Of a stretch of DNA of 64,000 nucleotides, positions 1-64,000 are shown piece after piece. The stretch is from Nocardioides okcheonensis. GTDB lineage: Bacteria > Actinomycetota > Actinomycetes > Propionibacteriales > Nocardioidaceae. The stretch is taken from positions 1,488,001 through 1,552,000 of the forward strand of contig NZ_CP087710.1 of assembly GCF_020991065.1 (NCBI RefSeq). Reading direction: 5' to 3'. The notes under the pieces are model-generated. The model made no database searches. It was not told the origin of the DNA and was given only the letters and a program-made list of their open reading frames with translations. How positions within the stretch are numbered: the stretch's first letter is position 1; each line of letters starts with the position of its first letter. The translations under genes and the position numbers were made by a program.

Positions 1-943
1 CCCGGACGACCGTGGGCACGCCCGCGGCCTCGCTGAGCGCGTCGTCGAGCGCCGCGACGCGCTCCTTCGACAGGGTCGGCGGCTTGCCCGTGCCGACGGC
101 CTCCTGGAGCCGCTCGGCGGCGGTGCGGACGTCGGCCTCGAGGCGCGACCGGGTGACCTTCTTCTCCGCCACCCGCTTGACGATCATCGCGCGGAGCTCG
201 TCGACGCCCCAGCCGTTGCGCGCGCTCACCGGGACGACCGGCACGCCGGCGAGGCCGTCGGCCTCGAGCAGGCGGCGTACGTCCTCGACCATCGACGGGC
301 GACGGTCCTCCGGGACGGTGTCGATGTGGTTGAGCACCACCAGCATCACCTCGCTGTGCCCGGCGAGGGGCTTGAGGAACCGGTCGTGGATGGCGGCGTC
401 GGCGTACTTCTGCGGGTCGAGGACCCAGACCATCAGGTCGGCGAGCTGGACCAGCCGCTCGACCTCGAGGTGGTGCGAGACCTCGGTGGAGTCGTGGTCG
501 GGGAGGTCGAGCAGGACCACCCCGCGCATCTCGACGTCCTCGTCGGCCTTCGACAGCATCGAGTCGCGGGTGACCTGGTGTCGGGCGGGGATGCCGAGCC
601 ACTCCAGGAGCTCCTCGGCGCCCTCCTTGCCCCACACGCAGGCGGTGGCCCAGGAGGTCGTCGGGCGACGGACGCCGACCGCGGAGAGCTCGAGCTGGGT
701 GAGCGCGTTGAAGGTCGAGGACTTGCCGGACCCGGTGGCCCCGGCCAGCGCCACGACCGTGTGGTCGGCGGAGAGCCGCAGCCGGCTGGCCGCACGGTCC
801 GCGACCGCCTGCGCGGCGTCGACGACGGCGTCGTCCACGCGCCCGCGGGAGGCGGCGGCGGCGCGCTCGAGCCCGTCGACCCGGGCGCCGACGTCCGAGC
901 TCCTGGTGACCAGCTTCTTGGCCCCTTCGAGCAACGACGTCAT
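1..943 (-). CDS. Era/YfjP-like GTPase, C-terminus cut by window start
   Basis: The coding frame reads from an ATG at 943 down to the window edge, so the C-terminus is missing. A Walker A motif (GATGSGKSS) lies at residues 68-76, with a G3-like DLPDHDS, a G4-like NHID and a G5-like PVSA, which together define a TRAFAC-class GTPase. A GAGGGAG ribosome-binding sequence sits just before the ATG. It follows another GTPase gene by 41 bases on the same strand and is the last visible gene of a prsW-GTPase-GTPase operon. Paired membrane-linked GTPases of this type are common in actinobacteria, but their role is not established. The family call is firm; the function is unknown. Confidence 0.8.
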   Translation of the reverse strand, partial: MTSLLEGAKKLVTRSSDVGARVDGLERAAAASRGRVDDAVVDAAQAVADRAASRLRLSADHTVVALAGATGSGKSSTFNALTQLELSAVGVRRPTTSWATACVWGKEGAEELLEWLGIPARHQVTRDSMLSKADEDVEMRGVVLLDLPDHDSTEVSHHLEVERLVQLADLMVWVLDPQKYADAAIHDRFLKPLAGHSEVMLVVLNHIDTVPEDRRPSMVEDVRRLLEADGLAGVPVVPVSARNGWGVDELRAMIVKRVAEKKVTRSRLEADVRTAAERLQEAVGTGKPPTLSKERVAALDDALSEAAGVPTVVR

Positions 944-984
944 GACTCCCTCACTGCACCCGGTGGACTTTGCTTCCCTCAACC

Positions 985-2790
985 CTAGGGGGCGTCGCCA
1001 CCCGTGTCCGAACCCGAGGGGGTGTGGGTTGCGGCATAGCGCAGGTCGTCGACCTTGCGGGCGGCCGAACGCATCCGCTCCGGCGCCTCCGGCTGGACGT
1101 CCAGGCTGTCGAGGAGGTCGGTGTAGCGGCGCCGCTCGGCGTCGAGCAGGTCGGTCACCGACGCCTCCAGCCGCTGCCGTGCCCGCTCGGCGAGCGAGCG
1201 CACCGCCTGGTCGCCGAAGACGGCCTCCAGCAGCTTCTGGCCCAGGACGGCCGACCCGCCCGCGATGCCGGCCTCGGCGCCCACGAGCACGCCACCGGTG
1301 TGGGCGAAGACCACCACCATGAGGGCCACCGCGAGGCCGTTGACGCCGAAGGCGAGGAATCGGGCCGTGGACCGCTTGTCGGAGCCCTCGGCGCGCACCA
1401 TCTCCAGCACGTCGCCCTGCCAGTCGCGCACGGCGCGCTCGGTCCGGCGGCGGAAGTCGCGCGAGGCGCGGCCGAGGTCCTCGCCCGCGTCCGCGAGCAG
1501 CGCCTGGCCGGCGGCGGTCGAGCGCCACGACGCCTCGGCCCGCTCGGCGGCCGCCTCGGCGTGCTCGAGGACCAGCGTCTCGAGGCCGGACTCGACCGCG
1601 ACGGTGACCCGCTCGGCCTGCTGCGGCTTGCCCTTGACGGCGTTGACGACCCGGTCGCGGATCCAGCCGACCCGGGTCTCCAGCGACTTCAGCAGCTCAC
1701 CGGTGCCGACGAACTCCTGCCAGCGCGCGAGCACCTCGCCGCGCAGCAGGGTGCCGTCGGCGGAGGCCTCGGTGATCGCGGCCACGGCGCGGTCGTAGGC
1801 CGCGTTGGCGTCCTCGCGGAGCCGGCGGACCGCGTCCGTCTGCTCGGTCGCGGCGTCGGCGACCGAGTGCGTACGCCGTGCGAGCGTGCGGACCGCGCCG
1901 TCGAGGGTCTGCTGCACCACCGCGGCGCGGGCGTCCTGGTCGTCGGCGAGCGCCTGCAGCCAGGAGCGGATCTCCACGACCGCGGACGACGGGAGCAGGC
2001 CCATCTCGGAGACCTCGCCCTCGCGCACGGTGAAGAGCGGCGAGTCCTTGAGCCCGCGGCTGGCGAGCATCCGGGCGAGGTGGGCGGCGACGGTGTCGAC
2101 CGCCTCGGGCGGCGTCCGGTCGAGCACGATCGCGACCGCCGCGGACCGCTCGGCGGCCTTGCGCAGGAACTCCCACGGGACCTGGTCGGCGTAGCGGGCG
2201 GCGGAGGTCACGAACAGCCACAGGTCGGCGGCTGCGAGGAGCTGGGCGGCCAGGATCCGGTTGCGCTCCTCCACCGAGTCGATGTCGGGGGCGTCGAGGA
2301 TCGCGAGGCCGGGCGTCATCGCCGGGGACGCGACCAGCTGGAGCGCGTCGGGGTCGTTGGTCTGGCGGGTGACCCGCTCGAGCTCGGGGAGCAGCCGGTC
2401 CTGGCCGAACCACTTGGCGTCGTCGGGGTGGTGCACCAGGACGGGCGAGCGGGTGGTGGGCCGGAGCACGCCGGGGATGGTCACGCGGGTGCCGACCAGC
2501 GAGTTCACCAGGGTCGACTTGCCGGCGCCGGTGGAGCCGCCGACCACCGCGAGCAACGGCGCGTCCAGCGTCATCAGGCGCGGGATCACGTAGTCCTCGA
2601 GCTGGTCGACCATCTCGGCGCGGGCCGTGCGCTGCTCCTCGGCGCCCGGCAGGTCGAGCGGCAGCCGGGCCTCCTGCAGCGAGCCGCGCAGCCGCACCAG
2701 CGCGGTCACCATCGCGGTCGTCGAGTCGGGCGTGCGGCGACCGGGGAACGGGGTCTGGTCGGAGGTCTGGTCCGCGTCGGAGTCGCTCAT
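985..2790 (-). CDS. Dynamin-like membrane-associated GTPase
   Basis: This 601-residue protein has a P-loop (GGSTGAGKST) near residue 87 and a G3-like DAPDIDS. A long helical segment rich in Ala, Glu and Arg follows, then two adjoining hydrophobic stretches near residues 475-525 that look like a membrane hairpin. That layout is typical of bacterial dynamin-like or YfjP-type GTPases. Its ATG overlaps the prsW stop codon by four bases (ATGA), which implies translational coupling. The next gene downstream is another GTPase, so the two may act as a pair at the membrane. The substrate process is unknown. Confidence 0.75.
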   Translation of the reverse strand: MSDSDADQTSDQTPFPGRRTPDSTTAMVTALVRLRGSLQEARLPLDLPGAEEQRTARAEMVDQLEDYVIPRLMTLDAPLLAVVGGSTGAGKSTLVNSLVGTRVTIPGVLRPTTRSPVLVHHPDDAKWFGQDRLLPELERVTRQTNDPDALQLVASPAMTPGLAILDAPDIDSVEERNRILAAQLLAAADLWLFVTSAARYADQVPWEFLRKAAERSAAVAIVLDRTPPEAVDTVAAHLARMLASRGLKDSPLFTVREGEVSEMGLLPSSAVVEIRSWLQALADDQDARAAVVQQTLDGAVRTLARRTHSVADAATEQTDAVRRLREDANAAYDRAVAAITEASADGTLLRGEVLARWQEFVGTGELLKSLETRVGWIRDRVVNAVKGKPQQAERVTVAVESGLETLVLEHAEAAAERAEASWRSTAAGQALLADAGEDLGRASRDFRRRTERAVRDWQGDVLEMVRAEGSDKRSTARFLAFGVNGLAVALMVVVFAHTGGVLVGAEAGIAGGSAVLGQKLLEAVFGDQAVRSLAERARQRLEASVTDLLDAERRRYTDLLDSLDVQPEAPERMRSAARKVDDLRYAATHTPSGSDTGGDAP

Positions 2791-3905
2791 CGGGTCGGAA
2801 CCACCTGTCCGGGGAAGGAGATGTAGGGGCGGATGGTCCGCAGCTCCACGACGTGCTCCTGGCCCCGGACCGCGAAGTCGGAGGGGGCGGTGCCGCGGAG
2901 GTAGCGGTGGTGGAGGTAGCCGAGCTCGATCGCCGCGGCCTGGTAGGCGCGCATCGCGCGCTCGGCCTGGGGGCCACCCTGGTGCCGGGCCCACCGACGG
3001 GCGTGGCGCCGGGCGCGCAGGTCGACCAGCCAGGGGATGTCGGTGGCCGGCAGCAGGCCGCGGTCCGCGGCGTCCTGGAGCGCGGCGGCGAGCAGCGGGC
3101 GCTCCGAGCGGCGCCGGTAGACCGCGAACGCCACGACGGCGACGAACGCGGGCAGCATCAGGGTGCCGTAGACGACGAAGAAGTGACCGGTGCCGGAGAG
3201 CGTCGAGGTGTTCCACGCCGAGTGCAGCCCGGCCGCCGCGGCGAAGCCGGCGGGCGGGGCGAGCAGGCGCACCCAGGTGCGCCTCGACGCGATCGCGAGG
3301 CCGACGCCGATGCCGATGAACGCGGTGAAGAAGGGGTGCGCGAACGGGCTGATCAGGCAGCGCAGCACGAAGGTGACGGTGAGCGCGGTGGTGCCGCCCG
3401 GGCCGAGCCCGTCGGTGCCGTCGTAGGCGGCCGCGAGGTAGAGGATGTTCTCGGTGAAGGCGAAGCCGACGCCCACCATGCCGGCGTAGACGATGCCGTC
3501 GAGCACCCCGTCGAGCTCGTGGCGCCGCCACCACAGGAGCAGCAGCAGGAACGCACCCTTGGTGGCCTCCTCGGTGACCGGGGCGACGACCGCGAGGCTG
3601 TCGCGCTCGCTCGTGCCGCCGGCGATGCCGATGCCCTGGAAGACGAGGGCCGCGGCCGTGGCCACGAACGCGCCCCACAGCAGGCCCGCGACCAGCAGGC
3701 TCCGGGGCTCGGGCTCGTAGCGGTCGAGCCACATGAAGCAGCCGACCAGCGGGCCGACCGGCACCGCCGCCAGCACCGCCGCGAGCGCGAGTGAACCGGG
3801 TGCGCCGGAGAGCCCGACCACGATGGCCATCGCGATGCCGCCGAGCAGCACGAGCGTGCCCACCAGGATGGTGAAGGCGACACTGTCGCGGCGGGCCCGG
3901 TGCAT
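2787..3905 (-). CDS. PrsW-family intramembrane protease
   Basis: This 372-residue protein has about eight hydrophobic segments. It carries the PrsW hallmarks: a WLDRYEPEP loop, a VTEEATKG segment with paired glutamates, and later membrane histidines (for example in FAHPFF and GLHSAWN). PrsW proteases cleave membrane proteins such as anti-sigma factors. I chose the ATG at 3905 because the following residues are basic and lead straight into the first membrane segment; upstream codons of the frame look non-coding. It is first in an operon with two GTPases. The substrate cannot be inferred. Confidence 0.85.
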   Translation of the reverse strand: MHRARRDSVAFTILVGTLVLLGGIAMAIVVGLSGAPGSLALAAVLAAVPVGPLVGCFMWLDRYEPEPRSLLVAGLLWGAFVATAAALVFQGIGIAGGTSERDSLAVVAPVTEEATKGAFLLLLLWWRRHELDGVLDGIVYAGMVGVGFAFTENILYLAAAYDGTDGLGPGGTTALTVTFVLRCLISPFAHPFFTAFIGIGVGLAIASRRTWVRLLAPPAGFAAAAGLHSAWNTSTLSGTGHFFVVYGTLMLPAFVAVVAFAVYRRRSERPLLAAALQDAADRGLLPATDIPWLVDLRARRHARRWARHQGGPQAERAMRAYQAAAIELGYLHHRYLRGTAPSDFAVRGQEHVVELRTIRPYISFPGQVVPTR

Positions 3906-3953
3906 GGCCCCGACCCTAACGGAGCAGGGCCGACGCCCCCGCGATCGGCGCAC

Positions 3954-3981
3954 CCCTGCCACCCTCGGAGGGGTGGCAGGG
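3954..3981 (-). terminator. Hairpin terminator after the large phosphoesterase gene
   Basis: A perfect 11-base inverted repeat (CCCTGCCACCC / GGGTGGCAGGG) with a six-base loop lies ten bases beyond the stop codon of the phosphoesterase gene. There is no clear T-run, as is usual at this GC content. Confidence 0.6.
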
Positions 3982-3990
3982 CGCCTCTCC

Positions 3991-6900
3991 TCAGCGAGCA
4001 CGCACCTCGGGCGTGGGGGCGCTCGTCCGCCTCACGGTCGTGTGCCCGCGCAGGCGACCGACGACCCGCACCCTGATCCGCTCGTCCCTCAGCGCGGGGC
4101 GCAGGGCGAGCCGTGCACCGGCGCCGACCCTCCTCCCGTCGGCAGTGAGCCAGACGACGCGTAGCCGGGCCCCGTCGGTCCACTCCCCCACATCGACCCG
4201 CAGCACCCGACCGACCACCGGCACGCCGGTGATCCGCGGCCTGCTCGCCGCGAGCCGCCCCGGCCGCACGCGCCGGTCGTCGACCACGGAGGCAGCGCTC
4301 GACGAGAGCCCGGCGGCCGCTCCGCTGACGGTCACGCTGATCTGCAGGTCACGGTGCCGCGCGCGCAGGTCGAGCGTCTGAGCGCGCTCCCCGGCCAGCA
4401 GTTCGCCGTCCGCGTACCAGGCGTACGCCAACGTGGTGCCGGGTGCCCAGGAGCCGGGGTCGACGGTCAGGGTCTCGCCCACCCGGGCCGTGCCGGACAG
4501 CCGAGGGGTCCCCGGCACCACGGCTCCCGGCACCGGGGTCGGGGTGGCCGTCGGCACCGGGGTCGGCGTCGGGGTCGGCGTCGGGGTCGGGGTCGGGACG
4601 GTCGGCTCCGCGACCGTGAACGAGTGGACGGCCGAGTGGTCGACGGCGCCGTGCGGGTCGGCCGTCCGGACGTACCAGCCGTGGCGGCCCGCCTCGACGT
4701 TCCACGTCGTCTCGAGCGGGGTGCCGCTCGCGACGTCGTCGAAGGACGCGACCGGCTCCGCAGTGAGGATGTCGATGCTGAGCTCGTCGGTCGCGAGCTG
4801 CTTCGTCCGCGCCTGCAGGCCCGAGGCCGCGTAGGGGATCTCGAACTCCTGGTGCACCTGGTCGAGGGACGGGTCGTCGGAGTCGAAGTCGTCGAGGGAC
4901 GGCGAGTAGGTGCGGACGACGATGCGGCCGCCCTCGTTGTCGAAGTGCAGGAGGCGGAGGTAGCCGAGACCGCCCTCGGGCAGCCCCTGGTAGTCGAACA
5001 GCATCGAGTAGACCGTGCGGTCCGCGACGCCGTCGCCGTCGTCGTCCATCTCGTCGGTGCGGGTGTAGGCGTCGTGGTAGTGACCGGAGCCGACGGCGAT
5101 GACGTTGGGGTTCGGCGCGACCACCTCGTCCATGATCCGCTGGGGCACGGGCCCGAGCCCACCGGTGGTCAGCATGAACTCGTGCAGGTTGAGGATCACC
5201 TTGCGCTCGGGGTGCTCGCGGATCACCCGGTTCATCCAGCGGACCTGCGGGTCGCCGGCGCCCCATCCCATCGACACGACCATCAGGTCGACACCGTCCG
5301 CGCTGACGAGGTCGTAGTGGCCACGGTTGTCCTCGTGCGATCCGCCGTACCAGGGGTTCGCGGCGTAGCGGGCCTCGCCGAACCACCGACCGTAGGGGCC
5401 GTAGTCGTTGCGCTGGTTCCCGACGTCGTGGTTGCCGGCGAGGACGCCGTAGGGGATCGCGGCCTCGTCGAGGTCGCGGTAGGCCGCGTCGGCGCGCTCC
5501 CACTGGGCCGGCTGGTCCCAGTCGTTGACGATGTCGCCGGTGTGCATGAGGTACTGCAGGTCGAGGCCGGACCGCTGGCGCACGAGGAAGTCGTGGATCG
5601 CCCTCTGGTGCCGGTGGAAGTCCGGGTTCTGGTTGTAGTACTGCGTGTCCGACTCCCAGGCGACCGTGAAGTCGTACTGGCCGCGGGGCGTCACGCCCTT
5701 GGCGGAGTAGGGCGTCACCTGGTCGCCGCGGTCGCTCTGGCCGGGAGTCGTGAAGCCCTCGGAGTGCTGCACCAGCACGGTGATCCGCCCGTCCTCGACG
5801 TGGTCCGCGGCCGGCACGAGTGCCTCGAGCACGAACTCGGTCGGCGCCCCACCCGTCGTGAGGTGCTCGTCCACCTCGTCCCACACGCCCCGGGTGACGT
5901 CCAGCACGTGGAGCCCGATCCGCGCCTCGGCGTTGGCCGAGCCGGACCAGTGGATGCGGGCGGTGAAGTCGTCGCCCGCATCCTCGGGCACCTCCACGGT
6001 GTAGAGCTGGAAGGGGAAGAGGTCGTCGGACCTGGTCGTCGCCGCGAGCCCATCGGCGGTGCCGATCGCCTCGAGCTCCTCGGCCGTGAGGAGCGTGGCA
6101 CCGTCGCGGACGACGCTGCCTGCGTCGTGGGTGGTGCCCGCGCTGGCGGTCACGCCCTCGTCGTCGGCATCGAGGTGGAAACCGCGACGCAGCTCCACGT
6201 CGAGGACGTCACCCTCGGGGTCGGTCGGCGTGGCCTCGAGCGTGACGTCCCCCGTCTCGAGCTCGGCGCCGTCCGCGGGGGCGATCAGCGCGGCCGACGG
6301 CTGCTCCTCGGGCGTGGTGAAGCCGATCGTGCGGGTGCGGGCGTTGCCGAGCGCGTCCACCGCGGTGAGCTCGACGACGTGGGCGCCCGGCTCGAGGTCG
6401 ACCGAGGAGGTCGGGTGCGGGAGGGTCACCTCCTCGCCGTCCAGCGTGGCGACCAGCGACTCCAGGCCCGAGCCCGCGTCGGTCGCCGAGGCGTCGACGT
6501 CGAAGGACCCGCGCATCTTCGCGCCGTCCGCGATCGACGAGGTGATCTCCGGGGCGGAGTTGTCGACCACGACGGTGCGACGGGCCGCACCCGCGGCCGA
6601 GGTCGCGGTCACCTCGTGCGGACCGTCGGCGACGGCCGCGGTGTCCCACTGGTGCAGCACGGAGTCGAACGCGTCGTCCGGGACGTCGAAGGTCGCGAGG
6701 AAGTAGACCTGCGAGGCGTCGGAGAACGCGATCCCGGTCCCCGGGTCCGGGCACGCCCGCGGGCTGGGGTCCTGGCCCTCGCCCGCGGCGGCGCACGCGA
6801 CCGGGCGCAGGACGCGCCCGTCGGGCAGCGCGAGGCGCGGGTCCATGGCGGTGAAGTCGTCGTTGTTCTCGTCCGGGTCGGGGTCCGGCCACGCCTTGGT

Positions 6901-8895
6901 GCCCGCGTAGATGCCCACGGTCACCTGCCGTCCGCGCGCCACGTCCTCGAGCGGTACGTCGGCGGCGACGGTCTCGGTGCGCTCGTAGAAGCCCTCGTCG
7001 AAGATCCCGAGGACCTCGTCGCCGATCTTCACGCCGTTGCGGAAGAACGCGTCGGTGTTGGTCGCCTCGAAGGCGAAGCGCGGCGACGCCTCGAGCGACG
7101 GCACCGCGTCGCCGATCGCCTCGCCGTCGACGGCCAGCGAAAGGTCCGCCGGGTCGCCGTCCGTGGTCGCGGTGAGCGGCGCGGTCCCGACCAGGAAGTC
7201 GCCGTCGGCGTGGTTCAGCCGCACCGGCGCCTGCGGCCCCGGGGCGAGGTCGACCCGCACCGGTCCGAGGGTCGTGGTGTGGGTGCCGTCGGACACCTCG
7301 AGGGTGTAGTCGACCCATCGCTTGCCGTAGAGGTCGACCGACGCGACCGTGTGGACGAACCGGCCCGGGGACTCGAAGCGGAGGGACCGGGTGACCGGGT
7401 CCCCGACGTCGGTCGCGAGGGTGAGCTCCGCCGTGCGGACCTGGTGGTCGTCCTGCACGTCGAAGCCCAGGGTGAGGTCGTCGGTCTGCGGCAGCAGGGG
7501 GCCGCCGGTCAGGTCGTCGATGACCGGGGCCGCGTCGACGGTGGGCGTCTGCACCAGGCCGTCCGGCACCTGCGCGGGACGGGTGTAGCCGGGGGTCGGC
7601 GTCGCCAGCCCGGTGAGGGTCTGCACCGTTCCGTCGCTCGGCTGCGGGACCCACAGGTGGTCAGGGGACGCCGCGGGGTTCCAGGCGTACTGCAGGGCGG
7701 TCGTCGCCGTCGTCTGGGCGTCGTCGAAGTAGTAGGTGGTGCTCGTGTCGATCCCGGTGTTCGTCATCACCTGGATGCCGCGCAGCCCGCCGTTGGCCAT
7801 GCCGGAGGAGCGCACCCCGACGAGGTCCTCGCCCAGGGTCAGGTCGGCGTCGTAGGCGGCGTTGAAGTCGTCTTGGCCGAGCGCCTGGTTGGCCGCGTTG
7901 CGGACCCACAGCACCAGGGTCCGACCGGGCTCGATGACGGGGTCACGCGGCGTGGCGGGCCACAACGCCTGGTTGGTGACGACTGCGTTGGCGTCGATGT
8001 AGAGGTAGGAGAGGGTGAAGTCGCGGAAGTCCACCGGCCGGTCGGAGGCGTTGTACACCTCGACGAACTCGTAGGCGTCGCTCCCGTCGACGTTGGCTGT
8101 GTCCGGCGCGACCTCCGTGACCTGCAGGATCGGGGCTCGCAGGTCCGGGTCGGTCGGGGGCGCCGGCGGCTGGGTCGGGACGCCGGTGTCCGGCGGAGGT
8201 GCCGTGACGCCCTGGCCCGGGTCGAGTCGACCGGGGCTCGGCGCGGCCTTGGAGGCGAACACGGGCGCGTCGACCGCACCGACGGCTGGCGTCGCGTAGT
8301 GCGCCGCCTGCCCGGGCCCGACGTCGCTCGACGCGACGTAGGTCGAGCGGCTGAGCACCCCCGACGCGTCGCGGACCTCCACGTTCCTCGTGCCGCTGTT
8401 GGCCAGCCCGGCCTGGCCGGTGACGTGGCCGACCGGCGTGTCTGGGTCCATGCCGTGGTGGCGCCGGAAGTCGGCATCGGTGAAGAGTGACGAGTTGGGG
8501 CTGCTGGCGCTCCACCCGTCGCCCGTGCCGTACTGCAGCCAGAGTGCGAGGGCGCCGCCCGCGGGGACGGTGCGGGGCGAGCCCGCGCCGAGCGTGAGCG
8601 TGGCCGTGCCGTGGTAGACGAGCGTGACGTCGGCGAGGTCGACGTCGGCGTCGGTCGGGTTGGCGACCTCGATGAACTCGAAGTTGTCCTGCGTGCTGGT
8701 GCGGGTCACGCCGCCCGGGTCGGTGAAGGTGTGGGTGCCGTTGTCCGGCAGCACCTCCGACACGAAGACGGCCGGCGGCGCCGGCGCGGCCGGCTCGGAG
8801 TGGGCCGGAGAGGCGAGGAGCGCGGCTCCGGCAGCGAGGACGGCGGGTGCGAGGCCACGGAGGGCAGGGGTCAAGAACGACCTGACGGACGGCAT
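3991..8895 (-). CDS. Giant secreted lamin-tail/calcineurin-like phosphoesterase
   Basis: This 1634-residue protein begins with a signal peptide ending near residue 33 (AHS-EP). Two lamin-tail-like domains follow (about 40-190 and 255-400; both contain an EF(I/V)EV strand), then several Ig-like modules. A metallophosphoesterase domain lies at about 1075-1340, with SDTQ, GDIVND (about 1119), GNHD (about 1152) and GHYHD (about 1269) as metal ligands. A Pro-Thr linker (about 1432-1460) and further Ig-like modules end the protein. Lamin-tail domains are frequent in secreted nucleases and phosphatases, so extracellular phosphate or nucleic-acid scavenging is plausible. It stands alone with its own terminator and is divergent from the peptidase gene. 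Confidence 0.8.
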   Translation of the reverse strand: MPSVRSFLTPALRGLAPAVLAAGAALLASPAHSEPAAPAPPAVFVSEVLPDNGTHTFTDPGGVTRTSTQDNFEFIEVANPTDADVDLADVTLVYHGTATLTLGAGSPRTVPAGGALALWLQYGTGDGWSASSPNSSLFTDADFRRHHGMDPDTPVGHVTGQAGLANSGTRNVEVRDASGVLSRSTYVASSDVGPGQAAHYATPAVGAVDAPVFASKAAPSPGRLDPGQGVTAPPPDTGVPTQPPAPPTDPDLRAPILQVTEVAPDTANVDGSDAYEFVEVYNASDRPVDFRDFTLSYLYIDANAVVTNQALWPATPRDPVIEPGRTLVLWVRNAANQALGQDDFNAAYDADLTLGEDLVGVRSSGMANGGLRGIQVMTNTGIDTSTTYYFDDAQTTATTALQYAWNPAASPDHLWVPQPSDGTVQTLTGLATPTPGYTRPAQVPDGLVQTPTVDAAPVIDDLTGGPLLPQTDDLTLGFDVQDDHQVRTAELTLATDVGDPVTRSLRFESPGRFVHTVASVDLYGKRWVDYTLEVSDGTHTTTLGPVRVDLAPGPQAPVRLNHADGDFLVGTAPLTATTDGDPADLSLAVDGEAIGDAVPSLEASPRFAFEATNTDAFFRNGVKIGDEVLGIFDEGFYERTETVAADVPLEDVARGRQVTVGIYAGTKAWPDPDPDENNDDFTAMDPRLALPDGRVLRPVACAAAGEGQDPSPRACPDPGTGIAFSDASQVYFLATFDVPDDAFDSVLHQWDTAAVADGPHEVTATSAAGAARRTVVVDNSAPEITSSIADGAKMRGSFDVDASATDAGSGLESLVATLDGEEVTLPHPTSSVDLEPGAHVVELTAVDALGNARTRTIGFTTPEEQPSAALIAPADGAELETGDVTLEATPTDPEGDVLDVELRRGFHLDADDEGVTASAGTTHDAGSVVRDGATLLTAEELEAIGTADGLAATTRSDDLFPFQLYTVEVPEDAGDDFTARIHWSGSANAEARIGLHVLDVTRGVWDEVDEHLTTGGAPTEFVLEALVPAADHVEDGRITVLVQHSEGFTTPGQSDRGDQVTPYSAKGVTPRGQYDFTVAWESDTQYYNQNPDFHRHQRAIHDFLVRQRSGLDLQYLMHTGDIVNDWDQPAQWERADAAYRDLDEAAIPYGVLAGNHDVGNQRNDYGPYGRWFGEARYAANPWYGGSHEDNRGHYDLVSADGVDLMVVSMGWGAGDPQVRWMNRVIREHPERKVILNLHEFMLTTGGLGPVPQRIMDEVVAPNPNVIAVGSGHYHDAYTRTDEMDDDGDGVADRTVYSMLFDYQGLPEGGLGYLRLLHFDNEGGRIVVRTYSPSLDDFDSDDPSLDQVHQEFEIPYAASGLQARTKQLATDELSIDILTAEPVASFDDVASGTPLETTWNVEAGRHGWYVRTADPHGAVDHSAVHSFTVAEPTVPTPTPTPTPTPTPVPTATPTPVPGAVVPGTPRLSGTARVGETLTVDPGSWAPGTTLAYAWYADGELLAGERAQTLDLRARHRDLQISVTVSGAAAGLSSSAASVVDDRRVRPGRLAASRPRITGVPVVGRVLRVDVGEWTDGARLRVVWLTADGRRVGAGARLALRPALRDERIRVRVVGRLRGHTTVRRTSAPTPEVRAR

Positions 8896-8994
8896 GGTCG
8901 AACCCCACACGTGACGGATGAACCGGCACCGTACGGTCGGTGAACGAGGCCGCTCGCACAGGCGGCCGGTCGACCACCGTCGTAGAGTGACCGC

Positions 8995-10410
8995 GTGAGC
9001 GAGCCGACTGCCGAGACCCCTGCCGAGACCGCCGCCGGAGCCCCCGAGGGCACCGAGGACGCCCAGCCGAAGACCGAGTCGCACGACCCGGCGGTGCCCG
9101 CGGCCTACGCCGCCTTCATGCGCGAGGGCTGGGGCAACCGCGACCTCGACCTGCCCCGCCACCCGGTCGCCGACCGCGCAGCGGCGCGGCGCGCCAAGCT
9201 GGCCGAGGCGTTCCCGGGCGAGCGCCTGGTGCTGCCCGCCGGGACCTTCAAGGTGCGCTCCAACGACACCGACTACCGCTTCCGCCCCGACACCGCCCAC
9301 ACCTACTTCACCGGCAACCAGACCTCCGACGCGGTGCTGGTGCTCGACGACGGCGAGGCGGTCCTCTACGCCCGGCCCCGCTCCGAGCGCGACACCGACG
9401 AGTTCTTCCGCGACCGGCAGTACGGCGAGCTGTGGGCCGGCCGCCGGCCGTCGGCCCAGGAGATCTCGGACTCCCTCGGCATCGAGGTGCGCCACGTCAA
9501 GGACCTCCCGTCCTTCGACGACGACCGCAAGACCCGCGACCTGACCCGCGACGAGGACCTCGCGCGGGTGGCCGACGAGCTGCGCCTGGTCAAGGACGAG
9601 TGGGAGGTCGGCGAGCTTCAAGAGGCGTGCGACATCACCGCGCTCGGCTTCGAGGACTCCGTGCGCGAGTGGGACCGCGTGCGGGAGTTCGGCGAGCGCT
9701 GGATCGAGGGCACCTTCTTCCGTCGCGCCCGTGCGATGGGCAACGACATCGGCTACGACTCGATCTGCGCCGGCGGGTCGCACGCGACCACGCTGCACTG
9801 GATCGACAACACCGGGCCGATCGAGCCCGGCAAGCTGGTCCTGCTCGACATGGGCGTCGAGGGCCGCAACCTCTACACCGCCGACGTCACCCGCACCCTC
9901 CCGGTCGACGGCCGGTTCACCCCGCTGCAGCGCGACCTCTACGACCTGGTCCAGCAGGCGCAGGAAGCGGGGATCCAGGCCGTGCGTCCCGGCGCCGCGT
10001 TCCTCGCCGCCCACAACGCCGCGATGGAGGTGCTGGCCCACGGCCTCGAGGACCTCGGCCTGCTGCCGGTCTCCGCGCAGGAGGCGCTCGACCCTGAGTC
10101 GAAGGTCTACGCCCGCTGGACCCTGCACGGCACCTCGCACATGCTCGGCATGGACGTCCACGACTGTGGTCGCACGTCGGTCGACATCTACCCCAAGGGC
10201 GACCTCGCCGAGGGCATGGTGCTGACCGTCGAGCCCGGTCTGTACTTCCAGGAGGACGACCTGCTCGTCCCCGAGGAGCTCCGCGGCATCGGCATCCGGA
10301 TCGAGGACGACATCCTCGTCACCGCCGACGGCCACCGGAACCTCTCGGCCTCGCTCCCGCGCACGTCCGCCGACGTCGAGGAGTGGATGGGGTCCCGCAT
10401 CGGTGCCTGA
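8995..10410 (+). CDS. pepP: Xaa-Pro aminopeptidase (M24B, PepP family)
   Basis: This 471-residue protein has a peptidase M24B N-terminal region and a pita-bread catalytic domain. The five expected metal ligands are visible: D285, D297, H382, E413 and E437, in the contexts DMG, ADVTR, TSHMLG, VEPGLY and RIEDD. The enzyme removes an N-terminal residue preceding proline. The GTG at 8995 is followed by an Ala/Glu/Pro-rich stretch that is probably disordered. Its end overlaps the next gene by eight bases, suggesting co-transcription with the rRNA methyltransferase. Confidence 0.9.
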   Translation: MSEPTAETPAETAAGAPEGTEDAQPKTESHDPAVPAAYAAFMREGWGNRDLDLPRHPVADRAAARRAKLAEAFPGERLVLPAGTFKVRSNDTDYRFRPDTAHTYFTGNQTSDAVLVLDDGEAVLYARPRSERDTDEFFRDRQYGELWAGRRPSAQEISDSLGIEVRHVKDLPSFDDDRKTRDLTRDEDLARVADELRLVKDEWEVGELQEACDITALGFEDSVREWDRVREFGERWIEGTFFRRARAMGNDIGYDSICAGGSHATTLHWIDNTGPIEPGKLVLLDMGVEGRNLYTADVTRTLPVDGRFTPLQRDLYDLVQQAQEAGIQAVRPGAAFLAAHNAAMEVLAHGLEDLGLLPVSAQEALDPESKVYARWTLHGTSHMLGMDVHDCGRTSVDIYPKGDLAEGMVLTVEPGLYFQEDDLLVPEELRGIGIRIEDDILVTADGHRNLSASLPRTSADVEEWMGSRIGA

Positions 10411-11566
10411 CGCGTCGCCGGCGTCCAGCCTCACCGTCGAGGGCGGCGACCTGCGCTGCCACCACTTCGACGCCGGGCGGTGCCGCTCCTGCACGCTCCT
10501 CGAGGTGCCGCGCGTGCGACAGGTCGCCGACAAGGAGGCGCACGCCCGCTCGCTCGTCGACGCGCCCGTGTGGCTGCCGACGGTCGCCGGCGCTGACGCC
10601 GGGTTCCGCAACAAGGCGAAGATGGTCGTCGGCGGCACCGTCGCGGTGCCGACCCTCGGGATCCTCGACCGCGGCCTCGCGGGGATCGACCTGCGCGACT
10701 GCGGCCTGCACTCCCCCGGGCTGCGCGCGGCCCTCGACCGGGTCTCCGGCTGGGTCGGCGAGGCCGGCCTCACGCCCTACGACGTACGCGCGCGGGCCGG
10801 CGAGCTCAAGCACGTGCTGCTGACCGAGTCACCCGACGACGAGCTGATGCTGCGGCTGGTGATGCGGTCGACGGCGCTGGAGGCCCGCGTGCGGTCGCGG
10901 CTGCCCGCCCTGCACGAGACCCTGCCGGCGCTACGGGTCGCGACGATCAACGTCCAGCCCGAGCACAAGGCGGTGCTGGAGGGAGAGCGCGAGGTCGTGC
11001 TCACCGACGAGGCGACGCTGCCGATGCGCCTCGCCACCGGCGTCACCCTGCGGCTGGGGCCGCGGTCGTTCTTCCAGACCAACACGAGGGTGGCCGAGGC
11101 GCTCTACGAGCAGGCGCGCACGTGGGTCGGCGCGCTCGACGAGGTGCGTTCCGCGTGGGACCTCTACTGCGGGGTGGGCGGCTTCGCGCTGCACCTCGCG
11201 GCGCCGGGGCGCGACGTGCTCGGCGTGGAGGTCTCCCCCGACGCGATCGCCGCCGCAGGCGCGACGGCTGCCGGGCTCGGCGTGGCCGCCCGCTTCGTCG
11301 CCGCCGACGCGACGGCCTGGGCGCTCGCCCAGCCGGGCGCACCGGACCTGGTCGTGGTCAACCCGCCGCGGCGCGGGATCGGCGCGGACCTCGCTGGCTG
11401 GCTCGAGACGTCGGGTGTGCGCCACGTCGTCTACTCGTCGTGCAACGCCGAGTCGCTCGCCCGCGACCTCGCGCTGATGCCGTCGCTGCGGCCCGTCGAG
11501 GCGCGGGTGCTCGACATGTTCCCGCACACCACCCACTACGAGGTGATGGTGCTGCTCGCGCGCTGA
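10403..11566 (+). CDS. rlmC: 23S rRNA (uracil-C5)-methyltransferase, RlmC type
   Basis: This 387-residue protein carries the [4Fe-4S] cysteines C19, C27, C30 and C100, a SAM-binding motif (DLYCGVGGFAL) and an NPPRRG motif. The catalytic C347 lies in the SSCNAE context. The cluster near the N-terminus without a TRAM domain matches RlmC/RumB rather than RlmD. It methylates uracil in 23S rRNA. The start is a GTG inside the end of pepP. Which uridine is modified cannot be told from sequence. Confidence 0.85.
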   Translation: MPDASPASSLTVEGGDLRCHHFDAGRCRSCTLLEVPRVRQVADKEAHARSLVDAPVWLPTVAGADAGFRNKAKMVVGGTVAVPTLGILDRGLAGIDLRDCGLHSPGLRAALDRVSGWVGEAGLTPYDVRARAGELKHVLLTESPDDELMLRLVMRSTALEARVRSRLPALHETLPALRVATINVQPEHKAVLEGEREVVLTDEATLPMRLATGVTLRLGPRSFFQTNTRVAEALYEQARTWVGALDEVRSAWDLYCGVGGFALHLAAPGRDVLGVEVSPDAIAAAGATAAGLGVAARFVAADATAWALAQPGAPDLVVVNPPRRGIGADLAGWLETSGVRHVVYSSCNAESLARDLALMPSLRPVEARVLDMFPHTTHYEVMVLLAR

Positions 11567-11580
11567 GTCGCGACCTGCGC

Positions 11581-12216
11581 TCAGCCGCGGTGGACCTTCG
11601 GGCCGCGGACCTCGACGCTGTCGTCCTCGTAGCCGGTCACGCCCGCCTCGTCCCACGCCAGCACGAGGTCGTCCTCCGTGCCGGACCCACCGGGGACCCG
11701 GCCGGTCAGCCGGGCGACGCCGACGCGGACCCACCGGGGGTCCTCGATGCACACGGTGGGGACGGTGATCGTCAGGCGGTCGGCGGCCGGGTTGACCTCG
11801 GAGATCAGTCCCCCGCACTGGCGCGGCGTCTCACGGTGTCCGCGGGTGAGGCTCGTGAAGGTCTCGCGACCGGAGCGTCCCACCATGACGCCCCAGAGCC
11901 GCTGCTTCGAACGCAGCGCCACAAACGTCCGGTCGATGTGCGCGTCACGCAGCGACCGCACGTGGACGACCACCCGGAGCGCGTCGGCGCGGTGGTCGAC
12001 CACGACGCGTGTGATGTCGGTCGTGGCGTCGCCGCGGGCCGGCACGACGACCTCCTGGCCGGTGGCGTCCGACGCCTCCAGGTCGAAGGAGACCGCGTCG
12101 CGGGACGCGTCGCGCACCACCTCCCGCTCCGCGTGGGCGGCCGGGCCGGCGACGGCGACGAGCAGCCCGGCGGACAGGAGTGCGCCGAGCAGGCGCGCGG
12201 GTGCGGAGGAGGGCAC
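11581..12216 (-). CDS. Secreted HRG-tail family protein, copy 4 of 4
   Basis: This 211-residue protein of unknown function has a signal peptide of about 29 residues ending AHA-E. It belongs with the next three genes to one paralogous set. All share a DAxxD-type start of the mature part, a TD(I/V)xR strand, two cysteines and a DPRWV(R/Q)(V/L)G segment after the second cysteine. All end in GP(K/R)(V/I)HRG or a close variant. Here the cysteines are in QCGG and TVCIED, and the protein ends PKVHRG. The start is taken as the GTG directly before the signal sequence. The predicted fold is beta-rich and secreted; no enzyme motif is visible. Confidence 0.75.
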   Translation of the reverse strand: MPSSAPARLLGALLSAGLLVAVAGPAAHAEREVVRDASRDAVSFDLEASDATGQEVVVPARGDATTDITRVVVDHRADALRVVVHVRSLRDAHIDRTFVALRSKQRLWGVMVGRSGRETFTSLTRGHRETPRQCGGLISEVNPAADRLTITVPTVCIEDPRWVRVGVARLTGRVPGGSGTEDDLVLAWDEAGVTGYEDDSVEVRGPKVHRG

Positions 12217-12251
12217 GAGTGAGGTCCGATCTAGGGGCGGGATGGTGGGGT

Positions 12252-12869
12252 TCAGCCGCGGTGCACGCGCGGCCCGAGGACGAGGGGACGGTCGGAGTAG
12301 CCGTCGGTGCCGGCCACGTCGACGTGGGCCGTCGGGCTGTCCCCGGTGGCCGGGTCGTGCACGACGTCGAGCGCGACCAGGGCGAGCCCGACCTGCACCC
12401 ATGCCGGGTCGCCGATGCACCGGGTGGGCACGCGGAGGACGATCACGTCCGTGGGCCCGTCGAACGTGGTCCGCAGGCCCGGGCAGGCGGGCGCCGAGCG
12501 CCGGCCCTCCAGCCGGGAGACCACCTGGCCGTTGGCGCGCTCGGCCATCAGCATCCACGAGGTCCGCGGGGTGCGAATCCGTGCGAGCAGCTGCTGGGAG
12601 AGGTCCGTGCGGTCCAGGTCACGGACCGACACCGTCACGGAGACGGCGCTGCGACGGTGGACGACCACGGTCCCCAGGACGTCGACGGTCGTCTGGTCCG
12701 GTGCCGGGACGACGAGCTCGCTGTCGGACGGCCCGGCATAGCCGGGGAACGCCACGACGTCACCGGCGACGTCGTCGACCGCTGCACGCTCGGCGTGGGC
12801 CGGGGCGGCGAGCAGGAGGACGGCGGACAGCAGGAGGGGCAGCAGGGTGCGGCCGAGGTGGCGGGTCAT
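12252..12869 (-). CDS. Secreted HRG-tail family protein, copy 3 of 4
   Basis: This 205-residue paralogue has a signal peptide of about 26 residues ending AHA-E. The mature part opens with DDVAGDVV and contains the two family cysteines in PACPGLR and TRCIGDPAWVQVG. It ends LGPRVHRG. Only 29-35 bases separate the copies, so the four genes are probably one transcript. Function is unknown. The disulfide is inferred from the two conserved cysteines in an exported protein. Confidence 0.75.
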   Translation of the reverse strand: MTRHLGRTLLPLLLSAVLLLAAPAHAERAAVDDVAGDVVAFPGYAGPSDSELVVPAPDQTTVDVLGTVVVHRRSAVSVTVSVRDLDRTDLSQQLLARIRTPRTSWMLMAERANGQVVSRLEGRRSAPACPGLRTTFDGPTDVIVLRVPTRCIGDPAWVQVGLALVALDVVHDPATGDSPTAHVDVAGTDGYSDRPLVLGPRVHRG

Positions 12870-12898
12870 CGGGTCTCCAGTCGTGCGTGCGTCGTCGG

Positions 12899-13504
12899 TC
12901 AGCCGCGGTGGATACGCGGGCCCTTGCCCAGGCTCGTGTCGCGGATCGTCCCGCGGTGGCCGTCGTCGCCGTAGAACGGAGCGGTGGTGGCCTCCTGCGG
13001 GAACAGCGCGAAACCGGCCGCCGCGACGCCGAGCTGCACCCAGCGCGGGTCGTCGAGGCACGCGGCGGGGATCGAGAGCGAGACCGTGTCGGCGCCACCG
13101 TCGAAGCGGACGCGCAGCCCACGGCAGTAGGCGTCTTCGCCCCGACGGTGCGCCATCAGGGTCCGGACCCGCGATCCGGGCTCCTTCGAGGCGACCACGT
13201 AGAAGGCGTCGCGCGGGGTGCGAAGCTCGACGATGGTCTCCTGGTACCGCGTGTTGAGCAGGTCTCGGAAGTGGACCGTGACCGCCACGCGGGTCGTCCC
13301 GTACGCGGCGACCGTGCGCACGATGTCGGTGGACCCCTCGTCGGGGGCGGGGAGGAACTCGAGGTCGTCGGCGAACAGGTCGGCCTGCTGCACGTCTCCC
13401 ACGGCGTCGTCGGTCACCACCTTCTCGGCGTGCGCCGGAGCGGCGAGCAGGAGGACGGCGGGTACGAGCGCGGCGACGACGCGCGCGCGACGGAGGGAGG
13501 ACAT
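12899..13504 (-). CDS. Secreted HRG-tail family protein, copy 2 of 4
   Basis: This 201-residue paralogue has a signal peptide of about 26 residues ending AHA-E. It shows the family landmarks DDAVGDV, TDIVRTV, YCRGLRVRFDGG and AACLDDPRWVQLG, and finishes with GKGPRIHRG. The spacing between the two cysteines is close to that of the other copies. No catalytic residues or known domain could be recognised. Confidence 0.75.
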   Translation of the reverse strand: MSSLRRARVVAALVPAVLLLAAPAHAEKVVTDDAVGDVQQADLFADDLEFLPAPDEGSTDIVRTVAAYGTTRVAVTVHFRDLLNTRYQETIVELRTPRDAFYVVASKEPGSRVRTLMAHRRGEDAYCRGLRVRFDGGADTVSLSIPAACLDDPRWVQLGVAAAGFALFPQEATTAPFYGDDGHRGTIRDTSLGKGPRIHRG

Positions 13505-13539
13505 GTCGGTTCCTGTTCCGGTCGGAGGGGTCGGTCTCG

Positions 13540-14202
13540 TCAGCCGCGGTGCACGCGCGGGCTCTTGCCGCGGCTGCGCTCGCTGACGTGGGCGCGGAAG
13601 GCGTCGTCGACCCAGCCGGCGACGTTGACCGATCCGTCACCGAGGGGAGTGACCTGCAGCCTCGTGGCATAGGAGCCGAGCTGGATCCAGCGCGGGTCCC
13701 CGACACACGCGGCGGGGAACGAGGCCGTGACCGTGTCGGCGACGTAGTCGTAGCGCACGCGCACGGTGCGGCAGAAGCGCGGACGCTTGCCCTCCCCGGA
13801 GAACCGCGGAGGCATGAGCAGCCCGTAGCCGGTCCCGTCCGGTCCCTTGTCGGCCAGGAGGGAGAAGCGACCGTCGGGCGTGACCACGAGCATGTCCAGC
13901 GAGTGGTCCATCGTGTCGACCAGGTCACGGAACTGCGTCGTGACCGTGATGCGCCTCGCGTGCTGCACGGTGGTGCGGACGACGTCGGTGGCCACCTCGG
14001 CCGGCGCGTGGAGGAACAGCGGCTGCTCCTCCTCGCTGCTCTCGCCGAACAGGAACCCGCCGAGGTCGGAGCCGAAGTTGAGCGCCCGAGCGTCGCCGGC
14101 GCCGTCCTCGACCGTCACGGTCTCGGCGTGGGCGACTGCGGGCAGGAGGAGGAGGGCAGGGACGAGGGCGGCGACGAGCCGCGCGACGGGTCGCAGTGAC
14201 AT
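13540..14202 (-). CDS. Secreted HRG-tail family protein, copy 1 of 4 (promoter-proximal)
   Basis: This 220-residue paralogue is first in transcription order. Its signal peptide ends AHA-E near residue 26. It carries an acidic insert (GESSEEEQP) that the others lack, then TDVVRTTV, the cysteine segments FCRTVRVRYD and AACVGDPRWIQLG, and the ending KSPRVHRG. The ATG at 14202 is preferred over an in-frame ATG upstream because it directly begins the signal sequence. Function is unknown. Confidence 0.75.
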   Translation of the reverse strand: MSLRPVARLVAALVPALLLLPAVAHAETVTVEDGAGDARALNFGSDLGGFLFGESSEEEQPLFLHAPAEVATDVVRTTVQHARRITVTTQFRDLVDTMDHSLDMLVVTPDGRFSLLADKGPDGTGYGLLMPPRFSGEGKRPRFCRTVRVRYDYVADTVTASFPAACVGDPRWIQLGSYATRLQVTPLGDGSVNVAGWVDDAFRAHVSERSRGKSPRVHRG

Positions 14203-14283
14203 GGGCGGAACCCTAGTCAGGCCGCTCCTGACGTGTGAGGCGAACCACGGAATCAGCGGCCGGACGGGTCGGTTGGGCCTGTC

Positions 14284-14397
14284 GTGCACCTTTCCGAGTC
14301 CGCCCCCGCGACCGTCGGCGACCTGCTGACGCAGCGCCGCGCGGTGGACCTCGTGCGCACCGGCAGCGCGCTGTGTCGTCGCCCGACCGCCGACTGA
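14284..14397 (+). CDS. Short leader peptide with RRAVDLVR and Ser-Ala-Leu-Cys-Arg-Arg motifs
   Basis: A 37-residue frame opens with GTG and ends with TGA 62 bases before the symporter gene. Its C-terminal half contains RRAVDLVR and GSALCRR. This resembles the short peptides annotated as putative leader peptides upstream of sulfur and cysteine genes in Streptomyces and relatives, whose consensus is roughly RR-x-(V/I)DL-x-R-x-x-S-x-x-C-R. After its stop, two alternative hairpins can form: CCTCG with CGAGG (14409-14431) and CGGCACC with GGTGCCG (14412-14436). They share bases, as expected in an attenuator. Translation is inferred, not proven. Confidence 0.6.
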   Translation: MHLSESAPATVGDLLTQRRAVDLVRTGSALCRRPTAD

Positions 14398-14459
14398 CCC
14401 CGTTGCGTCCTCGGCACCCGCGTGGTCGAGGTGCCGCTCCGAAAGGTTATCTTTTCAGT

Positions 14460-15857
14460 ATGAATACTTCAGTTGAGGCGCCGGCAAAGCGCTCGCGCCT
14501 CCGGCTCCCGTCGTTCGGCGTCCAGGTCCTGACCGGCCTGGTGCTCGGCGTGGTCCTCGGCCTCGTCGCGCGCTCGATGGGCGCGGACGGCGTCGACTCC
14601 GCGACCGGCGAGGTCGACCCGAACTGGCTGACCGAGACGCTCAGCACCGTCGGCGGCACGTTCGTCACGCTGCTGCGCGCGGTCGTCCCGCCGCTGGTGT
14701 TCCTCGCGATCGTCGCCTCGATCGCGAACCTGCGCGAGGTCACGAACGCCGCCCGCCTGGCCTGGAAGACGCTCTCGTGGTTCGCCATCACCGCCCTGAT
14801 CGCGGTGACGATCGGCATCGCGCTCGGCCTGGTCCTCCAGCCGGGCGACCACACCAGCGTGACGTCGGACGCCGCGTCCGCGCCGTCGTCGAGCGGCTCG
14901 TGGCTCGACTTCCTCACCGGCCTGGTCCCGGCCAACGTGCTCGGCCTCGAGGGCTACGACAACGGTGACGGCAGCGTCGGCTTCTCCTTCAACGTGCTGC
15001 AGATCCTCGTGGTCGCGATCGCCGTCGGCATCGCCACCCTCAAGGTCGGCGAGGCGGCCGACCCGTTCCTCGCCTTCGTCCGCTCCGCGCTCGCCGTGGT
15101 CCAGAAGGTGCTGTGGTGGATCATCCTGCTCGCCCCGATCGCGACCGTCGGCCTGCTCGGCAACGCCGTGGCCAGCTACGGCTGGGACGCGCTGGGCTCG
15201 CTCGGCACCTTCACGGTCGCGATCTACGCCGGCCTGGCGATCGTGCTGCTGGGGGTCTACCCGGCGCTGCTCAAGCTCAACGGGCTCTCGGTGCGCCAGT
15301 TCTTCTCCGGCGCGTGGCCGGCCATGTCGCTGGCCTTCGTCTCCCGCTCCTCGGTCGGCACCATGCCGCTCACCCAGAGCGTGACCGAGCGCAACCTCGG
15401 CGTCCCCCGGTCCTACGCCTCGTTCGCCGTGCCGCTGGGTGCGACGACCAAGATGGACGGCTGCGCCTCGATCTACCCGGCGATCTCCGCGATCTTCGTC
15501 GCCCAGTTCTTCGGGCTGGACCTCTCCGTCACCGACTACGTGCTGATCGCCTTCGTGTCGGTCATCGGCTCGGCGGCCACCGCCGGCGTCACCGGCGCGA
15601 CCGTGATGCTGACGCTCACCCTGTCCACGCTGGGCCTCCCGCTCGAGGGCGTCGGCCTGCTGCTGGCGATCGACCCGATCCTCGACATGGGCCGCACCGC
15701 GGTCAACGTGACCGGCCAGGCCCTGGTCCCGACGATCGTCGCGAAGCGCGAGGGCATCCTCGACCGCGAGACCTACGACGCCCCGCGGGGTCGTACGCCG
15801 TGGCGCGAGGAGGCCGAGCCGGCCGCGGACCGCGAGCCCGCGGGAGCCGCCGCCTGA
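14460..15857 (+). CDS. Dicarboxylate/amino-acid:cation symporter (DAACS family)
   Basis: This 465-residue membrane protein has eight or so hydrophobic segments and the DAACS landmarks: a serine-rich hairpin (SRSSVGTMP), the GATTKMDG turn and DMGRTAVNVTG in the last helix. Family members import dicarboxylates, glutamate/aspartate or cystine with protons or sodium. The ATG at 14460 follows an AT-rich patch. The leader peptide upstream hints at a sulfur amino acid such as cystine, but the substrate is not readable from sequence. It is a single-gene unit closed by a strong hairpin. Confidence 0.85.
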   Translation: MNTSVEAPAKRSRLRLPSFGVQVLTGLVLGVVLGLVARSMGADGVDSATGEVDPNWLTETLSTVGGTFVTLLRAVVPPLVFLAIVASIANLREVTNAARLAWKTLSWFAITALIAVTIGIALGLVLQPGDHTSVTSDAASAPSSSGSWLDFLTGLVPANVLGLEGYDNGDGSVGFSFNVLQILVVAIAVGIATLKVGEAADPFLAFVRSALAVVQKVLWWIILLAPIATVGLLGNAVASYGWDALGSLGTFTVAIYAGLAIVLLGVYPALLKLNGLSVRQFFSGAWPAMSLAFVSRSSVGTMPLTQSVTERNLGVPRSYASFAVPLGATTKMDGCASIYPAISAIFVAQFFGLDLSVTDYVLIAFVSVIGSAATAGVTGATVMLTLTLSTLGLPLEGVGLLLAIDPILDMGRTAVNVTGQALVPTIVAKREGILDRETYDAPRGRTPWREEAEPAADREPAGAAA

Positions 15858-15910
15858 CCCGGCGACACCCCCTCCGCGGCTGAGCCACACCGCCGCACCA
15901 CCCCACCCGG

Positions 15911-15939
15911 ACGGCCGGGCGCTCCCAGCGCCCGGCCGT
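15911..15939 (+). terminator. Hairpin terminator after the symporter gene
   Basis: Perfect 13-base arms (ACGGCCGGGCGCT / AGCGCCCGGCCGT) with a three-base loop lie 54 bases after the symporter stop codon. Confidence 0.75.
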
Positions 15940-16022
15940 TCGTCGCGTCCCGGGGCCCCGATGCACATCGGCGCCGCTTCCGTCCAGGGCCGTTCGGCCC
16001 CGATTCGCGCCGATTGGTACAT

Positions 16023-16056
16023 CGATCTTTCATCAAGTTACCGTCAAGAAAGATCG
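16023..16056 (+). promoter_or_regulatory. AT-rich control element upstream of the secreted glycosidase-like gene
   Basis: The 468-base gap between the symporter and the glycosidase-like gene has one AT-rich island. It contains a nine-base inverted repeat (CGATCTTTC at 16023-16031, GAAAGATCG at 16048-16056). Within it is a direct repeat TCAAG at 16033 and 16044, spaced 11 bases as in sites for OmpR-type regulators. A further small hairpin (TGGCCGTG / CACGGCCA, 16275-16298) lies 27 bases before the start codon. No known riboswitch was recognised. The regulatory role is inferred. Confidence 0.45.
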
Positions 16057-16325
16057 AAGGTACGTCGCAGTACGGCCGATGAGACCACTGTGATCCTTGA
16101 TCGCGAACAACTCCACAACGGACGCGACCGAGCTCCCCTCACCCGGGTGACGCCGACGCCGTCCGTTCCTCCGGAGCGTCTCGGGCCCTCCGGAGGTCTC
16201 GGTCTCCCGGACGCTGCGTCGTCCGACGGGACCGCGCGCCCCGACGTCGGACGAACCCCGGCGTGAGGTGCACCTGGCCGTGAACCCCCGCACGGCCAGC
16301 ACCCCCCACAGGAAAGCTCAGAACA

Positions 16326-17735
16326 ATGTCACACACGATCACGAGAACGGCGTCCGCGCTGGTCTTCGTCACCGGCCTGGCAGGCGTCGCGATCGCTTCC
16401 TCGCCCGCCGGCGCCACCACCACCGACACGACTGCGACGGTCGACTCCTCCGTCAGCTCCGCGCAGCCCGGCACCAACTTCGGCTCGAGCTCGACCCTGA
16501 CGGTCGACGGCCGGACCAACCGCACCCAGCAGGCGTTCCTCAAGTTCACCGTCCCCGACGTCGCCGCCGGCGAGACGCTGGACTCCGTCACCCTGCGGCT
16601 CCGGCCGACCGTGGACTCCTCCACCGGGGTCACCGTCGTCCGTGCCGGCAACGGCTGGACCGAGGGCAACGTCACCTGGTCCTCGCGTCCCTCGACCACC
16701 GTCAGGCTCGGCACCTCCGGTGCGCTCGCCGCCGGGACCGTCGAGTCGATCGCGCTCGACGCGTCCAAGCTGACGCCCGGCGAGGTGCTGAGCGTGCGCA
16801 TCGAGACCTCGGCCAGGAAGGCGCTCACCTTCTCCTCGAGCGAGGCCCGCACGGCCTCGTCCCGCCCGGAGCTCCGGGTGAGCACGGCCAGCAGGCCCAC
16901 CCCGACGCCGACGCCCACCCCGACGCCGAACCCGACCTCCTTCCCGCCGGCCACGCCGGTGATGCCGAAGGTCATCGGCATGAGCGCCCCGACCAACCTG
17001 TGGGCGCAGCGGATCCAGGAGGTCGGCGCGCAGGGCGTGACCGCCCGCCGCATCTTCGCCGACCTCTCGGCCAGCGGCTCCAGCCAGCTGCCGCTGATCC
17101 GCGAGACCATCGCCGACGGCATGATGCCGGTCATCTCCTACAAGGTGCCGGACCCGGCCGCCCTGGCCAACGGCTCCTACGACACCTGGCTGTCCACGCT
17201 GCGCTCGCAGCTCACCGGCCTCGGCGCCCCCGTGACCGCGACCTTCTGGCACGAGCCCAACGGCGACATGGACCCGGCCGTGTTCCGCGCCGCCAGCCTG
17301 AAGTTCTTCAACCTGGTCGACGCGCCGTCGATCGCGGTGGGCCCGATCCTGAACGGCTGGCTGCTCGACCGTCGGGTCAGCGACTTCGCCGCCTTCACCG
17401 ACGCCACGCTGCTCAACAAGTGGGAGTTCGTCGCGGTGGACTCGTACCAGAACGGCACCGCCGCAGCGCCCGGCGACCTGCTGCCGGCCCGCGCCGTCCC
17501 GCTGCTCGCCTCGTGGATGGACTCGGTCGGCCACCCGAACAAGCCCCTCGGGCTCGGTGAGTACAACGGCCACACCGCGCAGGCCGTGGCCGAGGCCGGC
17601 GAGTCGATCCTGTCGACGCCCGAGCTGTGGTTCGGCCTCGCCTGGAACAGCACCGCCGGTGCCTACTCGCCGCTGGTCGGCGACCGGATCACCGCCTTCC
17701 AGCGCACCAAGGCAGACCCCCGCGCTCGCCGATGA
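16326..17735 (+). CDS. Secreted DNRLRE-domain protein with GH26-like glycosidase domain
   Basis: This 469-residue protein has a signal peptide ending near residue 30. A DNRLRE/CBM96-like beta domain follows (about 36-190: QAFLKF, LRLRPT, GNVTWSSRP). Then come a Pro-Thr linker (about 195-212) and an alpha/beta domain resembling GH26 endo-mannanases. In that domain E310 (HEPNGDM) and E412 (GLGEYNGH) are placed like the acid/base and nucleophile of clan GH-A. It probably acts outside the cell on a polysaccharide. The long untranslated region upstream suggests its own regulation. The exact substrate is uncertain. Confidence 0.7.
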   Translation: MSHTITRTASALVFVTGLAGVAIASSPAGATTTDTTATVDSSVSSAQPGTNFGSSSTLTVDGRTNRTQQAFLKFTVPDVAAGETLDSVTLRLRPTVDSSTGVTVVRAGNGWTEGNVTWSSRPSTTVRLGTSGALAAGTVESIALDASKLTPGEVLSVRIETSARKALTFSSSEARTASSRPELRVSTASRPTPTPTPTPTPNPTSFPPATPVMPKVIGMSAPTNLWAQRIQEVGAQGVTARRIFADLSASGSSQLPLIRETIADGMMPVISYKVPDPAALANGSYDTWLSTLRSQLTGLGAPVTATFWHEPNGDMDPAVFRAASLKFFNLVDAPSIAVGPILNGWLLDRRVSDFAAFTDATLLNKWEFVAVDSYQNGTAAAPGDLLPARAVPLLASWMDSVGHPNKPLGLGEYNGHTAQAVAEAGESILSTPELWFGLAWNSTAGAYSPLVGDRITAFQRTKADPRARR

Positions 17736-17771
17736 GCGCGCAGGCCTGACCGACTGACACCGACGAGGGCG

Positions 17772-18698
17772 TCAGGGCACCCAGTGGGGCCCGGCGCCCT
17801 CGTCGGCGTTCCCGGCACCGCGCACCGAGCGCACCGCCCACCACACGGCGGGCGGGACGAGCGCCAGCAGCACGAGCGTCCACAGCCAGCCGGCGCCCAC
17901 CAGCGCACCGAGCGCGGACAGCACCGCACCGGGGAGCGCCAGCGGCCCGCCGAGGTGGTCGAGCACGAAGCGCCCCGGCGACAGCAGCACCGCCGCCAGC
18001 ACCAGCCCGCCCGACACCATCGCCACCGCGGTCACGCCACGACGCCTGGCGACCGCCAGCGCGATCGCGCCACACACCGCGGCGGGCACCAGCAGCAGGC
18101 CGGCCACGAGCCGCCCGAAGCCGCGCACGTCGCGCAGCGCGGTCCCCTCGTCCTCGACGTCCGCCACCGTGCCCTCCCGCTCGGTCGCCTCGCGCAGGCT
18201 CGCGGCGTACTGCGTCAGGACCTCTCGCTCGCGGGGCGACCCGCTGGCGGCACGGTCCTCCAGCCCGCGGACGGCCGCGTCGATGACGCGGTCGCCGTCG
18301 ACGCGGCCGTCGACGACCGCCAGGTCCGCCAGCTCCCGGCGCAGTCCGGTGGACCCCAGCACGTCCTCGAGCGAGCGCTGCAGCCCGGCCCGCTCGGCCG
18401 GCGAGAACGGGACGGCGGACTCCTCCTCGAGGTCGCCCAGGACCTCGTCGGCGATCTCCTCGCGGACCTGCGGGACCGTGAGCACCACGCTCGCCCACGC
18501 CCACGGGTGCTCGTCGTCGAAGGCGTGCTGGACCGACAGGGCGACGACCGCCGACGCCGCGATCCCGAGCGCCGCCCCGAGCCCGAGCAGGCCGGACACC
18601 ACCGTGCGTACCCGGCCCAGCACGGTGCGCACGTCGGGCGCTCCCCCGCCGTCGAGCACGGTGACACCGGGTGGGGGCGCGGATCCGTGGTCGCTCAC
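17772..18698 (-). CDS. Multispanning membrane protein of unknown function
   Basis: The protein is 308 residues from the GTG at 18698; an ATG three codons upstream is possible. The GTG is preferred because GGGCAGG lies about nine bases before it. One hydrophobic segment sits near residues 30-60. A largely acidic extracytoplasmic stretch follows (about 60-190), then three or four segments to the C-terminus. The soluble part contains repeated Val-Arg-Glu-Glu-type helices. I do not recognise the family. It is convergent with the glycosidase-like gene. Confidence 0.6.
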   Translation of the reverse strand: MSDHGSAPPPGVTVLDGGGAPDVRTVLGRVRTVVSGLLGLGAALGIAASAVVALSVQHAFDDEHPWAWASVVLTVPQVREEIADEVLGDLEEESAVPFSPAERAGLQRSLEDVLGSTGLRRELADLAVVDGRVDGDRVIDAAVRGLEDRAASGSPREREVLTQYAASLREATEREGTVADVEDEGTALRDVRGFGRLVAGLLLVPAAVCGAIALAVARRRGVTAVAMVSGGLVLAAVLLSPGRFVLDHLGGPLALPGAVLSALGALVGAGWLWTLVLLALVPPAVWWAVRSVRGAGNADEGAGPHWVP

Positions 18699-18781
18699 GC
18701 GGCACATCCTGCCCGTCGGGCGCCGGCCGCACCCTGGGGACCGTGCCGCGTGTCGGTGCGCGGCTGGGATACTGGCCGCAG

Positions 18782-18857
18782 GCCCCCGTGGCGCAACGGA
18801 TAGCGCAACGGCCTTCTAATCCGTGGGTTGCAGGTTCGAGTCCTGCCGGGGGCGCCA
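18782..18857 (+). tRNA. tRNA-Arg (UCU)
   Basis: A complete cloverleaf includes an encoded CCA. The acceptor stem is GCCCCCG/CGGGGGC, the D stem GCGC/GCGC, the anticodon loop CTTCTAA (anticodon TCT) and the T arm GCAGG-TTCGAGT-CCTGC. The base pair next to the anticodon loop is a C-U mismatch. Confidence 0.95.
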
Positions 18858-18913
18858 CGACACGCCGTCCGGCCTCCCCGAGCGAGCCGGCCCCACCCGC
18901 GAAGATCGTGCCA

Positions 18914-18942
18914 GGCCCCGCCACGTATGAGGTGACGGGGCC
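18914..18942 (-). terminator. Hairpin terminator after adenosine deaminase gene
   Basis: The arms GGCCCCG-C-CAC and GTG-A-CGGGGCC pair with one mismatch, ten bases past the deaminase stop codon. Confidence 0.55.
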
Positions 18943-18951
18943 GAACGCTTC

Positions 18952-19968
18952 TCAGGCGCCGGCGGCGTAGGCGTCGATCTCGGCGGTGACCCGTGCCTTG
19001 ACGTCGTCGGGGGCGTAGGACGCGGTGACCGCGACCTTGGCCAGGTCCGCCACGCCGCGCTCGTCGAGGCCGAGCAGGCCCGCGGCCACCTCGTAGTCGT
19101 GGTTGAGCGTCGTGGCGAACATGGGCGGGTCGTCGGAGTTGATCGTCACCGTGACGCCCGCCTCGACGAACGCGCGCAGCGGGTGCTCCTCGATCCGGTC
19201 GACCGCGCGGGTGGCGACGTTGGAGGTCGGGCAGACCTCGAGCACGACGCCGGTGTCGGCGAGGTGCGCGAGCAGGTCCGGGTCCTGGGCGCTCGACGTG
19301 CCGTGCCCGATCCGCTCGGCGCCGAGCAGGCGCAGCGAGTCCCACACGGTCTCGGGGCCGGTCGTCTCACCCGCGTGCGGCACCGAGTGCAGGCCCGCCG
19401 CGCGGGCGGCCTCGAAGTGCGGCTGGAACTGCGGGCGCGGGACGCCGATCTCCGGGCCCCCGAGCCCGAAGCCGACCAGGGCGTCGGTGCGGTGCTGCAG
19501 GGCGTACTCCAGCGTCGCGTCGGCGGCGGGCAGCCCGGACTCTCCCGGGATGTCGTAGATCCAGCGGAGGACGAGGCCGAAGTCGCGCTCGGCCGCCACG
19601 CGGGCGTCCTCGATGGCCTCCGTGTAGGCCTGGATCGGGATCCCGCGGATGACCGACGTGTACGGCGTGCAGGTCAGCTCGGCGTAGCGCAGGTTCTGGC
19701 CCTCGGCCATCTCGCGGGCGACCTCGTAGGTCAGCAGCCGGATGTCCTCCGGCGTGCGGATCAGGTCGACCACCGAGAGGTAGACCTCCACGAAGTGGGC
19801 GAAGTCGCGGAAGGTGAAGAACTCGCGGAGCCCCTCCAGGTCGCTCGGCACCCCCGCGTCGGGGTGCCGGGCGGCGAGCTCGGAGACGATCCGCGGGGAG
19901 GCGGACCCCACGTGGTGCACGTGCAGCTCGGCCTTGGGCAGGCCGGCGACGAAGTTCTGGAGGCTCAT
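18952..19968 (-). CDS. add: Adenosine deaminase
   Basis: This 338-residue enzyme of the amidohydrolase superfamily carries the zinc histidines H16 and H18 in ELHVHHVGS, the HAGE motif, the IGHG histidine and the NSDDP aspartates. It converts adenosine to inosine in purine salvage. The HHVGS form of the first motif, where many homologues have HLDGS, is one I recall from actinobacterial members. The ATG at 19968 immediately precedes the conserved N-terminus. It is a single gene with a terminator. An adenine or other aminopurine substrate is possible but less likely. Confidence 0.85.
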   Translation of the reverse strand: MSLQNFVAGLPKAELHVHHVGSASPRIVSELAARHPDAGVPSDLEGLREFFTFRDFAHFVEVYLSVVDLIRTPEDIRLLTYEVAREMAEGQNLRYAELTCTPYTSVIRGIPIQAYTEAIEDARVAAERDFGLVLRWIYDIPGESGLPAADATLEYALQHRTDALVGFGLGGPEIGVPRPQFQPHFEAARAAGLHSVPHAGETTGPETVWDSLRLLGAERIGHGTSSAQDPDLLAHLADTGVVLEVCPTSNVATRAVDRIEEHPLRAFVEAGVTVTINSDDPPMFATTLNHDYEVAAGLLGLDERGVADLAKVAVTASYAPDDVKARVTAEIDAYAAGA

Positions 19969-20009
19969 CCGGCCGAGTGTGGCAGCGCCACGCTCGGCCG
20001 GACCAATTC

Positions 20010-20039
20010 CCGGCGGCCCGGTCCGGACCGGGCCGCCGG
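20010..20039 (-). terminator. Terminator after the DsbA-like gene
   Basis: A perfect 30-base palindrome (15-base arms, CCGGCGGCCCGGTCC and its complement) starts seven bases past the stop codon. A second, slightly imperfect hairpin (19971-19999) follows before the deaminase start. Confidence 0.7.
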
Positions 20040-20045
20040 AGCGGC

Positions 20046-20807
20046 CTACTGGAGCAGCTCGGCGAGCTGCTGGGCGTCGGCGTCCTCGCCGTCGATGAGG
20101 ATCGTCGGCGTGCTGTTGTAGCCGGCCTGGGACATCTCGTCGGTGGCGTTCTCGATCCACTGCTCGTAGACCTTGTCCTCGACCTGCGGGCGGATCTCGG
20201 ACTCGGTCGCGCCGGCCGCGACGGCGCGGTCGATCAGCTCGTCGTCCTCGAAGCCCGGACCGCCCTCCTCGGGCTGGTTGGCGTAGAGGTCGTCGTGGAA
20301 GGCCCGGAACGCGTCGACGCCGGCGGTGTCGAGCACCGCGAGCGCCGCGTTGAGCGCACGCGAGGAGTACTCGTTGGTGGAGGCGCGGTCGAGGAACGAG
20401 ATCATCCGGTAGTCCAGGCGCACGTCGCCGGCGTCGACCGCAGCGGCGAGCGGCTCACCGAGCTGGGCCTCGAGGTTGGCGCACGCGGGGCACTGGAGGT
20501 CCTCGTAGATGGTCACGGTGGTCGGGGCGTCCGCCTGGCCGATGACGATGCCGTAGCCGTCGATCTCGCCGGGGGTGCCGTCGGCCTCCGCGCCGGCCGC
20601 GACGGAGGGCACGACGTCCGCGGCCTCTCCGGTCGTGTCGCGGGTGCTCTGCCACCAGGTCAGGCCACCGACGATCACCACCACGGCCGCCACCACCGCG
20701 CCGATCGTCACGAGCCGGCGGCGGCGCTCCTCGGCCTGCTTCTGGCGCAACGCCTCGGCTGCCCTCTGCTTGCGGGCCTCGCGCCGCTCAGGCGTGTTCT
20801 TCGACAT
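20046..20807 (-). CDS. Membrane-anchored DsbA-like thioredoxin-fold protein
   Basis: This 253-residue protein has a highly charged cytoplasmic N-terminus and one membrane segment (about 33-51). An extracytoplasmic thioredoxin-fold domain carries a CPAC active site (C106, C109) and a cis-proline region (NSTPTILI) near the end. It probably oxidises or isomerises disulfides in exported proteins. Its ATG lies inside the end of the upstream MauE-type gene (20-base overlap), implying coupled expression with a likely electron partner. Confidence 0.85.
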   Translation of the reverse strand: MSKNTPERREARKQRAAEALRQKQAEERRRRLVTIGAVVAAVVVIVGGLTWWQSTRDTTGEAADVVPSVAAGAEADGTPGEIDGYGIVIGQADAPTTVTIYEDLQCPACANLEAQLGEPLAAAVDAGDVRLDYRMISFLDRASTNEYSSRALNAALAVLDTAGVDAFRAFHDDLYANQPEEGGPGFEDDELIDRAVAAGATESEIRPQVEDKVYEQWIENATDEMSQAGYNSTPTILIDGEDADAQQLAELLQ

Positions 20808-21300
20808 GCGGGTTCCTCTCGTTCGTCTCGGCAGAGTCGGTGGTGTGGCTGCTGCCGAACAGCACAGGGTCGAGCGCCCAACGCGAGCGTGGCCTGACGA
20901 CCAGCCAGGCAGACAGGGCCAGAAGCCCCGCGTCGCGGGCGATCTCCCAGGGGTACGTGGACGTGGCGTCGGCGTCGTAGCCACCACCGCCGAAGCAGCC
21001 GCAGTCGATCTGCAGCCCGCGGGCCCAGGCGGAGGAGATGCCGACGATGAAGGCGACGAAGAGCAGCGACGACACCACGGCGACCGGCCGGGTCAGCACG
21101 CCGAGCACCAGCAGCAGCCCGACGACGACCTCCAGCACCGGGAGCAGGTGCCCGACGGTCGGGACCACCGCCTCCGGGAGCAGGTCGTAGGCCCGCACGG
21201 CGCGCACGCTCTCACTGGGGTCGGGGAGCTTGAGCACCCCCGCGACGATCCACACGCTCCCGGTGACGAGCCGCGCGAGGAGGCCGATCCAGTCCTTCAC
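20788..21300 (-). CDS. MauE/DoxX-family membrane redox protein
   Basis: This 170-residue protein has four membrane segments and the MauE-type motif DCGCFGG near residue 105. The GTG at 21300 is preferred to one two codons upstream because an AGGG sequence lies eight bases before it. MauE-family proteins are linked to disulfide formation or quinone coupling. The overlap with the DsbA-like gene supports a role in re-oxidising that partner, although this is inferred. Confidence 0.75.
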
Positions 21301-21397
21301 GGTCACGACCCTAGGAGACGAGCCTGAGTCGTGCCTGAGAGAGCCGCACGGACCGCCGCGGGTGCGCCGTCCCGGCGGCTCGGTAGGGTGGCCGGTC

Positions 21398-22042
21398 GTG
21401 AACGACAGACTGGTGTGGATCGACTGCGAGATGACCGGCCTCGACCTCGGTGCGGACGCGCTGATCGAGGTGGCGGCCCTCGTCACCGACTTCGAGCTGA
21501 ACGTGCTCGGCGAGGGCGTCGACATCGTCGTCAAGCCGTCGCAGGAGGCGCTCGACCAGATGGTCGAGTTCGTCCGTGACATGCACGAGAAGTCCGGGCT
21601 GCTCGAGGAGCTCGACGGCGGCACCACCCTGGCGGACGCCGAGGAGCAGGTGCTGGCCTACATCAAGGAGCACTGCCCCGACGGCAGCCGCCCGCCGCTC
21701 GCCGGCAACACGGTGGCCACGGACCGCGCGTTCCTGGCCCGCGACATGCCCGACCTCGAGTCGTTCCTCCACTACCGCATCGTCGACGTCTCCTCGATCA
21801 AGGAGCTCTCGCGTCGCTGGTACCCGCGCGCCTACTTCGCCGCGCCCACCAAGCGCGGGAACCACCGCGCCCTGGCCGACATCCAGGAGAGCATCGAGGA
21901 GCTGCGCTACTACCGCGAGGCCGTCTTCGTCCCGCACCCCGGCCCGGACAGCGCCCGCGCGCGCGACATCGCCGCCCGCCACGGCGGCACCCTGACCGGC
22001 CTCGGGCCCGACACGGGTGCCGATTCCGACTCCACGCACTGA
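21398..22042 (+). CDS. orn: Oligoribonuclease (DEDDh 3'-5' exonuclease)
   Basis: This 214-residue protein shows the DEDDh signature: D9 and E11 in WIDCEMTG, an aspartate in TDRAFLARD, and the HRALADI histidine/aspartate pair. It degrades 2-5 nt RNA fragments and pGpG to mononucleotides. A C-terminal extension past the core (rich in Asp, Gly and Ala) is typical of actinobacterial forms. The start is GTG at 21398. It is followed by tRNA-His. Confidence 0.92.
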
Positions 22043-22088
22043 GTGCCCTACACTTCTCGTCGTCCTCGCTGACACGGCGAGCAGACAT

Positions 22089-22165
22089 GGTGGGTATAGC
22101 TCAGCTGGTAGAGCGCCGCCTTGTGGTGGCGGATGTCGCGGGTTCAAGTCCCGTTACTCACCCCA
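22089..22165 (+). tRNA. tRNA-His (GUG)
   Basis: The cloverleaf has the extra 5' G (22089) opposite the C discriminator, diagnostic for tRNA-His. The anticodon stem is CCGCC/GGCGG with loop TTGTGGT (anticodon GTG), the T arm is GCGGG-TTCAAGT-CCCGT, and the CCA is encoded. Confidence 0.95.
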
Positions 22166-22169
22166 AGCA

Positions 22170-22208
22170 GACCGAGCCCCCGACCTGGACCAGGTCGGGG
22201 GCTCGGTC
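22170..22208 (+). terminator. Terminator after tRNA-His
   Basis: A perfect 18-base stem (22170-22187 with 22191-22208) and a three-base loop start four bases after the tRNA. It can also serve the opposite-strand gene ending at 22223. Confidence 0.8.
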
Positions 22209-22222
22209 CGTCTCCACCCCCC

Positions 22223-22723
22223 TCAGCGGACCCAGAGGTCGCACGGGGCCAGCACCAGCAGCACGCGCTGCTCGAGGTGCACCGCGTCGGCCCGCTCCGG
22301 GCGGACCGCCCACGACACCTCGGGGGCGAGCCGCGCCACGGCGTCGACCGCCCAGTCCCGCGCGCGTCGCGGCCCGTCGCGGCGCAGCCGGTCGAGCTGG
22401 CCCTCCACCCACGCCGGATCGGCCAGCGCACGGTCGAGCGCGGCCTCGCCGAACCCGCCGAGCGCCCCGGCCGGCCTCCGGAACCCCGCCAGCCGCCCGC
22501 GCAACCCCGGGACCACCCCGGTCCCGGCCCGCTCCCCCGCCACGGCCGCGTGCACGATCCGCTGCGTCGCGGGCTCGCGGAAGAGGTACACACCCGGCTC
22601 GCGCGGCGCGCCCACGGCCGCGTCGGCGAGCGGCACCCAGTCCGACCACGACGCCAGGCCCTCGACCTCGGCGTAGGCGTCCCGCACGCCCACGTCCCGC
22701 ACCCGCTCGCCGATCCATCCCAT
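22223..22723 (-). CDS. GIY-YIG-like protein with degenerate YIG motif
   Basis: This 166-residue protein has EPGVYLF, matching the GVY half of a GIY-YIG domain. IVHAAVAGER then stands where related proteins have IVYVGxAGER, followed by GLRGRL and an EAALDRALADPAW helix. The YIG tyrosine and glycine are replaced, so nuclease activity is doubtful. The ATG at 22723 gives the conserved start; GTG codons upstream are possible. No link to the FUSC gene 60 bases upstream is obvious. The family call is moderate. Confidence 0.5.
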   Translation of the reverse strand: MGWIGERVRDVGVRDAYAEVEGLASWSDWVPLADAAVGAPREPGVYLFREPATQRIVHAAVAGERAGTGVVPGLRGRLAGFRRPAGALGGFGEAALDRALADPAWVEGQLDRLRRDGPRRARDWAVDAVARLAPEVSWAVRPERADAVHLEQRVLLVLAPCDLWVR

Positions 22724-22782
22724 GCGGTCGATCGTGCCGACGGCCACCGACAGCGCCGCCGACAGCGCCGCCGGCCGGGGCG

Positions 22783-23880
22783 TCACTCGGCCCGGACGGC
22801 CCTCGACGGCAGCCGCAGCGGCAGCCGGTTGCCGCCCAGGGGGTTGGCCGCGGCGACCTGTGACATCGCGTCGACGATGTTGCGCAGGTTGATGATCAGC
22901 GCGCCGTAGACGGGCCACTCCGCCGACCGCTCCGTGGCCCGCAGGTCGTCGCTCAACGTCGTGAGCCGACGGCGTACGTCGTCCATGGCCTCCGGGTCCG
23001 CCGCGCTCGCCGCGCGACCGGCGTCGGCCAGCATCTCGATCCACGCGTCGGCGAACTGCGGGCCCCACGTCTCGCGGTGGGCGCTCTGGCCGCCGAGCGT
23101 GCGGGCCAGGCTCCGGGCCTCGGCCACCGCCTGCTCCATCCGGCGCAGCAGCCCGTGCCACTCCTGCGGGTCGCGCAACGACCGGGCCGAGCGGCGGGGG
23201 TTCATCCGGGCGCTCTCCTGCGCCTGGCGCACCAGCCCCCAGGCCCGGTCGAGGTCGCCGTCGAGGTCGCGGGTGCGATCGATCCAGGCCCGCACGTCCT
23301 CGTCCTGGCACCCGTCGCCGAGGCCACCGGCGATGTCGACGAGCAGCTCGCCGATCGCGTCGTCGATGCGGTCCATCGCCTCCACGGCGGTGCTCCGGCG
23401 CAGCGGCGGCCAGACCAGGACGTTGACGGCCAGTCCGACCGCGACGCCGATGGCCGTGTCGACGAGGCGCGAGACCAGCACCACGTCGTCCTCGAAGCCG
23501 GTGGTCAGCACCACCAGACCGGTCGTCGCGATCGTGGTGGCCTCGATGCCCAGCCACGGGAGGGCGCCCAGGACCAGCGCGACGACCAGCAGCAGGGCGA
23601 TCGACGCGGTGGTGAGCCCGAACGCCTCGCCCACCCCGGTCGCGAGGAGCACGGCGACGAACGTCGCCGCGACCTGCTGGGCGCCGCGGGAGAAGGTGCG
23701 GTAGACGGTGGCGTGCACCACCAGGAGCGCGGCCCACGGCGCGAGGAACGGCTGCGGCAGGTCGAGGAGGCTGTCCGCCACCACCCACGCGATGACGGCG
23801 GCCAGCACCGTCTTGGCGAGCTGGAGCACCTCGTTCCACCAGATCGGGTCACCGAGGCGGTCGTCGATCCGGGTCCTCAT
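22783..23880 (-). CDS. FUSC/ArAE-family membrane protein
   Basis: This 365-residue protein has five or six hydrophobic segments in the first 165 residues. A long helical cytoplasmic domain rich in Arg, Asp and Glu follows. This is the half-size aromatic acid exporter (FUSC-like) layout. The ATG at 23880 is followed by an amphipathic charged stretch before the first membrane helix. Family members are proposed to export aromatic or other organic acids; no substrate can be named. Confidence 0.7.
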   Translation of the reverse strand: MRTRIDDRLGDPIWWNEVLQLAKTVLAAVIAWVVADSLLDLPQPFLAPWAALLVVHATVYRTFSRGAQQVAATFVAVLLATGVGEAFGLTTASIALLLVVALVLGALPWLGIEATTIATTGLVVLTTGFEDDVVLVSRLVDTAIGVAVGLAVNVLVWPPLRRSTAVEAMDRIDDAIGELLVDIAGGLGDGCQDEDVRAWIDRTRDLDGDLDRAWGLVRQAQESARMNPRRSARSLRDPQEWHGLLRRMEQAVAEARSLARTLGGQSAHRETWGPQFADAWIEMLADAGRAASAADPEAMDDVRRRLTTLSDDLRATERSAEWPVYGALIINLRNIVDAMSQVAAANPLGGNRLPLRLPSRAVRAE

Positions 23881-23922
23881 GTCCTGCCACACCCGGTCGA
23901 CCCTACGGGCGTCCCGCCCCGC

Positions 23923-23976
23923 CCGGACCACCCCTCGAGGCCGGACCACCCCTCGAGGCCGGGCCACCCTCGAGGG
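23923..23976. repeat. 18-base tandem repeat, about three copies
   Basis: The unit CCGGACCACCCCTCGAGG occurs twice exactly and a third time with small changes, between the FUSC and stress-protein genes. It contains CTCGAG palindromes and could fold in either strand. Confidence 0.7.
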
Positions 23977-23998
23977 ACGACGGCCCCGGGGGCGGGCC

Positions 23999-24898
23999 TC
24001 AGCGCCGGCCGCGGGGCGCGGCGAGCAGCACCGGGCAGGTCGCCTGGCGCAGCACCTCCCGGGCCACCGGGCCGATGTGCGACCCGACCGGCACGACCGG
24101 GTCGTGACGACCGATCACCAGCAGCGCGGCACCCTCGCTGGCCGCGAGCAGCGCGTCGATCTCGCGGCCGCGGTGGGCCAGGACGTCGGCGGGCACCGAC
24201 GGCCCACCGTCGGCGATCTCCTCCAGGGCGGCCCGGATCTCGGCCCGTGCACGCTGCCCCCACCGCCGGTCCTCCGCGGTGTCGGCGTGCAGGCTCTCGT
24301 AGGGCTCGGGCAGCGACCACGCGTGGATCACCCGCAGCCCCGCCCGGAGCTCGCGCGCGCGGGCGACCGCGGCGCGCAGCACCTCGCCGGCCCGGATCGG
24401 GGCGTCGACCCCGGCGACCACGACCTGCTCGGCGTCCGCGGCCACCCACCCGCTCGGGACCGCCACGACGGGAGCCAGCGTCTGGGCCGCCACGCCTCCG
24501 GCGACCGTCCGGGTGACGGGGCGTCCGTCGGCGACCGGGTGCCCGTGCTCGAGCACGACCATCCGGGCCGAGCGCGCCGCGGCGACCAGGCCGCTGACGA
24601 CGGACCCGCGGCGCAGCTCCTCGACGACGGCCAGGCAGCCGTCCGCCAGCTCCTCGGCGCGCTCGGCCGCCAGGGCGAGGGTCTCGGCCCCGATCTTGTC
24701 GAGCTCCTCGGCCGACGCGAGGGCGGACTCCGACCCCAGCGGCACGACCGGGACCACGTGCACGAGGTGCAGGGCGCACCCGGCCCGCAACGCCTCGTCG
24801 ACGGCGTACCTCAGGGCCGCGTCGACCGTCTCGGTGCCGACGCCGACGACGACGGGAGGGGCCGCGGGGAACGGCTCGTGGACGGCTTGCTCGATCAT
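23999..24898 (-). CDS. Tandem universal stress protein (two UspA domains)
   Basis: This 299-residue protein consists of two UspA-type domains (about 15-148 and 158-295). The second carries the ATP-binding style glycine pattern in GRHDPVVPVGS and ends with CPVLLA; the first is more divergent (AVPSG). Tandem Usp proteins of this sort in actinobacteria respond to hypoxia or stress. The ATG at 24898 has AGGAGG-like bases upstream (reading GGCCTCC in the plus strand). A 198-base divergent promoter region separates it from the oxidoreductase gene. Confidence 0.85.
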   Translation of the reverse strand: MIEQAVHEPFPAAPPVVVGVGTETVDAALRYAVDEALRAGCALHLVHVVPVVPLGSESALASAEELDKIGAETLALAAERAEELADGCLAVVEELRRGSVVSGLVAAARSARMVVLEHGHPVADGRPVTRTVAGGVAAQTLAPVVAVPSGWVAADAEQVVVAGVDAPIRAGEVLRAAVARARELRAGLRVIHAWSLPEPYESLHADTAEDRRWGQRARAEIRAALEEIADGGPSVPADVLAHRGREIDALLAASEGAALLVIGRHDPVVPVGSHIGPVAREVLRQATCPVLLAAPRGRR

Positions 24899-25096
24899 GA
24901 CGGCCTCCTGGCTGTGGTGCCCCCCGTGTGGGGCCTCGGCGCCAACGCTGCGCCCCGGCGTGACGTACGCCATAGGGACCAACGGCCCGGGGTGGCGCGC
25001 CGAGCGACCCCTGATGCCGGCCCGCAGCCGCAGCCCTCGGCCCGCGGTGGCGCGCCGGGCGGCCCCCGGCACCGGGCCAGGGTCTACCTTGTCCGG

Positions 25097-26665
25097 ATGA
25101 CTCCCGGCAGCAGCAGCTATGACGTCGTCGTGGTCGGCGGCGGGCACAACGCCCTGGTGAGCGCGGCCTATCTCGCGCGCGCCGGGCTCAGCGTCGTCGT
25201 GCTCGAGCGGCTCGACCGCACCGGGGGCGCCGCCGTCTCGGTGGAGCCCTTCGCCGGCCAGCCGGCCCGCCTGTCGCGCTACTCCTACCTGGTCAGCCTG
25301 ATGCCCGAGCAGCTGATGGCCGACCTGGGCCTCGACGTCCGGCTCGCCTCGCGGACCACCGCGTCGTACACCCCGTGGGTGCGCGGCGACCGCTCCGGCG
25401 GCCTGCTGGTCGAGCGCCCCGAGGGCGAGGCCACGCGCGCGTCCTTCCGCGACCTGACCGGCGGCGACGACGAGTACGCCGCGTGGCAGGCGTTCTACGC
25501 CGAGGTCGGCCGGCTCGCCGAGGCCGTCTCCCCCACGCTCATGCAGCCGCTCCCCCTCGAGCGCGACGTCCGCGCGCTGGTCGACGAGCGCATCTGGTCG
25601 GAGGTCGTCGCCGAGCCGCTGGGGCGCGCGATCACCGCGCGCTTCGCCGACGACACGGTCCGCGGGGTCGTCGCCACCGACGCGCTGATCGGGACGTTCG
25701 CCTCCCTCGACGACCCGTCCCTGGTGCAGAACCGCTGCTTCCTCTACCACCTGATCGGCAACGGGACGGGCGAGTGGCGGGTGCCGGTAGGCGGCATGGG
25801 TGCCGTCACCGACGCGCTCGCCCGCGCGGCCGTCGAGGCCGGGGCGGAGATCGTCACCGGCGCGGGCGTGAGCGCGATCGTGCCGGGTGCCGACGGCGCC
25901 GAGGTGCGCTTCCACGACGGGTCCCGGGAGCGCTCGGTGACCGGGCGACGGGTCCTGTCCGGCGTGGCGCCGTGGGTGCTGCGGATCCTGCTCGGCGAGG
26001 GCGAGGACCCCGAGACCAAGCCGTCGGGCTCGCAGCTGAAGATCAACTTCCTGCTCGACCGGCTGCCCGCGCTCCGCTCCGGCGCGGACCCCGAGGTGGC
26101 CTTCGCGGGCACGCTGCACCTCGCCGAGGACTACACGCAGCTCGAGCGGGCCTACGACGCCGCGGCGAGCGGCGAGGTGCCCGACCCGATGCCGGGCGAG
26201 GTCTACTGCCACAGCCTCACCGACCCCTCGATCCTCGGCGACCGGGCCGGGGCGGCCCACACGCTCACCTACTTCGGGCTGCACACGCCGGCCGGTCTCT
26301 TCGACGCCGACCCGTCCGCGAAGGACCGCGCGGTCGAGCGCGCGATCGCCTCCCTCGACGCCGTGCTCGCCGAGCCGGTCGAGGGCTGCCTGGCGACCGA
26401 CGCCGAGGGCCGTCCCTGCATCGAGGCCAAGGTCCCCCAGGACGTCGAGCGCGACCTCGCGATGCCCGGCGGCCACATCTTCCACGGCGACCTCGAGTGG
26501 CCGTGGGCGCCCAACCGGGCCCGCCTCGACACCCCCGCCCAGCAGTGGGGCGTGCAGACCGAGCACGACTCCGTGCTGGTCTGCGGCTCCGGTGCGCGCC
26601 GCGGTGGCGCGGTGTCCGGGCTCGGTGGCCACAACGCGGCGCAGGCGGTCCTGGCCGAGCTGTGA
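25097..26665 (+). CDS. CrtI-like FAD-dependent oxidoreductase (PYROXD2-type)
   Basis: This 522-residue protein has an N-terminal dinucleotide-binding motif (VVVGGGHNALVSAAYLARAG), a following VLER acidic strand end and the GGA segment. Near the C-terminus is the flavin-binding CGSGARRGGAVSGLGG stretch. This places it with phytoene desaturase-like and PYROXD2-like enzymes. No carotenoid genes are nearby, so a carotenoid role is not supported. It is divergent from the universal stress gene and ends just before tRNA-Lys. Confidence 0.75.
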   Translation: MTPGSSSYDVVVVGGGHNALVSAAYLARAGLSVVVLERLDRTGGAAVSVEPFAGQPARLSRYSYLVSLMPEQLMADLGLDVRLASRTTASYTPWVRGDRSGGLLVERPEGEATRASFRDLTGGDDEYAAWQAFYAEVGRLAEAVSPTLMQPLPLERDVRALVDERIWSEVVAEPLGRAITARFADDTVRGVVATDALIGTFASLDDPSLVQNRCFLYHLIGNGTGEWRVPVGGMGAVTDALARAAVEAGAEIVTGAGVSAIVPGADGAEVRFHDGSRERSVTGRRVLSGVAPWVLRILLGEGEDPETKPSGSQLKINFLLDRLPALRSGADPEVAFAGTLHLAEDYTQLERAYDAAASGEVPDPMPGEVYCHSLTDPSILGDRAGAAHTLTYFGLHTPAGLFDADPSAKDRAVERAIASLDAVLAEPVEGCLATDAEGRPCIEAKVPQDVERDLAMPGGHIFHGDLEWPWAPNRARLDTPAQQWGVQTEHDSVLVCGSGARRGGAVSGLGGHNAAQAVLAEL

Positions 26666-26720
26666 CCTCGATTTCGCCTGTCGGAGGTGACGCGGTAGAG
26701 TTCTACTCGCTTCACCGCAC

Positions 26721-26793
<73 letters not shown>

Positions 26794-26798
26794 CAGAA

Positions 26799-26832
26799 GC
26801 CGAGAGCCGGTCCTTCGGGACCGGCTCTCGGC
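26799..26832. terminator. Bidirectional terminator between tRNA-Lys and the acyltransferase gene
   Basis: A perfect 15-base stem closed by a TTCG tetraloop lies five bases after the tRNA. On the minus strand it lies 29 bases after the acyltransferase stop, so it can serve both. Confidence 0.8.
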
Positions 26833-26861
26833 GTTTCACGACGTGCCCGGCTCAGGCCGGC

Positions 26862-27428
26862 TCAGCCCTCCTCGCGCAGGCGCGGCGGGGTGAAGTTCTC
26901 CGGCTTGAAGCCGGTCTTGTCGGCGTAGAACTCGCGCAGCACGTCCATGTCGGCGCTGACGTCGCCGCTGGGGTGGAAGGTCGGGCCCCAGCCGACGGTG
27001 CGCGACGGTGCGTCGAGGAACGCCAGGGTGACCGGGAGCCCGGTCTGCTGGGCGATCCGGTAGAACCCGGACTTCCAGTACTCCCCCCGCGAGCGGGTGC
27101 CCTCGGCGGCGATGCCGATCAGCCAGGGGGCGTCGCCCTCGGACTCGACGAGGAGCTCCTTGATGGTCGCCGCCGGGTTGCGGCGGTCGAGCTCGACGGC
27201 GCCGGTGCGGCGCAGCAGCCAGCCCAGCGGCCCGACGAACAGCTCCTGCTTGACCAGCAGGCGGATCGTGATGCCGTAGCGCCACGCCAGGAGCATGGTC
27301 AGCACCCAGTCCCAGTTCGACGTGTGCGGGGCGCCGACGAGGACGCCGCGCTGCGGCACCTCCCCGACGGTCTTCCAGCGCACGGCACGGAGCACGAGGC
27401 CGGCGATCCTAGGTCGCAGCACGGGCAC
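26862..27428 (-). CDS. PlsC-like lysophospholipid acyltransferase
   Basis: This 188-residue protein has the acyltransferase box HTSNWD and the EGTRSR substrate-binding motif, in the order expected for the PlsC superfamily. The short length and the KTVGEVP start resemble compact acyltransferases of actinobacteria. Its GTG start is inside the end of the monooxygenase gene (20-base overlap), so the two are co-expressed. Acyl acceptor unknown. Confidence 0.8.
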   Translation of the reverse strand: MPVLRPRIAGLVLRAVRWKTVGEVPQRGVLVGAPHTSNWDWVLTMLLAWRYGITIRLLVKQELFVGPLGWLLRRTGAVELDRRNPAATIKELLVESEGDAPWLIGIAAEGTRSRGEYWKSGFYRIAQQTGLPVTLAFLDAPSRTVGWGPTFHPSGDVSADMDVLREFYADKTGFKPENFTPPRLREEG

Positions 27429-28785
27429 GTCCCTTCCTGCGCTCGCGCGCGAGGTCCCAGAGGTAGCGGTCGAAGTCGACCTCCATGGTGTGGCGAGGCG
27501 AGGCGTAGAACCGCCTCGTGTCGCGCGCGTGCTCGGCCGCCATCTGGCGACGGACCACGGTGTCCGGTGGCGGGGCGTAGGCCCCGGTGAGGGTCTCGGT
27601 GATCCATGCCGCCTGCGCCTCCGCGAGCGGCATCACCGCCCCGAGCGGCTGGAGCAGGCCGAGGAAGTACAGCCCCGGCAGGTCCGGGTGCACGGTCCGC
27701 TTCCACAGCGGCAGGTCGTTGCCGGGCGCTGCGACGAGCGCGGCGTCGAGGAACGGGAAGCTGACGTGGTAGCCGGTGGCCCACACGATGAGGTCGGCAG
27801 GCGCCGAGCTGCCGTCGACGAAGACCACCCGGTCGCCGTCGAGCCGCTGGATCCCGGGTCGTGCGGTGACCGCCCCGGCCGCCAGCCGCTCGCGGATCCG
27901 CTCGGACTGGACGGGGTGGGACTGGCCGGGCCGGTGGGCCGGGGCAGGCAGGCCGTACGCCGTGAGGCTCCCGCCGGCGGCTGTCGCCCCGATCCGCAGG
28001 CGCAGCGCGGTCACCCACCACGGCACCCAGCCGGGCGGGAGCAGGCCCTGGTCGGAGGGCTTGCCGAGGAAGAACTTGCGCAGCACCCACTCCGGGCGAC
28101 GCACCGACCAGGTGGTCGTGCGGGCCCGCAGTGACGCCTCCACCGCGATGTCCATGGCGGAGTTCCCGGCGCCGACGACCACGACGTCACGTCCCTCGAG
28201 CTGGTCCGCGGAGCGGTAGTCGTGGGAGTGGACCTGCTCGCCGTCGAAGGTGCCCGGGTAGGCCGGGTCCGGCCAGCGCGGGTCCCAGTGGTGGCCGTTG
28301 GCGACCAGCACCGCGTCGTAGGTGCGGGTCTCGGTCCCCCCGGGACCGGTGACCGTCACGTCCCACCGGCCGTCGCCGGTCGGGGTGACGCGCTCGACGG
28401 TGGTGTCGAAGGTGATCGCGTCGCGGAAGCCGAAGTGGTCGACGTACTGCTGGAAGTAGGCCGCGACCTGGTCGTGGCGCGCGTAGGGCGGGTAGTCATC
28501 CGGCATCGGGAAGTCCGAGTACGCCATCCGCGGGCAGGAGGTGTTGATCTCGAGGGTGTCGTAGCAGGCGGAGCGGCCGTTGGAGTTGTCCATCACCCAC
28601 GTGCCACCGATGTCGTGCCCCATCTCGAAGCAGTCGAACGGCACCCCGGCGAGGAACAGGTGCTTGGCGGCGGCGATCCCGGACGACCCGGCCCCGATCA
28701 CGCACGCCCGCGGCAGCGACTCGTCGACCGGGACGGGTGCGGTCACCGGCGCGACGCGGTCGGACTGCCTGACGAGGTATCCCAT
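27409..28785 (-). CDS. Flavin-containing monooxygenase (FMO/BVMO family)
   Basis: This 458-residue protein has an FAD-binding GAGSSG (31-36), an FMO fingerprint (GTFDGEQVHSHDY) and a second Rossmann motif for NADPH (VVGAGNSAMD). It would oxygenate a nitrogen, sulfur or ketone substrate. It is first in a pair with the acyltransferase gene, which overlaps its end. Whether the pair acts on one lipid substrate is only a guess from the overlap. Confidence 0.85.
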   Translation of the reverse strand: MGYLVRQSDRVAPVTAPVPVDESLPRACVIGAGSSGIAAAKHLFLAGVPFDCFEMGHDIGGTWVMDNSNGRSACYDTLEINTSCPRMAYSDFPMPDDYPPYARHDQVAAYFQQYVDHFGFRDAITFDTTVERVTPTGDGRWDVTVTGPGGTETRTYDAVLVANGHHWDPRWPDPAYPGTFDGEQVHSHDYRSADQLEGRDVVVVGAGNSAMDIAVEASLRARTTTWSVRRPEWVLRKFFLGKPSDQGLLPPGWVPWWVTALRLRIGATAAGGSLTAYGLPAPAHRPGQSHPVQSERIRERLAAGAVTARPGIQRLDGDRVVFVDGSSAPADLIVWATGYHVSFPFLDAALVAAPGNDLPLWKRTVHPDLPGLYFLGLLQPLGAVMPLAEAQAAWITETLTGAYAPPPDTVVRRQMAAEHARDTRRFYASPRHTMEVDFDRYLWDLARERRKGRARAAT

Positions 28786-28817
28786 CGGTCGTGTCCCCTG
28801 TCGCTGCCGGTCGTGAC

Positions 28818-29144
28818 TCAGAGGTAGAGCCCGGTGGAGCCGGCCGCGAGGCGCTCGGCGGCGACCGCGTGGACGTCGCGCTCGCGCATCACGACGTAGA
28901 CCTCGCCGTGCACCTCGACCTCCGCCTTGTCCTCGGGGTCGAACAGCACCCGGTCGCCGACCTCGACGGCCCGGGCGTGCGGGCCGACGGCGATGACCCG
29001 CGACCAGGCGAGCCGGCGTGCGCCCATCGCCGCGGTCGCCGGGATCACGATGCCTCCGGTGGAGCGACGCTCGCCGGCCTCCTTGTCGACCTCGACCAGG
29101 AGCCGGTCGTGCAGCATCTTGATGGGGGCGCTGCCCCCGGTCAT
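28818..29144 (-). CDS. GroES-like (Cpn10-fold) protein
   Basis: This 108-residue protein contains MLHDRLLVEVD, TGGIVIP, GDRVLFDPEDKAEVEVHG and YVVMRERDV, all in the Cpn10 order. It lacks a neighbouring groEL and is divergent from canonical GroES in the mobile loop (ERRSTGGIV). The ATG at 29144 gives the usual short N-terminus. It is probably an accessory co-chaperonin paralogue. It lies 14 bases after a DUF3618 gene on the same strand. Confidence 0.75.
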   Translation of the reverse strand: MTGGSAPIKMLHDRLLVEVDKEAGERRSTGGIVIPATAAMGARRLAWSRVIAVGPHARAVEVGDRVLFDPEDKAEVEVHGEVYVVMRERDVHAVAAERLAAGSTGLYL

Positions 29145-29158
29145 GCCAGGCACGGCGC

Positions 29159-29407
29159 TCAGCGCGCGACCTTGCGGACGACGGCGAGCAGCACGAGGAC
29201 GCCCACGACCGCGCCGGCGGCCTTGAGGATGTTGTCGGTGCGCGGCTCGCCGGACTCCAGCTCGACGAAGTGCGACTTCACGCTCTCCACCTGCCGCCCG
29301 ACGATGGTCTTGGGGTGGGCGCGGTGGGCGAGCTGGTCGATGGTCGAGGCGAGCCGCTGGCGGGTCTCCTCGATCTCGCGCTCGAGCGCGCTCATGTCCT
29401 GGGTCAC
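29159..29407 (-). CDS. DUF3618 single-pass membrane protein
   Basis: This 82-residue protein has the DUF3618 start (ALEREIEETRQRLASTIDQLAHRAHP) as an amphipathic helix. A short linker, one membrane helix (about 62-79) and a basic tail follow. Such small proteins are common in actinobacterial membranes with no defined role. Its ATG overlaps the stop of the upstream ATPase gene by four bases, so it is transcribed with the metal transporter operon. That placement may be incidental. Confidence 0.8.
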   Translation of the reverse strand: MTQDMSALEREIEETRQRLASTIDQLAHRAHPKTIVGRQVESVKSHFVELESGEPRTDNILKAAGAVVGVLVLLAVVRKVAR

Positions 29408-30174
29408 GCCGGAAGGCTATCAATGCGCCGCGGGTCGAACCCCCACGGCAGCTCGAGGCGGTGGGCGGCCATCAGCGGCTCGTCGGTGAGGACGTCGAAG
29501 GTGGGTCGGTCGGCGACCACGACTCCCTCGCTGAGCACGACGCTGCGCGGGCACAGCTCGAGGGCGTAGGGCAGGTCGTGGGTGACCATCAGCACCGTCA
29601 CGTCGAGGCTGCGCAGGATGTCGGCGAGCTCGCGGCGCGAGGCCGGGTCGAGGTTCGACGACGGCTCGTCGAGCACCAGCACCTCTGGCTCCATCGCCAG
29701 CACGGTGGCGACCGCGACGCGGCGGCGCTGGCCGTAGGACAGGTGGTGCGGCGGCCGGTCAGCGAAGTCGGCCATGCCGACCCGGTCGAGCGCGGCCATG
29801 ACCCGACGGTCGAGCTCGGCCCCCTTCACGCCCATGTTGGCCGGCCCGAAGGCGACGTCCTGGCGCACGGTGCCGAGGAAGAGCTGGTCGTCGGGGTCCT
29901 GGAAGACCACGCCGACCCGTCGGCGGACCTCCAACATGTTCTTCTTGTCCACGGGCAGCCCACTGACGGCGACCGACCCGCGACCCGCCCCACCCGATCC
30001 GGCACCGAGGATCCCGTTGAGGTGCAGGACCAGCGTCGTCTTGCCGGCGCCGTTCGGCCCGAGCAGCGCGACGCGCTCGCCGCGATGGACGTGCAGGTCG
30101 ACGCCGAAGAGCGCCTGGTGCCCGTCGGGGTAGGCGTACGCCAGGTCGCGGACGTCCAGCACGGGGTCGCTCAC
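29404..30174 (-). CDS. cbiO: ECF transporter ATPase, CbiO type
   Basis: This 256-residue ABC ATPase has Walker A GPNGAGKTT, a Q-loop in VVFQDPDDQLF, signature LSYGQRRR, Walker B VLVLDEPSS and H-loop VTHD. The DPDDQLF sequence is characteristic of cobalt/nickel ECF ATPases. Its GTG overlaps cbiQ by four bases. It powers metal uptake with CbiM, the CbiN-like subunit and CbiQ. Confidence 0.9.
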   Translation of the reverse strand: MSDPVLDVRDLAYAYPDGHQALFGVDLHVHRGERVALLGPNGAGKTTLVLHLNGILGAGSGGAGRGSVAVSGLPVDKKNMLEVRRRVGVVFQDPDDQLFLGTVRQDVAFGPANMGVKGAELDRRVMAALDRVGMADFADRPPHHLSYGQRRRVAVATVLAMEPEVLVLDEPSSNLDPASRRELADILRSLDVTVLMVTHDLPYALELCPRSVVLSEGVVVADRPTFDVLTDEPLMAAHRLELPWGFDPRRIDSLPA

Positions 30175-30839
30175 CCGGGCAACCTACCGTCGTAGCCGCG
30201 CGACAGCATCGCCAGGTGGACCCGCTCGCCACGCTCGTAGGAGCGGATGAACAGCGCGCCCAGCGAGCGCGCCAGCACCGGCCAGTGCCGCGGCGAGCGC
30301 GGGTCGAAGCCGCGCGAGCGCATCGCCGTCAGCATCCGGGCGAGCTCGCCGGTCACGACGTCGAGGTAGCGGATCATGAAGCCCATGATCTGGACGACCA
30401 GCTCCGGCATCCGCAGCCGCTGGAGCCCGCGGAGCAGGTCCTGCGGCTCGGTGGTGGCGGCGAGGGTCAGCGAGGCGAGCACGCCGATGCTGCCCTTGAC
30501 CAGCAGCGCGACGCCCGCGTGCAGGCCGGGCTCGGACACCGTCAGCCCCAGCACCTCGGTGCGCGGGCCGTGGGAGATGAAGGGCATCAGCAGCGCGAAG
30601 ACCGCGAACGGCACCTCGACCACCATGCGGGGCAGCAGGTAGCGCAGCGGCACCCGCGACAGCAGCACGACGCCGAGCAGCGCGGCCGCCTCGGCGGCGA
30701 GGACGGCGTACGCCTGGCGCGGGGTCGCGACGACGACCAGCATGAAGACCAGCAGACCCAGCAGCTTGAGGTGGGCCGGCGCCCGGTGGACGGGGCTGTG
30801 CCCGTGGAAGTGGAGCCGGTGGCCGTGCCCGGCTCCCAT
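30171..30839 (-). CDS. cbiQ: ECF transporter transmembrane subunit, CbiQ type
   Basis: This 222-residue protein has a His-rich start (HGHRLHFHGHSPVHR), several membrane helices and the coupling motifs MRSRGF and LSRGYDG near the C-terminus that contact the ATPase. It sits between the CbiN-like and CbiO genes with 1- and 4-base overlaps, as in cbiMNQO operons. Confidence 0.9.
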   Translation of the reverse strand: MGAGHGHRLHFHGHSPVHRAPAHLKLLGLLVFMLVVVATPRQAYAVLAAEAAALLGVVLLSRVPLRYLLPRMVVEVPFAVFALLMPFISHGPRTEVLGLTVSEPGLHAGVALLVKGSIGVLASLTLAATTEPQDLLRGLQRLRMPELVVQIMGFMIRYLDVVTGELARMLTAMRSRGFDPRSPRHWPVLARSLGALFIRSYERGERVHLAMLSRGYDGRLPG

Positions 30840-31174
30840 CAGACCTCCGCGTCGTGGCGCTCGCGTGGCTCGGCGGCGTCACCCTCACCGCGGCGTCGGA
30901 GCACCCAGAACAGGCCGGTGCTCAGCGCGAGCATCACCACGACACCGACCACCCCGGCGACACCGCCGCTGAGCCGGGCGTCGTCGATGCCCGAGGTCTG
31001 GTAGTCGGCGAGCGGGCTGTCGGCGGTGGCGGAGTCCTCGGCGGAGTCGATGAAGCCGGTCTTGCCGGCGACGTACTCCAGGCCGTCGGGGTGGGAGCTG
31101 GCGTAGTAGCTGGCGACGCCCGCGACGAGCAGGCTCACCAGCAGGGCGACGGCGAAGAAGCGGCGGGTGGTCAC
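30839..31174 (-). CDS. PDGLE-domain (CbiN-like) transporter subunit
   Basis: This 111-residue protein has two membrane helices around an extracytoplasmic loop carrying HPDGLEYVAGKTGF, the PDGLE signature that replaces CbiN in many nickel/cobalt transporters. The GTG at 31174 overlaps the cbiM stop by four bases. Confidence 0.85.
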   Translation of the reverse strand: MTTRRFFAVALLVSLLVAGVASYYASSHPDGLEYVAGKTGFIDSAEDSATADSPLADYQTSGIDDARLSGGVAGVVGVVVMLALSTGLFWVLRRRGEGDAAEPRERHDAEV

Positions 31175-31860
31175 TGCGGGACGACCTTCCGGGTCTCGAG
31201 CTCGCGGCGGGCGAGCAGCGGGCGGGCGCCGTGGACGAGGTCGGGTCGCGAGGCGACGACGCTGCCCACGACCAGGCCGGTGACGGCGGCCTCGCCGAGG
31301 CCGATGAGCACGTGCCAGCCGAGCATCGCGGTCAGCACCGCGCCGAGGTCGACCGGCGCCTGGCCGCCGACCGCGAACAGGCCGGTGAAGACCAGGGCGG
31401 CCGCCGGGACGCTGACGAACGCGCCGACGGCGGCGGCGGGCGCCACCATCGAGGCCCGCGACGGCAGCACGCGGCGCAGCAGCACGAAGACGCCCCAGCC
31501 GACCACGACCGTCGTGATCCCGATCAGCGTGACGTTGGTGCCGAGCGCGGTGATGCCTCCGTCGGCCATCAGCAGCGCCTGGACGAGCAGCACCACCGAC
31601 AGGCACAGCACCGCGGTCCAGGGCCCGACCAGCACGGCGGCGAGGGCACCGCCCATGAGGTGCCCGCTGGTGCCGGCGCCCACGGGGAAGTTGATCATCT
31701 GGGCGGCGAACACGAAGGTCGCGACGAGCCCCGCCATGGGCGCGGTCCGGTCGTCGAGCTCGCGGCGGGCGGCCCGCAGCGACACCGCCACCGCCGCCGC
31801 CGCGACGACGCCGGTCGCGACCGAGGTCGGTGCGTCGAGGAAGCCGTCGGGCACGTGCAC
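31171..31860 (-). CDS. cbiM: Ni/Co-binding ECF substrate subunit, CbiM type
   Basis: This 229-residue protein starts MHVPDGFL, the conserved CbiM N-terminus whose amino group and His2 bind the metal. A second histidine (GTSGHLMG) lies in a later helix. The start is GTG at 31860 with AGGAG eight bases upstream. It heads a cbiM-PDGLE-cbiQ-cbiO operon. A Nur-like box upstream favours nickel over cobalt, and no cobalamin riboswitch was seen. Confidence 0.9.
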   Translation of the reverse strand: MHVPDGFLDAPTSVATGVVAAAAVAVSLRAARRELDDRTAPMAGLVATFVFAAQMINFPVGAGTSGHLMGGALAAVLVGPWTAVLCLSVVLLVQALLMADGGITALGTNVTLIGITTVVVGWGVFVLLRRVLPSRASMVAPAAAVGAFVSVPAAALVFTGLFAVGGQAPVDLGAVLTAMLGWHVLIGLGEAAVTGLVVGSVVASRPDLVHGARPLLARRELETRKVVPQ

Positions 31861-31897
31861 GTCGTCATCTCCTGGGGCTGGCAGGGACTGGTTGGAT

Positions 31898-31948
31898 GTC
31901 TGGTGGCCGACCCGGATCCCCCGAAGCGGGCCGGCGCGACCACCAGAC
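31898..31948 (-). other. Potential structured leader before cbiM
   Basis: Nine-base arms (GTCTGGTGG and CCACCAGAC) enclose a 33-base GC-rich segment that can fold further. It lies between the putative Nur box and the cbiM start, so it would be at the 5' end of the mRNA. No known riboswitch motif was recognised. Confidence 0.4.
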
Positions 31949-31950
31949 TA

Positions 31951-31967
31951 TTGCAACCGTCTTGCAA
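31951..31967. promoter_or_regulatory. Nur-like box (TTGCAA-N5-TTGCAA)
   Basis: The sequence TTGCAA CCGTC TTGCAA matches the Nur box consensus tTGCaa-N5-ttGCAA described for the nickel-responsive Fur-family repressor of Streptomyces coelicolor. It is 90 bases upstream of cbiM and 43 bases before the divergent peroxidase gene. On the cbiM strand it fills the 17-base spacer before a TAGTCT -10-like hexamer. The operator role is inferred from match and position. Confidence 0.65.
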
Positions 31968-32009
31968 CAACCACTCCGGCCCAGCACGAGGGCCGGGAAG
32001 GAGCACCGC

Positions 32010-32480
32010 ATGTCCGAGCGCCTCTCCCCCGGCGACGCCGCCCCCGACTTCACGCTCACCAGCGACACCGAGGAGCAGGTCAGCCTCTCCGACCTGCGCG
32101 GCAAGAAGGTGATCGTGTACTTCTACCCGGCGGCGATGACCCCCGGCTGCACCAAGCAGGCCTGCGACTTCTCCGAGTCGCTCGACTCGCTCCGGGGCGC
32201 GGGCTTCGAGGTGCTCGGGGTGTCGAAGGACAAGCCCGCCAAGCTGGCGAAGTTCCGCGAGCGTGACGCCCTGACGCTGACGCTGCTCTCCGACGAGGAC
32301 CTCGCGGTGCACCGCGCCTACGGCGCCTTCGGGACGAAGAAGCTCTACGGCAAGGAGGTCGAGGGCGTGATCCGCTCGACGTTCGTCATCGGCGAGGACG
32401 GCGCCGTCGAGCTCGCGCAGTACAACGTCAAGGCCACCGGCCACGTCGCCAAGCTGCGCCGCGACCTCGGGCTCGACTGA
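32010..32480 (+). CDS. bcp: Thioredoxin-dependent thiol peroxidase (Bcp/PrxQ)
   Basis: This 156-residue peroxiredoxin has peroxidatic C47 in TPGCT and resolving C52 five residues on (QAC), the typical PrxQ helix disulfide pair. It reduces peroxides with thioredoxin. GGAAGGAG lies before the ATG. Its promoter region is shared with the metal transporter operon and contains the Nur-like box, so nickel-dependent control is possible, echoing the nickel control of oxidative-stress genes in Streptomyces. Confidence 0.9.
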   Translation: MSERLSPGDAAPDFTLTSDTEEQVSLSDLRGKKVIVYFYPAAMTPGCTKQACDFSESLDSLRGAGFEVLGVSKDKPAKLAKFRERDALTLTLLSDEDLAVHRAYGAFGTKKLYGKEVEGVIRSTFVIGEDGAVELAQYNVKATGHVAKLRRDLGLD

Positions 32481-32501
32481 CGCCCCCGAACCACCCGCCC
32501 G

Positions 32502-32561
32502 CACGTGCGGCGGACCTGGCCCCCGGGACGTACGTCGCGAGGGCCACGACCGCCGCACGTG
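32502..32561 (+). terminator. Long inverted repeat after bcp
   Basis: Twelve-base arms (CACGTGCGGCGG and CCGCCGCACGTG) are separated by 36 bases that can pair internally. The element starts 21 bases after the bcp stop and 16 bases before a tRNA gene begins. Confidence 0.5.
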
Positions 32562-32577
32562 TGAGGATGGGCCCTCC

Positions 32578-32650
32578 GCGCTCGTAGCCCAACGGCAGAG
32601 GCACCGCGTTTAGGTCGCGGCCAGTGAGAGTTCGAATCTCTCCGAGCGCA
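32578..32650 (+). tRNA. Class I tRNA with Leu-type anticodon UAG
   Basis: The 73-base cloverleaf has acceptor GCGCTCG/CGAGCGC, anticodon stem CCGCG/CGCGG, loop TTTAGGT (anticodon TAG), a five-base variable loop, T arm GAGAG-TTCGAAT-CTCTC and discriminator A. CCA is not encoded. By the codon table it is leucine (CUA), but normal tRNA-Leu is class II with a long variable arm. The D stem has only three clear pairs. Structure supports a real tRNA; its amino acid is uncertain. Confidence 0.75.
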
Positions 32651-32706
32651 CGCAGTCGCCCCGCGCGTCCCTCCCGTGTGACGCCGGTCACCACTAGGGT
32701 CCGCGC

Positions 32707-33582
32707 ATGGACTCCGCGCTGACCACCGTCGGACTGCCGCTCGCCCTCGCGATCATCATGTTCGGCCTGGGCCTCGACCTGACCGTCGCCGACTTCCGGC
32801 GCGTGGGTCGCGCGCCCCGGGCCGTCGCCGTCGCCCTGGCCTGCCAGGTCGTGCTGCTGCCGGCCGTCTGCTTCGGCCTGGTGCTGCTCTTCGACCTCCC
32901 CTCGCTGCTCGGCATCGGCATGCTGCTGCTGGCCGCCTCGCCGGGCGGCACCACCGCCAACCTCTTCAGCCACCTGTTCCGCGGCGACGTCGCGCTCAAC
33001 ATCACCCTCACGGCGATCAACACGGTGATCGCCGTCGTGACGCTGCCGCTCATCACCGGGCTGGCGATCGCCTGGTACGACCGCAGCGACGACGTCTCGA
33101 TGCCGCTGGTGGAGATCGTCAAGGTCTTCGCGCTGATCCTGCTGCCGGTCGGCATCGGCATGCTCGTCAACCGGCGCGCGCCGTCGTTCGCGCGGCGGAT
33201 GGACAGGCCCGTGCGGATCGGTTCGGCGGTGATCCTCGCCGTCCTGGTGCTCGGCATCCTGCTCGACCAGCGCGAGAACGCGGGCGACTACCTCGCCGAC
33301 GTGGGCCTGATCGCGGCCCTCTTCTGCGCGATCAGCCTCGTCGTGGGCTACGTCGTCCCGAAGGCGTTCGGGGTGACCGGGCCGCAGGCGATCGCCTCCT
33401 CGATGGAGGTCGGGGTGCACAACGCGACGCTCGCCATCTTCGTCGCCGTCGAGGTGCTCGACGAGGTGGAGGTCTCCGTGCCGGCGGCGGTCTACTCGCT
33501 GATCATGTTCGCCTTCGCGGCCCTGTGGGGCTCCTGGGTCTCGCGCCGGGTCACCGAGCGCGAGCCGGTGTCAGCCGGCTGA
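32707..33582 (+). CDS. BASS-family (bile acid:sodium symporter-like) transporter
   Basis: This 291-residue protein has nine or ten hydrophobic segments and the family motifs MFGLGLDL near the N-terminus, ASPGGTTANLFSH and GVHNATLAI. These proteins take up organic anions, pyruvate or pantothenate-like compounds with sodium. Its 3' end overlaps the convergent rdgB gene by 12 bases. Substrate unknown. Confidence 0.85.
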   Translation: MDSALTTVGLPLALAIIMFGLGLDLTVADFRRVGRAPRAVAVALACQVVLLPAVCFGLVLLFDLPSLLGIGMLLLAASPGGTTANLFSHLFRGDVALNITLTAINTVIAVVTLPLITGLAIAWYDRSDDVSMPLVEIVKVFALILLPVGIGMLVNRRAPSFARRMDRPVRIGSAVILAVLVLGILLDQRENAGDYLADVGLIAALFCAISLVVGYVVPKAFGVTGPQAIASSMEVGVHNATLAIFVAVEVLDEVEVSVPAAVYSLIMFAFAALWGSWVSRRVTEREPVSAG

Positions 33583-34257
33583 CAGGTCGGCCGCGACGTG
33601 CGGCGCGAGCTCGCGCAGCGCGCGGCCGCGGTGCGAGATCCGGTCCTTCTCGGCCGGGTCGAGCTCGGCGGACGTGAGGCCCAGCCCGTTGTTGTCGGCG
33701 GCGTGCTCGTCGGCCACGAAGAGCACGTCGTAGCCGAAACCGCCGCTCCCCCGCACCTCACGGATGATCCGGCCGTCCATCCGGCCCTCCACGACGCGCT
33801 CGCGCCCGTCCGGCATCACCCACGCGATCGCGCACGTGAAGTGCGCGCCGCGACGCTCGTCGGGGACGTCGTGGAGCTGGTCGAGCAGCAGCGCGTTGTT
33901 GCGCTCGTCCTGGCTCGAGCGGAGCGAGACCCCCTCGGTCCCTGAGGAGGCGAGGGACGAGCCGTCTCGAAGGGTGGGTTGGCCCGACCAGCGGGCCGAC
34001 AGCACGCCCGGCATGCCGTTGAGCGCGTCGACGCACAGCCCGCTGTCGTCGGCGACCGACGGCAGGCCGGTCGCAGCGACCCCGGCCCGGGCCTTGAGCA
34101 GGGCGTTGCCCTCGAAGGTGGGCTGGTCCTCGACCGGCTCGACGTAGCCCTCGACGTCGCGGACGCCGAGGACCTCGACGTCGGGGACGTGCTCGGCGAG
34201 GATCCGCTGCATCTCGCCGATCTTCTTGGCGTTGCCGGAGGCGAGGAACACCTTCAT
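33571..34257 (-). CDS. rdgB: dITP/XTP pyrophosphatase with in-frame insert
   Basis: This 228-residue protein of the HAM1/RdgB family has SGNAKKIGE at the start, [29 protein letters not shown] and a C-terminal SHRGRAL. It hydrolyses non-canonical purine triphosphates to keep them out of DNA. The family is usually about 200 residues. The extra length is a Ser/Gly/Arg insert (about 93-116) between ARWSG and DERNNALLL, encoded by a palindromic repeat-like DNA segment. Its ATG overlaps the rph stop by four bases. Confidence 0.88.
33910..33981. repeat. REP-like palindromic element inside rdgB
   Basis: The segment contains nested palindromes (GTCCCT/AGGGAC around GAGGAGGCG; CTCG/CGAG around AGCGGAG). 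Its sense text includes CCTTCGAGACGGCTCGTC and CTCGCTCCGCTCGAG. These resemble interspersed repeats often seen between genes in Nocardioides-like and related genomes. Here the reading frame stays open and adds about 20 residues to RdgB. Confidence 0.55.
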
Positions 34258-34994
34258 CGCGCGAGCGCCTCCTGCTGCATCCGGGTGAGGTCGGCGCAGC
34301 CCTTCTCGGCCAGGGCGAGCAGCGCGTCGAGCTCGGTGCGGTCGAACGCGGCGCCCTCGGCGGTGCCCTGCACCTCGACGAACTTGCCGTCGCCGGTCAT
34401 CACGACGTTCATGTCGGTCTCGGCCCGCACGTCCTCGACGTAGGGCAGGTCGAGGCGCGGAGTGCCGTCGATGATGCCGACGCTGACCGCGGCCACCGAC
34501 CCGGTGAGCGGCTCGCCGGCGAGCGCTCCGGTCGAGCGGAGGTGGGCGACCGCGTCGGCGAGCGCGACGTACGCCCCGGTGATGGCCGCGGTGCGGGTGC
34601 CGCCGTCGGCCTGCAGCACGTCGCAGTCGAGCACGATCGTGTTCTCGCCGAGCGCCTGGTAGTCGATCACGGCGCGCAGCGAGCGGCCGATCAGCCGGGA
34701 GATCTCGTGGGTGCGGCCGCCGATGCGGCCCTTGACCGACTCGCGGTCGGAGCGGGTGTTGGTGGCGGCGGGGAGCATCGCGTACTCGGCGGTGACCCAG
34801 CCCAGGCCCGAGCCCTTGCGCCACCGCGGCACGCCCTCGGACGCCGAGGCGGCGCACAGCACCTTGGTGCCGCCGAACTCCACGAGGACCGAGCCCGCGG
34901 CGTGGTCGAGCCAGTGGCGGGTGAGGGTGATCGGCCGCAGCTCGTCGTCGGCACGACCGTCGGCGCGGGGGGTGGGGGCGGGTCCGGAGGTCAT
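34254..34994 (-). CDS. rph: Ribonuclease PH
   Basis: This 246-residue phosphorolytic 3' exonuclease has [31 protein letters not shown], the [18 protein letters not shown] phosphate-binding segment and [11 protein letters not shown]. It trims tRNA 3' ends. The order rph then rdgB matches M. tuberculosis Rv1340-Rv1341, with a four-base overlap between the two. Confidence 0.95.
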
Positions 34995-35231
34995 GGCACG
35001 ACCCTAGAGGTTGCCGGGCAGCCGACCGGGCCCGGTAACCCCCGTGAGCCACCGGACCCGGCGCTGCAGGTCCCTACCCCGTGCGGGACCAGAGGTGCGC
35101 GGCCCCACGCCGCGCGAGCTCCCTCCCACGCGGTGCCTCCCACCCTGCGCCGCGCCCCGGCCGGCGCGCATCGTCCTTGCGATGCGGACGGATCAGACGA
35201 AAGTAGGAAATCCGATGGTTACGCTTTCGCG

Positions 35232-36395
35232 GTGGACCCCCGCCCCGGACCGACCGAGACGCAGCCCGAGCTGACCGCTCTGTCGCACGCCTGGCGCTAC
35301 GCGTCGTGCCTGGTGATCTCGGGCGTCGTGTGGGGGCCGGTCGCGGCGGTCGAGTGGCGCGAGCAGCCCGGCCTGTTCACCGTCGAGGTCGCCCTCGGCG
35401 TCGCCGCCTACGTCGCCGTCTGGTTCCGGCGCAGCGCCCCGGTGCCGGTCGCGGTGGCGGTCGCGGTGATGAGCGCCCTGTCCGGCATCGCCGCGGGCCC
35501 GGCCACCCTCGCCGCGGTGTCCGTGGCCACCCGCCGCGTGGTGTGGCAGGTCGCCCTCGTGGGCGTGGTCAACGTGGTCGCCGCGCAGACCTACGCCATG
35601 GTCGCGCCCTTCGCGCGGGTCGACCCCACCATCAGCGTGCTCGTCGTGCTCGCGGTCAACGCCGCGATGATGGGCTGGGGCCTCTACCTCGGCTCGCGGC
35701 GCGAGCTCATGTGGAACCTGCGCAGCCGCGCCGAGCGGGCCGAGACCGAGCAGGACCTGCGGCTCGCGCAGGCGCGGACCACCGAGCGCGCGCGGATCGC
35801 GCGCGAGATGCACGACGTGCTGGCCCACCGGATCACGCAGGTGTCGATGCACGCCGGCGCGCTGGCGTTCCGCGACGACCTCGACGGCACCCGCCTCCGG
35901 GCCGGCCTCGAGCAGATCCAGGGCCAGGCCAACGACGCCCTGCGCGAGCTGCGCGACGTGCTCGGCGTGCTGCGCGAGGACGGCCACGGCTCGCAGCCCG
36001 CCCAGCCGCAGCCGACGTACTGCGACATCACGGCGCTCGTCGCGGAGGCGCGGACGCTCGGCCTCGACGTCGACTTCGCCGACGACGTCGACCCGTCCAC
36101 GCCGGTGCCGCCCGCCACCGGGCGCACGGTCTACCGGATCGTGCAGGAGGGCATCACCAACGCCCGCAAGCACGCACCGGGCAGCGTGGTCGCGATCCGG
36201 TCCAGCGGCGACCCCCGGTCGGGGATCACGGTGCGGCTGGCCAACGCCGTCGCGCACCGCACCTCCGCCGCCCCGGGGGCCGGGCTCGGCCTGGTCGGGC
36301 TGCGCGAGCGGGCCGAGCTGCGCGGCGGCCGGCTCGACCAGCACTCCGACGGGTCCACCTTCGTGCTGGAGGCGTGGTTACCGTGGGCGGCGTGA
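35232..36395 (+). CDS. Sensor histidine kinase (HisKA_3, NarL-type partner)
   Basis: This 387-residue protein has about five hydrophobic segments in residues 22-155. A dimerisation/phosphoacceptor helix with H194 (ARIAREMHDVLAHR) follows, then a HATPase domain with N-box (EGITNARKHAPG) and GLGLVGLRERAE. The GTG at 35232 is the only plausible start in frame and lacks a clear ribosome-binding site, so the message may be leaderless. No input domain outside the membrane is evident. It overlaps its response regulator by four bases. Confidence 0.85.
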   Translation: MDPRPGPTETQPELTALSHAWRYASCLVISGVVWGPVAAVEWREQPGLFTVEVALGVAAYVAVWFRRSAPVPVAVAVAVMSALSGIAAGPATLAAVSVATRRVVWQVALVGVVNVVAAQTYAMVAPFARVDPTISVLVVLAVNAAMMGWGLYLGSRRELMWNLRSRAERAETEQDLRLAQARTTERARIAREMHDVLAHRITQVSMHAGALAFRDDLDGTRLRAGLEQIQGQANDALRELRDVLGVLREDGHGSQPAQPQPTYCDITALVAEARTLGLDVDFADDVDPSTPVPPATGRTVYRIVQEGITNARKHAPGSVVAIRSSGDPRSGITVRLANAVAHRTSAAPGAGLGLVGLRERAELRGGRLDQHSDGSTFVLEAWLPWAA

Positions 36396-37042
36396 TCCGG
36401 GTCCTGCTCGTCGACGACGACCCCCTCGTGCGCTCGGCGCTGTCCCTGATGCTGGGCGGCCAGTCGGACATCGAGGTCGTCGGCGAGGCCGGCGACGGCC
36501 AGACCGGCGTCGACCTGGTGGCCGCGCTCGACCCGGACGTCGTGCTGATGGACATCCGGATGCCCGGCATGGACGGGCTGGAGGCGACCCGGCACATCCA
36601 CGCGCGCGAGTCGCCGCCGTCGGTCGTGGTGCTCACGACGTTCGACGCCGACGAGCACGTGGTCAGTGCCGTCGCCTCGGGGGCCGACGGCTTCCTGCTC
36701 AAGGACACCCCGCCGGGCGACATCGTCGGCGCGATCCGGACCGTCGCCGCCGGTGACGCGATGATGTCGCCGTCGGCCACCCGCAGCCTGGTCTCCCGGC
36801 TGCGGCGTGGCTCGTCCACCGACCGGTCGGCGGCCGCGGCCCAGCGTCTGACCGTCCTCACCGAGCGCGAGCTCGAGGTGGCGGTGTGCGTGGGCCGCGG
36901 GCTCAGCAACTCCGAGATCGCGACGGAGCTCTACCTGTCGATCCCCACGGTCAAGTCGCACGTCTCGCGGCTGCTCACCAAGCTCGACTGCACCAACCGG
37001 GTGCAGGTGGCGATGGTGGTCCACGACGCCGGCCTGGTCTGA
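36392..37042 (+). CDS. LuxR/NarL-family response regulator
   Basis: This 216-residue regulator has acidic D8-D10, phosphoacceptor D54 (VLMDIRMPG) and lysine in FLLKD. The C-terminal LuxR helix-turn-helix reads LTERELEVAVCVGRGLSNSE in part. It starts with GTG overlapping the kinase stop (GTGA), so the two are coupled. Target genes are unknown; the pair interrupts an otherwise conserved rph-murI neighbourhood. Confidence 0.9.
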   Translation: MIRVLLVDDDPLVRSALSLMLGGQSDIEVVGEAGDGQTGVDLVAALDPDVVLMDIRMPGMDGLEATRHIHARESPPSVVVLTTFDADEHVVSAVASGADGFLLKDTPPGDIVGAIRTVAAGDAMMSPSATRSLVSRLRRGSSTDRSAAAAQRLTVLTERELEVAVCVGRGLSNSEIATELYLSIPTVKSHVSRLLTKLDCTNRVQVAMVVHDAGLV

Positions 37043-37054
37043 GCCGGCGCGCCC

Positions 37055-37849
37055 TCACACGTCGTACGTCGCGCCCGCGCTGGCCAGCCCGACCGGGCCG
37101 TCCCAGGCGGCGCTCGCCTCGGCCTCGGCGACCGCGGGGTCGTGCCACGGCGGCACGTGGGTCAGCACCAGGCGTCCGACTCCCGCCGCGGCGGCGGTCC
37201 GCCCGCAGTCCGTCCCCGTCAGGTGCAGGTCGGGCGGGTTGTCGGCGCGCGACTCGAAGGACGCCTCGGCCAGCAGCAGGTCGGCGCCCCGGGCGGCGCG
37301 GTCGAGCGCGGGGCACGGACCGGTGTCGCCGGAGTAGGTGAGGGTGCGGCCGTTCGCGCTGATCCGCAGGGCGTACGCCGTCACCGGGTGCACCACCTCG
37401 TGGGCCTCGACGCGGAACGGACCGATCTCGACGCCCGTCGAGGCGTCGGGGTGGTCGCGGAAGTCGAACTCCTCGGTCATGCCGGGGTCGACCGGCAGGT
37501 CGTAGGCCCGCGCCATCCGCTCCGCGGTGCCCGCGGGGCCCCAGACCGGGATCCGCGGCTGCGGGCCGGTGGGGTGGTACTTGCGCATCACGTAGTAGCC
37601 GCAGAGGTCGAGGCAGTGGTCGGCGTGCAGGTGGCTCACGAGCACGGCGTCGACGACGAGCGGGTCGACGTAGCGGTGCAGCTGGCCCAGCGCGCCGTTG
37701 CCGAGGTCGACCAGCACCCGCCAGGTCCGGGTCTCCCCCGCGGCGTCGGTGTGGTCGGCCTCCAGCAGGTAGCAGCTCGCCGGCGACTCCGGGCCGGGGT
37801 AGGAGCCGGAGCAGCCGACCACGGTCAGCCGGAGCCCGGGCGCGCTCAC
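37055..37849 (-). CDS. MBL-fold phosphodiesterase, Rv1339-like
   Basis: This 264-residue metallo-beta-lactamase-fold protein has [10 protein letters not shown] (H73, H75, D77, H78), a later EAHEVVHPV histidine, TYSGDTG and a C-terminal LTHVPPWHD. The place next to murI and rph matches Rv1339, which has been reported to be an atypical class II cAMP phosphodiesterase. Cyclic-nucleotide hydrolysis is therefore the best guess. Its GTG overlaps the murI stop by four bases. Confidence 0.8.
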
Positions 37850-38664
37850 CGCAGCCCCCCGGCGAACTGCGTGGCGCTCAGCAGCTCGGAGCCCAGGAAG
37901 CGGCGTCCGATGGTGGCGAAGTCCTCCGGGCTGCCGGTGGTGGAGAAGGTGTAGGCCGGGTCGCCGCCCTCGCGCATCAGACCCGTCCGGACGAGCATCT
38001 TGTAGACGTCCTTGGCGCTCTCCTCGGCCGAGCTGACGAGCGTGACCGAGTCGCCCATCACGTAGGAGATGACGCCGGTGAGCAGCGGGTAGTGGGTGCA
38101 GCCGAGGACCAGGGTGTCCACGCCGGCCTCGACCAGCGGGTCGAGGTACTCGTGGGCGGCGGCCAGCAGCTCGTCACCGCCGGTCACGCCCTGCTCGACG
38201 AAGTCCACGAAGCTCGGGCAGGCCCGGATGTGGAGGTCGATCTGGGGCGCGGCGGCGAACGCGTCGTCGTAGGCCATCGAGCTGGCGGTCGCGCGGGTGC
38301 AGATCACCCCGACCCGGCTGGTGCGGGTCGCGGCGGCGGCGCGCCGGGCGGCGGGGAGGATCACCTCGACGACCGGCACGTCGTAGCGCTCGCGGGCGTC
38401 GCGGAGCATCGCGGCGCTGGCGGAGTTGCAGGCGATCACGAGCGCCTTGACGCCCTGGTCGTAGAGGTGGTCGAGGCACTCGAGCGCGTACTCGCGCACC
38501 TCGCCGATCGGCTTCTGGCCGTAGGGCTGGCGCGCGGTGTCGCCGAGGTAGACCACCGACTCGTGGGGCAGCTGGTCGATCACGGAGCGGGCGACCGTCA
38601 GGCCGCCGAACCCGGAGTCGAAGATGCCGATCGGGGCGTCGGCATCGGCAGGGGCGGTCGGCAC
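37846..38664 (-). CDS. murI: Glutamate racemase
   Basis: This 272-residue enzyme has [20 protein letters not shown] and catalytic cysteines C79 (IACNSASA) and C189 (LGCTHYPLL). It supplies D-glutamate for peptidoglycan. The GTG at 38664 directly precedes the conserved N-terminus. It is followed, with overlap, by the Rv1339-like gene as in mycobacteria. Confidence 0.95.
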
Positions 38665-38767
38665 AGGTCAGAGGCTAGGCGAACGGCCGGGCCCCGGTCA
38701 CGCAGTCACGGGCGTCGGTCCGGTCACATCGCGCGAGGCGGGGGCGGCGTCGGGTTAGGGTCGAACG

Positions 38768-39838
38768 GTGAACCGTCGACACCTCGTGGCCACGACCGCC
38801 CTCTCCCTGCTGGCCGGAGCCGGCGTCGTCCTGGTGGGCGGTCCCGCCTCCAGCGACGCCGACGACCGGGCCGAGCACCGACCCGCCGTGAGCGCGGGCC
38901 AGCCGGCCCCGCGCGACCTGGTCGGCGACTCCGACTCGGTGCTCGCGATCTCCATCGACGGCATGAGCGTGGCCGCGGTCCAGAAGCTCGGGCGCAAGCA
39001 GCTGCCCAACCTCTACCGCTTCATGCGCGCCGGTGCGTCGACGACGAACGCCCGCACCGAGCGGGAGATGACCGTCACCCTGCCCAACCACACCGGCATG
39101 GTCACCGGCCGTCGCATCGAGGCGGCCACCGGGGGCCACGGCGTGACCTGGAACGACGACCGCCTCACCCCGGCGACCGTGCAGGCCGCGGCCGGGCACG
39201 ACGTCGGGTCGGTCTTCACCGCCGTCCACGACGCGGGCGGCTCCACCGCGCTGTTCGCGGCCAAGACGAAGTTCAGCCTGTGGCAGCGCTCGTGGCCGGA
39301 CGCGATCGACCGCACCGTCATCGACCTCGACAACTCGGCCCTGGTCGACCAGCTCGTCGACGACCTCGCCACCGAGCGCGACTTCCGGTTCCTGCACCTC
39401 TCCCCGCCCGACGCCGCGGGCCACGACCACGGCTGGATGTCCCCGCAGTACCTCCGCGCCGTACGCCGGTCCGACAGGCTCGTGGGCCGCGTCGTGAAGG
39501 CCGTCAACGCCGACCCCGACCGCAGGGCCGGAACCACGATCATCCTGACCAGCGACCACGGCGGCCACGGTCCGTCGCACAGCGACGTGCGCGAGCCCGA
39601 CAACTACCGCATCGTCTTCATGGCGCGCGGCTCCGCCGTCGACCGGGGCGTCGACCTCTACCAGATCAACCCGGCCTACAAGAACCCCGGCAAGCGTCGC
39701 ACGACCTACGCCCAGCGCCGCCAGCCGGTGCGCAACGGGATGGTCGCCAACCTCGCCCTCGACCTGCTCGACCTGCCGCCCGTGCCCGACAGCGAGCACG
39801 ACGTCGACCAGGACCTGCGGCTCACCGCCGCCCCCTGA
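38768..39838 (+). CDS. Secreted alkaline phosphatase/nucleotide pyrophosphatase-type enzyme
   Basis: This 356-residue protein has a signal sequence (about 1-27) and a type I phosphodiesterase fold: SIDGM, the nucleophile threonine/asparagine in LPNHTGMVTG, a PPDAAGHDHGW metal site and TSDHGGHG. It probably cleaves phosphate esters outside the cell. The GTG start is at 38768. The end overlaps the convergent DUF3152 gene by 17 bases. Confidence 0.8.
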   Translation: MNRRHLVATTALSLLAGAGVVLVGGPASSDADDRAEHRPAVSAGQPAPRDLVGDSDSVLAISIDGMSVAAVQKLGRKQLPNLYRFMRAGASTTNARTEREMTVTLPNHTGMVTGRRIEAATGGHGVTWNDDRLTPATVQAAAGHDVGSVFTAVHDAGGSTALFAAKTKFSLWQRSWPDAIDRTVIDLDNSALVDQLVDDLATERDFRFLHLSPPDAAGHDHGWMSPQYLRAVRRSDRLVGRVVKAVNADPDRRAGTTIILTSDHGGHGPSHSDVREPDNYRIVFMARGSAVDRGVDLYQINPAYKNPGKRRTTYAQRRQPVRNGMVANLALDLLDLPPVPDSEHDVDQDLRLTAAP

Positions 39839-40487
39839 CGGCCGCCGCCTCCCCGTCCAGCGGCCAGGGGTTGAACCGGCAGGCGCCGGTGCCCTTCGAC
39901 TGCTGCATCATCACCGGTGCGGGCCCGCCCCCGGGCGGGCAGGACGCGTGCCCGCGACCGAGCCAGTGACCGGTCTCGTGGTTGACGACCATGTGGCGGT
40001 AGTCGCGCAACGAGCGGCGTGCGGCGTTCCACGCCGGTGAGGCGTGCTTCCAGCGCTCCTGGTTGATGATCACGAAGCGGCCGACCCGGCACGACCAGGT
40101 CGACGAGCAGCCCGACGAGAACGACGGCACGAGCGCCGCCGCCGACAGCACGAGCGTGAAGTCGCCGCCGCGCGGCACGCGGCGGAACTCGACGCCCGCC
40201 CACCGCCAGCCGCGCGGGTCGTCGAAGGTCTGCTGGGCCTGGCGCCGGAACTCCGCGAGCGAGGTGGTGATCCGCCCGCGCGTGGTCACGGAGTAGGTCA
40301 CCCGGCGGCGGACCGGCTGGCCGTATCCCTCGCCGCTGTGCGGCTCCTCCACGGTCGTACGCCGGTCGGACGCGCCGCGCTGGTCGGACGCGCCGGCCAC
40401 GGCGGCGCCCGGGAGGGTGGACAGGACGGACAGGACGGACAGGACGAGCGCGGCCAGCACCAGGACCGCCCGGGGAGCGCGGGTCAT
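39822..40487 (-). CDS. Secreted DUF3152 protein with metzincin-like motif
   Basis: This 221-residue exported protein has a signal peptide built on a nine-base DNA repeat encoding Val-Leu-Ser three times. The DUF3152 domain holds a HETGHWLGRGH sequence, which fits the HExxHxxGxxH zinc-protease pattern. A cysteine pair (SGCSSTWSC) and two more near the C-terminus probably form disulfides. A secreted metalloprotease is likely; the substrate is unknown. Confidence 0.75.
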   Translation of the reverse strand: MTRAPRAVLVLAALVLSVLSVLSTLPGAAVAGASDQRGASDRRTTVEEPHSGEGYGQPVRRRVTYSVTTRGRITTSLAEFRRQAQQTFDDPRGWRWAGVEFRRVPRGGDFTLVLSAAALVPSFSSGCSSTWSCRVGRFVIINQERWKHASPAWNAARRSLRDYRHMVVNHETGHWLGRGHASCPPGGGPAPVMMQQSKGTGACRFNPWPLDGEAAAVRGRR

Positions 40488-40519
40488 GGGGCGAGCGTAG
40501 GGGTCGGGGCGGTCGGCTC

Positions 40520-41755
<1,236 letters not shown>

Positions 41756-41756
<1 letters not shown>

Positions 41757-42193
41757 CAGGGGGTGCTCTTCTCTGTAGGCGTGATCGTGACGTCCTCTTC
41801 GGTCACGACTCCGTCGATGATTCTGTAGGACCTGAACTCCACCGGGCCCTCACTATTCCCGTGCTCGCGTGTGCTGACGAGCACGTAGTGCGCGTGGGGC
41901 TCGCTGGCCAGGCCGATGTCGGTGCGGCTCGGGTAGGCCTCGGTGGCGGTGTGGGAGTGGTAGACCACGACCGGCTCCTCGTCGCGCGCGTCCATCTCCT
42001 TGTAGAGCGCGAGCAGCTCGGTGGAGTCGAACTCGTAGAACGTCGGGCTGCCGGCGGCGTTGACCATGGGGATGAAGCGCTCGGGACGGTCGCTGCCCTC
42101 GGGGCCCGCGACGACGCCGCAGGCCTCGTCGGGGTGGTCGCGGCGGGCGTGCGCCACGATGGCGTCGTGGATGTCCTGGGGGATGGTCAGCAC
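41756..42193 (-). CDS. mec: Mec JAMM metalloprotease (CysO-cysteine hydrolase)
   Basis: This 145-residue protein has the full JAMM motif: E23 (DEACG), H79, H81, S89 and D92. In M. tuberculosis (Rv1334) it releases cysteine from the CysO-cysteine adduct. It is first in mec-cysO-cysM. The genes are tightly linked, so one transcript would provide a complete O-phosphoserine route to cysteine. Confidence 0.92.
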
Positions 42194-42220
42194 GCGGCGA
42201 GTGTAGGTCGCGACACCGAC

Positions 42221-42262
42221 TTGACCCGGCCCCGTCCCACGGGATAAATCTCGACATCAAGA
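42221..42262 (+). promoter_or_regulatory. Promoter with overlapping dyad operator for the MFS gene
   Basis: A TTGACC -35 (42221) and TAAATC -10-like box (42245) are 18 bases apart. An imperfect dyad TCTCGA-CA-TCAAGA (42249-42262) overlaps the -10. Its half-sites TCTYGA resemble those used by MarR-type repressors. The regulator is not encoded next to it. Confidence 0.5.
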
Positions 42263-42277
42263 GATCTGGGGGTATGC

Positions 42278-43528
42278 ATGTCCGTCGTCCCGCCTCCGCC
42301 CCTGACCCGGCGTGGCATCCCGCTCGAGCGCGACCTCCGGGTGCTGGCGCTCGGGTCCTTCGCCAACCGGTTCGGCGCCGGGGCGGTGATGACCACCAGC
42401 GCGCTCTACTTCACCCGCCAGGTCGGGTTCTCCGCCGCCGAGGTGGCGCTCGCGATGTCGGTGGCCGCGATCGTGGGGATCGTGGTCCAGGTGCCCGCCG
42501 GGCACCTCGGCGACACGCGCGGCCCCCGGCGGGTGCTGACGTGGTGCATGGTCGGCGCCGCGGCGACCAGCGCACTGCCGGTGCTGGCCCGCTCGCCGTG
42601 GCAGCTCGCGCTGCTGCTGGGCCTGCTCGCGCTGTTCGAGCGGTCGGCAGGATCGGTGCAGCAGGGCGTCATCGCCCAGCTCGCGACCGGCGGGCGCGGC
42701 GTGCTGTTCAAGGCGTACCTGCGCGCGGTCACCAACACCGCGATCGGCCTAGGGTCGGTCTTCGGTGGCGCGGCCCTGGTGATCGACGAGCCGTGGGCCT
42801 ACGTCTCGGTCTTCGTGCTCAACGCGGTCTTCACCGCCTTCGCCGCCTGGAACACCACACGGCTGCCCGAGCTGCCGCCGTACGTGCGGATCGAGGGCGA
42901 GCCCCGCCTCGCCGTGCTCCGCGACGTGCCCTACGTCGTGGTGACCGCGATCACCGGCCTGTTCGCCCTGCACTTCTTCGTCATGGACATCGGTCTCGCG
43001 CTCTACATCTCCCAGCGCACCGAGGCGCCCCCGGTGATGGTCGCGATCCTGCTCATCGTGAACACCGCGGTGGTCGCGCTCTTCCAGGTCCGGCTCTCGC
43101 AGCGCGCGGACTCGGTCGAGGCGGGCGCGAAGGCCCTCGTGCGCGGCGCCGTCTGGATCGCCGCCGGCTTCGCCATCGTCGCGCTCGCCGACCGCGGCGA
43201 CGCCACCTTCGCCATCGTCGTGCTGGTGATCGGCTCGCTGGTCCACGTCGTCGGCGAGATGATCGGGTCCGGCGGCCAGTGGGGCCTGCAGATGGGCCTG
43301 GCCCCGCACGAGAAGCAGGGCCAGTACCAGGGCTTCGCCGGACTCGGCTTCAGCGTCGTCGCGGTGATCGGCCCGCCCGTCGTGACCTACCTCTGCGTCG
43401 ACCTCGGCGAGGCCGGCTGGCTGGTGCTGGCCGGGCTGATGCTCACCATCGCGCTCGCGTCGGTGCCGGTCTCGCGCTGGGCGCTCGCCAGCCGCGAGCG
43501 CTACGGCGTGCTCACCCACTCCGGCTGA
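42278..43528 (+). CDS. MFS transporter
   Basis: This 416-residue major facilitator has about twelve hydrophobic segments, the GHLGDTRGPRR loop between helices 2 and 3 and a late helix with GEMIGSGGQWGLQ. The ATG at 42278 has GGGGG upstream. It is probably a drug or metabolite exporter. It is a single gene inserted, by comparison with M. tuberculosis, between mec and the DUF2017-clpS genes. Confidence 0.85.
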   Translation: MSVVPPPPLTRRGIPLERDLRVLALGSFANRFGAGAVMTTSALYFTRQVGFSAAEVALAMSVAAIVGIVVQVPAGHLGDTRGPRRVLTWCMVGAAATSALPVLARSPWQLALLLGLLALFERSAGSVQQGVIAQLATGGRGVLFKAYLRAVTNTAIGLGSVFGGAALVIDEPWAYVSVFVLNAVFTAFAAWNTTRLPELPPYVRIEGEPRLAVLRDVPYVVVTAITGLFALHFFVMDIGLALYISQRTEAPPVMVAILLIVNTAVVALFQVRLSQRADSVEAGAKALVRGAVWIAAGFAIVALADRGDATFAIVVLVIGSLVHVVGEMIGSGGQWGLQMGLAPHEKQGQYQGFAGLGFSVVAVIGPPVVTYLCVDLGEAGWLVLAGLMLTIALASVPVSRWALASRERYGVLTHSG

Positions 43529-43533
43529 CTCCT

Positions 43534-43636
43534 CCTCCGTCCACACCTTCCCCGATAGTCCGCTGCGATCGGCCGGTGATCCGCGCCCGCCGACCGGCCG
43601 TTCGCAGCGGACTACCTGGAGGGGTGTGGACGGAGG
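43534..43636. repeat. Large intergenic inverted repeat
   Basis: The core arms 43556-43577 and 43593-43614 pair over 22 bases with one mismatch around a 15-base loop. Outer arms CCTCCGTCCACACC (43534) and GGTGTGGACGGAGG (43623) extend the structure. It lies between convergent genes, so it may act as a bidirectional terminator, or be a small palindromic mobile element. No transposase is linked. Confidence 0.7.
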
Positions 43637-43670
43637 GGGGTGTGGACGAAGGGGGGTGTGGACGAAGGGG
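43623..43670. repeat. 16-base tandem repeat, three copies
   Basis: The unit GGTGTGGACGAAGGGG is repeated three times without spacers; the first copy differs at one base. That first copy is also the right outer arm of the inverted repeat. Copy number may vary between strains. Confidence 0.8.
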
Positions 43671-43699
43671 CGGAGGGCGCGAGGGCGGGGCGGGCCGGG

Positions 43700-44905
43700 T
43701 CAGACGCGGATCGCGGCCGGGATGCCGTCGGAGAAGACCTCGGGCTCCGCGGGGTACGCCTCGGTGCGGCCGAGCGCGTGCCGCACGGCCGACCAGGCGG
43801 CGGCGCAGGCGTCGAGGAGGTCGTCCTCGCCGAAGCCGGCGCCGCGGAACCACGGCGGTGCGACGATGCCGTGCGCGGCGAGCGCCTCGCGGCGGGCGGC
43901 GGCTCCGGCGGGGTCCTTCTTCGACGCGGCGACGGGCGCGCCGGTCATCCGGGCGAAGCACAGCTCGGGGTGCACCTCGATCACCGTCGTGCCCGGACGA
44001 CCGCGCACCCACGCGTCGACCTGCAGCACCTTCGCCCGCAGGGCGTAGGCCTGCGCGCTGACGCTGGTCCGGCCGCCGGTCGCGGCCAGGTTGGCCTCGC
44101 GGGCGTCGGCGTAGGTCTCCGCCTCGAGCGCCGCGCGGGTGGGGGTGGAGAAGAGGGACGACGCCTTGCCCACCAGCTCGCGGCGGGCCTCGGCGTCGGC
44201 GCGGCGGCCCCCCGCGTCGGGGAGGCCGATCGGGATGTCGATCGCGACCACCGGGACCGCGTGCCGCTCGCGGACCAGCCCGACCAGGCCGACGATGTCG
44301 GGGGCGACGTGCACCGACGGCCGCAGGTCGGTGTCGAGCACGACGCCCACCCACCCGGCGGGGCACGCGTCGACCCCGAGCACGGGGGCGGGCGGGACGA
44401 GCACGGGCGGCGGCTCGGGGAGGTCGTCGGGAGGGGCCACGAAGCGGGCGGCCGGCTCGTCGCGCAGCGCGGCCTCGACCCGGGAGACCATCACCGCGCT
44501 CATCGGCGGCAGCGACCCCGCCGGGAACCACCGCACGTCGGTGGACTCGTCGTCGGCGACGTGGGCGTCGCCGTCGACCCACGTGCAGGCGAAGGTGAGG
44601 TCGAGGTACGCCGCGCGGTCGCCGTTGGCGTGGACCACCTCGCCGTGGGCGGAGGTCGAGACCAGCCGGTCGACGCGGATCCGGACACCGGCCTCCTCCA
44701 GCGCCTCCCGGGCCGCGGCGACGGCCGGCTCCTCGCCGGGGTCGACGATGCCGGTGACGGGCGTCCACTGCCCGTCGTCCGAGCGCCGCACCAGCAGGAC
44801 CTGGTCGCCGCGGCGCACCACGGCGGTCACGCCCGGGAGCCAGAGCAGGTGGTCGGGGCCGACCTTGTCGCGCAGGGCGAGGACGAAGTCGGGGACCGGC
44901 GTCAT
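43700..44905 (-). CDS. Nudix hydrolase-DUF429 fusion protein
   Basis: This 401-residue protein has an N-terminal Nudix domain with a complete box (G52, E58, R66-E67, E70-E71, G73). A Pro-rich linker (about 155-177) precedes a DUF429 domain starting VLGVDACPAGWVG and containing AIDIPIGLPD, EVHPELCF and DLLDACAAAW, whose acidic residues suggest an RNase H-like nuclease fold. Both halves look intact. Its ATG overlaps the DUF2017 stop by four bases. The combined role, perhaps in nucleotide or nucleic-acid clean-up, is not known. Confidence 0.75.
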   Translation of the reverse strand: MTPVPDFVLALRDKVGPDHLLWLPGVTAVVRRGDQVLLVRRSDDGQWTPVTGIVDPGEEPAVAAAREALEEAGVRIRVDRLVSTSAHGEVVHANGDRAAYLDLTFACTWVDGDAHVADDESTDVRWFPAGSLPPMSAVMVSRVEAALRDEPAARFVAPPDDLPEPPPVLVPPAPVLGVDACPAGWVGVVLDTDLRPSVHVAPDIVGLVGLVRERHAVPVVAIDIPIGLPDAGGRRADAEARRELVGKASSLFSTPTRAALEAETYADAREANLAATGGRTSVSAQAYALRAKVLQVDAWVRGRPGTTVIEVHPELCFARMTGAPVAASKKDPAGAAARREALAAHGIVAPPWFRGAGFGEDDLLDACAAAWSAVRHALGRTEAYPAEPEVFSDGIPAAIRV

Positions 44906-45492
44906 CGCATCAGGGCCTCGACCAGCGTCTCCTGGAGGTAGCCGACCCACTCGTAGATGTCGTGGGCCTGCGCCCGCGGGTCCTCGTCGGGCAGCGAGTG
45001 CCAGTAGTGCTCGTCGTCGGCCTCGACGCCGAGCCGGGTCGCGAGGGCGAGGCGGATGTCGGTGAACGCGCGCATCCACGTCTCGGCGGACGCGGCGTCG
45101 AGCTCGACGTCGATCACCAGCCCGTCCTCGGTGAGCTCGGGCGGGAGCCCGCCATCCTCGAGGGTGTCGATGACCAGGCCGGCGGCTGCCGCCTTGCCGT
45201 CGCGCAGCCGGCTCTCGGTGAACCGCCGGAAGTCGCCGGCCGCCTCCTCGTCGTCGGTGTAGGCGGTCGGGAAGAGCCGGGCCAGGACCGGGTCCTCGGG
45301 GATGGTCGTCGCTCCGGAGAACTCCGACATCATCGCCTCGAACGGGTCGTCGGCCGGCGCGGCGGGCTCGGCGCGCTCGTTGCGCAGGAGCTCGACCATC
45401 TGCGAGGCCAGCGACCGCAGGAGGTCGGCCTCGAAGCCCGTGAAGGTGGCGACCACGCGGGCGGTCCGCGTGTCGCGCTCGAACCCGCTCAT
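44902..45492 (-). CDS. DUF2017 protein (Rv1332-like)
   Basis: This 196-residue protein is mostly helical and acidic, with FTGFEADLLRSLASQMVELL near the start and YEWVGYLQETLVEAL at the end. It sits directly after clpS, as Rv1332 does in M. tuberculosis. No enzymatic motif is visible. A role with ClpS is suggested only by this conserved pairing. Confidence 0.8.
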   Translation of the reverse strand: MSGFERDTRTARVVATFTGFEADLLRSLASQMVELLRNERAEPAAPADDPFEAMMSEFSGATTIPEDPVLARLFPTAYTDDEEAAGDFRRFTESRLRDGKAAAAGLVIDTLEDGGLPPELTEDGLVIDVELDAASAETWMRAFTDIRLALATRLGVEADDEHYWHSLPDEDPRAQAHDIYEWVGYLQETLVEALMR

Positions 45493-45494
45493 CG

Positions 45495-45791
45495 TCAGGA
45501 CGCCTTCTCCATCGTGGCCCACAACCCGTACTCGTGCATCGCCTGCACGTCGCGCTCCATCTCCTCGCGGGTGCCGGTGGACACCACCGACCTGCCCTCG
45601 GTGTGCACCTCGAGCATCAGCTTCTCGGCCTTGGCCTTGTCGTAGCCGAAGTACTTCTGGAAGACGTAGGAGACGTAGGACATGAGGTTGACCGGGTCGT
45701 CCCAGACCAGGGTCACCCAGGGCTTGGACAAGAAGGTGATCTCGTCCGGCGCACGGGTCGGTTCGACCTCGACGGGGCTGGGCGCTGACAC
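45495..45791 (-). CDS. clpS: ATP-dependent Clp protease adaptor ClpS
   Basis: This 98-residue protein carries the ClpS core: [16 protein letters not shown], where the DDPVN turn and later residues bind N-degrons, then the [14 protein letters not shown] helix. It delivers N-end-rule substrates to ClpC/ClpA-type unfoldases. The start is GTG at 45791. It is divergent from pncB, the same arrangement as Rv1330c/Rv1331. Confidence 0.92.
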
Positions 45792-45808
45792 GGGGCCATG
45801 GTGGCACA

Positions 45809-47134
45809 GTGTCGGTCGTGACGAGCCCCTCGCGTCCCTCGACGGCGCTGCTGACCGACCACTACGAGCTCACCATGGTGCAGGCCGCGCTGCACGCCGG
45901 CACGGCCGGGCGACGCTCGGTCTTCGAGCTGTTCCCGCGCCGGCTCCCCGAAGGGCGCCGCTACGGCGTCGTCGCGGGCGTCGGCCGGGCGCTCGACGCG
46001 ATCGAGTCCTTCCGGTTCGACCCCGCAGCGGTGGCCTCGCTGGAGGGCGTGGTCGGCCCCGACACGCTCGAGTGGCTCGCGTCGTACCGCTTCTCCGGCG
46101 ACGTCTGGGGCTACCCCGAGGGCGAGGTCTACCTCCCCCACTCCCCCGTGCTGGTCGTCGAGGGCACGTTCGCCGAGGCGGTGCTGCTGGAGACCGTGCT
46201 GCTGTCGATCTACAACCACGACTCGGCGATCGCCTCGGCCGCGTCCCGGATGGTGCTGGCCGCCGCCGGTCGCCCGTGCATCGAGATGGGCTCGCGCCGC
46301 ACCCACGAGCAGGCGGCGGTCGCGGCGGCGCGGGCGGCGTACGTCGCCGGGTTCGACGCCACCAGCAACCTGGCCGCGCGCCGGCTGCACGGCGTGCCGA
46401 GCACCGGCACCGCGGCCCACTCCTTCACCCTGCTGCACGACTCCGAGCGCCAGGCGTTCACCGCCCAGGTCGAGACCCTCGGCGTCGGCACCACCCTGCT
46501 CGTCGACACCTACGACGTCGCCGAGGCGGTCCGGCTCGCCGTCGAGGTCGCCGGCACGTCGCTGGGCGCGGTGCGCCTGGACTCCGGCGACCTCGGGCTG
46601 GTCGCCCGCGAGGTGCGCCGCCAGCTCGACGACCTCGGCGCGACCGCGACCCGGATCGTGGTCACCAGCGACCTCGACGAGCACGCGATCGCCGCGCTGG
46701 CGGCCGCCCCGGTCGACGCCTACGGCGTCGGCACCCAGCTCGTCACCGGCTCCGGCCACCCGACGTGCGGGTTCGTCTACAAGCTGGTGGCGCGCGAGGG
46801 CGACGACGGAGAGATGGTCTCGGTCGCCAAGCGGTCGACCGACAAGGTGTCCGTCGGCGGCCGGAAGTACGCCCTGCGCCGGCGCAGCGCGGCGGGGGTC
46901 GCCGAGGCGGAGGTGGTCGGCATCGGCACCCCGCCCGCCGACGACGGGGACGACCGGGCGCTGCTGGTCCGGCTGGTCGAGGGCGGCGAGGTCGTCGGCC
47001 GCGAGCCGCTCGACGCGGCCCGCGCGCGGCACCGCGCGTCCGTCGCCGAGCTGCCCCGGGCGGTGACGATGATGTCGGCCGGCGAGCCGGTCGTCCCGAC
47101 CCGCTTCGTCGAGGGCCCGGACGTCGAGGGCTGA
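45809..47134 (+). CDS. pncB: Nicotinate phosphoribosyltransferase
   Basis: This 441-residue NAPRTase begins [10 protein letters not shown], a conserved substrate-channel segment. It has the [13 protein letters not shown] and MGSRRTHEQ motifs and a YGVGTQL phosphate-binding region. It joins nicotinate with PRPP to make nicotinate mononucleotide. Only 17 bases separate it from clpS, so the divergent promoters must overlap. pncA follows 32 bases downstream. Confidence 0.93.
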
Positions 47135-47166
47135 GACGGCGGGGCCCGCACCGCTAGCCTGAGGCC

Positions 47167-47742
47167 ATGGCACGGGCACTGATCGTGGTCGACGTCCAGA
47201 ACGACTTCTGCGAGGGCGGGTCCCTCGCGGTGGCCGGTGGCGCCCGCGTGGCGGCGGACATCAACGAGGTGCTGCACCGGTGGTCGTCCGGGGCGGACGG
47301 CGCGCCGGCCTACGACGTCGTCGTCGCGACCAAGGACCACCACGTCGACCCCGGCGACCACTGGTCGTTCAAGCCCGACTTCGTCGACTCCTGGCCGGTG
47401 CACTGCAAGGTCGGCACCGAGGGCGCGGCCTTCCACCCCAACCTCGACCCGCAGCCGTTCGCCGAGGTCTTCTACAAGGGCGCCCACGCGGCGGCCTACT
47501 CGGGGTTCGAGGGGCACACCCAGTCCGGCGAGGCGTTGGCGGCGTGGCTGCGCCGTCGTGGGGTCGACGAGGTCGACGTCTGCGGGATCGCCACCGACCA
47601 CTGCGTCCGGGCGACCGCGCTCGACGCCGTCCGGGAGGGCTTCGACACGCGGGTGCTGACGGCGCTGTGCGCGGGCGTCGCGCAGGAGACGACCGCGGCC
47701 GCGATCACCGAGATGACCGGTGCGGGCGTGGAGATCGCCTGA
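47167..47742 (+). CDS. pncA: Nicotinamidase
   Basis: This 191-residue cysteine hydrolase has the catalytic triad D9, K104 and C146 and metal ligands D57, H59, H65 and H79. They line up with M. tuberculosis PncA D8/K96/C138 and D49/H51/H57/H71. It turns nicotinamide into nicotinate, feeding the pncB product upstream. If pyrazinamide enters the cell it would be activated by this enzyme. Confidence 0.93.
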   Translation: MARALIVVDVQNDFCEGGSLAVAGGARVAADINEVLHRWSSGADGAPAYDVVVATKDHHVDPGDHWSFKPDFVDSWPVHCKVGTEGAAFHPNLDPQPFAEVFYKGAHAAAYSGFEGHTQSGEALAAWLRRRGVDEVDVCGIATDHCVRATALDAVREGFDTRVLTALCAGVAQETTAAAITEMTGAGVEIA

Positions 47743-47754
47743 CGGTCGGCGGCC

Positions 47755-48291
47755 TCAGCACCACTTCCCGGTGACCGTCCGCAGCACCTTGACGGTGCGC
47801 GCGGTGCCCTGGCCGAGCGCCTTGAACTCCTTGCCCGACAGGAGCCGCGAGGTGTGGATGTCGCCGTCGAGCAGGGCGTGGGCGGCGCGTCCGTCGACCA
47901 CCGCGGTCTCGCCGGGGTGCGCGAGCGCGTGCACGGCCTCCGCGGCCGCGGCGGTCGGCGCGGTGGCGTAGAGGGTGACGTAGTGCTGGCCCGACGGCTC
48001 GTGCTCGGCGTGCAGCTCCTCGGCGCGCGCGGTGAGAGCCGCGAGGTCCGACGTCGTGAAGACGACCGTCGGGACCTCGAAGCCGGCCTCGGCGGCGTAG
48101 GCCTCCTCGAGCGCGGCCTGCACCTTCGCCACCGAGCGCGCGGAGTGGGTCAGCCGGACGTTTCCGGTGTTGATGTAGGTCTCGACGTCGCGACCGCCGG
48201 CGGCCTCGGTCGCGGCGACGATCGCGGCCTTCGGGAACTTCCGGGTCGCGCCGAGGTTGATCGCGCGGAGGAAGGCGACGTAGGCGGGCAC
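47755..48291 (-). CDS. DUF1697 protein
   Basis: This 178-residue protein begins MPAYVAFLRAINLGA, the DUF1697 signature, and contains YINTGNVRL. The family is widespread and uncharacterised, with a ferredoxin-like fold. It is convergent with pncA and 12 bases away from it. Confidence 0.85.
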   Translation of the reverse strand: MPAYVAFLRAINLGATRKFPKAAIVAATEAAGGRDVETYINTGNVRLTHSARSVAKVQAALEEAYAAEAGFEVPTVVFTTSDLAALTARAEELHAEHEPSGQHYVTLYATAPTAAAAEAVHALAHPGETAVVDGRAAHALLDGDIHTSRLLSGKEFKALGQGTARTVKVLRTVTGKWC

Positions 48292-48320
48292 GGGAGCATC
48301 ATGCCCCGGTCAGCTCGGGG

Positions 48321-49127
48321 TCAGGCCCGCTTGCACTGGCTCGGCGGGGTGACGGCCGGGTCGAAGACCTGCGACGGCGGGGCGATGGCGGTGTCGTCCT
48401 GCGACTCCTTCATCGTCATCGCCCACCAGCCGGCCTTGCGGGTGTCGATGGCCGCGAGGTCCTCCTCGGGCACGTCGTTCCACATGTTCAGCACGTCGAC
48501 GGCCACCTCGACGAGGTGCCCGTGCGGGGTGATCACCGCGCCCGCCTCGATCTCGGCGAGCCCGGGCGGAACGGCGGGGAACAGCCCGCGCGGCATGCCG
48601 GTGATGACGTCCTCGGCCGGGATGCCGACGGCGACCCCGTCCCCGGCGAGCCGGATCGCGCGGGCGTCCGTGACCGGCCAGGTCGGGTCGAGGTCGGTCG
48701 GCAGCGCCCAGCTGTAGGCGGGCTGGTCGGTGACGTCGGCCCAGCAGGTGGCGGCGTTGGGGCCCCAGGCGTCGCTGTTGAAGTAGGTGCGACCGTTGAC
48801 GACGAGGTAGTCGACCTGCTCGGCCTTGCCGTCGATGACCGAGTCCATCGAGAGCTGGCTGTAGCCCGTCGCGGGGCTGTAGCGGCCGTCGAGGTCGAAG
48901 ATCCGCTTGCCGCCGTTGTCGGGGTTCTTGGTGAGCAGCTGGCCGTGCCACTCCACGATCCCCATCGTGTCGACCTGGGCGGTGAGCGCGTCGAGCTGCT
49001 CGCCCTCCATGACGACGGCGCCGGTGGTCTTGCTGGCGGCGGCCGGGTCGGTGCCACCGCACCCGGAGAGCGCGACGACCAGCGTGGCGGCAAGGGCGGA
49101 AGCGCCTGCGGCGGTACGACGTGTCAC
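48321..49127 (-). CDS. Lipoprotein, possibly LppX/LprG-like
   Basis: This 268-residue exported lipoprotein has a lipobox LSGC at residues about 20-23. The mature domain has the beta-rich alternation (TYFNSDAW, QVDYLVVNGRTYF, GHLVEVAVDVL) of LppX/LprAFG-type lipid-binding proteins. The GTG at 49127 starts right before the signal sequence. The family link is tentative. It is monocistronic. Confidence 0.6.
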   Translation of the reverse strand: MTRRTAAGASALAATLVVALSGCGGTDPAAASKTTGAVVMEGEQLDALTAQVDTMGIVEWHGQLLTKNPDNGGKRIFDLDGRYSPATGYSQLSMDSVIDGKAEQVDYLVVNGRTYFNSDAWGPNAATCWADVTDQPAYSWALPTDLDPTWPVTDARAIRLAGDGVAVGIPAEDVITGMPRGLFPAVPPGLAEIEAGAVITPHGHLVEVAVDVLNMWNDVPEEDLAAIDTRKAGWWAMTMKESQDDTAIAPPSQVFDPAVTPPSQCKRA

Positions 49128-49226
49128 AGGAGGTTCCCCGTTCGAGTGCGGGACGAGCACGGTGCTCGGTCTCGCCCGGCAGCCTAGGGACGGCTCCGGA
49201 CCCTGTCTGGGAAACGCGCAGATCCT

Positions 49227-50141
49227 TTACGTCGTCGCCATCCAGCGTCGGGCGGCGTCGACGACCGCGTCGGTCAGCTCGCCGACGAGCGCCGACCCGA
49301 GGCGCCAGTGCTGCCAGAACAGCGGGACCTCGGGCCGCCGCCCCGGGACCAGCTCGACGAGGCTGCCCCGTCGCAGCTCGTCGGCGACCGCGGCCTCGGG
49401 CAGCAGCCCCCACCCCATCCCGACCCGGATGGCGCGGTCGAACTCGCGCACCGACGGCACGTACGTCACCGGCGGCGCGAGGTGGCGGCGGGTCACCCGG
49501 CGCACGAAGTCGTGCTGGAGGGAGTCGTTGCGGTCGAAGGCGACCAGCGGCGTCTCGGCGAGCGACACCGAGCCGACGCCGTCGGCGAAGTGGGCCGCGT
49601 GGAAGTCCGCGGTCGCGACCGCGGCGTAGCGCAGCCGGCCGAGCCGCACCACCCGGCAGCCGGGCACCGGCTTGGGCTCCGCGGTGATCGCGGCCACCAC
49701 CTCACCGCGCCGCAGCCGCTCGGCGGTGCGGGTGTGGTCCTCACGCACCACCTCGAACACCACGCGGTGCCGCGACTGCACGTCGGCGAGCGCGTCGACG
49801 AACCAGCTGTAGAGCGCGTCCGCGTTGACCGCGATCGGAAGCGAGGTGTACGCCGTGCCTCCGGCGTCGTCCTCCTCGACTAGCTCGGCGACCGCCTCGC
49901 GCTCGAGGATCTCGGTCTGCGTGGCCAGCCGGACCAGCACGAGGCCCGCCTCCGTGGGCTCCAGCGGCTTGACCCGGTGGAGCAGGACCCGGCCGATCCG
50001 GGTCTCGAGCGCCTTGATCCGCTGGCTCACCGCCGACGGCGTCACGTGCAGGTCGCGGGCGGCCGCCTCGAAGGTGCCGAGGCGCACGGCGACGGCGAGT
50101 GTGCGCAGGGCCACAGGGTCCAGCTGGGTGATGTCTTTCAT
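49227..50141 (-). CDS. lysG: LysR-family regulator, LysG/ArgP type
   Basis: This 304-residue protein has an N-terminal LysR helix-turn-helix (AVRLGTFEAAARDLHVTPSAVSQ in part) and an effector-binding domain. Divergent location next to a lysE/argO exporter is the classic arrangement in which the regulator activates the exporter when lysine or arginine is high. The ATG at 50141 begins the conserved MKDITQLDPVAL. Confidence 0.88.
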   Translation of the reverse strand: MKDITQLDPVALRTLAVAVRLGTFEAAARDLHVTPSAVSQRIKALETRIGRVLLHRVKPLEPTEAGLVLVRLATQTEILEREAVAELVEEDDAGGTAYTSLPIAVNADALYSWFVDALADVQSRHRVVFEVVREDHTRTAERLRRGEVVAAITAEPKPVPGCRVVRLGRLRYAAVATADFHAAHFADGVGSVSLAETPLVAFDRNDSLQHDFVRRVTRRHLAPPVTYVPSVREFDRAIRVGMGWGLLPEAAVADELRRGSLVELVPGRRPEVPLFWQHWRLGSALVGELTDAVVDAARRWMATT

Positions 50142-50154
50142 ACTTAGAGATCCT

Positions 50155-50174
50155 AATGATTGCTCAGAATCGTT
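50155..50174. promoter_or_regulatory. Candidate LysR-type operator
   Basis: An imperfect dyad AATGATT-GCTCAG-AATCGTT lies in the 72-base gap between the divergent regulator and exporter genes, with the T-N11-A spacing usual for LysR-type sites. Confidence 0.45.
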
Positions 50175-50213
50175 CGCTGGATTGAAGACGTTACGGGACC
50201 TACCGTTGTCAGC

Positions 50214-50813
50214 ATGTTCCAGGTTGCACTCACCGGTCTCCTCACCGGACTCGCCCTCATCGTCGCCGTCGGCGCCCAGAACGCCTTCCTCCTGCGTCAG
50301 GGCATCCGCGGTGAACAGGTCCTGCCGATCGTGCTGACCTGCCTGCTCTCCGACATCGTCGCGATCACCGCGGGCGTCGCCGGGCTCGGCGTCGTCCTCG
50401 AGCGCTGGCCCTCGGTCCTGCCGGTCGCGCAGGTCCTCGGCGGGCTCTACCTGATCGCCTTCGGCATCCACGCCGCCATGCGCGCCTGGAAGCCCACCGC
50501 CCTCACCACCGAGGGCGGCGCCGCGCTGACCACGGGCAAGGCGATCATGCTGACCCTGGCGCTGACCTGGCTCAACCCGCACTTCTACCTCGACGCCGTC
50601 CTCATGCTCGGCACGGTGGCCAACAGCTTCGGCACCGACCGCTGGTGGTTCCTGTCCGGCACGCTGGTCGCCAGCCTGCTGTGGTTCTTCGGGCTCGGCT
50701 ACGGCGCCCGGATGCTGCGTGGCCTCTTCGCCCGGCCGTCGGCCTGGCGCGTGCTCGACTCGGGCATCGCTGTCCTCATGGGCGTCCTCGGCGTCGGGCT
50801 GCTCGCCCACTGA
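50214..50813 (+). CDS. lysE: LysE/ArgO amino-acid exporter
   Basis: This 199-residue protein has five or six membrane helices and the family motif GAQNAFLLRQG near the N-terminus, plus TWLNPHFYLD. It exports lysine or arginine, protecting the cell during growth on peptides. The ATG at 50214 is preferred because the frame upstream is not membrane-like. Confidence 0.9.
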   Translation: MFQVALTGLLTGLALIVAVGAQNAFLLRQGIRGEQVLPIVLTCLLSDIVAITAGVAGLGVVLERWPSVLPVAQVLGGLYLIAFGIHAAMRAWKPTALTTEGGAALTTGKAIMLTLALTWLNPHFYLDAVLMLGTVANSFGTDRWWFLSGTLVASLLWFFGLGYGARMLRGLFARPSAWRVLDSGIAVLMGVLGVGLLAH

Positions 50814-50835
50814 GCCCGCCCGCCGCTCCGCTCCG

Positions 50836-50877
50836 GACCCCGCTCACCTCCGCCCGCCGGCGGACGTGAGCGGGGTC
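50836..50877 (+). terminator. Terminator after lysE
   Basis: A twelve-base outer stem (GACCCCGCTCAC / GTGAGCGGGGTC), one mismatch and a six-base inner stem follow the lysE stop by 22 bases. Confidence 0.7.
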
Positions 50878-50897
50878 GCGTCGTTGCGGGGTCGATC

Positions 50898-50916
50898 TAC
50901 ATAGGACTCCTATGTA
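50898..50916. promoter_or_regulatory. Perfect operator upstream of marR
   Basis: An eight-base inverted repeat TACATAGG-ACT-CCTATGTA lies 11 bases before the marR GTG. It overlaps a likely -10 (TATGTAAT), as expected for autorepression. Confidence 0.75.
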
Positions 50917-50927
50917 ATAGTGGAGGG

Positions 50928-51359
50928 GTGACCGACGACCTCTCCACCCTCTCCAGCGACCTCGTCGTGCTCGCCGCCCGGCTCACCCGCGCGGTGCGAC
51001 GCGAGATCGAGCACCCGGCGGGCGTACGCACCCTGTCGCTGCTCGACGAGATGGGCCCCTCCGGCGTGACCGCCCTCGCGGCGGCCGACCGGTGCAGCCA
51101 GCCGACCATGACGGCCACCGTCAAGGCGCTGCGCGAGCAGGGGCTCGTGGAGCGACGGCCGCACCCCACCGACGGGCGGGCCCACGTGGTCGCCCTCTCC
51201 GACGCCGGACGGGCCGACCTGGCCCGCATCCGTCGCGCGAACGCGGACCTGGTGACCGCGCGGCTGGCCGACACCCACCACACCGCCGAGGAGGTCGCCA
51301 CCGCCGTCGCGGTGCTGCGCGACGTCCTCCGCCCGACCCCTCAGGAGGACACCCTGTGA
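50928..51359 (+). CDS. MarR-family repressor
   Basis: This 143-residue winged-helix protein has LSLLDEMGPSGVTALAAADRCSQPTMT (first helices and recognition helix, in part) and the wing ERRPHPTDGRAHVVALSD. It ends GTGA-overlapped with an MFS gene, so it very likely represses that exporter through the operator at 50898. Ligand unknown. Confidence 0.9.
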   Translation: MTDDLSTLSSDLVVLAARLTRAVRREIEHPAGVRTLSLLDEMGPSGVTALAAADRCSQPTMTATVKALREQGLVERRPHPTDGRAHVVALSDAGRADLARIRRANADLVTARLADTHHTAEEVATAVAVLRDVLRPTPQEDTL

Positions 51360-52597
51360 GCACCAGCAGTCCGAGCAGTCCCTCGATCCTTCGCCAGCCC
51401 CGCGCCGTGTGGGCCGTGGCCTTCGCGTGCGTCATCGCCTTCATGGGCATCGGCCTGGTCGACCCGATCCTCAAGGAGATCGCCGCCCAGCTCGAGGCCA
51501 CGCCCAGCCAGGTCTCCCTGCTCTTCACCAGCTACATGGCCGTCATGGGCGTCTCGATGCTCATCACCGGCGTGGTCTCGAGCCGGATCGGCCCGAAGCG
51601 CACCCTGCTCGCCGGTCTCGCCCTCATCATCGTCTCGGCCGCGCTCGCCGGCTTCTCCGACAGCGTCGGCGCCGTGATCGGCTTCCGCGCCGGGTGGGGC
51701 CTGGGCAACGCGCTCTTCGTCGCCACCGCGCTCGCCACCATCGTGAGCGCGTCGGCCGGCTCGGTCGGGCAGGCGATCATCCTGTTCGAGGCAGCGCTCG
51801 GCCTGGGCATCGCCTCCGGCCCGCTCATCGGCGGCCTGCTCGGCCAGGTCTCGTGGCGCGGCCCGTTCTTCGGCGTCTCGGTGCTGATGACGATCGCCCT
51901 CGTCGCGACCGCGTTCTTCCTGCCGTCCACTCCCCCGACCGGGCACAAGACGTCGATCCTCGACCCGTTCCGCGCCCTGCGCCACCGCGCGCTGCTGCTG
52001 CTCGCCCTGGTCGCGATCTTCTACAACCTCGGCTTCTTCACGCTGATGGCCGCCGGCCCGTTCGCGCTGCCGACGTACTCGATCATGGGCATCGGCTGGA
52101 CGTTCTTCGGCTGGGGCCTGCTGCTCGCCCTCACCTCCGTCTGGCTCGCGCCGCTCCTGCAGCGCCGCTTCGGCACCCTGCCGACCCTCACCGCGGTCCT
52201 CGCGCTGTTCTCCCTCGACCTCGCGGTGATGGCGCTCGGCGCCTCGTCCGAGGTCGTCGTCACCGTCGGCATCGTCGTGGCGGGCGCCTTCCTCGGCGTC
52301 ACGAACACCCTGGTCACCGAGGCCGTGATGGGCGCGGCCCCCGTCGAGCGCCCGATCGCGTCGGCGGCGTACTCGTTCGTCCGCTTCACCGGCGGCGCGG
52401 TCGGCCCGTACGTCGCGCTCAAGCTGGCCGAGAACGTCGACCTGCACGCGCCGTTCTGGTTCGGCGCGGCCGCGGTCGCGGTCGGCGTGGTCGTCGTGGC
52501 CGCCGGGTCGCGCACGATCGCCGCGGCGCTCTCCGCGGCGCCCGAGCCGCACGGGGTCACCGAGGCCGAGAGCGAGCTCGTCGGCGACCTGGCCTGA
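51356..52597 (+). CDS. MFS exporter co-transcribed with marR
   Basis: This 413-residue transporter of the drug:proton antiporter type has twelve membrane helices, VDPILKEIAAQL after helix 1 and SRIGPKRT between helices 2 and 3. The GTG at 51356 overlaps the marR stop (GTGA). Expression with a MarR repressor suggests inducible export of a toxic compound. Confidence 0.88.
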   Translation: MSTSSPSSPSILRQPRAVWAVAFACVIAFMGIGLVDPILKEIAAQLEATPSQVSLLFTSYMAVMGVSMLITGVVSSRIGPKRTLLAGLALIIVSAALAGFSDSVGAVIGFRAGWGLGNALFVATALATIVSASAGSVGQAIILFEAALGLGIASGPLIGGLLGQVSWRGPFFGVSVLMTIALVATAFFLPSTPPTGHKTSILDPFRALRHRALLLLALVAIFYNLGFFTLMAAGPFALPTYSIMGIGWTFFGWGLLLALTSVWLAPLLQRRFGTLPTLTAVLALFSLDLAVMALGASSEVVVTVGIVVAGAFLGVTNTLVTEAVMGAAPVERPIASAAYSFVRFTGGAVGPYVALKLAENVDLHAPFWFGAAAVAVGVVVVAAGSRTIAAALSAAPEPHGVTEAESELVGDLA

Positions 52598-52649
52598 CCC
52601 CCGCGGGTCGCGCTCCACGGCACGGCACCGGCGTACTAGCGTCGGTGCC

Positions 52650-52754
52650 GTGCCGTGCGACTACTGCGGGGAAGAGTTCGACCCCATCTCGACCCGGTGG
52701 CTGTGCCCCCACTGCCACATGAAGGCCAACTGCTGCGACGGGGCGCCGCTCTGA
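52650..52754 (+). CDS. 34-residue zinc-ribbon protein
   Basis: This very small protein has the cysteine pattern CDYCGEEF, CPHCHMK and a final CC pair, and ends GAPL. It looks like a zinc ribbon of about one domain. The sequence resembles a small Cys-rich protein that I recall from other actinobacteria. The GTG start lies inside the right arm of a ten-base hairpin (52621-52630 with 52643-52652). The hairpin may terminate the MFS transcript or block translation. Function unknown. Confidence 0.65.
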   Translation: MPCDYCGEEFDPISTRWLCPHCHMKANCCDGAPL

Positions 52755-52758
52755 GCGC

Positions 52759-53556
52759 TCACTCGCCGGCGTAGCGCAGGCCCTGCTCGGCCATCGCCTC
52801 GCGCAGCCGGGTGATCGCGATCGGCCCGACGCCGTGCATCGCGGCGAGCTGGTCGGCGGAGTACGTCGCCACCTGCTCCAGCGTGGTCGCGCCGACCGCG
52901 CGCAACGCACGCGTCGCGGGGGCGCCGATGGTGCGCGGGAGCGGGGTGCCCTGCTCGCGGGGTGCGCGCTGCCGCGGCTCGGGCAGGCCCGCGTCGACCA
53001 CGGCCTCACCGCGCGGGGAGAGCAGGTAGCCGATGGCCAGCGACTCGGTGAGGCCGAGCTCCTTGAGCTTGCGCACGTCCTTCTTGAAGTCCTGGGTCTC
53101 CCGCCCGACCTGCGCGGCCAGCTCGGGCGCGCGCACGCCAGGGTTGAGGTCGATCAGGTCGAGCGTCGCCCGCGTCCACGGCCCGATCGGGGACGCGGCG
53201 TCGAGCCGGTCGAGGCGCGCGTTGATCGCGGCGACCTCCTCGGCGTCCGGCACCGCGGCGCGCAGCAGCTCGCGCGGGTCGGGACCGGCGTACGCCACCC
53301 CGATCCGCCACGCCGGGTCGTCCGGGCGGGCGGCGAGACCCTCGCGGAGGGCGGCGAGCGAGGCCGCCCCCGCCCGGCGGGCGTCGTCCTCGGTCAGCGT
53401 CGCGGCGTCGACCTCCTCGACCGAGGTCACCTCGACCAGCCCGACCGCGGTCCGCAGCCGGGTGCCGACCACGACGCGGGGTCGGGCCCACCGGCGGAAG
53501 GCGAGGTCGATCGTGCCGGCCTTGATGGCGGCGAGCTCGGCGGCGCGGATCATCAT
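52759..53556 (-). CDS. ASCH-like and helix-hairpin-helix domain protein
   Basis: This 265-residue protein's N-terminal part (AGTIDLAFRRWARPRVVVGTRLRTA) looks like an ASCH/PUA-type domain, a fold that binds RNA or modified bases. The middle has a winged-helix feel (DLNPGVRAPELAAQVGRE). The C-terminus has helix-hairpin-helix turns (MHGVGPIAI). Together this suggests nucleic-acid binding. No catalytic residues can be assigned. Confidence 0.6.
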   Translation of the reverse strand: MMIRAAELAAIKAGTIDLAFRRWARPRVVVGTRLRTAVGLVEVTSVEEVDAATLTEDDARRAGAASLAALREGLAARPDDPAWRIGVAYAGPDPRELLRAAVPDAEEVAAINARLDRLDAASPIGPWTRATLDLIDLNPGVRAPELAAQVGRETQDFKKDVRKLKELGLTESLAIGYLLSPRGEAVVDAGLPEPRQRAPREQGTPLPRTIGAPATRALRAVGATTLEQVATYSADQLAAMHGVGPIAITRLREAMAEQGLRYAGE

Positions 53557-53568
53557 GGGGCCAGCCTC

Positions 53569-53817
53569 TCAGTCCCCGCCCGGCTCGACGCGCAGGATGT
53601 CGCCGGGCTGGCAGTCCAGGACGCGGCAGACGCGCGTCAGGGTCGAGAACCGCACCGCCTTGGCGCGCCCGTTCTTCAGCACGCTGAGGTTGACCACCGT
53701 CACCCCGACGCGCTCCGCGAGCTCGGTCAGGGTCATGCCGCGGGCGGCGAGCACCTCGTCGAGGTGGACGGTGACGCCGTGCTGCTCCTCGGCGTCCTCG
53801 GCGGTCCGTCGGGCCAT
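53569..53817 (-). CDS. Small Cro/C1-type HTH regulator (YozG-like)
   Basis: This 82-residue DNA-binding protein has the HTH MTLTELAERVGVTVVNLSVLK and ends with the LDCQPGDILRVE segment typical of YozG-like regulators. It overlaps the stop of the DUF2975 gene by one base (TGATG). Such HTH/DUF2975 pairs are common; the membrane partner may modulate the regulator. Confidence 0.85.
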   Translation of the reverse strand: MARRTAEDAEEQHGVTVHLDEVLAARGMTLTELAERVGVTVVNLSVLKNGRAKAVRFSTLTRVCRVLDCQPGDILRVEPGGD

Positions 53818-54455
53818 CAGATCGTGGCCTCGACGTCGTGGCGCATCTCGACGGCCTGCTCCATCACCTTCGCGAGCGCGAGCAGCGCGACGCCCAGCAG
53901 CAGCGGCACCCACGGCACGGTCGCGCTCACCGCGAACGGGCTGTCCGTCATCCGCTGGACCAGCGCGGCCTCGACCCATCCCGAGAGCACCAGGTCGAGG
54001 GCGGCCCACATCAGCAGCACCCGTCCGAGGGTCCGCAGCTGGCCGGGGACGCGGTCGGCGAAGACGCCCTCGCGGCGGGCGCGACGCAGGAAGCGCCAGA
54101 GCAGCGCGAAGAAGACTGCGGGACCGCCGACCCAGACCAGCAGGCCGGCACCTCCGAGGGCGCGGGTGGCGACGTCGGGGTCGGGATCACAGACCTGGAC
54201 CTCGTCCGCCCGCCAGGTGATGCCCTCGTCGAGGTGGGCCGGCCCCGTCCGCCCGTCCTCCCCCTGGCGGAAGCCGAGCTGGTCACCGGACGCGGTCGCG
54301 CACACCTCGGCGTCCAGCCCCGGCACGGACCCGCTGCCGAGGACCGTCCCGGCCACCGTCGCCAGCGCCAGCACGGCCATGACGGTGACGACCACGCCCA
54401 CCAGCACCTCCAGGATCCGCAGCGGGTCGTCGTGGCGCGACGGGTGCGTGTTCAT
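53817..54455 (-). CDS. DUF2975 membrane protein
   Basis: This 212-residue protein has four membrane segments: about 15-38, then around 100-120, 140-160 and 180-200. An extracytoplasmic loop holds two cysteines (EVCATAS and VQVCDPD) that may pair. The ATG at 54455 has GGAG six bases upstream; an in-frame ATG five codons earlier is less likely. It forms a two-gene unit with the HTH regulator. Confidence 0.8.
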   Translation of the reverse strand: MNTHPSRHDDPLRILEVLVGVVVTVMAVLALATVAGTVLGSGSVPGLDAEVCATASGDQLGFRQGEDGRTGPAHLDEGITWRADEVQVCDPDPDVATRALGGAGLLVWVGGPAVFFALLWRFLRRARREGVFADRVPGQLRTLGRVLLMWAALDLVLSGWVEAALVQRMTDSPFAVSATVPWVPLLLGVALLALAKVMEQAVEMRHDVEATI

Positions 54456-54467
54456 GAGGCGCTCCTG

Positions 54468-54520
54468 CATATCGAAGGTCGATGATGTCGACAAACGATA
54501 AGGCATTGCTTTTCGATATG
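54468..54520. promoter_or_regulatory. Inverted repeat in promoter of the DUF2975-HTH pair
   Basis: Nine-base arms CATATCGAA (54468) and TTCGATATG (54512) flank a relatively AT-rich 35-base segment directly upstream of the DUF2975 start. It is a likely promoter with operator for the co-transcribed HTH protein. Confidence 0.5.
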
Positions 54521-54543
54521 TCCAGCATCCCGCCGTACGCGAC

Positions 54544-54597
54544 GAGCGGTGACCCACCCACACTTTCCGCGCGGGAAAGGTGGGTGGGCCACCGCTC
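54544..54597 (-). terminator. Terminator after hppD
   Basis: A long hairpin of eight, nine and six paired bases with one mismatch and one bulge lies 29 bases past the hppD stop. Confidence 0.7.
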
Positions 54598-54625
54598 GGG
54601 TGGCACGAGGTGGGTCAGGCGGGCG

Positions 54626-56394
<1,769 letters not shown>

Positions 56395-56414
<20 letters not shown>

Positions 56415-56910
56415 TCAGGCAGGTCGACGTCGCGTGCGCGACCAGCCGTCCGGCCTCGTCGGTGAGCTGCGCCTGCGCGAGGGCCGTACGACGTCCGCGG
56501 CTGATGACGGTGCCCTCGCAGGTCAGCAGCCCCGAGCCCACGGTGACGGGCCGCAGGAACTTCACCGTCAGGTCGACCGAGGTGTAGAGCTCGCCGACCG
56601 CGAGGGTGGTGTGCACCGAGCAGGCAGCCGCCGTGTCGAGCAGCGTGGAGATCACCCCGCCGTGCACGCTGCCGAGCGGGTTGTAGTGGAACTCCGCGGC
56701 CGGCATCTCGACCACGACCCTCCCCCGCTCGACGCGCATGTCGGTCATCCCGAGGGTGTCCATGATCGGCGGGGGCGGCAGCTCGCCGGCGCGCATCGCC
56801 TCGAGCTGGCCGAGGCCGTCGAGCTCGAGCAGCCGGGTGAGGTCGCCCTGTCCGGGCGTGGCCCAGGTGACGGTGCGGCTGTCGGTCTCGAACGGCTGGG
56901 TCTGCGTCAT
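56395..56910 (-). CDS. PaaI-type hotdog thioesterase
   Basis: This 171-residue protein has the hotdog signature NPLGSVHGGVISTLLDTAAA, with the conserved helix carrying the catalytic aspartate, and a VDLTVKFLRPV strand. It probably hydrolyses an acyl- or aryl-CoA. It is divergent from an HxlR regulator, with an inverted repeat in between. Confidence 0.82.
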
Positions 56911-56911
56911 G

Positions 56912-56940
56912 GACCCAGCACATCACCCCCTTGCTGGGTC
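56912..56940. promoter_or_regulatory. Operator candidate between thioesterase and hxlR genes
   Basis: Perfect nine-base arms GACCCAGCA and TGCTGGGTC are 11 bases apart, immediately upstream of the thioesterase start and within the divergent promoter. Confidence 0.6.
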
Positions 56941-56966
56941 TGTCAACGAGACCTAGGGTGGGCGCC

Positions 56967-57452
56967 ATGACGGACTCCCCTGCTGCGCTCGCGTGGTCGA
57001 CCGACAACTGCACGGTCGGGCGCGCGATGGAGGTGCTCGGCGAGCGGTGGACGTTCGTGGTGCTGCGCGAGGTGTTCAACGGGGTGCGCCGCTTCGACGA
57101 CATGCGCCGCCACGCCGGCATCCCCCGCCAGGTGCTGACCAACCGCCTGGCCCTGCTCGTCGACGCCGGCATCCTGCGACGCGAGCCCTACCGCGAGCCG
57201 GGGCAGCGCGAGCGCCACGAGTACCGACCGACCGACAAGGGCTTCGACCTCTACCCCGTCCTGGTCGCCGTCCGCGCGTGGGGCGACCGCTACCTCGCCG
57301 ACCCCGAGGGCTCCCCCGTCGAGTTCGCGCACGTCGGCTGCGGCGCCGAGGTCGAGGCGGTGCTGCGCTGCCGCGACGGCCACGAGGTCACCGGCCGGCG
57401 CGACGTCGCCACCCGCCCCGGGCCCGGCGTGCACCCGGTCCGGACAGCCTGA
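56967..57452 (+). CDS. HxlR-family regulator
   Basis: This 161-residue winged-helix protein has the HxlR start (CTVGRAMEVLGERWTFVVLRE, in part) and RRFDDMRRHAGIPRQVLTNRL. The cysteine near residue 14 is common in redox-sensing members. It probably represses the divergent thioesterase gene via the repeat between them. Confidence 0.88.
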   Translation: MTDSPAALAWSTDNCTVGRAMEVLGERWTFVVLREVFNGVRRFDDMRRHAGIPRQVLTNRLALLVDAGILRREPYREPGQRERHEYRPTDKGFDLYPVLVAVRAWGDRYLADPEGSPVEFAHVGCGAEVEAVLRCRDGHEVTGRRDVATRPGPGVHPVRTA

Positions 57453-57459
57453 GGCCGGC

Positions 57460-58095
57460 TCAGCGCAGCCGCTCGGCCACGAGGCGCGCGGCCTCGATCA
57501 CCTGCGGCGCCACGACGTCCTCGTCGATCGCCTCGGCGAGCGTCACCACGCCGACGCTGGCCCGCAGCCCGTCGACGCCGCGCACCGGCGCCGCGAGCCC
57601 GCGCGCGCCGCTCTGCAGCTCGCCGCTGGTGACGGCGTAGGCCGCGTCGCTGCCCTCGAGCAGGGCGATCGCCTTGCCGGCCGCGCCCTGCGACAGCGGG
57701 TGGCGGGCACCGACGCGGTAGGCGACGTGGAAGTCGGTCCAGGTCGGCTCGACCACGGCGAGCGCGAGCGCCTCGTCGCCGTCGGCGACCGTGAGGTGGG
57801 CGGTCGAGCCGAGCGCCTCGGCCAGCGAGCGCAGCACCGGCATCGCGAGGTCGCGCAGCAGCGGCTGGACGGCGCTGGCGAGCTGGAGCACCCCGAGGCC
57901 CACGAACAGCCGCGAGCGGGCGTCACGGCGTACGAGCCCGTGCTGCTCGAGGGTGCTGATCAGCCGGTAGACGACCGTCCGGTTGACCTCGAGCCGGTGC
58001 GACAGCTCGGTGATGGTCAGGCCCTCCGGCGTGTCCGCGAGCACCTTCAGCGCCCGCAGTCCGCGGTCGAGGGTCTGCGAGGTCTCCGAGGGCAT
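57460..58095 (-). CDS. IclR-family regulator
   Basis: This 211-residue protein has an N-terminal winged helix (LTITELSHRLEVNRTVVYRLI) and a shortened IclR effector domain (TAHLTVADGDEALAL). Family members control aromatic and acid catabolism. It is isolated here, between convergent hxlR and the helicase gene, so no target is evident. Confidence 0.85.
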   Translation of the reverse strand: MPSETSQTLDRGLRALKVLADTPEGLTITELSHRLEVNRTVVYRLISTLEQHGLVRRDARSRLFVGLGVLQLASAVQPLLRDLAMPVLRSLAEALGSTAHLTVADGDEALALAVVEPTWTDFHVAYRVGARHPLSQGAAGKAIALLEGSDAAYAVTSGELQSGARGLAAPVRGVDGLRASVGVVTLAEAIDEDVVAPQVIEAARLVAERLR

Positions 58096-58124
58096 GTCAC
58101 GACCCTAGTGGTGCGGGCGCCCGA

Positions 58125-59903
58125 TCAGGAGGTCTGCTTCACCGCCCACTCGCGGATCCGGTTGATCCGCTCGTGGAGCTGGTCGGCGTTGGCGACCGCC
58201 GCCGGCGGCCCACCGCACTCCTTGCGCAGCGCGTTGTGGGTGATGCCGTGGGCCTGGCCGGTGCGGTGGTGCCATGCGGCGACGAGGCCGTTGAGCTCGC
58301 GGCGCAGCACGCCGAGCTGCTGGTGGGTGCTGAGCTGCTCGACGGAGTCGACCACCCGGTCCTCCACGCCGCTGGCCTTCTGCTTGCGCGCGCGCTCGCT
58401 CTGGCGCGAGTGGAGCAGCTCGCGCACCTGGTCGGGCTCGAGCAGGCCCGGGATGCCGAGGAAGTCCATCTCCTCCTCCGAGCCGACGTGCACCTCGCCG
58501 GAGTGGCCGAACTGGGCGCCGTCGTAGAGGACGTGGTCGAACGACGCGGTCGAGCCGAGCGCCTCCCACGACATCTCGAGCTCGCCGGACGCACCCTCCT
58601 CGGCGTTGGCCGCGGCGAGCAGGTCCTCCTCGGCGGCGAAGATGTCGTCGTCGTCGGTGACCTTGCGGCCGAGCACGTGGTCGCGCTGGGCCTCCATGTC
58701 GGAGGCGAACTCGAGCAGGTGCGGCGCCGACGGGAGGAAGACCGTCGCGGTCTCGCCGCGCGACCGGGCGCGCACGAAGCGGCCGACGGCCTGGGCGAAG
58801 AACAGCGGCGTGGAGACGGTGGTGGCCCACACGCCGACGGCGAGCCGCGGCACGTCGACGCCCTCGGACACCATCCGGACCGCGACCATCCAGCGGTCCT
58901 CGGAGTGGGTGAACTTCTCGATCTTCTTCGACGAGCCCTTCTCGTCCGACAGCACGACCGTCGGGGACTCCCCCGAGACCTTCTTCAGGATCGCGGCATA
59001 GGCGCGGGCGGTCTCCTGGTCGCCGGCGATCACCAGCCCGCCGGCGTCGGGGACGTGGCGGCGCACCTCGGACAGCCGGCGGTCGGCGGCCTCGAGCACG
59101 GCGGGGATCCACGACCCCCGGGGGTCGAGGGCCGTGCGCAGCGCCTGGGCGTGCATGTCCTTCGTCAGCGGCTCGCCGAGGCGGGCGACGACCTCGTCGC
59201 CGGCGCGGGTGCGCCACTGCATCTCCCCGGAGTACGCCATGAACAGCACGGGGCGCACGACGTGGTCGGACAGCGCGTGGGCGTAGCCGTAGGTGAAGTC
59301 GGCGGACGACACCGGGACGCCGTCGTCGCCGGGGGCGTAGCTCACGAACGGGATCGGGTTGATGTCGGAGCGGAACGGCGTGCCGGTCAGCGCCAGGCGG
59401 CGGGTGGCGGGGTCGAACGACTCACGCACGCCCTCGCCCCAGGACAGGGCGTCACCGGCGTGGTGGATCTCGTCGAGGATGACGAGGGTCTTGAACCGCT
59501 CGGTGCGGATCCGCATGGCGAGCGGGTTGACCGCGACGCCGGCGTAGGTCACCGCGATGCCGACGTAGTCGTCGGAGGTCTTGCCCTTGCCCGCGGAGTA
59601 CGCCGGGTCGATCGGGATGCCGGCGCGCGCCGCGGCCTCGGCCCACTGGGTCTTGAGGTGCTCGGTCGGCGCGACGACGGTGATCCGGTCGACCACGCGG
59701 CGGCTGAGCAGGTCGGCGGCGACGGTCAGCGCGAACGTCGTCTTGCCGGCGCCGGGCGTCGCCACGGCGAGGAAGTCCTGCGGCTGGCGCGACTGGTAGA
59801 GGTCCATCGCGGCCTGCTGCCAGGCGCGGAGGGAGGGCGCGGTGCCCCAGGCGGCCCGGTCGGGCCACGCGGGGGGCAGCGGCGCCTCGGGGCGCCCCGT
59901 CAC
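58125..59903 (-). CDS. Superfamily 2 DEAD/DEAH helicase
   Basis: This 592-residue protein has Walker A ATPGAGKTT (48-56), DEIHH (motif II), LTGTPF (motif III region), and C-terminal QAVGRFVRA (motif VI). The C-terminal third is helical and Asp/Glu-rich. It resembles actinobacterial UvsW/RadD-type helicases. The GTG at 59903 overlaps the DUF3039 stop (GTGA), so the two are coupled. Likely DNA or RNA repair helicase. Confidence 0.85.
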   Translation of the reverse strand: MTGRPEAPLPPAWPDRAAWGTAPSLRAWQQAAMDLYQSRQPQDFLAVATPGAGKTTFALTVAADLLSRRVVDRITVVAPTEHLKTQWAEAAARAGIPIDPAYSAGKGKTSDDYVGIAVTYAGVAVNPLAMRIRTERFKTLVILDEIHHAGDALSWGEGVRESFDPATRRLALTGTPFRSDINPIPFVSYAPGDDGVPVSSADFTYGYAHALSDHVVRPVLFMAYSGEMQWRTRAGDEVVARLGEPLTKDMHAQALRTALDPRGSWIPAVLEAADRRLSEVRRHVPDAGGLVIAGDQETARAYAAILKKVSGESPTVVLSDEKGSSKKIEKFTHSEDRWMVAVRMVSEGVDVPRLAVGVWATTVSTPLFFAQAVGRFVRARSRGETATVFLPSAPHLLEFASDMEAQRDHVLGRKVTDDDDIFAAEEDLLAAANAEEGASGELEMSWEALGSTASFDHVLYDGAQFGHSGEVHVGSEEEMDFLGIPGLLEPDQVRELLHSRQSERARKQKASGVEDRVVDSVEQLSTHQQLGVLRRELNGLVAAWHHRTGQAHGITHNALRKECGGPPAAVANADQLHERINRIREWAVKQTS

Positions 59904-60178
59904 GCCTCGGGACCCGAGCCGTCGTTGCCGTCGCCGCCCGGCTTCATCGACTCCCAGATCTCCTTGCAGTCCGGGCACACCGGGAACTTCTCCGGCGCGC
60001 GCGACGGCACCCACACCTTGCCGCACAGGGCGATCACGGGGGTGCCCATGACCATCGCCTCGGTGAGCTTGTCCTTGGGGACGTAGTGGGAGAACCGCTC
60101 GTGGTCGCCCTCATCGGTCGGGACCGTCTGACGCTCTTCGACCGTCTGGCTGCCCGGGGAGAATCCGATGGTGCTCAT
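59900..60178 (-). CDS. DUF3039 protein
   Basis: This 92-residue protein has the DUF3039 block HYVPKDKLTEAMVMGTPVIA and a CPDCKEIWE zinc-type cysteine pair; another cysteine (ALCGKVW) may complete a site. It is actinobacteria-specific and uncharacterised. It is coupled to the helicase gene, suggesting a joint role. Confidence 0.88.
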   Translation of the reverse strand: MSTIGFSPGSQTVEERQTVPTDEGDHERFSHYVPKDKLTEAMVMGTPVIALCGKVWVPSRAPEKFPVCPDCKEIWESMKPGGDGNDGSGPEA

Positions 60179-60239
60179 GATGGACAAGCCTAACCGGCCG
60201 GTCCGCCATGAGCCCATCGGACACGTCATCGCGGTGCCG

Positions 60240-62294
60240 TCAGCGTGGGACCTGCCACAGGTAGACCTGGCTGCCCTCCGGCCGCACGCCCGGCAGCAGG
60301 TCGACCGCGGCCGAGGTGTAGGCCAGCACTGCGCCGTCACCGCTCAGCGCGGCGGCGCCCGGCACGGAGCGGCGACCGTCGCCGCCGCGCGGGGCACGGA
60401 CGAACGCGTCGAGGCTCGCCGTGCCGTCGGTCCGCGTCACCTGCAGCTGCCACCTCCGGCTGTCGCCGGTGTACCACGCACCGTCGGCGCTCACGCCCGG
60501 GACGAACTGCATGCCCCGGTCGAGGACGGTCGAGCGGGCGATGTCGACGACCATCGACCCACGGGTCAGGTCGATGACATCGACGGACGCCGCCAGGGTG
60601 CGGCCGCCGGCGCTGAGCTCGGCCCAGAAGATGCCCGCGTTGGCCGACTGCGGGACCACCGGGCCGGACACACCGCTCGCCAGGTCGCGCAGGTAGACCT
60701 CGCGGCCGAAGCCCCCACCGAGCGCCGCGACCGAGCCGTCGGGCGACGACGCCGTGAAGTCGGTGTCGACCGGGAAGGTCTGCGTCGTGCCGTCCAGCCG
60801 GTTCCAGCGCCACACGGCCGGGGTGCGGATCCCCACGTCGACGAAGGAGCCGTCGCCGGCGAGCGAGGCCCGGAGCCGGACGCCGCTGCTCGGCGAGGAC
60901 CCCGGGACCGGGACGAGCGTCGTGGTGGCGGCCTGCCGGTCGCGCACGTAGAGAGCGCCGCCCGCGCGCAGGAGCACCACGCGACCGTCGGCGGACACGT
61001 CCAGCGGCACCGCGTCACCCAGGACGTCGCCACCGGGTCCGACGCCGACGACCTCGGCGCGACCGGTCGCGGCGTCCCACGCGTAGGCCACCGTCGAGGA
61101 GGCCTCGCGCAGCGCGCTCGAGACGTCGGTGTCGACGAGGTTGGTCGCGCGCGACGCGAAGACGACGGTGCGCCCGTCGGCGGCGACGTGCACGTCGCTG
61201 GACGGTCCGTCGGCCGGGCGTCCGTCGGGGCCGGCGGTGACCAGGGTCGTGCCGGCCGGTGCCGCCTGCTCGCGCACGTCGATCCGCACCTTCACCCGAC
61301 GGCTGAGCGCCGGGGCGACGCGGGTCGACCGCACGCGGAGCACCGCGACGTGGCGGCCTTCGGGAAGGGTGCCGGTCAGCCGGCCCTTCCGCACGCGCAA
61401 GCCCTCGGGGAGCCGGTCGGCGGAGGTGATCCGCGGCGCGGACCACGCCCCGAACAGGTCGGAGGCACGGATCCGGGTGCGCGTGCTGCCCGACGCGACC
61501 GCGTACGGGGCGCTCACCGTCCGCGCGGTCGGGAGGTGGTCGAGCGCCCGCGACAAGGTGGTGCCCGGGTCCTGGTCGAGGAAGTAGTCGAGGTCGTCCT
61601 GGTCGTACGCGCGATGACCCGCGACGTCGGCGGCGCCCAGTGACGGGCGGCACACCGGGTCGGTGCTCGCGCACCAGGACAGCGCCAGTCCCGCGCGGGT
61701 CGACCAGCGTGGTAGCCGCAGCTGGGGACCGTCGCCGACCAGGACTCCGCGGACACCGCCGAGGTCGACCTGCTCCCCCTCCTTCTCGCGGCTCAGGGGG
61801 TCACCGAACAGCAGGACGGCGCCCACCCTCCTCACGGTGCGGGCGTCGCCCTTCACCGCGAGCGACCGCAGGGCCTGTCGGGCCGCGACCGCCCCGTCGG
61901 AGTAGCCCCCGACGACCAGCAGGGCGTCGGGGCAGGTGCGCGAGAGCGTCCGCAGCCGGGTCGCCATCGTCCGGGCGCGCTGCTGGTAGCCGGCGAGGTA
62001 CGGCGCCTCCAGCCCGCGGCGTTCGAGCTGTCGGAACCGGGCGGCCGTCAGGGCCTTCGTCCCCCCTCCGACCTCGACGGTCCGCACCGTGGGCGACCCG
62101 GGCAGCAGCGAGGCCGCGTCGTGCAGGGCGAACGAGGGTCCGCCGCCGGCCCACACCTGCACGACCTCCGCGCACCGCTGCGGCTTCGCGTCCGTCGCGG
62201 CGCCCGCGGGCGCCGCGGTCGTGACGGCCATCCCCGCCGCCACCGTCACCCCGGCCAGCAGCGCTGCCGGCCCCCGCCGTCCTCGTCGTCCCAC
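60240..62294 (-). CDS. Secreted cutinase-like and beta-propeller fusion
   Basis: This 684-residue exported protein has a signal sequence to about residue 33. A cutinase-like domain follows (about 40-270) with S132 in GGYSDGA, C41 and C121 as a likely disulfide, FGDP and CASTDPVC. After a linker, residues about 340-680 form repeated SADG/VSADGA-type blades of a propeller (TolB/WD40-like). The GTG at 62294 has GGGGGA upstream. It may hydrolyse a polyester or lipid while anchored by the propeller. No other copy is seen here. Confidence 0.7.
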   Translation of the reverse strand: MGRRGRRGPAALLAGVTVAAGMAVTTAAPAGAATDAKPQRCAEVVQVWAGGGPSFALHDAASLLPGSPTVRTVEVGGGTKALTAARFRQLERRGLEAPYLAGYQQRARTMATRLRTLSRTCPDALLVVGGYSDGAVAARQALRSLAVKGDARTVRRVGAVLLFGDPLSREKEGEQVDLGGVRGVLVGDGPQLRLPRWSTRAGLALSWCASTDPVCRPSLGAADVAGHRAYDQDDLDYFLDQDPGTTLSRALDHLPTARTVSAPYAVASGSTRTRIRASDLFGAWSAPRITSADRLPEGLRVRKGRLTGTLPEGRHVAVLRVRSTRVAPALSRRVKVRIDVREQAAPAGTTLVTAGPDGRPADGPSSDVHVAADGRTVVFASRATNLVDTDVSSALREASSTVAYAWDAATGRAEVVGVGPGGDVLGDAVPLDVSADGRVVLLRAGGALYVRDRQAATTTLVPVPGSSPSSGVRLRASLAGDGSFVDVGIRTPAVWRWNRLDGTTQTFPVDTDFTASSPDGSVAALGGGFGREVYLRDLASGVSGPVVPQSANAGIFWAELSAGGRTLAASVDVIDLTRGSMVVDIARSTVLDRGMQFVPGVSADGAWYTGDSRRWQLQVTRTDGTASLDAFVRAPRGGDGRRSVPGAAALSGDGAVLAYTSAAVDLLPGVRPEGSQVYLWQVPR

Positions 62295-62389
62295 CTGGTC
62301 CCCCGTCCGTCGTCCGGCGGGAGCGCTCGCCCCCGCGCAGGGGCAGACGCACGCAGCCGGCGAAAAGTTGTCAGGGAGATCCTGCCCCG

Positions 62390-62956
62390 TCAGTTGAGGT
62401 CGGGATCGACCGGGCGGTTGAGGTGCCACGCGAGGCTGCCGGGCTGGCGCCGCATCACCGAGCGCCACAGGTCGGTGGGGTCGAGGAGGAACGGGTCGTC
62501 GAGGTGCCCGTCGACGACGTACCAGTCGCCGCGCTCCACCTCGCCCTCGAGCTGGTGGGCGCCCCATCCGGCGTAGCCCGCGAACACCCGCATCGCCGAC
62601 AGCGACCCGTCGACGAGCTCGGTCGGGGTGTCCAGGTCGACCATGCCGAGCGGCCCGCGCACCGGGCGCCAGCCCACCGGGGTGTCACCGAGGTCGCGCA
62701 GCAGGGCGACGGCGAGCGCGCCGTCGAGCCCGACCGGACCGCCCCGGAACAGCACCTCCGGCTCGGCCACGACGTCGCGCCACGGCGCGAGCACGTCGGC
62801 CACCAGCACCTGCGACGGCCGGTTCAGCACCACGCCCAGCGCGCCCTCGTCGGTGACGTCGAGGAGCAGCACGACGGTGTCCGCGAAGTTGGGGTCCTGG
62901 AGCGCAGGCGCCGCCAGGAGCAGGAGTCCGGCGGCTGGCTGCATGCCGTCCACCAT
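62390..62956 (-). CDS. YqgE/AlgH family protein
   Basis: This 188-residue protein has the family landmarks LLLAAPALQDPNFADTVVLL (in part), GVVLNRP, FRGGPV and YAGWGAHQLEGE. The family is widely conserved with no agreed function. A second ATG at 62944 is possible. It lies 95 bases upstream of the cutinase fusion. Confidence 0.88.
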   Translation of the reverse strand: MVDGMQPAAGLLLLAAPALQDPNFADTVVLLLDVTDEGALGVVLNRPSQVLVADVLAPWRDVVAEPEVLFRGGPVGLDGALAVALLRDLGDTPVGWRPVRGPLGMVDLDTPTELVDGSLSAMRVFAGYAGWGAHQLEGEVERGDWYVVDGHLDDPFLLDPTDLWRSVMRRQPGSLAWHLNRPVDPDLN

Positions 62957-63070
62957 GGCACGTCGTCCGCGGCCACACACCCCGCGTCGCACCCCGATGA
63001 GGGGGACGCGAGGCAACTTTCCCGGTGCCGGGGACGTCCCCTCCCCGACACCGTCTCGGAGGAGAACACC

Positions 63071-64000
63071 ATGCGTACGACCACCAGGGCCGCCGCGCTC
63101 GCGCTGGCCACGGCCTGGGCGCTCACCGTCGCCCCCACCACCACTGCCTCGGCCGCGGCGCCGACCTGCGACGGCCGCGCCGCCACCGTCGTCGCCGCGC
63201 CACCGAGCGGCTACCCCGCCCCGTGGACGCTCGGGACCGAGGGCGACGACGTCATCGTCGGCACCGACGGGTGGGACCGCATCGACGGCCTCGGCGGCAA
63301 CGACGTCATCTGCGGCCTCGACGGCAGCGACCACCTGCTGGGTGGTGCGGGCAACGACCGGCTGTTCGGGGGCCTCACCGACTACGAGGCCGACGACGAC
63401 TACGCCGGTGACCTGGTGGAGCCCGGCCCGGGCGACGACTACGTCGACCTCGGCTTCGACCTCGGGCCCGAGGACATCTGGTTCGGCGACGTCGTCAACA
63501 CCGACACGGTGTCGTACGCGAACGCCACCGGCCCGGTCACGGTCGACCTCGGCGCGCTCACCGCGACCGGCGAGGGCACCGACACCTTCGCGCCCACGCC
63601 GGCCGGGAAGTACACCGGCGTGACCGGCAGCCCCTTCGACGACGTGCTCACCGGCGGACCCGCCGACGACCAGCTGCTCGGCGGGGGTGGCGACGACGTC
63701 CTCGCCGGCGGCGAGGGCGACGACCTGCTCGACGGTGACGCGTCGCCGACCTGGCTCAACCGCACGAACCCCCGACGCGTGGCGGGTGACGACCGCGTCT
63801 CGGGCGGGACCGGGGACGACTCGATCGACGGCGGCCTCGGCGCGGACGTCCTGGTCGGGGACGACGGGGACGACTACCTCGCGTCCTCGCAGGGCGCGGC
63901 CGGGACCAGCCTCGACGGCGGCGCCGGCGACGACTTCCTCAGCTCGGGCGGCGGCGTGTCGGCGCGCGGTGGCGCGGGCGACGACACCCTGCGGACCTCC
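63071..64000 (+). CDS. Secreted RTX-repeat calcium-binding protein, C-terminus cut
   Basis: The protein starts with a signal peptide (about 1-29, ending SAA). It continues with glycine/aspartate-rich nonapeptide repeats (GGNDVICGLDG, GGAGNDRLFGG, GGDDVLAGGEGDD) that form calcium beta-rolls. The reading frame is still open at the window end. No catalytic domain is visible in the part present. GAGGAG precedes the ATG. It is divergent from yqgE. Confidence 0.82.
   Translation, partial: MRTTTRAAALALATAWALTVAPTTTASAAAPTCDGRAATVVAAPPSGYPAPWTLGTEGDDVIVGTDGWDRIDGLGGNDVICGLDGSDHLLGGAGNDRLFGGLTDYEADDDYAGDLVEPGPGDDYVDLGFDLGPEDIWFGDVVNTDTVSYANATGPVTVDLGALTATGEGTDTFAPTPAGKYTGVTGSPFDDVLTGGPADDQLLGGGGDDVLAGGEGDDLLDGDASPTWLNRTNPRRVAGDDRVSGGTGDDSIDGGLGADVLVGDDGDDYLASSQGAAGTSLDGGAGDDFLSSGGGVSARGGAGDDTLRTS

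Follow-up and report, generated by a model that had tools for sequence, protein, structure and literature searches.

We found that four adjacent genes (g1 to g4) in the analysed window, a 64,000-nucleotide stretch of the Nocardioides okcheonensis genome, belong to a family of signal-peptide proteins that the searched libraries do not name, that is widespread in Nocardioides, and whose fold and C-terminal tail are not of a new kind. We favour, with some reserve, a combined reading in which the genes form a tandem array of exported single-domain sandwiches of the DOMON/CBM9 type that would bind ligands, and in which the tail is predicted to be the last strand of the fold. The original prediction observed the genes correctly and over-read their tail; in our judgement, the family is without a name and its fold is of a known kind, with a structural tail and an inferred ligand-binding role.

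The open reading frames and their translations confirm that the four genes encode proteins of 201–220 residues, each with two cysteines, a D-P-x-W-V/I segment after the second one and a terminal HRG followed by the stop codon. All four carry a Sec-type signal peptide, predicted from sequence, that ends AHA/E. Identity to g1 is 25–37% for g2 to g4, and the copies are therefore diverged homologues rather than a chance match. The genes are transcribed in the order g4, g3, g2, g1 with intergenic gaps of 29–35 nt, an operon-like arrangement, as we presume. Downstream, g1 converges with a methyltransferase gene, for which we use the working label rlmC (or rlmC-like), and 14 nt (window 11567–11580) separate the two stop codons. 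A simple promoter and terminator scan, uninformative for this organism, found neither element, including between g1 and the methyltransferase gene. Coordinates are collected in Table 1.

Table 1. Features of the array and its surroundings, and neighbouring copies of distant branches in other Nocardioides genomes. Positions refer to the window unless genome and contig are given.
Feature	Position	Strand	Description
g1	11581..12216	-	GTG start; 211 aa; secreted; end GPKVHRG; from ORF and start codon list
g2	12252..12869	-	205 aa; secreted; end GPRVHRG
g3	12899..13504	-	201 aa; secreted; end GPRIHRG
g4	13540..14202	-	220 aa; secreted; end SPRVHRG; first gene of presumed operon
g1, codons of predicted C-terminal strand	11584..11604	-	GPKVHRG
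g2, codons of predicted C-terminal strand	12255..12275	-	GPRVHRG
g3, codons of predicted C-terminal strand	12902..12922	-	GPRIHRG; strand at 197-199 in model
g4, codons of predicted C-terminal strand	13543..13563	-	SPRVHRG
U5-methyltransferase-type methyltransferase (rlmC-like)	10403..11566	+	Pfam PF05958, E 1.9e-13; convergent with g1
Sodium:dicarboxylate symporter	14460-15857	+	PF00375, E 2.9e-102; divergent from g4
Protein with signal-like N-terminus and CBM96 domain	16326-17735	+	PF24517, E 1.4e-18, residues 32-186; near the array
Distant neighbouring copies, L119	G098:C22:69200-72200		
Distant neighbouring copies, L136	G053:C15:568400-574700		
Distant neighbouring copies, L157	G134:C1:3483700-3486700		

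Searches of Pfam and NCBIfam returned no match above noise for the array proteins, and a search of the PDB by sequence returned only noise, in line with the original remark that no described family with this end was known. Pfam scans of 58 members at E-values up to 1 likewise gave only noise and no family of the DOMON/CBM9 kind, and a viral structure library contained no match below an E-value of 0.001. A keyword search of the literature found no paper with the terms used, which is not a claim that the family is absent from print; the DOMON literature retrieved includes PMC4846438, PMC2739507 and PMC9883506. We examined by eye three stretches with long frames (four ORFs) and saw no fusion to a second domain; the domain lies near the end of the frame, with its own signal peptide.

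A protein search collected 59 relatives, among them the g3 cluster of the window itself and P0039, a sequence that looks frameshifted; all four that carry an organism name are from Nocardioides. In its own genome (one contig, 4.47 Mb), the family profile has eight matches at E-values up to 1e-3, or seven when fewer candidates were scored. A profile search matched 122 of the 196 sampled Nocardioides genomes (own genome included), yet no Pfam or NCBIfam entry was found. Across the class, matches occur in 29 of 394 genomes, 19 of them within the same taxonomic family, again counting the own genome; the ten outside it have best E-values of 9e-11 to 6e-4. Elsewhere in Nocardioides, distant branches likewise have copies next to one another (Table 1), ending for instance in RAG, RRG and ARG; arrays therefore form at sites other than the rlmC locus as well. 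Several weak matches, mostly from outside the genus (L049, L051, L058, L059 and L061), end in or near W-V-x-x (SPWVRRG, GPWVAYQVPR, PPWVRYR and YGWVAR were seen), which suggests a still wider family sharing the last strand.

The tail is conserved, and its histidine is not the conserved residue. Although all four array proteins share the identical HRG, a fifth close paralogue in the same genome (C1:1435440) ends in RRG and a sixth, distant one (C1:1014460) ends in GPRVAHGS. We defined 48 close members, five of them from the own genome, as those from the genomes and named contigs with a profile score of at least 150 bits. Their ends are RRG in 31, HRG in 13, and RRD, FRG, FAG and FPG in one each. 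Counting only the 43 from other genomes, RRG (30) outnumbers HRG (nine; four have other ends), so that conservation of HRG outside the cluster largely fails. Against that, HRG is the commonest end among the 59 relatives from the protein search (HRG 34, RRG 18, FRG 2, TRG 1, other 4). An xRG end is found in 36 of 90 more distant members and an HRG end in four. In a tree of 55 members, H and R swap between close relatives, for example where the RRG of G178 stands beside the HRG of G088.

We counted individual tail positions in a 197-row alignment numbered on g3, which comprises 194 distinct sequences and three repeats and leaves out P0001 (the window's own), P0039 and P0062; the A3 and A4 alignments omit P0001 and six near-duplicate or frameshifted relatives (P0035, P0038–P0041 and P0047). 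Among the 194 distinct members, position 195 is G, S or T in all, P196 is kept in 167, position 197 is R or K in 189 and position 198 is I, V or L in 192, while R200 and G201 are kept in 150 and 154. At position 199, Arg (86) is commoner than His (57). The best-conserved part of the tail is thus [GST]-P-[RK]-[IVL], just before the last three residues; what stands of the predicted C-terminal conservation is the segment [GST]P[RK][IVL]xRG.

These counts bear on the proposal that a dedicated enzyme or receptor reads the C-terminal HRG as a signal for sorting, anchoring or processing, which we consider very improbable. The motif does lie 2–4 residues from the end in 116 of 136 members, R200 and G201 are conserved, and HRG is the frequent end among the database relatives noted above; however, His occupies position 199 in fewer than a third of the distinct rows, and the tail is not always terminal. 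In the remaining 20 members, nine were flagged with extra residues after the motif and eleven fell outside the pattern. Four members (L138, L041, L043 and L178) continue for about 35 residues beyond it and three others for 5–6; L126 and L152 are false positives of the pattern, their own ends being GPELSRG and SPLIRRG. In most members, no residues after the motif could form a membrane segment.

Pattern scans of the own genome also argue against a signal. The strict tail pattern followed by a stop has four matches, all in the family (four of its five close members). A looser pattern has 12 matches: five are all the five close members, three end in TGG rather than a stop, and four have a true stop, none of these in a secreted-looking protein. 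A backwards control pattern gave five matches. The scans found no secreted-looking protein outside the family with this tail. Together with the models and couplings described below, which predict the tail within the fold and link it to two further strands, the counts and scans leave a binding, processing or anchoring signal unsupported.

We predicted structures with AlphaFold2 for g3 (m6b9902ef3a47, built with 56 sequences) and for g1, the copy least identical to g3 (m558028458d88, built with 48 sequences). The g3 model (pLDDT 93.2, pTM 0.84) is a nearly all-beta domain with its last strand at residues 197–199; the g1 model (pLDDT 89.0) has a two-residue strand at 208–209. Each predicted model has 12 strands of at least three residues, short ones counted, a number consistent with the Ig-like beta-sandwich of 10–11 strands by which PMC4846438 describes DOMON. 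Neither model has a C-terminal helix. Structure prediction thus points to a beta-sandwich like DOMON and CBM9, with the tail predicted as a short last strand and not as a separate signal.

Mean-field coupling analysis of the 197 rows (effective number 163), a set larger than the model's alignment and overlapping it, places the tail in the same position. The pairs 31–195, 66–198, 62–200 and 27–201 rank within the top 28 long-range couplings. The top 100 contain 14 couplings of the tail; eight of these involve strands 27–32 and 61–68, and six lie elsewhere. When the tail block was shuffled (12 runs), 0–2 couplings fell on those strands, compared to the eight observed; the strands were picked after the first coupling run, and the shuffles do not preserve phylogeny. 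We consider it very probable that the tail is a structural part of the fold.

By structural comparison, the best matches are CBM9 and the glucodextranase module. Among the 50 matches listed for each model, alignments that begin as early as residue 25 or 29 are confined to CBM9, 2ivf_C and the glucodextranase module; chain C of 2ivf we take to be the gamma subunit of ethylbenzene dehydrogenase. The Ig structures among the matches listed start at about residues 54–67 and cover 109–124 residues. Both observations count against an Ig-like sandwich unrelated to DOMON/CBM9, in which the tail would still be the last strand and the protein would make protein–protein contacts as an adhesin, inhibitor or scaffold, and which we regard as unlikely, less so than the signal. 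We hold a DOMON-like fold likely.

Four aspartates (D33, D37, D60 and D180) are conserved in 193–194 of 194 members; in a DOMON-type metal site, clustered aspartates bind a group 1 or group 2 metal. A cysteine pair (C127–C149 in g3) is also conserved. CBM9 has two sugar-binding tryptophans. In the family, W155 is the sole conserved Trp (188/194), so a CBM9 sugar-binding module does not fit, and position 101 is F, Y or W in 86%. According to PMC4846438, the CBM9 tryptophans bind sugar. We also dropped sequence homology to CBM9: hhalign comparison of A3 and the 197-row alignment to 24 CBM9_1 domains, drawn from 30 loci, found no match (probability 0.1%). A heme-binding DOMON of the cytochrome type was rejected, as axial ligands (Met, His, Lys or Cys) are not conserved and the two cysteines are presumed to be disulfide-bonded. 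Position 68 alone is His, Met or Lys in more than half of the rows (His in 162/197, but Tyr in g3), and no conserved Met or Lys heme partner was found in the 197-row alignment.

The close members cluster mostly at one site. An rlmC-like gene is found within 6 kb of 40 of the 46 close members with coordinates, all 40 convergent with it; of the other six, two lie at 62 and 485 kb and four on other contigs. The arrangement is present in 25 of 26 genomes; in the remaining one, G127, the members are close to the end of a contig and the rlmC-like gene opens a different contig. The same neighbours flank eight of the nine named Nocardioides loci, which partly overlap with the genome set; the ninth ends before them. 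The site holds one to four copies, and the g4 tree clade includes eight other Nocardioides genomes. No close member is listed for seven genomes that carry a similar rlmC; in the four of these examined, we found a frame-split copy (G164), a C-terminal part only (G112) and no copy (G177 and G168).

Close relatives evolve fast, which is not proof of positive selection. Compared to G021, the closest genome by rlmC (87%) and the sole genome pair used, dN/dS (NG86) is 0.55 for g1, 0.82 for g2 and 0.50 for g4, and 0.13 for rlmC (194 codons); the mature part of g2 is near 1 (Ka 0.135, Ks 0.13). The positional counterpart of g3 is 42% identical with a ratio of 0.93, and g3 was left out of the comparison because this counterpart lies outside the g3 tree clade.

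An alternative reading is a diversifying exported repertoire, in which each copy would evolve fast because it meets a changing partner (a competitor, phage or host surface), like polymorphic antagonist or decoy families. The varying copy number beside one gene in 25 genomes, the elevated ratios relative to rlmC and the frame-split and partial copies in two of the four genomes examined are consistent with it. However, whole-gene dN/dS stays below 1 in the one genome pair, relaxed constraint explains the ratios equally well, and no toxin, immunity or delivery gene was found among the flanking genes scanned (aminopeptidase, methyltransferase and symporter). PADLOC gave a single noise match (E 0.013, g1 to a type I specificity subunit), and we dropped an anti-phage defence reading on that result. 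We hold such a repertoire improbable. The same low probability applies to its more specific form, a Nocardioidaceae-centred set of exported DOMON-like proteins in a rapidly changing tandem array at one fixed chromosomal site: every copy would bind its own, shifting partner outside the cell (a glycan, competitor or phage), and the conserved last strand would be the constant part of a variable scaffold.

In the preferred reading, the proteins of g1 to g4 would each be exported as a free-standing single domain folded as an Ig-like beta-sandwich of the DOMON/CBM9 type, and their genes would form a tandem array at a fixed site beside the rlmC-like gene, where copies would be gained and lost. After predicted Sec export and cleavage following AHA, one disulfide (C127–C149 in g3) probably forms, and D33, D37, D60 and D180 may hold an alkaline-earth, calcium-like ion; the disulfide and perhaps the ion would stabilise the small sandwich. 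The segment [GS]P[RK][IV]xRG is modelled as the last beta-strand, packed between the N-terminal strand and strand 61–68. With the N- and C-terminal strands side by side, nothing more than the last strand is needed to finish the chain; the tail would be conserved because the fold needs it, and its resemblance to a terminal tag would come only from the fact that most members stop directly behind this strand. The known role of such domains is to bind ligands on a face of a sheet (PMC4846438); by analogy, the protein would most likely bind a glycan or small molecule outside the cell on its sandwich face, and fast divergence between copies would alter what is bound. For ligand binding itself, by the same analogy, we see an even balance. 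The fold assignment, the list of invariant residues and the syntenic anchor make the family testable.

Among known systems, CBM9 of the Thermotoga maritima xylanase 10A (PDB 1i82) differs from the array proteins, which have no sequence or profile similarity to it, stand free outside any enzyme, and have one conserved Trp and a conserved cysteine pair. The glucodextranase module of Arthrobacter globiformis (PDB 1ug9, residues 775–1020) sits in a 1019-residue chain, whereas the array proteins have no Pfam match, and 1ug9 is absent among the matches listed for g3. Compared to DOMON (2ivf_C, and the dopamine beta-hydroxylase DOMON in PMC4846438, which for ethylbenzene dehydrogenase names the alpha subunit), the array proteins lack a conserved Met/His/Lys heme pair and a Pfam DOMON match.

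Cell-wall sorting signals such as LPXTG and PEP-CTERM consist of a motif followed by a hydrophobic helix and basic residues. The array proteins resemble them in having a short conserved C-terminal motif on exported proteins. Unlike them, the g1 and g3 models have no C-terminal helix, and most members stop too soon after the motif to carry a helix and basic residues. Sorting signals recur on unrelated exported proteins, whereas in the pattern scans of the own genome this motif is limited, among secreted-looking proteins, to one homologous family, and it is predicted inside the fold. The case illustrates that, where a fold simply ends with its last strand, three conserved residues at the C-terminus may be misread as a sorting signal.
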